From the NCBI GenBank assembly GCA_027858955.1, contig JAQIBR010000226.1, positions 1 to 41,318 on the forward strand: a DNA stretch of 41,318 nt. The letters run 5' to 3'. Below the pieces are notes generated by a model, which was not told the DNA's origin, did not search any database, and was given only the letters and a program-made list of their open reading frames with translations. How positions within the stretch are numbered: position 1 is the stretch's first letter; the number at the start of each line of letters is the position of its first letter. A program made the position numbers and the translations under genes. Source of the DNA: Bacteroidales bacterium. GTDB lineage: Bacteria > Bacteroidota > Bacteroidia > Bacteroidales > UBA12170. This document shows, piece by piece, positions 1-41,318 of the stretch.

Positions 1-180
1 TGGCGGATATTAAAGAAAAAAGTTGTTTACAATAAATTCTATCAAAAATTTGAAGACTTTAGAATAGCTGTTATCAACTTCTTTGAAAATGAGATTTGGA
101 GAGATAAAGAATTTGAAAATATATTAACTGATAATTTCCAAATTATTATACCCGATTTTTCTGGTTCCTATTTGGTTTGA
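1..180 (+). pseudogene. C-terminal fragment of an IS630-type transposase
   Basis: The frame is open from the first base and reads WRILKKKVVYNKFYQKFE, then IWRDKEFENILTDNFQII, to a TGA at 178-180. This resembles the C-terminal tail of IS630/Tc1-type DDE transposases (WxFxKKxVLYNxYY ... LTDNFxII). Similarity appears to stop near base 150; the last ten or so codons look like run-on into foreign DNA. The rest of the gene lies to the left of the window, so it may be intact there up to this tail. It sits directly against an oppositely oriented fragment of a different transposase, so this is an insertion junction. The family call is from motif memory and was not searched. Confidence 0.6.
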
Positions 181-478
181 GTATATAGCTCGGATCAAAC
201 GCTATTACCCTATGCGCTGAACAATTTTCAAGAATCAGGTTTTTGTTGAATGCTATAAAATTGAACGGCTTATCAAAATTGTTACGGTAACTTTGTTCGC
301 TATAATCACCGTACCTTGACATGTTGGTGAAATTATAGCGACCTCCCAACCCCATAAATAAAGTGAAAATCTTTACCATGAATTTTTCCCTTGCTTTATT
401 TTGTTTGCCAATTTTTTCTATTATTGCATTTACAAGAGCCTTGCCCTTGTTGAAAGCATCTTCTTTGTTTGTTTTCAT
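175..478 (-). pseudogene. N-terminal fragment of a Bacteroidota DDE transposase (IS4-like)
   Basis: From ATG at 478, read leftward, about 100 residues match the N-terminal part of a common Bacteroidota transposase: KGKALVNAIIEKIGKQNKAR, then GGRYNFTNMSRYGDYSEQS, then FDPSYI. Family members normally continue as SYxxKSGKxTPGxGYFWSG with the DDE core. Here similarity ends at FDPSYILK (about base 175) and the frame stops at 146 after unrelated residues. The catalytic domain is missing, so this is a dead remnant. The exact IS family is uncertain. Confidence 0.6.
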
Positions 479-549
479 GTTACAAAACAGATGCTTTCTT
501 TTTTTTCTTATTAACGACTTTTGAAAAAGTTTTCAAATGCCCATTGTTA

Positions 550-1267
550 ATTTTTTACCGGAGTATTGATATAGGAATTTTTGGTCGGCGCAATTATGGC
601 AAAAGCAGTCTGATTAATACATTGGCAAATCAAGATATTGCCATAGTTTCAGATATTGCAGGTACAACGACTGATCCTGTAAAAAAATCGATGGAAATTG
701 CCGATTTAGGACCTGTTATATTTGTAGATACAGCTGGAATAGACGATAATAGCAATTTAGGAAAAGAACGTATCAAAAAAAGTTTGCTTCAAATCAGTCA
801 AATAGATTTGGCTATCCTTGTCATTGTCGATAATGTTTTTGAGTCTTTTTGAAGAAGATTTAATCCAAACATTTTCAAAGAATGATGTTCCTTATTTGGC
901 CGGAACTCCAAAACTTGCGAAACTAAAAGACGGCGACAAAGTTCTATTGCTGGAATCTTGTACTCATCACGTTTCCTGCGATGATATTGGTCAGGTGAAA
1001 ATTCCAAAATGGCTCGATAAATTCTCTAATAAGAAGTTGGAATATGAAATGGTTTCAGGCTTGGAGAGTCTTAAACGCACTATAACTGAATATGCTATGA
1101 ATATTCAATGCGGAGGTTGCGTTATCACTCAGAAGCAAGTGAAAAATCGATTGCGTCCGGCCATTGATGCTGGAATTCCGGTGACTAATTATGGCTTAGC
1201 TATTGCTTTTATGCACGGTATTTTTGATAGAGCTAATGCTCCATTTAGAAAAATTTATCATAAGTAA
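550..1267 (+). pseudogene. hydF: hydF remnant: [FeFe]-hydrogenase H-cluster maturation GTPase, frameshifted and internally deleted
   Basis: HydF is the GTPase scaffold that delivers the 2Fe subcluster to [FeFe]-hydrogenase. The first frame (about 562-850) carries GIFGRRNYGKSSLIN (Walker A), SDIAGTTTDPV (switch/G2) and FVDTAGIDD (G3). It stops at 850, and the next frame continues from FEEDLIQTFSKNDVPYLA into KVLLLESCTHHVSCDDIGQV and NIQCGGCVI, then GIPVTNYGLAIAFMHGI. The cysteines of CTHH and CGGC are the FeS ligands of the C-terminal domain. Between NDVPYLA and GTPKLAKLKDGDKV most of the dimerisation domain is absent (roughly 150-170 residues of a protein of about 400). The normal N-terminal residues are replaced by unrelated sequence, so three separate lesions are visible. 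Identity is strong; non-function is inferred from the lesions. hydE and hydG are not in the window. Confidence 0.85.
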
Positions 1268-1342
1268 AAATAGCTTTGTAAAAATTGGGTCTGAATAGAT
1301 TCTAGCCGGACAATGACGTGATTTTATTTTTTTGATTTATTG

Positions 1343-1425
1343 TTTGGTGAATTTTTGTGTTTTAGAGCTTTGGTGGCAAAAATAATTAGCCGCGAAAACA
1401 CCAAGTCACCAAAAAGGCACTAAAA
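1343..1425. repeat. Intergenic imperfect palindrome (CACCAA/CACTAA type)
   Basis: The left arm has TTTGGTGAATTTTTGTGTTT and GCTTTGGTGGC; the right arm has GCCGCGAAAACACCAAGTC, CACCAAAAAGGCACTAAA. The arms are roughly complementary and built of short, near-tandem words. The unit closely resembles the palindrome at 8447-8528. It lies between the hydF remnant and the SDR gene. Confidence 0.6.
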
Positions 1426-1464
1426 AATTGTAATATTGTAAATGCTTATTGAGAAATTAGATAA

Positions 1465-2166
1465 ATGAATATAATCATAACAGGAGCCAGCAAAGGAATT
1501 GGATATCAAGCAGCAATTAAGCTGGCAAACAGATGCGGAAATAATATTTTAGCTATTGCTCGCAGCGAAGAGAAATTGCTAGATTTAAAAAACAAAGTCG
1601 AGGCAGAGCATCCAAGCTCTAATTTGGATTATATTGTCTTTGATTTCTATAAAGGCGATTTCGAACAATTAGAAAAAAAGATCAAAAGACATTTCGATCA
1701 AATTGATATTTTAATAAATAATGCGGGATTTTTAGCTGCAAAACCATTTTTAGAAATTACTTCTGAAGATTTTGATCAATCCTTTGGAGTTAATATAAAA
1801 GCAGCTTTCCGACTTTCACAGATAGTTGTTCCTTTTATGAAAAAAGGTGCTCATATTGTTAATGTTAGTAGTATGGGTGGGATTCAGGGAAGTGTAAAAT
1901 TCCCTGGTTTAAGTGTGTATTCAGCGAGCAAAGGTGCAGTTTCAATTTTTACGGAAAGCTTGGCAGCCGAATTGGCGGAAAAAGGAATTAAGGTAAATGC
2001 TTTGGCATTTGGCGCTGTGGATACTGAAATGTTACGTTCGGCTTTCCCAGATTATAAAGCTCCTTTAAGTGCCGAAGAAATGGGGGAATATTTGGCCGAA
2101 TTTGCGTGTTCCGGTGCCAAATATTATAACGGAAAGGTATTGCCGGTTTCTGTTTCAACACCTTGA
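1465..2166 (+). CDS. Short-chain dehydrogenase/reductase (SDR family)
   Basis: This is a 233-residue classical SDR, an NAD(P)-dependent cytosolic oxidoreductase with a Rossmann fold. The glycine-rich cofactor motif TGASKGIG is at residues 6-13, NNAG is near 86-89, the catalytic Ser is in VNVSSMGG, and the active-site YxxxK is in VYSASKGA. The C-terminal VNALAFGAVDTEM is the usual PG-motif region with P replaced by F-G. Length is slightly below the 240-260 typical of the family. ATG at 1465 is the only start that keeps the Rossmann motif near the N-terminus. The gene stands alone between two repeat regions and converges on the phosphomannomutase gene. The substrate cannot be told from sequence. 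Confidence 0.88.
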   Translation: MNIIITGASKGIGYQAAIKLANRCGNNILAIARSEEKLLDLKNKVEAEHPSSNLDYIVFDFYKGDFEQLEKKIKRHFDQIDILINNAGFLAAKPFLEITSEDFDQSFGVNIKAAFRLSQIVVPFMKKGAHIVNVSSMGGIQGSVKFPGLSVYSASKGAVSIFTESLAAELAEKGIKVNALAFGAVDTEMLRSAFPDYKAPLSAEEMGEYLAEFACSGAKYYNGKVLPVSVSTP

Positions 2167-2174
2167 TTTTGAAT

Positions 2175-2280
2175 TAACCGCAAAGTGCGCAAAGGTATAC
2201 GCAAAGCACGCAAAACTTTCATTATTTATAATTAGTTCGTTGCGGCCTTAGCGAATTTTCTTAGCGTTCATTGCGGTAAA
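2175..2280. repeat. Intergenic imperfect palindrome (CGCAAAG type)
   Basis: The left arm contains ACCGCAAAGTGCGCAAAGG and ACGCAAAGCACGCAAAAC. The right arm contains GTTCGTTGCGGCC, TTAGCG and GTTCATTGCGGT. The arms can fold back on each other across an AT-rich loop. The unit lies between two convergent genes and could act as a bidirectional terminator, but no clear T-tract accompanies it. Confidence 0.6.
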
Positions 2281-2314
2281 CTTGATCTTCCAAAATTTTT
2301 GTTTTCATAACGTA

Positions 2315-3658
2315 TTAAAAAAAACTGTTTATAATTTCTGTGGATTCACCTACAATTTTATCCAACAATTCAGTAGTTTTCGCTTCTGCTAAAAAACGCA
2401 AATAAGGCTCTGTATTAGAAGGCCTTATGTTTAACCACCAATCAGGAAATTCGATGCGATATCCGTCAAAATCGTAAAAAGCATCAGGTTCACCAGATTT
2501 TCTAAAATGCGCAATCACGGCATCCATCGCTTCTTGTTTTTTCTCAATTTTAAAATTGATTTCGCCGGAATTTTTATAAACTTCTATTTCTGCAATGGCT
2601 TTAGATAAGCTGATGCCTTGTTTTTTCAGGTCGCTTACAATATTCAGAACATAACTGGCAGCCAATAAGCCGGAATCGGAATAGAAAAACTCTTTAAAAT
2701 AATAATGGCCGGCCAATTCACCGCCAAACAAACCGTCTATTTCCCGAAGTTTTAATGCGGCATAAGCACGCCCAACACGCCACATATGCATTTCGCCATT
2801 GAATTTGGCAACATATTCGCCAACTGCCTTCGATGTGCGAATATCTTGCAGTACACGAATACCTGCTTTTTTCTCTTTCAGGAAATGATTGGCTAATAGT
2901 GCAATAATCAAATCGGGGGATATAAATCTTGAGTTTTCATCGACAAACATCACACGATCTGCATCGCCATCAAAGATAACGCCAATATCCGCCTTTATTT
3001 CCTTAACCAATTTTTGTGCGTCTACTATATTTTCAGGTTCTAAAGGATTTGCCTCGTGATTAGGAAAAGTGCCATCAAGATCATCAAAAATATAATGCAC
3101 ATTATCGCCTAAAATATCACGAATAAATAATCCTGCCATTCCGTTAGATACATCAACAGCAATATTTAAATTCGAAACATCTTTTATCTTATCTTTTTGA
3201 AAAGCAAGATATTCGGCTCTAAAATCGTTTTCTATAATTTTGCCTTTTACAGCTGCAGGTTCCACTTTTTCATTTAAAACCATTTTCTCCAAATCGCTCA
3301 GTCCGCTATCGTAACCAACAGGTAAGGCGTTGCTTGCCGAAAATTTTAAACCGTTATATTGCTTGGGATTATGCGAGGCAGTAATCATCACGGAAGCATC
3401 AAATCCATATTGAGCTGTTCCCCAATAAATCATTGGCGTAGTTGCCAAGCCTGTATCATAAACATCTGCGCCACTATCGGTAATTCCTTTGCAAAGGTAT
3501 TCGTATATTTCTGGAGAGGATGTGCGAACATCGCGCCCAACCAAAACTTTGTTCGATTTTAAAAGTCGAGTAAGGAAGAATCCAATTTTATATACATCGT
3601 CTTTGTTAAAATCGCGGTTGTAAACACCGCGAATGTCGTAAGCTTTAAAAGCGTTCAT
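2315..3658 (-). CDS. manB: Phosphomannomutase/phosphoglucomutase
   Basis: This 447-residue enzyme of the alpha-D-phosphohexomutase family interconverts hexose 1- and 6-phosphates, feeding GDP-mannose or UDP-glucose for surface polysaccharide. All four family signatures are visible: the phosphoserine loop TASHNPKQYNG, the metal loop DGDADR, the sugar loop GGELAGH, and the phosphate-binding loop RPSNTEPYLR near the C-terminus. GELAGH fits the PMM/PGM branch better than the phosphoglucosamine mutases. Length is normal. ATG at 3658 gives the expected N-terminus (FKAYDIRG). It lies 12 bases after the small unknown gene and is probably co-transcribed with it. Mannose versus glucose specificity is not resolvable. 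Confidence 0.9.
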   Translation of the reverse strand: MNAFKAYDIRGVYNRDFNKDDVYKIGFFLTRLLKSNKVLVGRDVRTSSPEIYEYLCKGITDSGADVYDTGLATTPMIYWGTAQYGFDASVMITASHNPKQYNGLKFSASNALPVGYDSGLSDLEKMVLNEKVEPAAVKGKIIENDFRAEYLAFQKDKIKDVSNLNIAVDVSNGMAGLFIRDILGDNVHYIFDDLDGTFPNHEANPLEPENIVDAQKLVKEIKADIGVIFDGDADRVMFVDENSRFISPDLIIALLANHFLKEKKAGIRVLQDIRTSKAVGEYVAKFNGEMHMWRVGRAYAALKLREIDGLFGGELAGHYYFKEFFYSDSGLLAASYVLNIVSDLKKQGISLSKAIAEIEVYKNSGEINFKIEKKQEAMDAVIAHFRKSGEPDAFYDFDGYRIEFPDWWLNIRPSNTEPYLRFLAEAKTTELLDKIVGESTEIINSFF

Positions 3659-3670
3659 ATATTTTTTATG

Positions 3671-3979
3671 TTAAAATTTTGTTCCTATTTGAGATAAAAT
3701 TTCACGAATGATAGTTTGTTCATAGACGCCAAAATTTTCGATTTGAACACTCATTATCGTACGAAATGCAGCTGCTTCGGCACTATTCAGACTAATTTTA
3801 TTTTTCTTTTTCAAATCCTGAAAGCGATTAATCATTTTCTTAAGTACTCTACCTAAAAGGTAACGAGCCATAATTTCTTTGTCAGGATCATCACTATAAA
3901 GCTTTTCAATGCTTAACATACACTGCGCCAATGCTGAGAACTGGCTAGCTGTTAGATCGAGTTTGATTTTATCATTCAT
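3671..3979 (-). CDS. Hypothetical protein, 102 residues
   Basis: I do not recognise this family. The protein is soluble, mostly helical in appearance and charged (IKLDLTASQFSALAQCML, RVLKKMINRFQDLKKKNK), with no signal peptide, membrane segment or metal motif. It starts with ATG at 3979, about 22 bases downstream of a TATCTTTG promoter-like octamer on the same strand, and ends 12 bases before the phosphomannomutase gene. The two therefore look like one transcription unit with this gene first. Normal codon use and the shared operon suggest a real gene. Confidence 0.7.
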   Translation of the reverse strand: MNDKIKLDLTASQFSALAQCMLSIEKLYSDDPDKEIMARYLLGRVLKKMINRFQDLKKKNKISLNSAEAAAFRTIMSVQIENFGVYEQTIIREILSQIGTKF

Positions 3980-4000
3980 CTTTTGAGCTTAAATGCATGG

Positions 4001-4008
4001 CAAAGATA
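4001..4008 (-). promoter_or_regulatory. Putative -7 box for the hypothetical-manB operon
   Basis: The minus strand reads TATCTTTG, matching the Bacteroidota -7 consensus TAnnTTTG, about 22 bases upstream of the ATG at 3979. No convincing -33 TTTG was found at the usual 17-23 base distance, so support is partial. Confidence 0.45.
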
Positions 4009-4040
4009 TTATTTTGCGTAAAACCTTAACATAATTTTTG

Positions 4041-4130
4041 TCACAGTACGAAGTATTAAACGAAAAAGGAAAAGGTCTGCCTTTAGAAGAAAGGACACGC
4101 ATTTCAGATATTGCATCTGGCATCATTGAA
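4041..4130 (+). other. Short orphan coding-like fragment
   Basis: Thirty open codons read SQYEVLNEKGKGLPLEER, then TRISDIASGIIE, running into GC-richer DNA joined to the intron maturase tail. The composition is protein-like but I cannot assign it. It may be the broken end of a gene interrupted by the intron or by later insertions. Confidence 0.25.
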
Positions 4131-4363
4131 ACCGAGCTTGCGAGCTCACGACCGAAGGGAGTAACAAACCCGAGCGAAAACGTAAGAATCTAATCCGTTT
4201 AGGTGTTAAAGAAGGCACGGCTTATGCTTGGAGTAGAACCAGAATGGGTGGATGGCGTGTAGCTCAAAGCCCGATTCTTGGCACTACGATCACTATCAAA
4301 CGGTTGGAATTGCGGGGTTATATTAGTTTAATGGAATACTACAAACAAGTAAGGTTTCATTAA
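4130..4363 (+). pseudogene. ltrA: 3' fragment of a group II intron reverse transcriptase/maturase
   Basis: The frame ending with TAA at 4361-4363 reads RKNLIRLGVKEGTAYAWSR, then TRMGGWRVAQSPI, TITIKRLELRGYISLMEYY. This is the C-terminal end of Bacteroidota group II intron-encoded proteins (family pattern NLIRLGxxEGxAYxWSRTRxGGWRxAxSPI). The reverse transcriptase domain and most of domain X are gone: the frame meets a TGA at 4127. The intron's own 3' RNA domains follow immediately, so this is the last few hundred bases of an otherwise deleted intron. Confidence 0.75.
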
Positions 4364-4365
4364 CG

Positions 4366-4474
4366 AACCGCCGTATACGAGAACCGTACTGCCTGTCCCG
4401 ATTATTCCATCGGGATACGGTGGTGTGAGAGGCGCACTCCGTCAGTTTTTACTGGCGGAGCCGTCTACTCGATT
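4366..4474 (+). ncRNA. Group II intron domains V-VI remnant, domain V interrupted
   Basis: Starting two bases after the maturase stop, ACCGCCGTATACGAGAACC and TACGGTGGT form the two arms of domain V. The lower stem is ACCGCCGTA/TACGGTGGT, the inner stem TACG/CGTA, and CGC is the catalytic triad candidate. The two-base bulge between CGTA and TACGGTGGT is replaced by about 26 bases (4390-4415). GTGAGAGG and the hairpin CTCCGTCAG/CTGGCGGAG then lead to CTACTCGATT, the usual 3' end of such introns. No 5' intron half is present. Confidence 0.6.
4396..4415. repeat. Small palindrome inserted in intron domain V
   Basis: TCCCGAT, a six-base loop TATTCC, then ATCGGGA form a perfect 7-bp stem. It occupies the place where an intact domain V has only a two-base bulge, so it looks like a short mobile hairpin element. 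Confidence 0.6.
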
Positions 4475-4486
4475 ACCAACTGGCCT
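4473..4486 (+). repeat. Candidate left terminal inverted repeat
   Basis: TTACCAACTGGCCT matches the reverse complement of 8156-8169 at 12 of 14 bases. It abuts the inferred 3' end of the group II intron remnant. Confidence 0.4.
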
Positions 4487-4544
4487 TTATGCATTTTAGT
4501 TTTTATCCACCTGAAATTTACTTCGTAAACAAGTTGTTGGTTAG

Positions 4545-5381
4545 CTATTTCTTTTTCCCACTTTTCAATTCTTTATTCTTTTTCTTTTTAGGAAGATAAT
4601 TACCAGTTGACACAACCTTTTTCCCAGTTTTGCTTTCTAGCTCAAGTCTTGCATTGCCTGCTACTGCTCCACCTTGTCTCGATGCTTTTTTATTTTCATT
4701 AAAACCTTTTGGGTTTTTATTCTTTACAATTTCTGTTGTTGAAGCTTCGCCTAACATCGAAAAAATCAATTCAAGGTCAGTCATATGATCACGCAAATTT
4801 TGACTTTTAAGCTGTTTCATTTTTTTATATTCTGAAGGAGTTAGTCCAAAAGTTGCTTTTGATATTTCTGCTGTAAGAATGGCATATTCTATTTGCTGTT
4901 TTATTCCTCTGTTTTTCCATTCTTCGGTTAACTCTTCTCGAATAGCAATACTTCGCATACGCTTTTCAATCCAGTCATCAGGATAACCTTTAGCTTTGTA
5001 TAATTCTCTAGTCCGCTGTGTGGCTAATTCAGGATTCTCAATCTCATCTAATCTGTCAGAACCAACTTGGGCTAACCATTGTTTAAATGGCTCAGCTTTT
5101 GGTGATGGTATTGATTGAATAATGCGTAAAAGTCCTTTAGCATTTGCACAATTCAGCTTTTGCTTTCCTCCAGCAGTTTCAACTGAAAGGGGGGTGACAA
5201 TTTGTCCCCACCCTTCTGAAAGTTGTATGTCTCGTTTGCGGATTTTTTTTATATAATCAGTCGGATTGGATGAATCTGTCAATATACGAACAACATCTAC
5301 TACAACAAAATACCATTTTTCATCTATTTCGTTCCAAACAGTTCTTATCTGCTCGCTTTCAAAGAGTTTAATATTGCTCAT
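4545..5381 (-). CDS. BRO-N domain protein (phage antirepressor/DinD-like)
   Basis: This 278-residue protein starts with a Bro-N domain (about residues 3-115): IKLFESEQIRTVWNEID, KWYFVVVDVVRILTDS, LNCANAKGLLRIIQS, FKQWLAQVG. Bro-N is a DNA-binding domain of phage antirepressors and baculovirus BRO proteins. The following segment (ELYKAKGYPDDWIEKRMRS, IREELTEEWKNRG) is the conserved C-terminal part of Bacteroidota BRO/DinD-like proteins. The tail is strongly basic (NYLPKKKKNKELKSGKKK), suggesting nucleic-acid binding. It begins 26 bases after the transposase-fusion gene on the same strand and probably shares its transcript. A regulatory or DNA-damage role is inferred from family only. Confidence 0.82.
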   Translation of the reverse strand: MSNIKLFESEQIRTVWNEIDEKWYFVVVDVVRILTDSSNPTDYIKKIRKRDIQLSEGWGQIVTPLSVETAGGKQKLNCANAKGLLRIIQSIPSPKAEPFKQWLAQVGSDRLDEIENPELATQRTRELYKAKGYPDDWIEKRMRSIAIREELTEEWKNRGIKQQIEYAILTAEISKATFGLTPSEYKKMKQLKSQNLRDHMTDLELIFSMLGEASTTEIVKNKNPKGFNENKKASRQGGAVAGNARLELESKTGKKVVSTGNYLPKKKKNKELKSGKKK

Positions 5382-5407
5382 GAATTAATAATTAATTTTC
5401 AATTTAG

Positions 5408-8080
5408 TTAAATGTTTTTCTTCCCTGATATTAAGAATTTTAGAAACGATTTATTCTGAAATTTGCATGATTGCATAATTCCTAAAAATAGTAAATAATG
5501 TGAAATTCCTGTGCTGAAATACATAGATATTTTTCTTTGTATTGCTATATGTCTAATTCCTCTTTCTGCCATATTATTGTTCCATGGAATGTTGTCAAAA
5601 TTAAGAAAAGTAAACAAGTTTGACCAGTGTTTTTTTAACCGTATCTGGTATTTTAAAGTTATTTCGGAATTATAGCTTTTATTTAATATTACCAGTTCAT
5701 AAAATTCATCAATATTTTTCCTGAATTTATTAAAATGACATTTCTTTAATCCATATTTCTCAATTGTTGCAAATATTGGAATAATTAAATCCTTCAATTT
5801 CAACATAAATTTTTCATATTCATCATCATAAGGATTTTTCCATAAATCATCATTCAAATCTCTTAATAAATGAACCCAACATTTCTGTTGCATACAATTC
5901 AAAGAGTCATAACCTAGGTAAAAATCAGAAACAAGTATCCCTTTAAAGTCCGTCAAAAGTTCAACAACCATACTTATTTCACGAGTTTCTGTTTCACGAA
6001 AAACTACATATTTCCCATCTGTAAATATCCAAATATAGTGATTAGTACCTTTAAAACTAATTTGAGTTTCATCAACATGGATAAATGGACTTTTGAGTAG
6101 CTGCTTTAGATTTAGATTTTCCGTAATATTATATGTGTAAGAAAATATTTTGATAATATTGTAAATACTTGCATTGCTAATTTTTTCATTGAACAACTCT
6201 ATTAAATTCAATCTTATTACATCATAAGGCAATCTGAGAAAAAGTCTCTGGTAAACCACCCATGCTTTAAAATTACGCCCAAAATGTAGGTTTTTTATTT
6301 TCTCGATTTGAGGGGGAGTAAACTTTTTTTTACAAAGGGAACAATAACTTTTGTGTCCTTCGTATTTGATAATTGATTTCCGCATTCCGGATTTTGTGAA
6401 AACTAAATCAGTTATTGTTTGATTTGACATGACAGGGCTTTCGGTCAACTTACATTTATGAATTGGGCAAACACTTTTCATCGGCACAATAATTTTTTTC
6501 TTTGGCTTTGGAAAAATCCGAGATGTTCCTACATGACCAATTTTCCTTCCAACTTTATTTTTCTCTAAAACTTCATCTTGCCTGAAACCTTGAAAACATA
6601 TTTTGCTTTTATCATAAGTTTCATGTGCAAATTTCAAAACCATATCAAGTTGTTGATGAATTTGAGAACCTGCAAGCGAAGCATTTTTTTTAGGGCTATT
6701 AACAAAATCAATATCTGATAAAATATCAGCAGATTCCTGTATTCGTAATAGCTTGTCAGTCAATAATTTTAATGCCTGACAGTCTTCTAAATTATAAGTG
6801 ATTAATAATTGCTTAAATTTTTCATCATGTGTAACTTCCCATAAATGTCTCCAAACCAAACTTTGTATACCACTTGCTATATTTGATGACCATGTAGCAC
6901 CGATATAATTTCCTAATACTTTTAATCTATTGGAATAAACAGGAAAATATATTTTACCAAAAATGGAATTACTTATGTTTATTAAATTTGATTGTATAGC
7001 CGCTGTGTTTGTTTTATATCTTTTCCCAAGCATTTCAATTGCCTTTGCATCATAATTGCCATAATGAAATATAGGAGAATTTGGATATTCGCTAATCTTT
7101 AAAAGGAACTGTTGCCAAATGTGAACATCGTCACTTGCATTATTTGCCCAAAAAGAATAGGTTGCAATTTTCTGATTATCTATCACATATAATCCAATCA
7201 AATAATAAGTATCCTTATCTGGATTACCTTCTACATCCAAAAAAATCTCTATTGGTTGTCTTGATAATTCCGGTAATAATTGCACTAGAGTTTTATCAGT
7301 TCTAATCGCTAGTGCCTGTATTTCAATATTGTGAGAGACTATTGGCTTGGATTTTTGTTTTCGCCTTCTTCTGGGTCTGTACAAGTATGAAAGTTGCTGA
7401 ACAGTAAAAATTCCTTTCTTTTTATATTTCTCAATTATTTTGTCTGTCGCTCTATCCAATAAACTTAAATTATCATCTGCTTTGGCCTTGTCCATGCAAT
7501 AAGTTCTGTATTCACAAACGACACAATGATTATTCAGAATTAAGGAAGGTTCGACTGAATCAATTGCAATTGCATTCAAAGTACCAATTAATTTTTTAAT
7601 GCTCGGAGTTGGAACTGATAATTTAAGTTTTCTTTTATTTAAATATTTTCCATAAATTACTTTAACATATTCTATCTTAATATTACATTCTTTTTGAATA
7701 TAATAAGATTGCAGCAGAATAAATTGTCTGTCATATTTTGTAACCTTTTCTAATGGAATAATAAAAATAGGAATAATGTTGCTAGTACCAGTAAATTCAA
7801 TTCCATCAAATATCAATTTTAAATTTGACACCTTAAATGTGAGGTCTAATGAAACACCTTCCTTTTGAACTATGTTGTCAAACGTGGAGTCTGTGAAAAT
7901 TTGAATGCCATTTTCAGAAAGATTTTGTTCAAAATGACATTTTTGTTTTTGTTTAAGCTGATTGTAGAGTGTTTGATATTCGGAAATAATTCCCTTTTGA
8001 CGTTTCGATTTTAGAAATGCCTTGTGTTGACAGAAAACAAAACCATAAAGTATTTCATTATTTATATGCATAATGTCCAT
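5408..8080 (-). CDS. TM0106 RecB/Cas4-like + DEDDy RNase H-like + IS66-type DDE transposase fusion
   Basis: The 890-residue protein shows three modules in one open frame. Residues 1-200 are TM0106/Cas4-like: C17 (FVFCQHKAFLK) with C186, C189 and C195 (CVVCEYRTYC) match the four-cysteine FeS staple. The expected D...ExK nuclease residues are not visible around 90-115. Residues 275-445 are an RNase H-like 3'-5' exonuclease (YprB/RNase_H_2 type) with D282 and E284 (FLDVEG), D344 (FHYGNYD) and Y429/D433 (YNLEDC), a complete DEDDy set. Residues 538-583 hold a zinc-knuckle-like C538, C543, C580, C583. Residues 600-890 are an IS66-type DDE domain with D670 (IHVDETQ), D719 (LVSDFYLGYD), CWVHLLRDL and E839 (NNNMAERGIR). 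An IS66 transposase alone is about 500 residues. No separate IS66 tnpA or tnpB lies beside it. The domain calls are strong; the function of the combination is unknown to me. Confidence 0.85.
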   Translation of the reverse strand: MDIMHINNEILYGFVFCQHKAFLKSKRQKGIISEYQTLYNQLKQKQKCHFEQNLSENGIQIFTDSTFDNIVQKEGVSLDLTFKVSNLKLIFDGIEFTGTSNIIPIFIIPLEKVTKYDRQFILLQSYYIQKECNIKIEYVKVIYGKYLNKRKLKLSVPTPSIKKLIGTLNAIAIDSVEPSLILNNHCVVCEYRTYCMDKAKADDNLSLLDRATDKIIEKYKKKGIFTVQQLSYLYRPRRRRKQKSKPIVSHNIEIQALAIRTDKTLVQLLPELSRQPIEIFLDVEGNPDKDTYYLIGLYVIDNQKIATYSFWANNASDDVHIWQQFLLKISEYPNSPIFHYGNYDAKAIEMLGKRYKTNTAAIQSNLINISNSIFGKIYFPVYSNRLKVLGNYIGATWSSNIASGIQSLVWRHLWEVTHDEKFKQLLITYNLEDCQALKLLTDKLLRIQESADILSDIDFVNSPKKNASLAGSQIHQQLDMVLKFAHETYDKSKICFQGFRQDEVLEKNKVGRKIGHVGTSRIFPKPKKKIIVPMKSVCPIHKCKLTESPVMSNQTITDLVFTKSGMRKSIIKYEGHKSYCSLCKKKFTPPQIEKIKNLHFGRNFKAWVVYQRLFLRLPYDVIRLNLIELFNEKISNASIYNIIKIFSYTYNITENLNLKQLLKSPFIHVDETQISFKGTNHYIWIFTDGKYVVFRETETREISMVVELLTDFKGILVSDFYLGYDSLNCMQQKCWVHLLRDLNDDLWKNPYDDEYEKFMLKLKDLIIPIFATIEKYGLKKCHFNKFRKNIDEFYELVILNKSYNSEITLKYQIRLKKHWSNLFTFLNFDNIPWNNNMAERGIRHIAIQRKISMYFSTGISHYLLFLGIMQSCKFQNKSFLKFLISGKKNI

Positions 8081-8155
8081 TAAAAATAGTCACTATTTTT
8101 TCTCCTCTTTTAGCTTATCACATTACGAATAAGTCTAATTCAGATGCAGTGTCTT

Positions 8156-8169
8156 AGGCTTGTTGGTAA
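8156..8169 (-). repeat. Candidate right terminal inverted repeat
   Basis: AGGCTTGTTGGTAA is the imperfect inverted partner of 4473-4486. It lies about 75 bases upstream of the fusion gene's start codon. Confidence 0.4.
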
Positions 8170-8837
8170 CATCCTAATAAAAACAATTGCTTTTATTTCT
8201 ACTATAGGCATATTTCTATTATTTTAATTTAATACCCTGTATATCAATAATAAAAGCAAATATAAACGTTTACAAATGTATATTTATCCTATAATTTCTA
8301 TTTGCATGAGTTAAAAAATATGTGTTATATATATTCAAAGATAAATAAATATTTATAATAAACTAAATGTTAATAAGTTGGTGAATATTAAGAAACTGTC
8401 TAAATTTAATTTGGACTAACAATTCATGTGTTTTTTATTTGATTTGTTTGGTGAAATTTAGTGATTTGGAGTTTTTGTGGCCTAATTTTTCTTGCCACCA
8501 AAGCACTAAAACACTAAATCGCACTAAAATTCTTATCGCCCAAAAATCATAACAATAAATTTAGATAATTTCTAATAAACCAAGGAGAATATTTAGGTTT
8601 TCAATCCAGTGAATTATAAGCCGGCAGCTTTCTTTATCTCACTTTCTTTCCGGACTATTGAGTTTTAAAAATTTATAATCATTCTAAACTTAGGCTGTAA
8701 CTTTCAGAAAATCAGTAATTAAGGCTGTTTTTTGTTAAAGAAAGGAATTTTAAAATGCATTTAATAGATTTAAAATCAATAAGTTAGATGCCTCAAAATA
8801 GCTTGTATAAGATGTGCTCAAATCTTAAATTTGTTTA
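8170..8837. other. Long AT-rich intergenic region upstream of rnf
   Basis: No gene is visible. The region holds an 11-bp inverted repeat (TTGCTTTTATT at 8187, AATAAAAGCAA at 8249), the palindrome at 8447-8528, and otherwise AT-rich sequence leading to the rnf promoter. It is long for a promoter region and could contain decayed sequence. Confidence 0.5.
8447..8528. repeat. Intergenic imperfect palindrome (CACTAA type)
   Basis: The left arm TTTGGTGAAATTTAGTG, then GTTTTTGTGGC, pairs with the right arm GCCACCAAAGCACTAAAAC, CACTAAATCGCACTAAA. This is the same family as 1343-1425, including the shared GATTT(A)NTGTTTGGTGAA lead-in. Confidence 0.65.
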
Positions 8838-8845
8838 TACTTTTG
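8838..8845 (+). promoter_or_regulatory. Putative -7 box of the rnf operon
   Basis: TACTTTTG fits TAnnTTTG and lies 50 bases upstream of the rnfB start. A clear -33 element is not visible at the canonical distance (TGTG at 8812-8815 is the nearest). The identical octamer precedes the gene at 40797. Confidence 0.45.
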
Positions 8846-8894
8846 CCGCATCAATAAAGGGTTTAGATTATAAACCACACTAAAACTTTGAAAT

Positions 8895-9824
8895 GTGAAC
8901 GAAGTATTGATTTATGCAGTTGGTTCTTTAGGTGCGATTGGTATTGTTGCCGCAGTGATTTTATTTTTTGTTGCGCAAAAATTTAAAGTCTATGAAGATC
9001 CTAGAATTGATGAAGTAGAAGAAGCTCTACCCAGTGCAAACTGTGGTGGTTGTGGATATGCTGGCTGTCGTGCCTTTGCTGAAGGGATGGTAAAAGCTGG
9101 AAATATGGAAGGCTTTAACTGTCCGGTTGGCGGTGCAGATGTTATGCAACAAGTGGCTTCAATATTAGGTTTGGTAGCTGATGTTACTGAGCCAATGATT
9201 GCAGTTATTCGTTGCAATGGTTCCTTGCTTAATTCACCTAAAAAGGTGGAATACGATGGAATTGCAACCTGTGCATCTGCTAGCGTTTTATATGCCGGTG
9301 ATGGCGGTTGTTCTTTTGGCTGCTTAGGATTAGCTGATTGTGTGGTTTCCTGCGATTTTGATGCCATCCATATGAATCCTGAAACGGGATTACCAGAAGT
9401 AAATAACAATTGTACTGCTTGTGGAGCTTGTGTTAAAGCTTGTCCGCGCGACATAATAGAACTTCGGAATGTTGGTAAAAAAGAGAGAAGAATTTTTGTT
9501 TCTTGCATTAACGAAGAAAAAGGTGCTCCTGCCAAAAAGAATTGTACTGTTGCTTGTATTGGCTGTTCAAAATGTTTTAATGTTTGTCCTTTCGAAGCTA
9601 TCGAAATGAAGAACAATCGCGCTTATATCGATTACGATAAGTGTAAGCTTTGTCGTAAGTGCGTGCCTGTTTGTCCTACCGATGCTATTCACGAAATTAA
9701 TTTCCCATTAAAGAAACTAATTGTCAAAGAAGAAAAAGCTGTTGAGACAAGCGCCGAAACTGTAAGCGCAAAAACACCTGCGACTGAAAAACAAGACGAA
9801 GTAAATAAAACTGAAGAGTCATAA
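8895..9824 (+). CDS. rnfB: Rnf complex subunit B (polyferredoxin)
   Basis: RnfB takes electrons from reduced ferredoxin and passes them into the membrane Rnf complex (ferredoxin:NAD+ oxidoreductase pumping Na+ or H+). The N-terminal membrane anchor is residues 4-26. The FeS domain follows with CGGCGYAGC (about 50-58) and a Cys in FNCPVGG. Downstream are several [4Fe-4S] ferredoxin motifs: CTACGACVKACPRD, CIGCSKCFNVCPFE and CKLCRKCVPVCPTD. The C-terminal tail is Lys/Glu/Ala-rich and low in complexity. The start is GTG at 8895; no in-frame ATG would retain the anchor. First gene of rnfBCDGEA; rnfC follows after 31 bases. Confidence 0.93.
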   Translation: MNEVLIYAVGSLGAIGIVAAVILFFVAQKFKVYEDPRIDEVEEALPSANCGGCGYAGCRAFAEGMVKAGNMEGFNCPVGGADVMQQVASILGLVADVTEPMIAVIRCNGSLLNSPKKVEYDGIATCASASVLYAGDGGCSFGCLGLADCVVSCDFDAIHMNPETGLPEVNNNCTACGACVKACPRDIIELRNVGKKERRIFVSCINEEKGAPAKKNCTVACIGCSKCFNVCPFEAIEMKNNRAYIDYDKCKLCRKCVPVCPTDAIHEINFPLKKLIVKEEKAVETSAETVSAKTPATEKQDEVNKTEES

Positions 9825-9855
9825 AATATTCTCTTAAAAAACAAGAGGGAAACCT

Positions 9856-11187
9856 ATGCAAACCTTTAAACTTGGAGGTGTTCATCCACCTGAAAATAAA
9901 TTATCCGCTGAAGAAGTTGTGGAAACACTTGCCTTACCAAAGCAAGTGATTGTTCCTCTGGGCCAGCATCTTGGTGCTCCTGCAACAGCGGTTGTAAATC
10001 GTGGCGACGAAGTAAAAGTTGGTCAGCTTATTGCTAAATCAAGCGGATTTATCTCGGCAAATATTCATTCTCCGGTTAGCGGTAAAGTGTTTAAAATTGA
10101 TGATGTTTATGATGCCAGCGGCTTTCGTAAGCCATCAATAATTATCAATGTAGCAGGTGATGAATGGTTAGAATCCATTGATCGTTCTGAAGATATTTGC
10201 GCCGACATCAAACTTAACCAAAAAGAAATCGTTGACAAATTGAACGAAATGGGTATTGTAGGACTTGGTGGTGCTGCTTTCCCTTCTTATGTAAAATTGA
10301 TGGTTCCGGATGGTAAGAAAGTTGATTATCTGCTTATTAACGGAGTTGAATGTGAGCCTTATCTTACTTCCGATCATCGCTTGATGATGGAAAAAGGAGA
10401 GGAGATGCTTATTGGTGCTACCATTCTAATGAAAGGTCTGAATACCAACAAGGCAATGATTGGTATCGAAAACAATAAACCCGATGCTATAGAACATCTA
10501 ACAAGATTGGCAACCAAATACAAAGGGATTAGTGTTCATTCATTAAAAGTGAAATACCCTCAAGGTGGTGAAAAACAATTGATAAAAGCATTAACTGGTC
10601 GGGAAGTCCCTTCCGGAAAATTGCCTTTGGAAGTGGGTTGTGTTGTAAATAATGTGGGTACAGCTTTTGCCGTTTACGAAGCCGTTCAAAAGAACAAACC
10701 TCTTTTTGAACGAGTGGTAACTATAACCGGTAAATCGATAAAGAAACCATCTAATTTTTTGGTTCGAATTGGTACTCCTATAAAGGAACTTATTGAAGCT
10801 GCTAATGGTATACCTGAAAACACGGGTAAAATTATCAGTGGCGGCCCAATGATGGGGAAAGCAGTTTTAAATGATGATATTCCTGTTGTAAAAGGAACTT
10901 CAGGTATTTTATTAATGCCAGATACTGAAGCAAAGCGTAGAGAAATCAATACTTGTATTCGTTGCTCAAAATGCGTAAGCGTTTGCCCAATGGGATTAGA
11001 GCCATTCTTACTTTCAAAAGCATCAATGCTCGCTAAGTTTGATATCGTAGAAAAAGAATTGGTAATGGATTGCATCGAATGTGGTTCATGTTCTTACACT
11101 TGTCCATCAAATATTCCATTGCTCGATTATATCCGCTTAGGAAAAAATAAAGTGGGTCAGATAATTAGAAACAGAAATCAGAAATAA
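9856..11187 (+). CDS. rnfC: Rnf complex subunit C (NADH/FMN-binding)
   Basis: This is the peripheral 443-residue subunit where NAD+ is reduced; it resembles NuoF/NqrA. The N-terminal biotinyl/lipoyl-like barrel region contains GGVHPPENK and HSPVSGKVF. The nucleotide-binding region contains GLGGAAFPSYVKL and NGVECEPYLTSDHRLMM. Two [4Fe-4S] motifs sit near the C-terminus: CIRCSKCVSVCPMG and CIECGSCSYTCPSN. Length is standard for the short RnfC type without the long alanine-rich tail of gamma-proteobacteria. A GAGG ribosome-binding-like sequence (AAGAGGGAAACC) precedes the ATG, and rnfD starts 8 bases after the stop. Confidence 0.95.
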   Translation: MQTFKLGGVHPPENKLSAEEVVETLALPKQVIVPLGQHLGAPATAVVNRGDEVKVGQLIAKSSGFISANIHSPVSGKVFKIDDVYDASGFRKPSIIINVAGDEWLESIDRSEDICADIKLNQKEIVDKLNEMGIVGLGGAAFPSYVKLMVPDGKKVDYLLINGVECEPYLTSDHRLMMEKGEEMLIGATILMKGLNTNKAMIGIENNKPDAIEHLTRLATKYKGISVHSLKVKYPQGGEKQLIKALTGREVPSGKLPLEVGCVVNNVGTAFAVYEAVQKNKPLFERVVTITGKSIKKPSNFLVRIGTPIKELIEAANGIPENTGKIISGGPMMGKAVLNDDIPVVKGTSGILLMPDTEAKRREINTCIRCSKCVSVCPMGLEPFLLSKASMLAKFDIVEKELVMDCIECGSCSYTCPSNIPLLDYIRLGKNKVGQIIRNRNQK

Positions 11188-11195
11188 GATACCGT

Positions 11196-12182
11196 ATGAG
11201 TTTATTATCTATTTCGGCATCTCCGCACGTTCACGGAGATAATTCAGTTAAAAAGATTATGTGGGGAGTAATCTACGCAATGGTTCCTGCCATGCTGGTC
11301 TCTATTTACTATTTTGGTCTTGATGCTGTTAGAGTTACATTGATAGCCGTTGCTGCTTCAATATTTTTTGAATGGCTTTTCCAGAAATACCTTATTAAAG
11401 GAGCCGATACCTATATGGATGGTTCTGCCGTTATAACAGGTGTTTTATTGGCTTTTAATTTACCTTCTAATTTGCCCTGGTGGATTATTGTAATAGGTGC
11501 TTTAGTAGCCATTGGAATGGGTAAGATGTCTTTTGGGGGAATTGGAAAAAACATCTTTAATCCGGCCTTAGTTGGTCGTGTTTTCTTATTGATCTCTTTT
11601 CCGGTACAAATGACTTCCTGGCCAAAGGCGAGTCCAATTATAAATGGAATAACCGATGCGATTACAGGTCCAACTCCTTTGGGAATTGTTAAAGAAGGTT
11701 TGGATGCCGGTATGACAGTTGAACAAGTAATGGCTCAAGTGCCTTCTTTTATGCAACAATTTGTTGGTGGAATTGGAGGTTCTCTTGGAGAAGTTTCAGC
11801 CCTGGCTCTGCTTCTCGGAGGTTTTTATATGCTTTGGAAGAAAATCATTACTTGGGAAATTCCTGTTAGTATTCTTTTAACGGTTGTTATTTTCTCAGGT
11901 ATTTTTTGGTTGATAGATCCTACACAATACGTTAATCCAATGTTTCACTTGCTTACGGGTGGTATGATGTTGGGAGCTGTTTTTATGGCTACCGATATGG
12001 TTTCTTCTCCAATGTCGAGAAATGGACAACTGGTGTATGGAGTTGGAATTGGTCTATTAACGATTATCATTCGTATGTGGGGAGCTTATCCCGAAGGAAT
12101 GTCATTTGCTATTCTACTTATGAATGCTGCAACACCGCTATTGAATATTACTTTTAAACCAAAACGATTTGGGAGGAACTAA
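11196..12182 (+). CDS. rnfD: Rnf complex subunit D (membrane flavoprotein)
   Basis: The 328-residue integral membrane subunit carries covalently bound FMN and forms part of the ion-translocating core. Many hydrophobic segments are visible (VIYAMVPAMLVSIYYFG, WWIIVIGALVAIGMGK, and more). The flavinylation region is GAVFMATDMVSSPMS, where the Thr of MATD is the expected FMN attachment site. The N-terminal SPHVHGDNSVKKIMW is a conserved cytoplasmic stretch. ATG at 11196 gives the usual N-terminus. rnfG begins 2 bases after the stop. The Na+ versus H+ specificity cannot be read from the sequence. Confidence 0.94.
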   Translation: MSLLSISASPHVHGDNSVKKIMWGVIYAMVPAMLVSIYYFGLDAVRVTLIAVAASIFFEWLFQKYLIKGADTYMDGSAVITGVLLAFNLPSNLPWWIIVIGALVAIGMGKMSFGGIGKNIFNPALVGRVFLLISFPVQMTSWPKASPIINGITDAITGPTPLGIVKEGLDAGMTVEQVMAQVPSFMQQFVGGIGGSLGEVSALALLLGGFYMLWKKIITWEIPVSILLTVVIFSGIFWLIDPTQYVNPMFHLLTGGMMLGAVFMATDMVSSPMSRNGQLVYGVGIGLLTIIIRMWGAYPEGMSFAILLMNAATPLLNITFKPKRFGRN

Positions 12183-12184
12183 TT

Positions 12185-12763
12185 ATGGCTGCTAAAACAC
12201 AATCTACATTTATAAATATGGTGGTCGTTCTTTTTGTAGTGACTGCTGTTGCCGGCTTGGCTTTAGGTGGCGTTTATAACCTCACTAAAGAGCCTATTGC
12301 GATAGCAAAGCAAAAGAAATTAAACGATGCCATTAAAGCTGTTCTTCCGGAATTTGATTCTATTCAACAACTAATGGTTCAACGAGCCGATGGCGACGAT
12401 TCATTGCAATTTTATATTGCCAGAAAAGATACCGTAATTATAGGAACTGCCGTGAATACGTATACAATGAAAGGCTTTTCGGGACTTATCAAACTTTTGG
12501 TAGGTTTTATACCTGATGGAAGTATTCATAATGTTTCGGTATTGGAACATAAGGAAACTCCAGGTTTGGGGACAAAAATGGATAAGCCAAAGTTTAAAGA
12601 TCAATATAAAGGTGTTCATCCTGCAGAATTTGATTTGAAAGTGACTAAAGATAAAGGTGATGTTGATGCCATAACTGCTGCCACGATTAGCTCAAGGGCT
12701 TTTAGTGATGCTGTACAACGTGCTTACGATACCTTTGAAAAAAATAAAGGAGGGAACAAATAA
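12185..12763 (+). CDS. rnfG: Rnf complex subunit G (FMN-binding)
   Basis: The 192-residue subunit has one N-terminal membrane segment ([18 protein letters not shown]) and a periplasmic FMN_bind domain. The flavinylation motif S/T-GATxS/T appears as [10 protein letters not shown] near residue 164, with the Thr of AATIS as the predicted phosphoester attachment site; ETPGLGTKM is the other conserved stretch. Attachment would require an ApbE flavin transferase, which is not in this window. The stop overlaps the rnfE start by one base, indicating translational coupling. Confidence 0.94.
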
Positions 12764-13350
12764 TGAGTCAGATGAAAAATTTTACTAAAGGATTTATTAA
12801 AGAGAATCCGGTATTTGTTTTGTTACTGGGCTTATGTCCAGTTTTGGGAGTAACATCCTCGGCTTTTAATGGTTTGGGGATGGGATTGGCTACTACTTTT
12901 GTTCTTGTTGGATCCAATTCTGTTGTTTCTATGATCAAGAATTTTATTCCTGATAAAGTACGTATTCCTGCATTTATCGTAATTATTGCTTCTTTTGTTA
13001 CTATTGTTGAGTTGGTGATGCAAGCGTATTTACCTGTACTCTTCGAGCAGTTGGGATTATTTATTCCATTAATTGTAGTGAACTGTATCGTATTGGGTCG
13101 GGCAGAAGCTTTTGCATCTAAAAACAGCTTGGGCTCATCCGTTGTTGATGGGTTGGGAATGGGTTTAGGATTTGCCTTTGCTTTAACACTATTAGGTGGA
13201 GTTCGCGAACTTTTAGGAAGTGGAGCTTTATTCGATTTTAAATTTATTGAAAGCGATGCTATGTTGGTGTTTGTATTAGCACCGGGTGCATTTATTGCTT
13301 TAGGTTATCTTATCGCTATCATAAACCGTTTGAATAAAAAGAACGCTTAA
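12763..13350 (+). CDS. rnfE: Rnf complex subunit E (membrane)
   Basis: A 195-residue, six-helix membrane subunit of the NqrDE/RnfAE family. The diagnostic stretch [19 protein letters not shown] near the N-terminus contains the conserved Cys that helps bind the membrane-embedded FeS cluster at the RnfA/RnfE interface. A second conserved segment is [16 protein letters not shown], with a second conserved Cys. ATG overlaps the rnfG stop. rnfA follows after 18 bases. Confidence 0.95.
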
Positions 13351-13368
13351 TTTTAAATTTTTAGAATT

Positions 13369-13941
13369 ATGGAATATGCTATTATAATTATTGCCGCCAT
13401 TTTTGTCAACAACATTGTTCTTGCTCAGTTTTTGGGTGTTTGTCCTTTTGTTGGTGTTTCCGGAAAAATTTCTACTTCTGTAGGAATGGGTGGAGCTGTT
13501 TTATTTGTAATGACTTTAGCAACAGTTGTTACATGGTTAATCCAGAACTACATCTTAGTTCCTTTTGAGATCACTTTTTTGCAAACCATCACTTTTATAT
13601 TGGTAATTGCTTCTCTGGTGCAAATGGTTGAGATTATATTAAAAAAATTAAGCCCTTCTCTTTATGGTGCTCTAGGAGTATTTTTACCATTGATTACAAC
13701 TAACTGTGCTGTTTTAGGTGTTGCTATCTTAACCATTCAAAAAGACTTTAATTTAATGGAAGGTGTTGTATTCGCAATTGCTACTGCTATAGGTTTTACT
13801 TTAGCGATGGTTATTTTTGCTGGTATCCGCGAACATCTCGATAATATGGAAGTTCCAAAAGGAATGGCTGGTGTACCTATAGCTTTAGTTTCTGCCGGTA
13901 TTTTAGCTCTTGCTTTTATGGGATTTACCGGATTAGTTTAG
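13369..13941 (+). CDS. rnfA: Rnf complex subunit A (membrane)
   Basis: A 190-residue membrane subunit, pseudo-symmetrical partner of RnfE. Diagnostic stretches are NNIVLAQFLGVCPFVGVSGK and TTNCAVLGVAIL, each carrying a conserved Cys. In the complex RnfA and RnfE adopt inverted topologies around the FeS centre. It is the last gene of the operon and is followed by an intrinsic terminator 26 bases after the stop. Confidence 0.95.
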   Translation: MEYAIIIIAAIFVNNIVLAQFLGVCPFVGVSGKISTSVGMGGAVLFVMTLATVVTWLIQNYILVPFEITFLQTITFILVIASLVQMVEIILKKLSPSLYGALGVFLPLITTNCAVLGVAILTIQKDFNLMEGVVFAIATAIGFTLAMVIFAGIREHLDNMEVPKGMAGVPIALVSAGILALAFMGFTGLV

Positions 13942-13966
13942 CCAAAAATCAAAATCTATATATTTT

Positions 13967-13992
13967 AAAGGAAGTCTTCGGCTTCCTTTTTT
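13967..13992 (+). terminator. Intrinsic terminator of the rnf operon
   Basis: The stem AAAGGAAG (13967-13974) / CTTCCTTT (13982-13989) encloses the loop TCTTCGG and is followed by a T-run. It sits 26 bases past the rnfA stop. Confidence 0.88.
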
Positions 13993-14019
13993 GTTTATAG
14001 AATTAATAGTTTCATTTTT

Positions 14020-14085
14020 ATTTCTCTGTCTCTTAGTGCCTTCGTGGTATATTATTTTAGCCACAGAGACACGGAGACACAAAGT
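14020..14085. repeat. Intergenic imperfect palindrome (CACAGAGACACGGAG type)
   Basis: TTTCTCTGTCTCTTAGTGCC and TTCGTGGTATAT pair imperfectly with AGCCACAGAGACACGGAG, ACACAAAG. The run of ACACGGAGAC-like words is a dispersed intergenic family known from many bacterial genomes. Confidence 0.65.
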
Positions 14086-14100
14086 TATTTTTAATTTTTT

Positions 14101-14169
14101 AGCCACGAATTCACGAATAATATTAATTCAAACGAAAGTAGAAGTTTATTTTATTAGTGCATTAGTGGC
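14101..14169. repeat. Intergenic imperfect palindrome (CACGAATTCACGAA type)
   Basis: AGCCACGAATTCACGAATAA and TTAGTGCATTAGTGGC face each other across about 35 bases. It is immediately adjacent to the preceding palindrome. An apparent small open frame over this stretch is a repeat artefact. Confidence 0.6.
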
Positions 14170-14277
14170 GTATATTTTTTGTTAAGGCTAAATTATCTTA
14201 AGCCACTCCCAAAGGGATGCCATCGGTACAAAGCCCAAAACACAAAAAGACCACGAATTTTTATATAGTATATACTT

Positions 14278-14285
14278 TACATTTG
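14278..14285 (+). promoter_or_regulatory. Putative -7 box upstream of the first CarboxypepD_reg gene
   Basis: TACATTTG fits TAnnTTTG about 120 bases upstream of the ATG at 14407. The octamer is identical to that before aconitase. No strong -33 box was seen. Confidence 0.35.
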
Positions 14286-14406
14286 AAGAGAGATATATTT
14301 TTTTTGGATTTTTCAATAGGGTATTTTGCGTTTCAATCATCTTATGTGTAGAAGCCTAGATAAAAGGCTTCAAATTCGTTAAATTTATAAACTTAAAATA
14401 ATCATT

Positions 14407-15708
14407 ATGAAAACAAGAAGTATTAACCAAATCAGAATGATAGCAGTGGTTTTCATGCTATTTATCACCTCAATCACAAGCGGATGGGCTATCGGCCTTA
14501 TTGAAACTAAAGGAAATAATCAGGACAGCGATACATTAAGCTATCGTAGTTTTAAAGGAAAGATTATTGATGCTCAAACCAAGAACCCCCTCGTTTTTGC
14601 CAGCGTTACTGTTGAAGATGAAAACACAGGAACCATCACTAACCTGGATGGCGATTTTTTAATCAAAATCAGTAAAGATAGTAAATCACAGAACCTTTTT
14701 ATTTCGTTCTTGGGATACTATAATCTTTCTTATCCTTTAATTAAACTAGAAGCAGAAGGCAATGTTTTAGAGCTTCAACCAGCCATTATTACCTTAAATG
14801 AAGTACAGGTATTCCCAGATTCACCTGAATCTATCGTTAGAGCTATGATGCGTCGCGTTGGTCAGAACTATGCTAATGACGCAAATTCAATGAAAGGCTT
14901 TTATCGCGAATCAATCAAGAAAAGAAATACCTATGTCGGACTTTCTGAAGCAGTAGTGGATATTTATAAAGCTTCATACACCAATAATGTGAATGATAGA
15001 ATTAGAATTTTCAAAGGACGTAAGGGTATAAATGAGCGTAAAATGGACACCTTATTGTTTAAACTGCAAGGAGGCCCTGTTACCGCGTTATTGCTTGATG
15101 CAATGAAGTATCCACATATTTTAATGGATGAAGAAATGCTTAAGGATTATGAGTTTTCGATTGAAAATATGGTCAAGATTGATAAGAAATTACATTATGT
15201 TATTAGTTTTGTAGAGCGTCATAAAATCAAAGACTTCCCATTATACGAAGGAAAATTCTATATTGATATGGAAACTTATGCTCTTTCTTCTGCCGATTTT
15301 AGTTTGAATATGGATAAGCCTGACGAAGCTGCAAGATTATTCATTAAGAAGAAACCTTTTGGAGCTAAAGTTGAACCAACAATAGCTAAATATTCGGTAA
15401 AATACCTTGAGCAAAATGGAAAATGGTATTTCAATTATGCCATTGGAGAAGTACAATTCAAAGTAAAGTGGAAAAAGAAGTGGTTCTCAACTGTATACAC
15501 CCTTAAGTCTGAACTTGCTATTACCGATCGCGATGATCAAAATGTAGAGAGAATTGCAAATAGAGACAGGTTTAAAAAGAAACATGTATTAAGCGACAAA
15601 GTAGGTGTTTTCTCAGACAAGAACTTTTGGGGTAAATACAATACCATTGAGCCAGATAAATCGATTGAAGTGGCCATTCGGAAGTTGAATCGAGCTATGA
15701 GTAGATAG
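14407..15708 (+). CDS. CarboxypepD_reg-like domain envelope protein
   Basis: A 433-residue exported protein. Residues 1-29 form a signal peptide (MIAVVFMLFITSITSGWA core). A carboxypeptidase-regulatory-like beta-sandwich spans about residues 45-125: FKGKIIDAQTKNPLVFASV, GTITNLDGDFLIKI, FISFLGY. The remaining 300 residues are a beta-rich domain of unknown role with GFYRESIKKRNTY, LSEAVVDIYKA, YEGKFYIDMETY and FWGKYNTIEPD. No TonB plug or obvious barrel is present. It is a paralogue of the protein at 17356-18873, sharing (G/A)FYRE(S/A), SE.(V/I)(V/L)D, YEG.(F/I)Y.D and NFWG...P. Probably outer-membrane-associated or periplasmic; function unknown. Confidence 0.8.
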   Translation: MKTRSINQIRMIAVVFMLFITSITSGWAIGLIETKGNNQDSDTLSYRSFKGKIIDAQTKNPLVFASVTVEDENTGTITNLDGDFLIKISKDSKSQNLFISFLGYYNLSYPLIKLEAEGNVLELQPAIITLNEVQVFPDSPESIVRAMMRRVGQNYANDANSMKGFYRESIKKRNTYVGLSEAVVDIYKASYTNNVNDRIRIFKGRKGINERKMDTLLFKLQGGPVTALLLDAMKYPHILMDEEMLKDYEFSIENMVKIDKKLHYVISFVERHKIKDFPLYEGKFYIDMETYALSSADFSLNMDKPDEAARLFIKKKPFGAKVEPTIAKYSVKYLEQNGKWYFNYAIGEVQFKVKWKKKWFSTVYTLKSELAITDRDDQNVERIANRDRFKKKHVLSDKVGVFSDKNFWGKYNTIEPDKSIEVAIRKLNRAMSR

Positions 15709-15796
15709 GTCACTGATCAATCGATTTTCGGGGGGGGAAGGCGAAATGTCTCCAACCCTCTGGTTTTTTTTGTAATTTCGATTTAAATTTTAAGTA

Positions 15797-16345
15797 TTGA
15801 CAATACAAGATTCAGCACAATTAAAAGCCATTAAAAAAGGCAATATTCAAGAGTACGAACTTTTGTTTAGGGAGTACTATCAGCCCCTGCTATTGTATGC
15901 TAAATCAATAATTAAATCGGAACCTAATGCCGAAGAGATTGTTCAAGATATTTTTTTTGGCTTATGGAAAAACAAAAAAACTCTTGATATTCATACTTCT
16001 TTTTCTGCGTATTTGTATAAAGCAGTTTACAACAATTGTTTGCAATTAATAAGACAGGAGAAAAGAAAATTTAATTATCAACAGGATAAAAAAAATTGGA
16101 ATTATCACGAAAGTATGAGCCCTGGAGAAATTCTACAATACAATGAACTCTATGATAAAATAATTGAGGTAGTCGAAGATCTCCCCGAAAATTGTAAAAC
16201 AATTTTTAAACTCAATCGCTTCCAAGGTTTAAAATACAGTGAGATAGCCGAAAAATTAACCATCAGTATAAAAACTGTGGAAGCAAATATGACTAAAGCA
16301 TTAAAACATTTGAGACGTCATATGGATGAATATGTGGCGAATTAA
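15797..16345 (+). CDS. ECF RNA polymerase sigma factor (FecI-like, sigma-70 family)
   Basis: A 182-residue ECF sigma factor. Region 2 is ELLFREYYQPLLLYAKSII and EIVQDIFFGLWKN; region 4 is LPENCKTIFKLNRFQGLKY followed by SEIAEKLTISIKTVEANMT, a helix-turn-helix for -35 recognition. It belongs to the Bacteroidota sigma/FecR family. The start is TTG at 15797; an in-frame stop lies directly upstream and there is no ATG that would keep region 2. The FecR gene starts 12 bases after the stop, so the pair forms a surface-signalling module. Upstream at 15730-15737 is a G8 run. Confidence 0.9.
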   Translation: MTIQDSAQLKAIKKGNIQEYELLFREYYQPLLLYAKSIIKSEPNAEEIVQDIFFGLWKNKKTLDIHTSFSAYLYKAVYNNCLQLIRQEKRKFNYQQDKKNWNYHESMSPGEILQYNELYDKIIEVVEDLPENCKTIFKLNRFQGLKYSEIAEKLTISIKTVEANMTKALKHLRRHMDEYVAN

Positions 16346-16357
16346 TTAAAGGAAAAC

Positions 16358-17350
16358 ATGAAAACAAATACAAATAGCGAATATTGGGAGAGAATTACAG
16401 CTTATTTCTCTAAAGACTTGATTGATGATGAGTTAATCAATATTGAAGAATGGGCAGATGGGCAAGATAGGAAGGAGTTGCTAATGGAAATGAAAAGAAA
16501 AATGACGCATATAGAAAAAGCAAGCTTTATGTACAATGATAAAACAGATTCGGCTTGGGATAAATTAAACTATAGAATAAAACAAGAAGAAGAGCAGGAG
16601 ATGAATTTTTTCTCAATGAACAGAAATTTTATTGGAATAGCAGCCAGTATAGTTGTGTTGTTGAGTATAGGATTTGGCATCTTAAGATTGTTGCAAAACG
16701 ACTTGCAAATGAATAGCTTACAAACTGCTTTAAATCAAAGTCAGGTTGAGCTTTCCGATGGAACTGTTGTTTATTTGAATGGAAACAGCTCGCTTGATTA
16801 TCCTACCGAATTTAGCGGAGAATCTCGCTTGGTCAAACTAATTGGGGAAGCATATTTTGATGTAAAACCAAATAAAGATCATCCATTTATTGTCGAAACC
16901 GATAATGCACGAATTCAAGTACTTGGAACCTCATTTAATGTTCGAGCATCAGGTTTAGAAGGCGAAGTAGAAGTTTTAGTTAACAGTGGAAAGGTTCGCA
17001 TTAGAAGCGTGAAAACCCCTGAAAAGGAATTGATATTGGAAGAAGGAGATTTTGCAAGCCTGAAAAATAATGAACTACAAAATATAGCAAAAAGGGATGT
17101 AAATTACTTAGCTTGGCAAACCAAAATGCTTGATTTTGACAAAACACCATTGCACGAAGTTGTTCAAACACTCAATCGCGCTTATGTAGTTAAAATCGAT
17201 TTAGCTGAGGAAAAGCTAGGAGAGTTGCCATTAACGTCCAAATATAATCAAATGTCTGTGGATGCCTTATTGGATGCAATGTGTCTGACTTTTAAGTTAG
17301 ATCAGAAAATTGAAGGCGATCGAATTATACTATATTCATCAACACCTTAA
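16358..17350 (+). CDS. FecR family anti-sigma factor
   Basis: A 330-residue transmembrane anti-sigma regulator. The cytoplasmic N-terminal part (about 1-85) contains NIEEWADG. One membrane segment is FIGIAASIVVLLSIGFGIL. The periplasmic FecR domain includes VELSDGTVVYLNGNSSLDYP, GEAYFDVKPN and FIVETDNARIQVLGTSFNV. The C-terminal STN-like (DUF4974) region is FDKTPLHEVVQTLNRAY ... SVDALLDAMCLTF. It would hold the adjacent sigma factor until an envelope signal arrives, normally from a TonB-dependent receptor. Here the next gene is an STN protein without a receptor barrel. Confidence 0.92.
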   Translation: MKTNTNSEYWERITAYFSKDLIDDELINIEEWADGQDRKELLMEMKRKMTHIEKASFMYNDKTDSAWDKLNYRIKQEEEQEMNFFSMNRNFIGIAASIVVLLSIGFGILRLLQNDLQMNSLQTALNQSQVELSDGTVVYLNGNSSLDYPTEFSGESRLVKLIGEAYFDVKPNKDHPFIVETDNARIQVLGTSFNVRASGLEGEVEVLVNSGKVRIRSVKTPEKELILEEGDFASLKNNELQNIAKRDVNYLAWQTKMLDFDKTPLHEVVQTLNRAYVVKIDLAEEKLGELPLTSKYNQMSVDALLDAMCLTFKLDQKIEGDRIILYSSTP

Positions 17351-17355
17351 ATAAT

Positions 17356-18873
17356 TTGCAAAAGCTCCGGTTAATCGTAATATTGCTTCTTATTCTTAAT
17401 GTCCGCATTTATGGACAGGAGCAAGTTTTGTATCAACCGGAAAGCCTGGAATTTTCAAATATTTCTGTTGATTCTGCATTACAAATTATAGAAAATCAAA
17501 CAGGTCTGCATTTTACTTTTAATTCAGATTTGTTACGAACTACCAGAAACGTAAATGCACATTTTCAAAAAGTCCCTCTTTGTATTATTTTGGACAGTCT
17601 GTTTGCTAACCCAAACCTGAATTATCAAATTATTGAGTGTCAATTGGTTGTTTATGAGCAATCGAAAATTCCTCCGACAAATACCATTAAAATTGATTCT
17701 ATTGGTACAGCTTCTGTGCAAATTTCTTTTGGAGGTGAAATACGTGATGCTGAATCAGGTGAAACTCTTCCGTTTGCTGCAATTTCGGTTCAGAATTCTA
17801 TATTAGGAACCATTAGTAACGAAGATGGAATATTTTCGCTACAAATTAGAAATAGCGTTGCAAGCGATTCAATTTTAATAAGTTATCTTGGCTATCAAAC
17901 TTTAAAAATAGTTCTTAAGGACATTCCGAAATATCAGGTTTATCAACTTGAATCAACAAGCATTTCATTGCAAGAAGTCATTATTAGGAGTCTTTATCCA
18001 GAAAGGCTCATACGTTTGGCTATCTCGAATAAGAAAAAGAATTATCCCAATCATTCTTTTGTTCAACGTGCTTTTTATCGAGAAGCTGTAAAGCGAGATA
18101 AAAAGTATATGCTGTATTCAGAAGGAATTTTAGATGTGCTTAAACGCCCGTATCGACCTTCACTTTTTAATGAGCAGGTGAAATTAGTTAAACAGCGTAG
18201 CTATAAATCAATCGAACGTGAAGATACAGTTCAAATTAAGCTATACGGAGGTATCCAAACTAGCTTGGATTTGGATGTAGTTAAACATAGCTTTTCTTTT
18301 ATCAATCTAGAATCGATGGATGATTATGTGTATTCTATGCGTGATATGGTTATAAACGATGAAAAGCTCACTTATAAAATCGAGTTCAAACCTAAAAATA
18401 CAAAGCAGGCTTTTGCTTACGAAGGATATATTTATTTGGATGTTGAGAGTTTGGCATTTGTAAAATTGGATTTTAAATACACTAAATTTTCATTACAAAA
18501 AATGCGCAATGCTTTTGTTATTCGCCGAAGCCCGAGATTGAGAATTATACCGCAAGATGCTCATTATACTGTTACATATAAAGAATTTGAGGGTCTGTAT
18601 TATATCCATCATATCCAGGGTGAATTAATATTAAAAGTGAAACGCCGTCGCAAGTTTTTATCATCCAAATATTCAGCTAGTTTCGAAATGGTAGCCACAG
18701 AACTCAATGGGACTGCACCTCGAAGGTTTTCTTCAGATCAAACTATCAAAAAAAATGATATTTTTAGCGATTTATCGCCCGATTACGATTTGAATTTCTG
18801 GGGAAATGAGAATTTTTTGCTTCCGGAATCTGATCTAATGAAGGCTTTTGAGCGATTGAGTTTGGAGAAATAG
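17356..18873 (+). CDS. STN + CarboxypepD_reg-like envelope protein without TonB receptor domains
   Basis: A 505-residue exported protein starting at TTG (17356), with signal peptide KLRLIVILLLILNVRIYGQ. Residues about 30-105 form an STN domain (SVDSALQIIENQTGLHFTF, VPLCIILDSLF, YQIIECQLVVYE), the signalling domain of sigma/FecR-linked receptors. A CarboxypepD_reg-like domain follows (GGEIRDAESGETLPFAAIS, GTISNEDGIFSLQI, ISYLGYQ). From about residue 215 the protein matches the paralogue at 14407: AFYREAVKRDKKY, YSEGILDVLK, YEGYIYLDVE, LNFWGNENFLLPES. There is no plug and the length is far too short for a 22-strand receptor. It begins 5 bases after the FecR stop and is probably in the sigma/FecR operon. 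Confidence 0.85.
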   Translation: MQKLRLIVILLLILNVRIYGQEQVLYQPESLEFSNISVDSALQIIENQTGLHFTFNSDLLRTTRNVNAHFQKVPLCIILDSLFANPNLNYQIIECQLVVYEQSKIPPTNTIKIDSIGTASVQISFGGEIRDAESGETLPFAAISVQNSILGTISNEDGIFSLQIRNSVASDSILISYLGYQTLKIVLKDIPKYQVYQLESTSISLQEVIIRSLYPERLIRLAISNKKKNYPNHSFVQRAFYREAVKRDKKYMLYSEGILDVLKRPYRPSLFNEQVKLVKQRSYKSIEREDTVQIKLYGGIQTSLDLDVVKHSFSFINLESMDDYVYSMRDMVINDEKLTYKIEFKPKNTKQAFAYEGYIYLDVESLAFVKLDFKYTKFSLQKMRNAFVIRRSPRLRIIPQDAHYTVTYKEFEGLYYIHHIQGELILKVKRRRKFLSSKYSASFEMVATELNGTAPRRFSSDQTIKKNDIFSDLSPDYDLNFWGNENFLLPESDLMKAFERLSLEK

Positions 18874-18974
18874 TTCTTAAGCTTTTAATTGGTTGTATGC
18901 TTCCTTTCAGTTTTTTGCTTAAGTTTGATTCTATATTATATTAGATTTTTGGGTGGTAACTTAAGATAAATGGG

Positions 18975-20744
18975 CTAAGGAATTGTGAATGAAAATGTAG
19001 AGCCTAGATTTTCTTGACTCTTAACACTTATTTTACTACCGTGTTTTTCAATAAATTCTTTGCAAAGAACTAAGCCCAAACCGCTGCCCTTTTCATTGGC
19101 TGTTCCCGATTTAGGATTGATTTTGCCAATCAAAAACAAATTGTCTATCATATCTTTACTCATCCCAATTCCGTTGTCAGAGACTGAAATTTCAATACCT
19201 TCTGTTTTTTTCGATGCGAATATTTCTACTTTACCCATCTTAGGGGTGAATTTTATTGAATTTTGAATGAGATTTCTAATGATGGTTCTCAACATGTTGT
19301 TATCGGCATAAACTTCTATTTCGTGGGTTGGCTTATAATCTATTGAAATATTCTTAATAAAAGCAGTTGAATCTAATGATTCAATGATCTCATTAATAAG
19401 GGGATTTAATTTTAAATTTTCTGGGCTAAAACGTATTTGACCAGTTTGATGTTTTGCCCAACTCAATAAATTTTCGAGTAAATGAAGCGTAGATTTTGCA
19501 GTTCTGTTAATTAATCCAATTCGATGTGCTATTTGGTCAGTACTTAATTCTTTCATATCTTCTAACAATAAATCGGAGAATCCCAAAATACTGTTAAATG
19601 GGCTTCGTAAGTCATGAGCAATAATTGAAAACAATTTATCTTTGGTGGATACAAGGACTTCTAATCGATTGTTCTGATTTCTAATTGTTTCATTTTGGTC
19701 TAACAAGGTTTGATTTGTAATTTTAGTTTTATTATTAATTCTTTTTATTTTTATAATAAACCAGACCAATAAAATGGATGAAAATATGGTAAGAATAAGC
19801 AACAAATTTCTTCGTTTTATACTTTCTTTCTGTAAAATTTCCGTTTGTTCCAAATGTTTCTTTTCTTTTTCAAGAGAATGTAAGTATATTAATCTGTTAA
19901 CTAAATCGGTTTTATCTTCCAGTTTGCTTTTGCTTAAGCTATCTGAAACAATTTTGTACTCAATAATATACTTCTTAGCTTTGTCAAGTTTGTTTTTTTC
20001 TAAGTTGACTAAAATCATCTCGTTATAAATAATGGGTAAATAGCTTGAAAGATTGTACGTCTTGGAAAATTCAGCTGCTAGGTTTAAATATGATATTTGC
20101 AATTCCTCCTGATTATTTATTTTGTAAATATCAGCAAGATTAATCATGGATTCTACAGTGGCTATTTTTTGAGAGTTTTTGCCTAATTGTTTAGAAATTT
20201 TAAGAGCATTCTGTAAATATTTTTCAGCTTCATCGTAATTTTTCTTAGAAAGTTCCAAAAGTCCCATTACTTTATAACAGGATGAGAGTACTGAAGTTTG
20301 CTTAATAGATTTGTTTATTTCTATGGCAAAAAGGGTCAGATTTTCACTTTTTTCAAAGTCGCCGGTATTATAATAACTTTCACCCAAATTATGTGCCGCT
20401 ATACCTGTTCGTGATGGAATATCCATTTGGCTAAAGATATCAAATGCAAGTTCAAAATGCTTGATTTCATCTTGATCATTATGCAACCTCCGGTATAAAT
20501 GACCGAGAGATATATAGCAATTGGCAATACCTACTGAGTCATTTAGATTGCGAAAAATATTAAGTGCGCTTTGTATGTAATTCATGCCAAGAAAATAAAT
20601 TTCATTGACTGTATTAAGATTTGATAAATTACGGTAGGCATACGCTTCTCCGATTGCATAATCGTATTTTAAGGATAAGCTAAGTGCAGTTTGAGCATAC
20701 TCCATTGATGTTTTCGTATCAATAAAAGTAAGGTCGCGGCTCAA
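18975..20744 (-). CDS. TPR-containing sensor histidine kinase
   Basis: The N-terminal half is a series of TPR-like helical repeats (YAIGEAYAYRNLSNL, GIANCYISLGHLYRRL, GIAAHNLGESYYNTGDFEKS, YDEAEKYLQNALKIS). A membrane segment (LLLILTIFSSILLVWFIIKI), a coiled linker, the phosphoacceptor helix FSIIAHDLRSPFNSILGF and a HATPase domain follow, with N box NLIQNSIKF, G1 DNGIGM and G2 GSGLGL. The TPRs would be periplasmic, a common Bacteroidota architecture. The open frame starts at TTG 20744, but the natural start is almost certainly the ATG at 20886: the 46 codons between encode a signal peptide in this frame, shifted by one base in an A10 run. No response regulator gene is adjacent. Confidence 0.88.
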   Translation of the reverse strand: MSRDLTFIDTKTSMEYAQTALSLSLKYDYAIGEAYAYRNLSNLNTVNEIYFLGMNYIQSALNIFRNLNDSVGIANCYISLGHLYRRLHNDQDEIKHFELAFDIFSQMDIPSRTGIAAHNLGESYYNTGDFEKSENLTLFAIEINKSIKQTSVLSSCYKVMGLLELSKKNYDEAEKYLQNALKISKQLGKNSQKIATVESMINLADIYKINNQEELQISYLNLAAEFSKTYNLSSYLPIIYNEMILVNLEKNKLDKAKKYIIEYKIVSDSLSKSKLEDKTDLVNRLIYLHSLEKEKKHLEQTEILQKESIKRRNLLLILTIFSSILLVWFIIKIKRINNKTKITNQTLLDQNETIRNQNNRLEVLVSTKDKLFSIIAHDLRSPFNSILGFSDLLLEDMKELSTDQIAHRIGLINRTAKSTLHLLENLLSWAKHQTGQIRFSPENLKLNPLINEIIESLDSTAFIKNISIDYKPTHEIEVYADNNMLRTIIRNLIQNSIKFTPKMGKVEIFASKKTEGIEISVSDNGIGMSKDMIDNLFLIGKINPKSGTANEKGSGLGLVLCKEFIEKHGSKISVKSQENLGSTFSFTIP

Positions 20745-20886
20745 TATGTTTAAAGTTTCAATTGAATCGATATAAACCTGATCTTTATTTTCTACATTCT
20801 CCTTTATTGAACCTTGACTTTGTCCAGAAGTATCAAATAAAAGTAAACAAGCCGATATACCAAGAATCAGTTTTTTTTTTCATCAT
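20745..20886 (-). other. Out-of-frame signal-peptide leader of the histidine kinase (A10 run)
   Basis: The minus strand begins ATGATG followed by ten A residues (20880-20871). With nine A residues the frame would read MMKKKLILGISACLLLFD and on into SGQSQGSIKENVENKDQVY, joining the kinase frame at 20744: a textbook signal peptide. With ten A residues ATG leads to an early stop, and the kinase frame meets TGA at 20882-20880. Confidence 0.75.
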
Positions 20887-20889
20887 ATA

Positions 20890-20919
20890 CAAATTTAAAT
20901 AATCAATGAATGATTCAAA
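20890..20919 (-). promoter_or_regulatory. Promoter of the histidine kinase gene
   Basis: On the minus strand, TTTG (20919-20916), an 18-base spacer and TAAATTTG (20897-20890) fit the Bacteroidota -33/-7 consensus. The expected transcription start falls at or next to the ATG at 20886, so the message may be leaderless and begin almost directly with the A-run. Confidence 0.6.
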
Positions 20920-21027
20920 AATCTAAAGTAATAAATTATCTCAATCTATATGTAATATATACCTAAAAGTCAGGCAAAATAATTGAAAATAGTAGTTTTC
21001 GATCCTAATTCTTAAAACTAAACCATA

Positions 21028-21064
21028 AAAAAATCCCGAAAATCAAAAGAGATTTCCGGGATTT
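21028..21064 (-). terminator. Intrinsic terminator of sucC
   Basis: AAATCCCGAAAATC (21031-21044) and GATTTCCGGGATTT (21051-21064) form a 14-bp stem with one mismatch. On the minus strand it is followed by a T-run. It lies just past the sucC stop. Confidence 0.85.
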
Positions 21065-21080
21065 AATAAAAAAAAATTGT

Positions 21081-22268
21081 TTAGATAACCTCGTTTACTA
21101 AACGAGCTGCATCTTCTAATGCTATGGCTGAAAGAACTTTAAGTCCTGAATCATCAATCAGTTTTTTCCCTTCAATAGCATTGGTTCCCTGTAAACGAAC
21201 AATAATAGGAACTTTAATATCACCGATGTTATGATAGGCATCAACAATACCCTGAGCTACTAAATCGCAACGAACAATCCCACCAAAGATATTCACCAAA
21301 ATAGCTTCAACTTTAGGATCTCTTAAAATAATACGGAAAGCCTCTTCCACACGTTTAGCATTAGCTGTTCCTCCAACATCTAAAAAGTTAGCAGGATCAC
21401 CACCAGCCATTTTAATCATATCCATAGTTGCCATTGCCAATCCAGCTCCGTTAACCATACATCCAACGTTACCGTCAAGCTTAACATAGTTCAAATCAAA
21501 ACGACGTGCTTCAACTTCAATTGGGTCTTCTTCGGTTATATCGCGAAGTTCCTTATAATCTAAATGACGGAACAAAGCATTATCATCAAGATTTACTTTA
21601 GCGTCAACTGCCATAATTTTATTGTCAGAAGTTTTTAAAACGGGATTAATCTCGAACATAGTGGCATCGGTTCCTACATAAGCGCTATAAAGGGCTGTAA
21701 CAAATTTCAACATATCCTTGAAAGCATCGCCGCTAAGGCCAAGATTAAAAGCAATTTTTCGTGCCTGAAAAGCTTGTAAACCTACTTTAGGATCAATTTC
21801 TTCTTTATGAATTAGATGTGGTGTATTATCAGCAACAGTTTCAATATCCATTCCACCTTCGGTAGAATACATAATGATATTTCTACCAGTTTCGCGATTT
21901 AATAAAACGCCCATATAAAATTCGTCTGTTTCACTTTCTCCGGGATAATAAACGTCCTGTGCAACCAATACTTTGCTAACTAATTTTCCTTCAGGGCCGG
22001 TTTGGTGAGTAACCAACTGCATTCCTAAAATTTGATCTGCTATAGTCTTTACATCATCAAGGCTCTTGGCAAGTTTTACGCCTCCGCCTTTACCGCGACC
22101 ACCAGCGTGAATTTGAGCCTTAACAACCCACCAGTCTGTACCAGTCTGTTTTTGTAATTCTTTAGCAGCATCAACTGCTTTATCAGGAGTGGCAGCAACT
22201 ATACCTTCCTGAATTCTAACACCAAAACTTTTTAGGATTTGTTTCCCTTGATATTCGTGAATATTCAT
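21081..22268 (-). CDS. sucC: Succinyl-CoA synthetase (ADP/GDP-forming) beta subunit
   Basis: A 395-residue beta subunit of succinate-CoA ligase, catalysing succinate + CoA + NTP to succinyl-CoA in the TCA cycle or its reductive branch. The N-terminal ATP-grasp region carries MNIHEYQGKQILKSFGV, VVKAQIHAGGRGKGGGVKLA and EINPVLKT. The CoA-ligase domain contains VNGAGLAMATMDMIK, FLDVGGTA and NIFGGIVRCD. Length is typical. No sucD gene for the alpha subunit lies on either side, so the subunits are encoded apart. The gene has its own terminator. Confidence 0.95.
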   Translation of the reverse strand: MNIHEYQGKQILKSFGVRIQEGIVAATPDKAVDAAKELQKQTGTDWWVVKAQIHAGGRGKGGGVKLAKSLDDVKTIADQILGMQLVTHQTGPEGKLVSKVLVAQDVYYPGESETDEFYMGVLLNRETGRNIIMYSTEGGMDIETVADNTPHLIHKEEIDPKVGLQAFQARKIAFNLGLSGDAFKDMLKFVTALYSAYVGTDATMFEINPVLKTSDNKIMAVDAKVNLDDNALFRHLDYKELRDITEEDPIEVEARRFDLNYVKLDGNVGCMVNGAGLAMATMDMIKMAGGDPANFLDVGGTANAKRVEEAFRIILRDPKVEAILVNIFGGIVRCDLVAQGIVDAYHNIGDIKVPIIVRLQGTNAIEGKKLIDDSGLKVLSAIALEDAARLVNEVI

Positions 22269-22753
22269 TTTTTAGGTTTTTTTGATATTTTTATTGTGAT
22301 TGACACAAAAATTAATTTACAAATAAGCAAAGCTGTGCTGCTTTACAACAAGAGCTCAAAATTAAAACTTTTTATGTGATATAGGGGAGCTTTTCGGTAT
22401 TTTTACTCTTTTCAAATAAGCCTATTGGAGTTGTTGGTAATTCGCTTGTATTTATCCCGCTGATAGTAAACTACATAAACTATAAATTGTTGATATTCTT
22501 AGTGTTAGCATAGGAGTCATTTACTTTTACAAAAAATTAACATCCTGCCATTTTATGATTTATTCAATCACAGAAAAATTACTTAATTTAGTCGAACGTT
22601 AATTCGAAGCTTTTCGCTATTTATTTCAAACAAGGTTGGATAGCTTAATTTTTATTACACGAACTTATGAAAACTTACAAAAGCAATTCATTTTCTTCTA
22701 AGAATGTTTTTAAAATGAGTTACCAACGGAATTTTTAATTTAAACTTAAACAA
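22269..22753. other. Divergent intergenic region, sucC / Tricorn-like gene
   Basis: About 480 bases of AT-rich sequence separate two divergent genes, so both promoters must lie here. I found no full -33/-7 pair for either. On the minus strand TAATTTTTG near 22310 is a near match for sucC. GTCGAACGTTAATTCGAAG near 22593 has weak dyad symmetry. Otherwise nothing recognisable. Confidence 0.4.
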
Positions 22754-25700
22754 ATGAAAAGATTTACGCTTGTTTTTTTTGCGCTTCTAAGTGTTTCCTT
22801 ATTTGCTCAAAAAGATTGGATTCGCTATGCATCAATTTCTCCAGATGCGGCGCAAATTGTTTTCGCTTATCAAGGCGATTTATTTTTGGTTTCTTCAGAT
22901 GGAGGAACTGCTCAACCGCTATTGCTTAGCGAAGCTTATGAATCGAACCCTGTTTGGTCGAACGACGGTAAAAAGCTTGCTTATACATCCGATTTATATG
23001 GTAATTTCGATATTTTTATTTTCGATTTCGCTACGCGCGAAAGTTCCAGAATTACTTATCATTCTGCTAAACAAGTGCCCTGGACTTTTTCTCCAGATGA
23101 TCAATTTGTAATATTCTCTGCAACTCTTGATGATAATGTAAAGAATGCTCAGTTTCCTTATGGATTGCTAACCGAGCTTTATAAAGTTCCCGTTACTGGC
23201 GGTCGCGTTAAGCAGTGTTTAACCACTTCGGCCGAAAATGTGAACCTTAGCAAGGATGGTATGAAATTCTTGTATCAGGATGTGAAAGGTTATGAAGATC
23301 CTTGGCGCAAGCATCATATATCTTCTGTTACAAGAGATATTTGGATGTTCGATAAAGCGCTTGGTAAACATACTCAGATAAGTACTTTCAAGGGCGAAGA
23401 TAGAAATCCTGTTTATGCTGCAAACGAAGAGAAAATGTTTTTCCTTTCTGAGCAAAACGGAACTTTTAATGTGTTCGAAAAAGCACTTACAGTAGATAGC
23501 CCCGAAACACAGCTCACAAATTTTGAACTTCACCCGGTTCGTTTTTTAAGTATAGCCGATAACAATACACTATCTTTTATTTACAATGGTGGCTTGTATA
23601 CCAAAAATGAAGGTGCTGATGCTAAAAAATTAAGCCTTACGATTCCTAAATTTAAAGAAGTAGCCAAATCAATTCCTAAATCATTTTCAAAGGAGGCTAC
23701 AGAAATGAATGTCGCTCCAAACGGAAAAGAAGTCGTTTTTGTTGTGCGTGGAGAAGTCTTTGTAACTTCCGTAGAATTTGGAACCACTAAACGCATTACC
23801 AATACTCCGGAGCAGGAAAGAAATGTAAGCTTTAGCCCCGATGGAAAATCCATTCTTTATTCTTCCGAACGTAATGGTAGCTGGAATATCTATGAAACAA
23901 GTCTGGTAAATGCTGAAGAAGAATCTTTTGCATTATCTACCGTTTTGAAAGAAAAGCCCATCGTTGCTAATAAAAAAAACACCTTTCAACCCGAGTATTC
24001 TCCTGATGGCAAGGAAATTGCATTTTTGGAGGAACGTACAGAGTTAAAGGTGATTAATCTTGCAAGCAAAGCAGAACGAACTGTCTTAGCCGGAACCTAT
24101 AATTTTTCTTATTCCGATGGTGATCAGTGGTATCAATGGTCACCTGATGGAAAATACTTTTTGGTAAATTATTTAGGCGGGAAACGTTGGGTAACAGAAG
24201 TTGGTTTGGTTGATGCAATGGGCGGGAAAGACCCTATCAATCTAAGTTTAAGCGGATATGCCGATTCTAATCCAAAGTGGATAATGGATGGTAATGGAAT
24301 GCTATGGTTCTCTGATCGTATGGGTATGCGTAGTCACGGAAGCTGGGGATCAAAAGACGATGCCTTTGCTATGTTCTTTAATCAGGAATTTTACGAAAAA
24401 TTCACAATGAGCAAAGAGGAATATGAAGCTAAATACGATAAAAAGAAAGATGAAGACAAAGATAAACCTGTTGTTGCTGAAGTTTCCAAAAAGAAAAAAA
24501 GCAAAGACACAGAAGAGAAGAAGGAAGAAAAGAGTGTAGAAATGAATCTGACTAATCTTGAAGATCGTGTAACTCGCCTTACTATCCATTCTTCAGATTT
24601 GAGCGATGCTGTTTTAACCAAAGACGGTAAGAACTTATTTTATCTCAGTCGTTTCGAAAAAGGTTTTGATTTATGGTTGCACAAAATAAAGGAAAAAGAA
24701 ACCAAGCTGGTTCTTAAACTAAATGGAAAAAGTGGCCGACTGAAAATGGATAAAGATGGAAAAAACTTATTCCTTCTTTCAGGTGGAAGTCTTATCAAAT
24801 TGGATATCAAAAATGTTGATAAACCAGTAAAGAAGAATATCGCCTTTAAGGCTGATATGGATTGGAATGCCGTCGGTGAACGTGAGTATATTTTTCATCA
24901 TGCCTGGAAGCAGGTGAACGATAAATTTTATGCTCCTGATTTTAAAGGTGTTGACTGGGAATTGTATAAAAAGGCCTATGAAGCATTTTTACCAAGCATA
25001 AGCAATAACTACGATTTTGCAGAACTTCTAGGCGAGATGTTGGGTGAGTTGAATGGCTCACATACAGGAGGTCGTTATAGGCATCAAGCCAAAGGCGATG
25101 CAACGGCTAGTTTGGGCGCTTTTTACGATTTGTCTTTCGTGGGTAAAGGATTGAAAATAACAGAAATTATAGAAAAAGGACCTTTAGATAAATCTGATTT
25201 AAAAATTGCTATAGGCGATGTAATTGAGCAAATTAATGGAGTAGATATTTTGCCTGAAGTCAATTTTTATCAATTGCTTAATCAGGTTGGTGGTAAAAAT
25301 ACTCAGTTAAGGATTTATCATCCAACAACTCAAAAGTCTTCCCTTATAGTTATGAAACCGATTAGTCAGCGTGCTAAATCAGGCTTGCTTTACGATAGAT
25401 GGATTAAATTTATGCGTGAAGAAACCGATCGTCTTTCCGATGGAAAAGTAGGCTATGTTCATATTAAAGGTATGAACGATGCTAGTTTCCGTGTTGCTTA
25501 TTCCGAAATTTTAGGCCGTAATGTTGATAAAGAATCCATTGTTGTTGACACACGTTTTAACGGTGGTGGCTGGCTACACGACGATCTGGTAACTTTATTG
25601 AGTGGTGAACGTTATGTGGATTTTGCACCTCGTGGTCGTTATGTTGGTTCGGAGCCTATGGAAAAATGGTATCGTCCTTCTATTGTATTAATGGGCGAAG

Positions 25701-25990
25701 GTAACTATTCCGATGCGCACGCTTTCCCATATGCCTACAAAGCATTGAAGATTGGTAAGCTGGTTGGGATGCCTGTTCCTGGTACTATGACAGCTGTTTG
25801 GTGGGAGCGCCAAATAGATCCAAGTCTTGTTTTCGGGATTCCACAAATGGGAGTTTGGGATTTAAGTGGTAATTATCTTGAAAATCAACAATTGGAACCC
25901 GATGTAATGGTGGCTCAGGATAAAGAAAAAGTAAGCCAGGGGATTGATCAACAATTAATGAAAGCCGTGGAAATATTACTTCAAAAATAA
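22754..25990 (+). CDS. Tricorn-like S41 family peptidase with beta-propeller
   Basis: A 1078-residue exported serine peptidase of the Tricorn/S41 type, expected to cut peptides in the periplasm. Residues 1-18 are a signal peptide (MKRFTLVFFALLSVSLFA). PD40/WD40-like blades follow: SISPDAAQIVFAYQGDLF, VWSNDGKKLAYTSDLYG, SFSPDGKSILYSSERNG, QWSPDGKYFLVNY. A Lys/Glu-rich low-complexity insert (DKKKDEDKDKP ... KKKKSKDTEEKKEEK) sits at about residues 560-595. The catalytic half has a tricorn core domain with NGSHTGG (likely catalytic His), a PDZ domain (GLKITEIIEKGPLDKSDL), and the S41 fold with VDTRFNGGG and GEGNYSDAHAFPYAYK (nucleophile Ser). The AraC-like gene starts 3 bases after the stop. Confidence 0.92.
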   Translation: MKRFTLVFFALLSVSLFAQKDWIRYASISPDAAQIVFAYQGDLFLVSSDGGTAQPLLLSEAYESNPVWSNDGKKLAYTSDLYGNFDIFIFDFATRESSRITYHSAKQVPWTFSPDDQFVIFSATLDDNVKNAQFPYGLLTELYKVPVTGGRVKQCLTTSAENVNLSKDGMKFLYQDVKGYEDPWRKHHISSVTRDIWMFDKALGKHTQISTFKGEDRNPVYAANEEKMFFLSEQNGTFNVFEKALTVDSPETQLTNFELHPVRFLSIADNNTLSFIYNGGLYTKNEGADAKKLSLTIPKFKEVAKSIPKSFSKEATEMNVAPNGKEVVFVVRGEVFVTSVEFGTTKRITNTPEQERNVSFSPDGKSILYSSERNGSWNIYETSLVNAEEESFALSTVLKEKPIVANKKNTFQPEYSPDGKEIAFLEERTELKVINLASKAERTVLAGTYNFSYSDGDQWYQWSPDGKYFLVNYLGGKRWVTEVGLVDAMGGKDPINLSLSGYADSNPKWIMDGNGMLWFSDRMGMRSHGSWGSKDDAFAMFFNQEFYEKFTMSKEEYEAKYDKKKDEDKDKPVVAEVSKKKKSKDTEEKKEEKSVEMNLTNLEDRVTRLTIHSSDLSDAVLTKDGKNLFYLSRFEKGFDLWLHKIKEKETKLVLKLNGKSGRLKMDKDGKNLFLLSGGSLIKLDIKNVDKPVKKNIAFKADMDWNAVGEREYIFHHAWKQVNDKFYAPDFKGVDWELYKKAYEAFLPSISNNYDFAELLGEMLGELNGSHTGGRYRHQAKGDATASLGAFYDLSFVGKGLKITEIIEKGPLDKSDLKIAIGDVIEQINGVDILPEVNFYQLLNQVGGKNTQLRIYHPTTQKSSLIVMKPISQRAKSGLLYDRWIKFMREETDRLSDGKVGYVHIKGMNDASFRVAYSEILGRNVDKESIVVDTRFNGGGWLHDDLVTLLSGERYVDFAPRGRYVGSEPMEKWYRPSIVLMGEGNYSDAHAFPYAYKALKIGKLVGMPVPGTMTAVWWERQIDPSLVFGIPQMGVWDLSGNYLENQQLEPDVMVAQDKEKVSQGIDQQLMKAVEILLQK

Positions 25991-25993
25991 AGG

Positions 25994-26557
25994 ATGCAAA
26001 AACTTTTAATAAAAAATATGGTTTGTCCGCGCTGCATAGAAGCAGTGCGGACAACCTTAATTGAACTGAATCTTGATTTCTTGGATATTAAGTTGGGAGA
26101 AGTTTGGTTAAAGAGCAAATTGCAGGAAGCGGAGCAGGAAGAATTAAAAGCCAAATTGAAAGCTCTGGGATTTGAATTACTTGATGATGCAAAAAAACAG
26201 CTTATAGAAAGAATAAAAAACTCCCTTATAAAGCTTATTCATCATTCCGATAGCGAGTTGCATATCAATTATTCGCTCTTTCTTTCGGAAGAAATGGATA
26301 GGGATTATCGTTATTTAAGCAGTTTGTTTTCTGCATTTACAGGAATGACTATTGAAAAATACATTATCCAACTTAAGGTTGAAAAAATTAAAGAGTATGT
26401 ATTTTATGATGAACTTTCCATTAGTGAGATAGCATATAAAATGCATTACAGCAGCCCTGCACATTTAAGCCGACAATTCAAGCAGGTTTGCGGTTTATCG
26501 CCAAAAGAATATAAGAAGCAAATGGCAAATCAGAGGAAATCTCTGGACTTGATCTAG
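25994..26557 (+). CDS. HMA-AraC transcriptional regulator
   Basis: This 187-residue protein joins an N-terminal heavy-metal-associated-like domain to a C-terminal AraC helix-turn-helix. Residues 5-70 contain KNMVCPRCIEAVRTTL, giving CxxC at C11/C14 and the beta-alpha-beta pattern of HMA domains. The AraC part (about 75-180) has ITxEKYIIQLKVEKIKEY-like helices, LSISEIAYKMHYSSPAHLSR and FKQVCGLSPKEYKK. It starts 3 bases after the Tricorn-like gene and could share its transcript. It is followed by an HMA metallochaperone gene with its own promoter, suggesting metal-responsive control of that gene. The metal is unknown; copper or zinc are plausible for CxxC HMA domains. Confidence 0.85.
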   Translation: MQKLLIKNMVCPRCIEAVRTTLIELNLDFLDIKLGEVWLKSKLQEAEQEELKAKLKALGFELLDDAKKQLIERIKNSLIKLIHHSDSELHINYSLFLSEEMDRDYRYLSSLFSAFTGMTIEKYIIQLKVEKIKEYVFYDELSISEIAYKMHYSSPAHLSRQFKQVCGLSPKEYKKQMANQRKSLDLI

Positions 26558-26599
26558 ATTGTAAGTACCTGAAAATTTGATAATTGTTTTGCGAAATGG

Positions 26600-26614
26600 T
26601 ATTCGTTTCGAATA
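26600..26614. promoter_or_regulatory. Palindromic operator candidate
   Basis: TATTCG-TTT-CGAATA is a perfect 6-bp dyad with a 3-base spacer. It occupies the -33 zone of the promoter of the HMA chaperone gene. The HMA-AraC protein encoded just upstream is the obvious candidate ligand. Confidence 0.45.
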
Positions 26615-26626
26615 GGGATTAAGCTA

Positions 26627-26634
26627 TATCTTTG
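26627..26634 (+). promoter_or_regulatory. Putative -7 box of the HMA chaperone gene
   Basis: TATCTTTG fits TAnnTTTG 15 bases upstream of the ATG at 26650. A TTG-like -33 is replaced by GTTTCG inside the palindrome, which suggests an activator-dependent promoter. Confidence 0.5.
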
Positions 26635-26649
26635 ACAAAAATTCAAGCT

Positions 26650-26925
26650 ATGAAAACACATACTTTCTTTGTCGAAAACCTAAAATGTAATGGATGTGCA
26701 AACACTATCCGTAAAGAAGCCTCTAAATTTTCAAGTGTTAATAATGTTACGGTTGATTCCGAACAATCATTAATTAGCATCGAAGTTGATGATACCCTGG
26801 ATGAACTGGAGCAAATAAAACAAAAACTTGCCAAAATTGGTTATCCAGAAATTGGTGCTGAAAACAATTTAGCAACAACAGCTAAATCTTATGTGAGTTG
26901 TGCCGTTGGTAGAATGGGAGTTTAA
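26650..26925 (+). CDS. Heavy-metal-associated (HMA) domain metallochaperone
   Basis: A 91-residue cytosolic protein beginning at ATG 26650; the longer reading from TTG 26632 would start inside the -7 box. It is one HMA/CopZ-like domain: FFVENLKCNGCANTIRKEA gives CxxC at C13/C16, then SSVNNVTVDSEQSLISIEV and the final helix and strand QIKQKLAKIGYPEI. A C-terminal extension of about 20 residues adds another Cys (YVSCAVG). Metal delivery or buffering is inferred. No P-type ATPase gene is adjacent. Confidence 0.88.
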   Translation: MKTHTFFVENLKCNGCANTIRKEASKFSSVNNVTVDSEQSLISIEVDDTLDELEQIKQKLAKIGYPEIGAENNLATTAKSYVSCAVGRMGV

Positions 26926-26947
26926 TTATCTACCTTTTTAGCTTTGG

Positions 26948-27075
26948 TATTCGTGCATTCGTGGCCATTCAAAAACTCTTTTGACTTTGCGTGAATAATT
27001 ATTTTTCACCAATTACCTTTTGAATATTTTCCGTGTCGAAATAATTTGATAATCAATGCCACTAATGCACGAATG
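26948..27075. repeat. Intergenic palindrome (CACGAATGCACGAA type)
   Basis: TATTCGTGCATTCGTGGCC at 26948 and AATGCCACTAATGCACGAATG at 27055 (20 of 21 bases shown as ATGCCACTAATGCACGAATG) are inverted copies flanking about 85 bases. They belong to the same word family as the other intergenic palindromes here. Confidence 0.55.
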
Positions 27076-27111
27076 ATTTTTTGTTTTCAGCATTAAAACT
27101 TATAACTAACC

Positions 27112-27489
27112 TTAAAAAGGCAAGTCATCAGTCTCATCTAGTTCAGCGGGTGGAATGTCTGTTACAGATGCAGAAGGAGCATCAGATTTAACGCTTCCTT
27201 GTTTTTCAATACGCCAGGCATCCAAATTATTGAAATAATTCACTTTTCCATCCTTTTCCCAACGTTTTCCTTTAATATTAAAATGAATAGTAACATCATC
27301 GCTAAGATTAACAGAATCGAGCGCACCACATTTATCTTGTGTCAATTGAAATTTAATAGTTTCAACATATTCAAAACCATTTGGTGTACTTTCTTTTATT
27401 TCTATAACAAATTCTCTTTTCTTAAATCGATCGCTTATTACTACAATATCGAACTTTTCGATTATTTTTCCACTAATTTCAAAACTCAT
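27112..27489 (-). CDS. DUF3127 domain protein (OB-fold-like, SSB-type acidic tip)
   Basis: A 125-residue protein of the DUF3127 family found in Bacteroidota. The N-terminal 90 residues are a compact beta-rich domain (MSFEISGKIIEKFDIVV, RFKKREFVIEIKES, VTIHFNIKGKRWEKDG, YFNNLDAWRIEK). It looks OB-fold-like. A short disordered linker then ends in ELDETDDLPF, very like the acidic DDxPF tip that single-stranded-DNA-binding proteins use to recruit partners. ATG at 27489 is the natural start. It lies 30 bases downstream of aat on the same strand. A nucleic-acid role is inferred, not known. Confidence 0.82.
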   Translation of the reverse strand: MSFEISGKIIEKFDIVVISDRFKKREFVIEIKESTPNGFEYVETIKFQLTQDKCGALDSVNLSDDVTIHFNIKGKRWEKDGKVNYFNNLDAWRIEKQGSVKSDAPSASVTDIPPAELDETDDLPF

Positions 27490-27518
27490 TGCTAGTATTT
27501 TTATTTATTATAATGTTT

Positions 27519-28202
27519 TTAATTTTCTGTCCATTTACCTTGACAAGTTGCGTGTTCCAAAGCCTGATCTAACAGTTCTAAAAAGTCGCTTCTCTTTATT
27601 TTTTCTGCACCCATTCGAATCAAATGATCTGTTTCTACTTGTGCATCAATAAAATAAAATCCCATTGCTTCAGCTTGTGTGCAAAGATACGAAAGTGCTA
27701 CTTTAGATGCATCGCTTTTTTTAAAAAACATCGATTCGCCAAAAAAAACTTTCCCTAATGATATACCATAAAGTCCACCGACTAATTCGTTATTATAATA
27801 GGTTTCAACGGAATGGGCAAAACCTTGTTTATGTAATTCGATATAGGCTTCAACCATTTCATTTACCAACCAAGTTTCGTTGCCTTCTCCTCTAGGGATT
27901 TTTGCACATTCCTTAATTACCGCTTCAAAATTAGTATCAAATTTACAACTGTATTTATTGCTTTTGATAGTTCTGACTAAACTTTTCGATTTTATTAATT
28001 TCGAAGGATACAATATCAGTCTTGGGTTTGGCGACCACCACAATATTCGATAATCTTTGGAATACCAAGGGAAAATTCCTTGAGAATAGGCCAATAGAAT
28101 TCGTTCTGAACTTAAATCGCCATCAACAGCCAAGAGCCCATCGTCATTGGCCAACTCAGGATCAGGAAAGCCTATTTCTTCGGTGAGTTGAAAAACGGCC
28201 AT
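27519..28202 (-). CDS. aat: Leucyl/phenylalanyl-tRNA--protein transferase
   Basis: A 227-residue enzyme that adds Leu or Phe from aminoacyl-tRNA to N-terminal Lys/Arg of proteins, marking them for ClpS/ClpAP degradation. Family signatures are FPDPELANDDGLLAVDGDL, YSQGIFPWYSKDYRILWWSP, NPRLIL, TWLVNEMVEAYIELHKQG, AHSVETY, GGLYGISLGKVFFGESMF and SKVALSYL. Length is normal. Its ATG overlaps the stop codon of the upstream LTA-synthase-like gene by one base, so the two are translationally coupled. Confidence 0.95.
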   Translation of the reverse strand: MAVFQLTEEIGFPDPELANDDGLLAVDGDLSSERILLAYSQGIFPWYSKDYRILWWSPNPRLILYPSKLIKSKSLVRTIKSNKYSCKFDTNFEAVIKECAKIPRGEGNETWLVNEMVEAYIELHKQGFAHSVETYYNNELVGGLYGISLGKVFFGESMFFKKSDASKVALSYLCTQAEAMGFYFIDAQVETDHLIRMGAEKIKRSDFLELLDQALEHATCQGKWTEN

Positions 28203-30067
28203 TATCTATCCATATAATCCTGAAACAAGACTTGTAAAAATGCTTTTCCTTCTTTGCTTATTGAGTCGAATTGAGATTCAGGAACAGTATTTACATAATA
28301 ATAGTTTAGGCGTTTTTCATACGAAATTTCGCCTGCAGGTCGCAGCCACGTGAATCCTTCTTCATAAGCTGTATAAGCAAATTCACTCGTGGCAGAATCT
28401 AATAGATTTTTGCTCCAGGGAAATTCTGTAGCATCCAAATTAAGTTGTGGTAAAAGGGTTGCGGCAAGATCGGGTTGATAACCCATATGCTTATTAATTT
28501 TTCCGTGAAATTCTGGTTTCAATGCTTCTCCATAAAATAAGAGTGGAATTTTATGATAATCAGATTCTTGCATATCATGATTACGATAACTATTATGCGA
28601 ATGATCGGCGACAATTATAAAGAGTGTGTTCTTGTACCAAGAGCTTTGTTTCGCTTTTTTGAAGAATTTTTTCAGGCTCTGATCGGTATAGTATGCAGAG
28701 TTGATATATTGTCTTTCATTATCGCCCCAAGGCAAAACTTCTTTGTCGGGTTTTGGTTGATTGTATGGAGAATGCGAGCTTAATGTAAATAATGCTGATA
28801 AGAATGGCTCTTTTACCATATTTAAGTCGTCTGCCATTTCTGATAAGGCAAATTCATCGTGGATGCCTAATTTTCCATGTGGAAGATCATCACTGAAATC
28901 GTAAACTTCTTTCACTCGATCAAATGCATTGTACATAATAAAGCTTTTGATATTACCATAAATCAATTGTCCGCCAAAATAAAAAGAAGTATCATAGCCT
29001 CTTTCATTTAAAAGATGCACCCAACTTGGTAGGCCTTTGTATTTATCAGGTTGAACAGTAATTGAAGAAATTGGGTGAGCAGGAAAGCCACTGAAAATGG
29101 CCGCCATCGATTGTTCCGAGCGAGGACCACTAGCATAAACATTATCAAATAGTAAACCATCTTTTTCCAAGGAATGAAAAAATGGGGTAATACCAGGTTC
29201 GCCGCCCAAAGTTTCTATCAAATCAGCCGACCAACTTTCTAAAATGAGTAAGACAATATTCGGTTTTTCAAGAGTTAGAATCTTTGGAATACTATCTGAT
29301 TTGGGTAAGAAGAGTTGTTTAATAATTGGCTCTGCTTCTTCGAAAGGCATTTCGATAAAAGGGTTCTTATTAAAGTTCTTAGTATTTTCAATTACACTGA
29401 TAAATAAATTAAAAGCCGAATTGGTTGCTGCATTATTTAAAATTAAATGCTTGGAGAAATAAGACTGACTTTGATTTATGGGAATCTCTTGTAATCCACC
29501 TCTTGCTATGACTGTCATTAGAGTTGGTCCGATAAGTAGAAAAAGGATAGAATTAATTGGCTTTATTTTGATTCTTAAAATTGGTGTATAAAAATAGCGG
29601 ATATACAAATAAATTCCTCCGGCAGTCAGTCCAACTAATAGTAACAAAAGAATTATACTTTGCCCTGTTTGAGCCGTGTTTGCAATTTCATCAAGATGTT
29701 CTAAATAACTAAATGCTTTATAGCTAAGTTTACTTCTCCATTCAGCATATAATCCAAATTCGATGGTATTTATCAATATAAAAACAAATAATATAAAGCC
29801 GATATATATCTTATTCAAACCATTTAACCATTGTGGGCTAAAAAGTGTTTGAAAGAATAAGATGAAAAATGGTATAATTAAAAAATAAGAGGCTGTTGCA
29901 ATATCCAGTTTCAATGCATAATAAAAAGTCGTGAGTAACTCGAAAAGGCTAATTTCCTCTAGCCAAATTGTATAAGAATAAACTAATAGAAAAAGTAATC
30001 GTACAAAAGCGAAAACCAATAGCCAATAAACATATTGCTTAATTAATGATTTGATTATACGTAACAT
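28202..30067 (-). CDS. LTA synthase family sulfatase-fold membrane enzyme
   Basis: A 621-residue inner-membrane protein with about five N-terminal membrane segments (for example LLVFAFVRLLFLLVYSYTIW, FLIIPFFILFFQTLF, ILLLLLVGLTAGGIYLY) and a periplasmic alkaline-phosphatase/sulfatase domain from about residue 265. Motifs are NIVLLILESWSADLIE (metal-binding Glu), SGPRSEQSMAAIFSGFP (nucleophile region) and FIIVADHSHNSY (metal-binding Asp-His). In LtaS the nucleophile is Thr; here a Ser occupies the position in PRSEQ. In this group the enzyme probably transfers phosphoglycerol or phosphoethanolamine to envelope glycans rather than making true lipoteichoic acid. The stop overlaps the aat start. 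Confidence 0.9.
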   Translation of the reverse strand: MLRIIKSLIKQYVYWLLVFAFVRLLFLLVYSYTIWLEEISLFELLTTFYYALKLDIATASYFLIIPFFILFFQTLFSPQWLNGLNKIYIGFILFVFILINTIEFGLYAEWRSKLSYKAFSYLEHLDEIANTAQTGQSIILLLLLVGLTAGGIYLYIRYFYTPILRIKIKPINSILFLLIGPTLMTVIARGGLQEIPINQSQSYFSKHLILNNAATNSAFNLFISVIENTKNFNKNPFIEMPFEEAEPIIKQLFLPKSDSIPKILTLEKPNIVLLILESWSADLIETLGGEPGITPFFHSLEKDGLLFDNVYASGPRSEQSMAAIFSGFPAHPISSITVQPDKYKGLPSWVHLLNERGYDTSFYFGGQLIYGNIKSFIMYNAFDRVKEVYDFSDDLPHGKLGIHDEFALSEMADDLNMVKEPFLSALFTLSSHSPYNQPKPDKEVLPWGDNERQYINSAYYTDQSLKKFFKKAKQSSWYKNTLFIIVADHSHNSYRNHDMQESDYHKIPLLFYGEALKPEFHGKINKHMGYQPDLAATLLPQLNLDATEFPWSKNLLDSATSEFAYTAYEEGFTWLRPAGEISYEKRLNYYYVNTVPESQFDSISKEGKAFLQVLFQDYMDR

Positions 30068-30133
30068 AGTACAAAAATGAAAATCTGCTGCTTCTCAATA
30101 ATATAACAAACAGCAGATTGATAAGAATTTAGC

Positions 30134-31675
30134 TTATTTTGCGTAGTTAATAGCTCTAGTTTCTCTGATTACTGTAATTTTAATTTGGCCGGGATAAGTC
30201 ATTTCTTCCTGAATTTTCTTCGAAAGATCATAACTTAACTCCATAGCTTGATTATCATTTATTTTATCGGCGCCAACAATTACACGTAACTCACGGCCAG
30301 CTTGAATGGCATAAGTTTTAACAACTCCACTATATTCCAATGCCAGATTTTCCAGTTTTTTCAAACGCTGAATATATGCATCTACAATTTCGCGGCGTGC
30401 ACCAGGACGAGCACCTGAAATAGCATCACACACCTGAACAATAGGAGATAGGAGAGATGTCATTTCAATTTCATCGTGGTGAGCACCAATTGCATTGCAT
30501 ATTTCTGCAGTTTCGCGGAATTTTTCGGCCATTTTCATACCTAATAAGGCGTGAGGTAAATCAGGCTCGTTTTCAGGTACTTTTCCAATATCGTGAAGAA
30601 GACCGGCACGTTTGGCTTTTTTTGTGTCTAAACCAAGTTCTGATGCCATGGTTGCACTTAAATTAGCAACTTCAATGGAATGTTGGAGTAAGTTCTGACC
30701 ATATGATGAACGATATTTCATTCTACCAACCATTTTCACTAATTCAGTATGCATATTATGGATTCCTAAATCGATAAGTGTGCGCTTACCAGTTTCCATA
30801 ATTTCCTGCTCAATCTGTTTTTTTGTTTTATTCACAACTTCCTCTATTCGAGCAGGGTGAATACGACCATCAGTTACTAATTTATGCAATGACAAGCGGG
30901 CTATTTCTCTTCGAACAGGATCGAAACCTGAAAGAAGAATAGCATCCGGCGAATCATCAATAATAATCTCTATTCCTGTCATAGCTTCCAAGGTGCGGAT
31001 ATTCCTGCCTTCGCGTCCAATAATTCGGCCTTTTACTTCATCGCTGTCAAGTGGAAATACAGATACAGTATTCTCAATAGTGTACTCCGCAGCAGTCCGT
31101 TGAATAGTTTCAATAACTATTTTTTTTGCTTCTTGATTTGCTGTTAGCTTGGCTTCTTCTTTAATCTCGCTGATGTAAACCATAGCATCAGATTTTGCTT
31201 CGTCTTTAATGACTTCAATCATTCGTTCTTTGGCTTCTGTCGCTGATAGACCGGAAATAGCCTCAAGCTGCTCCAATTGCTGATTGTGCATTTTTTCAAC
31301 CGATGTTTCTTTTAGCGTAACAATATCAAGCTGTTTTGTTAAGTTTTCTTTGATGGTTGAAACTTCTCGGTTTTTGCGATTTACGTCTTCGAGTTTTTGA
31401 TTTAAGGCCGTTTCTTTTTGTTTGATGCGATTTTCTGCCTTATTTAGATTGGAATTCTTTTCAAGCACATAATTTTCGTGCTCCGATTTAAGTTGTAAAA
31501 ACTTTTCTTTGGCTTGTAATATTTTCTCTTTCTTTAATATTTCCGCTTTTTCTTCAGCTTCAATTAAAATATTATTGCTTTTGCGCTCCAATGCTTTTCT
31601 TACAAAATAGCTTGCAAGTATAAAGCCAATTACCAGAGAAACTAAAGCAATGGCAATCATTATTAAATTTTCCAT
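30134..31675 (-). CDS. rny: Ribonuclease Y
   Basis: A membrane-anchored endoribonuclease initiating mRNA decay. From ATG at 31675 the protein is 513 residues; a longer in-frame start at 31717 lies inside the 6S RNA terminator and is unlikely. Order: membrane helix ([19 protein letters not shown]), long coiled coil (about 30-185), KH domain with [19 protein letters not shown], and HD domain with [20 protein letters not shown] and GAHHDE. The catalytic HD pair is intact. It lies directly downstream of the 6S RNA gene. Confidence 0.94.
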
Positions 31676-31703
31676 TGTTATAGTTTTTTTAGTAGTCGGG
31701 ACA

Positions 31704-31886
31704 TAAAAAAACCGCATAATTCAGGTTTAGTAAACCCCATACGAAAGGTATAAGGTTGCCGGAATCATCAAACGTCCACTGTCCAAATAAATGAAACCCG
31801 AAGGTTGAGGCCTGTTTTAAAATCCACTAAGCGTTCCCTTAATTTGTAAAATGTTGAGTTTACAAACAAGTTGAATTATGCGGTAT
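31704..31886 (-). ncRNA. ssrS: 6S RNA
   Basis: On the minus strand CCGCATAATTCA near the 5' end pairs perfectly over 12 bases with TGAATTATGCGG near the 3' end, which is followed at once by a T-run. The enclosed 150-odd bases are largely self-complementary (for example TTTGTAAA/TTTACAAA), as in the long bubble-hairpin of 6S RNA. The length of about 180 is right for 6S. The position directly after zapA is the conserved location of ssrS in many bacteria. 6S RNA mimics an open promoter and sequesters housekeeping RNA polymerase. Ends are estimated to within about 5 bases. Confidence 0.82.
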
Positions 31887-31907
31887 ATTTTTATTCAAAG
31901 AACTAGT

Positions 31908-32198
31908 TTAAATCTTTATTCTTTCATTTAAGTACTCATCTATCTCTATCAGTTTTTTTGTCATTTCAGTGTCTCGATAAGTAATTTGTTTTTCCATTGA
32001 AGAAGATTCTTTTGCCAGTTGTAAAGCCACCATTGCTATTAAATCTTGAGAATCGTTAAAGTGAAAATTTTTAGCGTACTCTTTTGCTAACGATTCAATT
32101 TTTTTTGCTGATGATCTAAGAACTTCCTCTTCTTCTTTTTTTATTTTCAATCGATAGGGACGATTTGCAATTGTTATTGTTATCGATAGTTCGTCCAT
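31908..32198 (-). CDS. zapA: Cell division protein ZapA
   Basis: A 96-residue FtsZ-ring-associated protein. The N-terminal beta hairpin is ELSITITIANRPYRLKIKKE; the long C-terminal helix for tetramerisation includes EVLRSSAKKIESLAKEYAK and LIAMVALQLAKESSSMEKQ. Length and pattern match Bacteroidota ZapA. It lies 10 bases downstream of the coiled-coil gene and is followed by 6S RNA. Confidence 0.9.
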   Translation of the reverse strand: MDELSITITIANRPYRLKIKKEEEEVLRSSAKKIESLAKEYAKNFHFNDSQDLIAMVALQLAKESSSMEKQITYRDTEMTKKLIEIDEYLNERIKI

Positions 32199-32207
32199 TA
32201 TTTATTT

Positions 32208-32495
32208 CTATTTATTTAAAAGATTTAAACATTCATCAATTTCCCGCACTAGTTCGTTTATTTTGATTTTGGCACTTTGCCTATCAGTATCCGAACCAAA
32301 GGTTTTCGATACTTTTAAAATAGCTGCCTTCTCTTCTAAGGACTTCAGTTCGATTTGCTGCCGTTGAACCAAAATATTTAGCTCTGAATTTTGCTCTTTT
32401 AATGTTGTGTTTTCTTTAGAAAGAACTTTGTTTTTTTCGGCGAGTACTTTGATCTTATATTCAATACCTGAAATCAAAACACTAGCGTCTTCCAT
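32208..32495 (-). CDS. Small coiled-coil protein, ZapB-like
   Basis: A 95-residue, almost entirely helical protein with heptad-like spacing: ISGIEYKIKVLAEKNKVLSK, NTTLKEQNSELNILVQRQQI, ELKSLEEKAA. A C-terminal segment KIKINELVREIDECLNLL follows. It precedes zapA closely, the common place of a ZapB-type partner in this phylum. The name rests on context and coiled-coil character rather than on specific motifs. It is the first gene after the promoter at 32520-32551. Confidence 0.75.
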   Translation of the reverse strand: MEDASVLISGIEYKIKVLAEKNKVLSKENTTLKEQNSELNILVQRQQIELKSLEEKAAILKVSKTFGSDTDRQSAKIKINELVREIDECLNLLNK

Positions 32496-32519
32496 ATGCT
32501 CTAACTAAATTCTACCATG

Positions 32520-32551
32520 CAAAGATAAATGAAGGCTTTGTGCTTTGCAAA
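32520..32551 (-). promoter_or_regulatory. Promoter of the zapB-like/zapA/6S/rny cluster
   Basis: On the minus strand TTTG (32551-32548), a 20-base spacer and TATCTTTG (32527-32520) form the clearest Bacteroidota-type promoter in the window, 25 bases upstream of the ATG at 32495. Confidence 0.7.
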
Positions 32552-32653
32552 TGTTTTAGTGAATAAATTTAATGTTAGTTTTTATTGAGAAATTGCAAAT
32601 TTATTAAGCTATTATTTCAAGTAAAATTTGATAATATGTTGAAAAATAACTGA

Positions 32654-33463
32654 TTACAAATCTGTTCTTTTGTAGATTATCCAAACAATAAGATTGAATA
32701 TCAATGTATATGCTAAAGCTATATACAAATCGCCTGATGAAATATATTCCTGAAACTCTATGCCGAAAATTTTCATTAATTGACTATTAGGAATACGAAT
32801 TAGATTTCCAATACTTCGTAAAGGTAAAAAATCGCCCCAATCGCCTAGAAGTTTATAGGCAATAATTGGTTCAGCTATATAAGCCCAAAGTAATAAAACT
32901 CCGATTGCAAAACCAGATCGTTTTACCAAAGTAGCAATTAAAAAACCGAAAGAACCATAGGCAAATACTTCGAGCATATAAACTAATATAAATTGCGATT
33001 TAGCTATGACAACATTAAATACTATAGTCTCCGTATTTAAAAAACCAAGGATAAACCCAAAGATACCAACAAGCAGACCCATAATTGCTGAAGTTGCAAA
33101 GATTAGACTTATTTTAGCGAAAAATAGTTCGTTTCGACTTAAGCCTGATATAACTTGCTGTTTAATAGTTTTATAGCTGTATTCATTTGTTACCAAAATG
33201 ATAATCATAATGGCAGGAAACACTTTAAAAAATCCTGCCAAGTAGCTTATATTATGCCAAACTAGTGGAAATGCATAAAGCGACATTTTTGGTAAAGTAA
33301 TGGGTAAATTTCTTCCGCCTTCGCCTATAATATCATTTATAAATGTTTCAACTCCAAAAAGAATGATTCCCAATGCCAGTATATAAATAAGAAACAAATA
33401 CCATAAAGCTTTAAAATTAAAGGCTTTAATAAATTCTATATGAAGTAATCTAAGCATGCTCAA
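32654..33463 (-). CDS. ABC transporter permease (ABC-2 type)
   Basis: A 269-residue integral membrane protein with six predicted helices (ALWYLFLIYILALGIILFGV, VFPAIMIIILVTNEYSYKT, LIFATSAIMGLLVGIFGFIL, FILVYMLEVFAYGSFGFLIA, and others). The segment NEYSYKTIKQQVISGLSR is typical of ABC-2/BcrB-type permeases, just before the coupling region. Its start overlaps the ATPase gene by 14 bases, so the two form an exporter. The substrate is unknown; lantibiotic or bacitracin-type export or self-protection is the usual family role. Confidence 0.88.
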   Translation of the reverse strand: MSMLRLLHIEFIKAFNFKALWYLFLIYILALGIILFGVETFINDIIGEGGRNLPITLPKMSLYAFPLVWHNISYLAGFFKVFPAIMIIILVTNEYSYKTIKQQVISGLSRNELFFAKISLIFATSAIMGLLVGIFGFILGFLNTETIVFNVVIAKSQFILVYMLEVFAYGSFGFLIATLVKRSGFAIGVLLLWAYIAEPIIAYKLLGDWGDFLPLRSIGNLIRIPNSQLMKIFGIEFQEYISSGDLYIALAYTLIFNLIVWIIYKRTDL

Positions 33464-34340
33464 TGATATTTAAAAAGTAAGATTCTAATGATTTTTCTTG
33501 TTTTTGAAGATGACTAGCCACCAATCCATTTTCGATAAGAAATTGATTAAGGTCTTTACCATTGCTATGTTCTTTGTAGCTAAAAACAAATAAACCTTGA
33601 TGTTCCTGAATTAGATTTAAGTCTGAATTATTTAAAATCAATTCACGCAATTTCTCCGTTTCTTCAACCTTGACTTCAAAAATATCAGGTTCTCGTAAAA
33701 TATCATCTACTCTCCCTGCGATAAGTTTTTTTCCTTTTTTTAAGATCATAACGTGACTACAGACTTTTTGCACCTCATCTAATAAATGACTTGCCAGAAT
33801 AATGGTTATTCCATTCTTGGCAATATTGATAATCAAATTTCGTATTTCAGCAATACCTTGAGGATCAAGTCCATTGGTAGGTTCGTCAAGTATCAAGACT
33901 TCAGGCTCCCCTAAAAGAGCACCTGCTATTGCTAATCTTTGTTTCATTCCCAAAGAATATGTTTTAAAAGCATCTTTTCGTCTTTCGTATAACTCAACAA
34001 TATTTAAAACTCGGTCAATATCAGCATACCCTATTTTTTTTATTTTGCAGAAAATTTCCAAATTCTTTTGTCCTGATAAATAAGGGTAAAAGATTGGTGT
34101 CTCAATAATGGCACCAATTTTTTGGCGGTTAACATTTAGATCCGAATCGGCAAACCAAGTAAAAGAACCGGAGCTTGGTCTAATAACATTCAGAATCATT
34201 CCTAATGTGGTTGTTTTTCCGCTTCCATTTGGTCCTAATATGCCATATATTGAGCCTTTATCAATACTTAATTCAAGTTTATCTACCGCGGTTAATTTAC
34301 CGTAGTGTTTTGTGAGTTTATTTATTTTTAATATTTCCAT
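33450..34340 (-). CDS. ABC transporter ATP-binding protein (BcrA/DrrA type)
   Basis: A 296-residue ATPase with Walker A GPNGSGKTTT, Q-loop region KIGAIIETPIFYPYLSGQKN, signature YSLGMKQRLAIAGALL, Walker B VLILDEPTNGLDPQG and H-loop LASHLLDEV. The C-terminal 80 residues after the ATPase core are the regulatory extension common in drug-export ATPases. It is the first gene of the exporter pair. The region upstream carries an intergenic palindrome and no clear promoter. Confidence 0.93.
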   Translation of the reverse strand: MEILKINKLTKHYGKLTAVDKLELSIDKGSIYGILGPNGSGKTTTLGMILNVIRPSSGSFTWFADSDLNVNRQKIGAIIETPIFYPYLSGQKNLEIFCKIKKIGYADIDRVLNIVELYERRKDAFKTYSLGMKQRLAIAGALLGEPEVLILDEPTNGLDPQGIAEIRNLIINIAKNGITIILASHLLDEVQKVCSHVMILKKGKKLIAGRVDDILREPDIFEVKVEETEKLRELILNNSDLNLIQEHQGLFVFSYKEHSNGKDLNQFLIENGLVASHLQKQEKSLESYFLNIIEHA

Positions 34341-34440
34341 AGAACTAGTAGTTGCCCTTCTGACGGTTAAGATGGGAAAAGATTACAACGTTTCTAATAA
34401 AGTTAGGTTATAATTTGATTTATAATAATTAAAGAAAATA

Positions 34441-34524
34441 ATCACGCAAAGTCGCAAAGCTGCAAAGAATTTTATTGCATAACCTTAATTAATAATATCT
34501 TAGCGTCTCGGCGTCTTTGCGTGA
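34441..34524. repeat. Intergenic imperfect palindrome (CGCAAAG type)
   Basis: ATCACGCAAAGTCGCAAAGC plus TGCAAAG faces TTAGCGTCTCGGCG plus TCTTTGCGTGA. The outer ends TCACGCAAAG/CTTTGCGTGA pair perfectly over 10 bases. It lies in the 394-base gap between the divergent exporter and aconitase genes, which otherwise holds only the aconitase promoter. Confidence 0.65.
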
Positions 34525-34682
34525 AAAAAAAATCGCCGAGAGTAAGGGAATGGCTAAGAAAAAACCACGTAAATTAATAATTCAAATCGAAACTGATTTA
34601 TATTATTTCCAAACAAAACCAATATTTATCAAGATGTGAAAAATTCAATCCTATTCATGCATAATAATTTTGCTCTTTTCAC

Positions 34683-34690
34683 TACATTTG
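34683..34690 (+). promoter_or_regulatory. Putative -7 box of aconitase
   Basis: TACATTTG fits TAnnTTTG, 44 bases upstream of the ATG at 34735. Its position excludes the longer in-frame start at 34636 as the usual one. No -33 at the canonical distance was found. Confidence 0.45.
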
Positions 34691-34734
34691 CACTCGAATT
34701 TAAGACATTATATAAAAAACCTAAATATTTCATT

Positions 34735-36999
34735 ATGGCATACGATATTGATATGATTAAGGGCGTTTATGCCCTTATGGCCGAAAGAGTTGATGCAGCA
34801 CGCAAATTGGTAGGGAAACCACTTACTTTCACTGAAAAAGTACTGTACGCTCACCTCGATGAAGGCATTCCAACGCAAATACATAAACGTGGAGAATCTT
34901 ATGTTGATTTTAATCCCGATCGCGTAGCAATGCAGGATGCGACTGCTCAAATGGCGCTATTGCAGTTTATGCAAGCTGGTAAAGAGAAAGTTGCTGTTCC
35001 TTCAACTGTTCATTGCGATCACCTTATTCAAGCAAAAATTGGTGCTAACGAGGATTTGGCTATCGCCGAAATTACCAATAAAGAGGTTTATGATTTCTTA
35101 GGTTCAGTATCGAATAAATATGGCATTGGCTTTTGGAAACCAGGTGCAGGTATTATTCACCAAATTGTTTTAGAAAATTATGCATTTCCTGGCGGAATGA
35201 TGATTGGGACTGATTCTCATACAGTTAATGCTGGAGGTTTGGGAATGGTTGCAATTGGAGTTGGAGGTGCCGATGCTGTTGATGTAATGGCAGGTATGGC
35301 TTGGGAACTGAAATTTCCTAAATTGATTGGCATAAAATTAACTGGTAAATTAAACGGTTGGACAGCCGCTAAAGATGTTATTTTAAAAGTGGCCGGAATT
35401 CTTACTGTAAAAGGTGGAACTGGAGCTATTGTTGAATATTTCGGAGAAGGTGCCGAGGCACTTTCTTGTACTGGTAAAGGTACAATCTGTAATATGGGTG
35501 CAGAAGTTGGAGCAACTACCTCAATTTTTGCTTATGGCGAAAATATGGGAGCTTATCTTAGAGCTACCGAACGTGCCGATGTTGCTGATGAAGCTGATAA
35601 AATGGCCGCTTACCTTAGGGCTGATGATGATGTTTATGCCAATCCTGAAAAATATTATGATGAAGTTATCGAAATTAATTTGGATGAATTAGAACCACAT
35701 ATCAATGGTCCTTTTACTCCAGACCGTGCTACTCCAATTTCTGAATTTGCTTTAGCAGTTAAAGAAAACGGATGGCCAACTAAAATGGAAGTTGGTTTGA
35801 TAGGTTCTTGTACTAATTCTTCTTACGAAGATATTAGTCGCGCAGCTTCTATTGCCAAACAAGCTTCTGATAAAAATCTTGAAGTAAAAGCCGATTTCCA
35901 AATTACTCCTGGTTCTGAGCAAGTTCGTTATACTGTTGCTCGCGATGGATTAGTTTCTATTTTTGAAAATATTGGCGGAACTGTTTTAGCTAATGCTTGT
36001 GGCCCTTGCATTGGGCAATGGTCTCGCGAAGGTGCTGAAAAAGGCCAGAAAAATGCGATTATCCATTCGTTTAACCGCAACTTTGCAAAACGCGCAGATG
36101 GCAATCCAAATACATATGCTTTTGTGGCTTCTCCTGAATTGGTTACAGCTATGACTATTTCCGGTGATATGCTTTTTAATCCTTTGAAAGATACGCTTAT
36201 TAATAAGGATGGAATAGAAGTGATGTTGGAAGAACCAAAAGGTGATGCATTACCAAAAAATGGTTATGCTGTTGAAGATAATGGTTTTGTGGCTCCCGCT
36301 GAAGATGGAAGCGGAATTGAAGTAGCTGTTAGTCCAACTTCGGATCGTTTACAACTTTTGACTCCCTTCACACCTTGGGATGGTAAAGATTATATCGGAA
36401 TGCATTTGCTCATAAAAGCAAAAGGAAAATGTACAACAGACCATATTTCTATGGCCGGTCCCTGGTTACGTTACCGCGGTCATCTAGATAATATTTCTAA
36501 TAATATGTTGATTGGTGCTGTAAATTATTTTGGTGAAGCTACCAATGAAGTAGTGAATCAATTGATAATGGAAAAAGGAGAAGTTCCTGCTACCGCTCGT
36601 GCTTACAAAGAAGCTGGAATGGGTTCAATTGTTGTAGGCGATGAAAACTATGGAGAAGGCTCAAGTCGTGAGCATGCGGCTATGGAACCTCGTAATTTAG
36701 GTGTTAAGGTAGTTCTGGTGCGTTCTTTTGCTCGTATTCACGAAACAAACTTGAAGAAACAAGGTATGTTGGGTATCACTTTTGCTAATAAGGCAGATTA
36801 TGATTTAGTGCGTGAAGATGATAAGTTTGATGTCATTGGATTAACTTCTTTCGCTCCCGGCAAACAACTAACGGTTGTTCTAAATCATGTTGACGGAACA
36901 AAAGATGAAATTTCAGTAAATCATACATATAATCAAAATCAAATCGACTGGTTTAAAGCTGGTAGTGCATTGAATATGATTAAGACACAAAACGCTTAA
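34735..36999 (+). CDS. acnA: Aconitate hydratase
   Basis: The TCA-cycle [4Fe-4S] enzyme converting citrate to isocitrate. From ATG 34735 the protein is 754 residues, the length of the mitochondrial-type aconitase usual in Bacteroidota; the frame extends 33 codons further up but those are not family-like. Motifs include [37 protein letters not shown] and ACGPCIGQW, giving three cluster-ligand cysteines, then the swivel-domain segments [34 protein letters not shown] and [14 protein letters not shown]. It is followed 111 bases later by an Rrf2 regulator gene. Confidence 0.95.
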
Positions 37000-37046
37000 A
37001 AATAAGCTTTCCTTTTCAATATTTTTGTTTATAATTATTATAAACT

Positions 37047-37068
37047 AGCAATTCAGATATTAATTGCT
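37047..37068. promoter_or_regulatory. Inverted repeat upstream of the Rrf2 gene (operator candidate)
   Basis: AGCAATT, eight bases, then AATTGCT form a perfect 7-bp dyad. It ends 12 bases before a -7-like TATTTTTG (37080-37087) and lies upstream of the ATG at 37111. The position fits repression or autoregulation by the Rrf2 protein. Confidence 0.4.
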
Positions 37069-37110
37069 TAATTGTTTAGTATTTTTGCCAATTAACTCAT
37101 AAATCTACTT

Positions 37111-37509
37111 ATGGCCAAAGTTGTTACTCTCTCCGAAGCCGCTTCTCTAGCTATTCACGCAATTGTTTTAATTGCAGGTTCCGACAATATTGTAAATGTT
37201 AATATGATAGCCAAGGCTACCGAATCGAGTAAAAATCATTTAGCAAAAGTGATGCAGCGCCTAGTAAAAAGCGGTTTGCTTAGTTCAACGAGAGGCCCAG
37301 CTGGTGGTTTTCTTTTAAAGAAGGATGCCTCAGATATTACTTTATACGATATTTATTTTGCTGTAGAAGGCCCAATTGAGCTGGAGGATTGCCCATTGGG
37401 ACGACCTGTTTGCCCTTTCGATAAATGCATTATGGGAGGAGTTATCCATAAACTTACCAACGATTTCAAGAAATACTTGATGGAAGAAAAGGTGTCTAAT
37501 TTTATTTAG
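37111..37509 (+). CDS. Rrf2 family transcriptional regulator
   Basis: A 132-residue winged-helix regulator. The N-terminal part is SEAASLAIHAIVLIAGSDN; the recognition region is NHLAKVMQRLVKSGLLSSTR followed by GPAGGFLL, the Rrf2 hallmark. Three cysteines C94, C101 and C106 (DCPLGRPVCPFDKC) are placed as in FeS-binding Rrf2 proteins such as IscR/NsrR. It may therefore sense FeS status, NO or redox. It follows aconitase but has its own -7-like box. Confidence 0.92.
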   Translation: MAKVVTLSEAASLAIHAIVLIAGSDNIVNVNMIAKATESSKNHLAKVMQRLVKSGLLSSTRGPAGGFLLKKDASDITLYDIYFAVEGPIELEDCPLGRPVCPFDKCIMGGVIHKLTNDFKKYLMEEKVSNFI

Positions 37510-37572
37510 ATATCTTAGAAAATCCGTTCTAATTCCTTGTTGAATGCATAGTAGGCTTCCTTGTCTTCTTTC

Positions 37573-38379
37573 CTATTTCTTATAGTATTTCATCGCCTCC
37601 GGCAAAAAACCCTTTATATTATTGATACGTGTTTCATCGTTGGGATGAGTGCTTAAAAATTCAGGTGGTTTATTGCCTCCGGCACTTGACATCCTTTGCC
37701 AGAACTCAACAGCCACTTCAGGATTATAACCTGCCATAGCTATAAAAATAAGACCTAATTGATCTGCTTCAGTTTCGTGCATGCGAGAATAGGGTAGGGC
37801 AACAGCCAATTGACTTGTTATTCCATAGGCTTGTTGAAAGAGTAATCGAGTTTCATCTGGCTTTTCATTTAATGCAACATCCAAAGCAATACCACCTAAT
37901 TGTAAAAGCATTCCCTGACTCATTCGCTCATTTCCATGTCTTGCTACAGCATGTGCAATCTCATGGCCGATTACAACTGCAAGCAATTGATCGTTTGACG
38001 CAATAGGTAAAAGTCCGGAATAAACAACAACTTTTCCACCAGGCATACACCAGGCATTAGGAGTATTTTCTTCCACCAGATTAAATTCCCATTCATATCC
38101 TGCAATGCGATCTTCCATATTTTTTTCTTTCATAAAAAGGTTTACGGCATTTGCTATATCTGATCCTACATCTTTTACAATATTAGTTTTGCGTAGATCT
38201 TTTGAAAGAGGGTGTTCATTTAAAAACTCCTCATAGGATGTTAAGGCCATTGAAACCATATTGGATTCGGGAAGTAGACTTAGTTGTTTTCTCCCACTAA
38301 TAGGGACTCTCATACAGCTGGTAACCAATAATATAGTTAAGAATAGGATGATTGCTATTTTAGAATTTAAATTTTTCAT
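37573..38379 (-). CDS. M48 family metallopeptidase lipoprotein
   Basis: A 268-residue zinc metallopeptidase resembling BepA/LoiP. Signal peptide with lipobox-like LLVTSC at the end of ILFLTILLVTSC, so Cys22 is the probable lipidated residue. The zinc motif is VVIGHEIAHAVARHGNERM, with the third ligand Glu in MHETEADQLGL. Periplasmic, probably a quality-control protease for outer-membrane proteins. It begins 28 bases after the HU-LysM gene on the same strand and is likely in that operon. Confidence 0.92.
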   Translation of the reverse strand: MKNLNSKIAIILFLTILLVTSCMRVPISGRKQLSLLPESNMVSMALTSYEEFLNEHPLSKDLRKTNIVKDVGSDIANAVNLFMKEKNMEDRIAGYEWEFNLVEENTPNAWCMPGGKVVVYSGLLPIASNDQLLAVVIGHEIAHAVARHGNERMSQGMLLQLGGIALDVALNEKPDETRLLFQQAYGITSQLAVALPYSRMHETEADQLGLIFIAMAGYNPEVAVEFWQRMSSAGGNKPPEFLSTHPNDETRINNIKGFLPEAMKYYKK

Positions 38380-38407
38380 TGGTATTTATTTAATTCAAAT
38401 GCTTGAT

Positions 38408-39571
38408 TTAAAACTTAATTTCACCAGTGAAATTATTTATGGAATCCAAATCTTCACTATTAATTTGGTCAGCATATTCTTCAATCACAGCAATATTCAG
38501 TTTTTTTGCTACCCATAAATGATAGAGTGCTTTTTTTCTGTTGGTATCTTTATAAAAGAGATATACTTCCATATAGCCTTTGGCGATATTTTTTGTATCC
38601 TGTTCCGAAAGGTTTTCAGCTAAACCTTGTAAAGCCGGCAATGTTATTTCCCGTCCAATTACTAATATATCTGGATTACGAATATTATTGCGATTTTCTT
38701 TATAAATAATCGGCCAAAATGAGGCATTCTTATAGTAATCCTTTGAAATACTGTAAAAGTATTCATCTGATTTAATTTTATGCTTACTGCTTGGTATTCC
38801 AGTAATGATTTTTTCTGTCGGTGTAACTTCAGCTTTTTCAATGGCTATTGGAGCCTTCGTTTCAATATCTGTTTTAACTTCTGGAATAGGAGCTTGCACA
38901 TCAGCTTCTTCAATATTGGAAATAGTTGAAGTTTCTGTAGTTTGTTCATCAACTATATCAGCTGAGTCTGAAGTGGGCCAAAATAAATAAATTAGAAAAA
39001 TTATGAGCAATAAAACTAATAACCACAACCACCATGCTTTACCTGTTTTCTTTTCTTCAACAGGTGCAGGGGCTGTTTTAGCAGCAGTTTTAGGTTGAAC
39101 AAATTCCTTTTTTGGTTCTTCTTTATGATGAATATCAACTACTGTCTTTGGAGCTTTATCTTCATTAATAGGAGTTTTAGTAACAACTGGTGGAACTTTC
39201 TCTTCCTTGGCAGGAGTTTCTTTAAGATCATCTTTAACATCAATTGTTTCCATTTTGATAAGCTCAGGCTTCAAATGTGCATATTTGCGATTAATATGAT
39301 TTCTTAGAGATGCTAGAGCTTTGAAATTCACACTGCTATGTGCAGGAATATCAATAGTTTCTCCGCTCTGCGGGTTACGACCTTTTCTAGATTTATGCCA
39401 TTTCAGGGAAAAACGCCCGAAACTTGGTATATTGTTATTGCCATCATTTTCAAGGCCATCACGATTTAATGCAATCGCTTCTGTTATAAGATCATGCACC
39501 AATGTTTTAGTTGCTCCGGTTTCGCTTGCGATCTTTTCAACAAGATCGGTAAATGTCATTTTTTCCTTCAT
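38408..39571 (-). CDS. HU domain - transmembrane - LysM fusion protein
   Basis: A 387-residue protein with an HU/IHF-like DNA-binding domain at residues 5-95: MTFTDLVEKIASETGATKT, NIPSFGRFSLKWHKSRKGR, NPQSGETIDIPAHSSVNFK. A Pro/Lys/Glu-rich linker follows (about 105-175). One strong membrane helix is at 178-199 (WWLWLLVLLLIIFLIYLFWP). A second low-complexity linker leads to a LysM domain at about 262-313 (KSDEYFYSISKDYY, FWPIIYKENRNNI, NPDILVIGREITLP). This would place HU in the cytoplasm and LysM in the periplasm. It begins 2 bases after a small HU gene. I cannot assign a proven function. Confidence 0.88.
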   Translation of the reverse strand: MKEKMTFTDLVEKIASETGATKTLVHDLITEAIALNRDGLENDGNNNIPSFGRFSLKWHKSRKGRNPQSGETIDIPAHSSVNFKALASLRNHINRKYAHLKPELIKMETIDVKDDLKETPAKEEKVPPVVTKTPINEDKAPKTVVDIHHKEEPKKEFVQPKTAAKTAPAPVEEKKTGKAWWLWLLVLLLIIFLIYLFWPTSDSADIVDEQTTETSTISNIEEADVQAPIPEVKTDIETKAPIAIEKAEVTPTEKIITGIPSSKHKIKSDEYFYSISKDYYKNASFWPIIYKENRNNIRNPDILVIGREITLPALQGLAENLSEQDTKNIAKGYMEVYLFYKDTNRKKALYHLWVAKKLNIAVIEEYADQINSEDLDSINNFTGEIKF

Positions 39572-39573
39572 AT

Positions 39574-39858
39574 CTATACCTTTTTAGTTTTTAGCTCATT
39601 CTTAATAGAAGAACTCGGACGGAAGCGAATAATTCGTTTCGGAGCTAACATCACATACTCTTTGTGAAATGGGCTGAAAGATTTTCTTTTTTTTGTTATA
39701 ACCGTACAGAAGGATCCCAAATTAGGTAAGGAAATTGGAATGTCCTGATCAAGTACATCAACAATGATTTCTACGGAGCTTTTCAACAATCGCTTTGTTT
39801 CGACTTGTGTAAGTCCCAAACGTGAAGCAAGACTCCTAATTAACTCATTTTGTTTCAT
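39574..39858 (-). CDS. HU family DNA-binding protein
   Basis: A 94-residue HU/IHF-type protein: NELIRSLASRLGLTQVETKR, IPISLPNLGSFCTVITKKRK and the C-terminal LAPKRIIRFRPSSSIKNELK. The DNA-binding arm is altered compared with HU proper (SFSPFHKEYVMLAPKR in place of the RNPxTG arm). It is the first gene of the HU / HU-LysM / M48 series, with a 2-base gap to the fusion gene, so the two HU proteins may form a heterodimer. Confidence 0.88.
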   Translation of the reverse strand: MKQNELIRSLASRLGLTQVETKRLLKSSVEIIVDVLDQDIPISLPNLGSFCTVITKKRKSFSPFHKEYVMLAPKRIIRFRPSSSIKNELKTKKV

Positions 39859-39976
39859 AGTGCTCTCTTTTTTTTTATTTAAAGGATATTAAAAAATTAG
39901 AAAAAGACTTAATGCCTTAAATTGCAGCAATATAATACTATATTTCCTAAAATGCAAATCGGAGCGAAATATTACA

Positions 39977-40108
39977 TTATCTATGTGTAAATATAATAGA
40001 TTCTGATATCTGGTCAAAACCATCGAACCAATTTTGAATTTCTGTAGATGCATTTCCATTTAAGAGTGTATTATAAAAGTCGGTTTGTTTTTCTAAATCC
40101 CATCTTTT
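39977..40108 (-). pseudogene. Unassigned C-terminal gene fragment
   Basis: The minus strand reads 43 codons, KRWDLEKQTDFYNTLLNGN, then ASTEIQNWFDGFDQISESII and FTHR, to a TAA at 39979-39977. The composition is protein-like. A further DKELKK appears in another frame just upstream (about 40120-40105), consistent with a frameshifted remnant. I do not recognise the family, and no start codon is present in frame. Confidence 0.35.
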
Positions 40109-40211
40109 TTAATTCTTTATCTTACTCAAAATTCTATTTTGATGCGCTAGAGTGAAATATAAATTTTTATCCTATGAAAAGTCAACAAAACATATAAGAA
40201 AATAAGGTAAT

Positions 40212-40239
40212 ACCAGTATTGAGCAAGGTCGAAATAAGG
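40212..40239 (-). repeat. Inverted, diverged copy of the 24-bp repeat unit
   Basis: The reverse complement of this stretch matches the tandem unit at 40410-40433 with about 5 differences in 26 bases. It lies about 170 bases from the array in opposite orientation, so array and copy can pair. The rest of 39859-40400 is AT-rich without a recognised gene, apart from the fragment at 39977-40108. Confidence 0.55.
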
Positions 40240-40409
40240 TTTTGGGCTATGAACTATACGACTTTTCTACTAAGGTCAAAAAAGTTGAATATAAGGTTAT
40301 TAAGCATAATATCAGTCGGTAAGGTATTAGATTATGAAATATTAATAGAACCTTATTTTTTTCAAAAAATTTTACCTTAATAGAAAATTCAACCCCTTTC
40401 AATCAACCT

Positions 40410-40553
40410 TATCTCGACTTCGCTCGATACAGGTATCTCGACTTCGCTCGATACAGGTATCTCGACTTCGCTCGATACAGGTATCTCGACTTCGCTCGAT
40501 ACAGGTGTTTCGATTTCGCTTAATACAGTTATTTTGGTCTTGCTCTATATAAA
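40410..40553 (+). repeat. 24-bp tandem repeat array, 4 exact plus 2 diverged units
   Basis: The unit begins TATCTCGACTTCGCTCGATA and ends CAGG. Four identical copies occupy 40410-40505; two degraded copies follow (40506-40529, starting TGTTTCGATTTCG, and 40530-40553). The core TCGACTTCGCTCGA has dyad symmetry at its ends. There is no unique spacer, so this is not CRISPR. Between 40554 and 40737 nothing further is recognised. Confidence 0.9.
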
Positions 40554-40737
40554 TATTAACATCTGAATTTAAGTCTTACGAGAGATAAAATATGCGCTCT
40601 TGTTCCCCAACATCTCTCCAAAGGAATCCTTTGAGAAAAATAATATTTAGCCATAATTTAAGTTGGATTGACTGATAGGTTATAAGTATGTTTATCAAGG
40701 ATATTTGTAATATTTAGTTGACTAAATGTAAAATAAA

Positions 40738-40769
40738 CTTGACAATATGATATTTATACATTACTTTTG
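40738..40769 (+). promoter_or_regulatory. Promoter of the membrane protein/XRE pair
   Basis: CTTG (40738-40741), a 20-base spacer and TACTTTTG (40762-40769) fit the -33/-7 consensus, 27 bases upstream of the ATG at 40797. Confidence 0.65.
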
Positions 40770-40796
40770 CATTCTAAATCCCTTAAACATTTAATT

Positions 40797-41273
40797 ATGA
40801 AAACAAATTATTTACTTCCAAATCAGTTTAAAAAAATAGGTTGGATAATATTTATCCCCGTCACTTTACTCGGTTTATTATGGTTAATATTTGAGTTTGA
40901 ACCAGAATCCTTCGATATCAAAACAATTGCCCTGTTTAATGATGAGTTTTTAGACAGTATCCAATTTTTTGCGATTATTGAGAACAATATTGTGGATGAG
41001 TTATTGGGGATTCTTATTATAATCAGTGGAATTTTTATAGCTTTTTCGAAAGAAAAAACCGAAGATGAATTTATCTCCAAAATCAGACTTGAATCGCTAG
41101 TTTGGGCAACCTATTTAAATTATGCCATCTTGATTCTTGCCTTTGTATTCATATACAGTTTGTCCTTCTTTTGGGTATTAGTGATTAATATGTTTACGGT
41201 ACTTATCTTTTTTATTATTCGATATAATTGGGTGCTTTATAAATCAAGAAAGGTGTTGGTCGATGAAAAATAG
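40797..41273 (+). CDS. Hypothetical four-helix membrane protein
   Basis: A 158-residue membrane protein from ATG 40797; a longer reading from TTG 40767 would begin inside the promoter. Four hydrophobic segments are visible: IGWIIFIPVTLLGLLWLIF, ELLGILIIISGIFIAF, LNYAILILAFVFIYSL and FFWVLVINMFTVLIFFII. A charged loop (SKEKTEDEFISKIRLES) separates helices 2 and 3. The stop overlaps the start of an XRE-type regulator by 11 bases. Small membrane protein plus XRE pairs of this layout are frequent in this phylum, but I do not know the function. Confidence 0.78.
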   Translation: MKTNYLLPNQFKKIGWIIFIPVTLLGLLWLIFEFEPESFDIKTIALFNDEFLDSIQFFAIIENNIVDELLGILIIISGIFIAFSKEKTEDEFISKIRLESLVWATYLNYAILILAFVFIYSLSFFWVLVINMFTVLIFFIIRYNWVLYKSRKVLVDEK

Positions 41274-41318
41274 TATCAAAGTAGAAAGGGCAAAAATGAA
41301 TATCACACAGGCTCAATT
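41263..41318 (+). CDS. XRE-type helix-turn-helix regulator, 5' end only
   Basis: ATG at 41263 reads MKNSIKVERAKMNITQAQ to the window edge. This is the opening of small XRE/Cro-type regulators (MKNxIKxxRAxxNxTQxxLA). It overlaps the end of the membrane protein gene in another frame, so the two are probably translationally coupled. Confidence 0.7.
   Translation, partial: MKNSIKVERAKMNITQAQ

Follow-up and report, generated by a model that had tools for sequence, protein, structure and literature searches.

A candidate nuclease-coupled transposase family in which a Cas4-like domain and a DEDDy exonuclease are fused to an IS66-type DDE transposase

DDE transposases frequently depend on partners for processing the strand that they leave uncut. 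A gene in a 41,318-nucleotide stretch of a Bacteroidales contig (JAQIBR010000226.1; this whole stretch is called the window below) raises the question whether such a partner can be built into the transposase chain itself. The initial annotation had read one uninterrupted frame of 890 codons at positions 5408-8080, joining a Cas4/TM0106-like module, a DEDDy exonuclease and an IS66-type transposase, and had proposed a 3'-end-processing exonuclease carried next to its transposase. The frame was confirmed, on the minus strand (Table 1). Searches with Pfam and NCBIfam profiles matched TIGR03491 (TM0106) to residues 123-442 (E 9e-50; 170 bits, over the cut-off of 97.45), RNase_H_2 to residues 279-444 (E 7e-26) and DDE_Tnp_IS66 (PF03050) to residues 600-857 (E 1e-31; 110.7 bits, cut-off 23.1). 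The same searches gave a weak Cas4 match over residues 14-196, and the family profile matched Cas4 8d3l among PDB sequences (E 2e-5). When only the exonuclease domain was used, the PDB profile match (4r6i, E 0.06) was judged to be due to chance.

Table 1 Features of the fused gene and its surroundings in the window
Feature	Position	Strand	Basis or remark
Fused TM0106-like / DEDDy exonuclease / IS66-type DDE transposase gene, 890 aa	5408..8080	minus	ATG start
Cas4/DUF83-like N-terminal domain, residues 1-200, PD-(D/E)XK site degenerate	7481..8080	minus	8d3l match, motif residues lost, fold matches
Codon of Cys17, first ligand of predicted FeS staple	8030..8032	minus	Invariant
Codons 186-195, three other FeS cysteines (C186, C189, C195)	7496..7525	minus	Invariant
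DEDDy exonuclease domain, residues 277-450 (D282, E284, D/E344, Y429, D433)	6731..7252	minus	Profile, conservation, model, fold match
Disordered linker (predicted), residues 489-518	6527..6616	minus	pLDDT below 50
Zinc ribbon (C538, C543, C580, C583)	6332..6469	minus	Window sequence and family conservation
Helical region before DDE core, residues 590-663	6092..6313	minus	Model and divergence comparison
DDE catalytic domain, residues 664-890 (D670, D719, E839)	5411..6091	minus	Profile, conservation, ISCth4 6xgx fold match
Bro-N gene, PADLOC candidate PDC-S13, 26 bp downstream, co-directional	4545..5381	minus	PADLOC, E 1e-119
4.65-kb insertion with the fused gene; empty syntenic site in five congeners	4011..8658		Congener comparison

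An AlphaFold2 model of the full chain had a mean pLDDT of 88.7 and a pTM of 0.61; because of this pTM value and the disordered linker between the two halves, their relative placement is not reliable, and the idea of one DNA channel serving both the exonuclease and the DDE site found no support. Foldseek matched the model to the ISCth4 transposase (6xgx, an IS256-family enzyme), to Cas4 (8d3l, 7mi5, 4r5q and 4ic1) and to B-family polymerases. Modelled alone, the exonuclease domain reached a pLDDT of 96.6 and a pTM of 0.92 and matched the folds of B-family polymerase exonucleases and DnaQ. The predicted fold is also resembled by giant-virus proteins (BFVD A0A5J6VIM9, A0A3G4ZWN9 and A0A5K0U8I2) over 518-725 alignment columns.

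Conservation was counted in 83 aligned rows, with a separate alignment of 59 rows for the FeS cysteines and Cas4 motifs. Every residue named in the initial annotation was found in the window protein. The four cysteines of the predicted FeS staple are invariant wherever present among the 83 rows, and also in the 59 aligned proteins. In the exonuclease domain, D282 and E284 are kept in 79 of 80 rows, Y429 in 81 of 82 and D433 in 82 of 82, giving the DEDDy pattern of D-x-E, D/E and Y-x3-D on an RNase H fold. The full DEDDy set that had been read here holds with one qualification: the third acid is D344 in the window protein and Glu in most members. With these residues near-invariant and the predicted fold matching DEDDy exonucleases, the suspicion that the RNase H-like residues might fail to superpose on a DEDD site falls away. 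The "zinc knuckle" was right as to the zinc-binding cysteines, of which C538, C580 and C583 are invariant in the 83 rows, but its type is a zinc ribbon. The DDE triad is intact and near-invariant across the family (D670 and D719 in 82/82 rows each, E839 in 79/79), and so are the IS66 residues around it.

The residues of the Cas4-like domain tell otherwise. Read against the Cas4 profile alignment, no more than 24 of 59 members have the motif-II Asp (D92), and hydrophobic residues occupy the motif-III Glu/Lys positions of the fused proteins (59 rows). An active Cas4-type nuclease was rejected on these residues. Since the PD-(D/E)XK residues are lost, the domain most likely serves as an FeS clamp without catalytic activity, which probably binds DNA. 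Judged by its residues, the predicted DEDDy site is the only plausible nuclease of the fused protein. The proposal of an exonuclease beside a transposase is thus borne out as a single polypeptide conserved across phyla, though not with the Cas4 part as an active nuclease.

It could be objected that two genes had been joined by a chance read-through or an assembly error. A profile built from three sequences was run against 84,980 species genomes; this confirmed 120 relatives, of which the best 80 were retained. All of these 80 show the same domain order, with about 66 distinct loci in one intact frame and about a dozen truncated, split or ended by a contig edge. Full-length homologues therefore carry the halves fused rather than as separate genes, in complete plasmids and in dozens of independent assemblies; nothing was found in favour of a chance join, and this explanation can be regarded as refuted. 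The fusion occurs in at least eleven phyla (Bacteroidota, Cyanobacteriota, Verrucomicrobiota, Kiritimatiellota, Acidobacteriota, Pseudomonadota, Myxococcota, Planctomycetota, Nitrospirota, Nitrospinota and Thermodesulfobacteriota), and also in KSB1, one Parcubacteria bin and one Methanoregula bin. Many loci lie on MAG contigs, so that single host assignments may be wrong. Plasmid searches matched both halves in plasmids of Calothrix PCC 7716 and Acaryochloris marina, where the proteins are named after one half only ("transposase IS66, putative" or "TM0106 family RecB-like putative nuclease"). As such annotations conceal the architecture, the family has probably escaped notice. The initial annotation knew of no characterised member; likewise, neither a description nor a characterised member of the TM0106-like/DEDDy/IS66 fusion family was found in the open-access literature searched.

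We hold with moderate confidence that these proteins form a horizontally spread family of nuclease-coupled transposases, in which an IS66-type DDE enzyme is combined with a dead Cas4-fold FeS clamp and a DEDDy 3'-5' exonuclease. In its favour are the constant domain order, the near-invariant catalytic and metal-binding residues, the selection on each domain tested, the fold matches, the trees of the two halves, the patchy occurrence across phyla and the empty site in congeners. The DDE site would cut and join DNA, as family knowledge suggests, with the zinc ribbon and helical region recognising the DNA and the FeS clamp holding or positioning a strand. The DEDDy site might then trim a 3' strand, be it that of an end, of flanking donor DNA or of target DNA. 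By analogy with TnsA, which assists TnsB in Tn7, the nuclease partner could complete the processing beyond what a DDE enzyme does alone.

An alternative would be an ordinary IS66-type insertion sequence of low copy number, whose nuclease is a passenger of little importance for movement. The IS66-type DDE core and zinc ribbon, and the frequency of decayed or truncated copies, agree with this. However, the residues of the DEDDy site and the FeS staple hardly vary across phyla, and low dN/dS values extend over the whole protein, nuclease half included (0.08-0.43 per domain in five pairs; 0.18-0.22 overall). These two observations indicate that the nuclease half is not passive; purifying selection acts on every domain tested. 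No gene family, including tnpA/tnpB and TnsC/TnsD-like genes, was found to be conserved beside the fused gene across loci. Accessory tnpA/tnpB genes are absent in some IS66 elements. Given in addition the lack of detectable terminal repeats (see below), the passenger explanation is considered improbable.

Trees of the two halves set the fused proteins apart. In the C-terminal-half tree all 60 fused proteins fall on one side of 15 ordinary IS66 proteins (support 99/98), and in the N-terminal-half tree the same number fall on one side of five standalone or helicase-linked TM0106 proteins (support 100). Both trees are compatible with one fusion event, though they contain few outgroups and some long branches. 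L044 and L096 were grouped differently in the two trees; the N-terminal half of L044 lies with Verrucomicrobiota and its C-terminal half elsewhere, either as a natural chimera or as a MAG artefact.

The distribution of the gene raises a second alternative. Copies are patchy and frequently located on plasmids. Apart from the genome of the window itself, the fusion was found in none of the 99 genomes searched as relatives; in three other families it occurs in 11 of 193, 2 of 349 and 1 of 298 genomes. A protein over the TM0106 cut-off was found in only three of 198 Bacteroidia genomes, and two of the three are fusions. Fragments aside, genomes carry one to three copies, and the copy sets checked (Microvirga and Nostoc flagelliforme) are divergent; no amplification within genomes was seen. 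A multi-copy insertion sequence in the genome of the window was rejected, as it holds a single full copy. A search of phage records yielded a single partial IS66 match, and a scan of viral contigs none. This low-copy, patchy, plasmid- and island-borne occurrence would also fit a domesticated transposase that serves in defence or plasmid conflict, its IS66-type half binding (perhaps cutting) specific DNA and its DEDDy half degrading it. Its gene would then be carried along by plasmids and islands rather than spread by its own transposition. As a whole this reading is less likely than the preferred one, yet it is a serious rival and the strongest of those considered.

The neighbourhoods might be read in the same way. 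In a plain tally of a sample of 135 flanking proteins, which makes no claim of an enrichment for defence, integrases, ParA, toxin-antitoxin, restriction-modification, AbiEii, DISARM-type DrmD, HEC-01 and PD-T4-6 families were found, and in the window the PDC-S13 candidate follows the fused gene. On the other hand, this Bro-N gene is not conserved at other loci, no partner gene is, and PADLOC-DB 2.0.0 contains no model of the fused protein, giving weak Cas4 matches only. The near-invariance of the DDE triad and the surrounding IS66 residues likewise argues against domestication, as DNA binding alone would not need them. At two related loci, and only there, a gene for a 179-aa protein lies directly upstream of the fusion (L018, 3948-4487; L080, 5017-5556).

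Five congeners lack the 4.65-kb insertion: their sequence runs on directly from window position 4010 to about 8659. No clear target duplication was seen at the insertion. It contains the fused gene, the Bro-N gene and dispersed repeats; since it is compound, its edges may differ from those of the gene. Two dispersed MITE-like repeats lie upstream of the fused gene (8167-8369 and 8385-8575), the second with many more matches in its own genome, and a near-perfect palindrome, AAAAATAGTCACTATTTTT, occupies 8082-8101 immediately 5' of the start codon. The plus strand at about 4185-4500 resembles the truncated 3' end of a group II intron with a maturase C-terminus (...MEYYKQVRFH* in one frame); an Rfam search of window positions 3600-9000 gave no RNA family at E 0.1. 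Ungapped and gapped searches of about 60 loci, with cross-locus controls, gave no convincing terminal inverted repeats or target duplications. Own pairs scored only slightly over cross pairs, in a search that was modestly sensitive on ordinary IS66 genes and had controls unmatched in base composition.

Several candidate ends were rejected. At L065 and L086 the fused gene lies amid repeated palindromic sequences on both sides, which are REP-like since several copies occur nearby, and the flanking repeats of L048 look similar. L018, L080 and L069 have a common downstream flank and thus represent one ancestral locus; L055 and L056 lie on the same contig, and L041 and L042 have downstream genes in common. 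L030 and L083 both precede a DUF4365 gene with different junctions; after comparison of L083 with L030 and plasmids, a deletion was equally possible as an insertion into this gene.

In four pairs (L030/L083, L032/L040, L024/L080 and window/L021) nucleotide homology ends no more than ~15 bp from the ATG; in those with a 3' end present, the same distance applies to the stop codon. In L027/L038 homology goes on for ~220 bp on the upstream side and 36 bp on the downstream side, and in L087/L089 for ~340 bp upstream. A homology stop at the edges of the reading frame is thus common among relocated copies, though not universal, and is unlike an ordinary insertion sequence. Together with the missing terminal repeats and target duplications, these stops mean that transposition is inferred only, and the view of the gene as an autonomous element with defined ends was not upheld. 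That no element ends were found favours domestication, as does the site common to L023 and L083, plasmid-like and with ~90 % identical flanks, which holds clearly different fused genes.

Between close relatives (L049/L058/L092 and L024/L080), divergence is far quicker in residues ~440-710 than in other parts of the protein; the segment comprises the linker, the zinc ribbon and the helical region. For L024/L080, dS was 0.69 in this segment against 0.21-0.27 in the N-terminal half and 0.48 in the DDE domain. Some variation in divergence along the length is seen in pairs of ordinary IS66 proteins as well. The pattern suggests that the recognition module is exchanged between lineages, the dS contrast coming from one pair. 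Fast divergence of the recognition segment, with raised dS where visible, would suit domestication; it would also suit a more specific form of the preferred reading, namely a class of mobile genes in which a transposase with its own exonuclease and dead clamp moves as a unit of about the reading frame, without classical inverted repeats and with an exchanged recognition module. This version is put forward tentatively, as rather doubtful.

An exonuclease kept in the chain of a transposase across at least eleven phyla provides a defined protein for asking whether end trimming can be built in, in parallel with the trimming by Cas4 that precedes integration by Cas1. In Tn7-type elements the nuclease-fold TnsA is coupled to the DDE transposase TnsB, sometimes in one chain (TnsAB fusions), TnsA being a catalytically active PD-(D/E)XK endonuclease of the restriction type. 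The fused protein also couples a nuclease-fold module to a DDE transposase, but its PD-(D/E)XK fold appears dead, its predicted nuclease is a DEDDy exonuclease and its loci have no conserved TnsC/TnsD-like neighbours. With IS66 transposases it shares the zinc ribbon, the helical region and the D, D, E core, and it differs by its N-terminal nuclease module and its lack of conserved accessory genes and detectable terminal repeats; it also stays under the cut-off of the NCBIfam IS66 equivalog NF033517 (167.8 bits; cut-off 180). The integrase of casposons is of the Cas1 type. Casposons combine a Cas4-like nuclease domain with an integrase in one mobile element, the domain being fused to a helicase in one case (PMC4046053) and, unlike here, not to the integrase. 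Cas4 holds an FeS cluster with four cysteines, of which one lies near the N-terminus and the others are C-terminal, and the active-site residue D99 of Sso0001 is needed for cleavage (PMC3466216). The fused proteins have the same cysteine layout and the same predicted fold, whereas the residue matching D99 is unconserved and the motif-III Glu/Lys pair is gone. COG2251 proteins consist of DUF83 and PF13482, often with AAA domains, and are predicted to have 3'-5' exonuclease activity (PMC3985635). Their order of a four-Cys Cas4-like domain and a DEDD exonuclease is that of the fused protein; their known partners, however, are AAA or helicase domains instead of an IS66-type transposase, and the fused group, which is without PD-(D/E)XK residues, stands apart from the five members sampled. 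Standalone TM0106 proteins of ~490-504 aa (G105, G101, G109 and G103; L194-L197) occur beside the fusion in the same cyanobacterial genomes.
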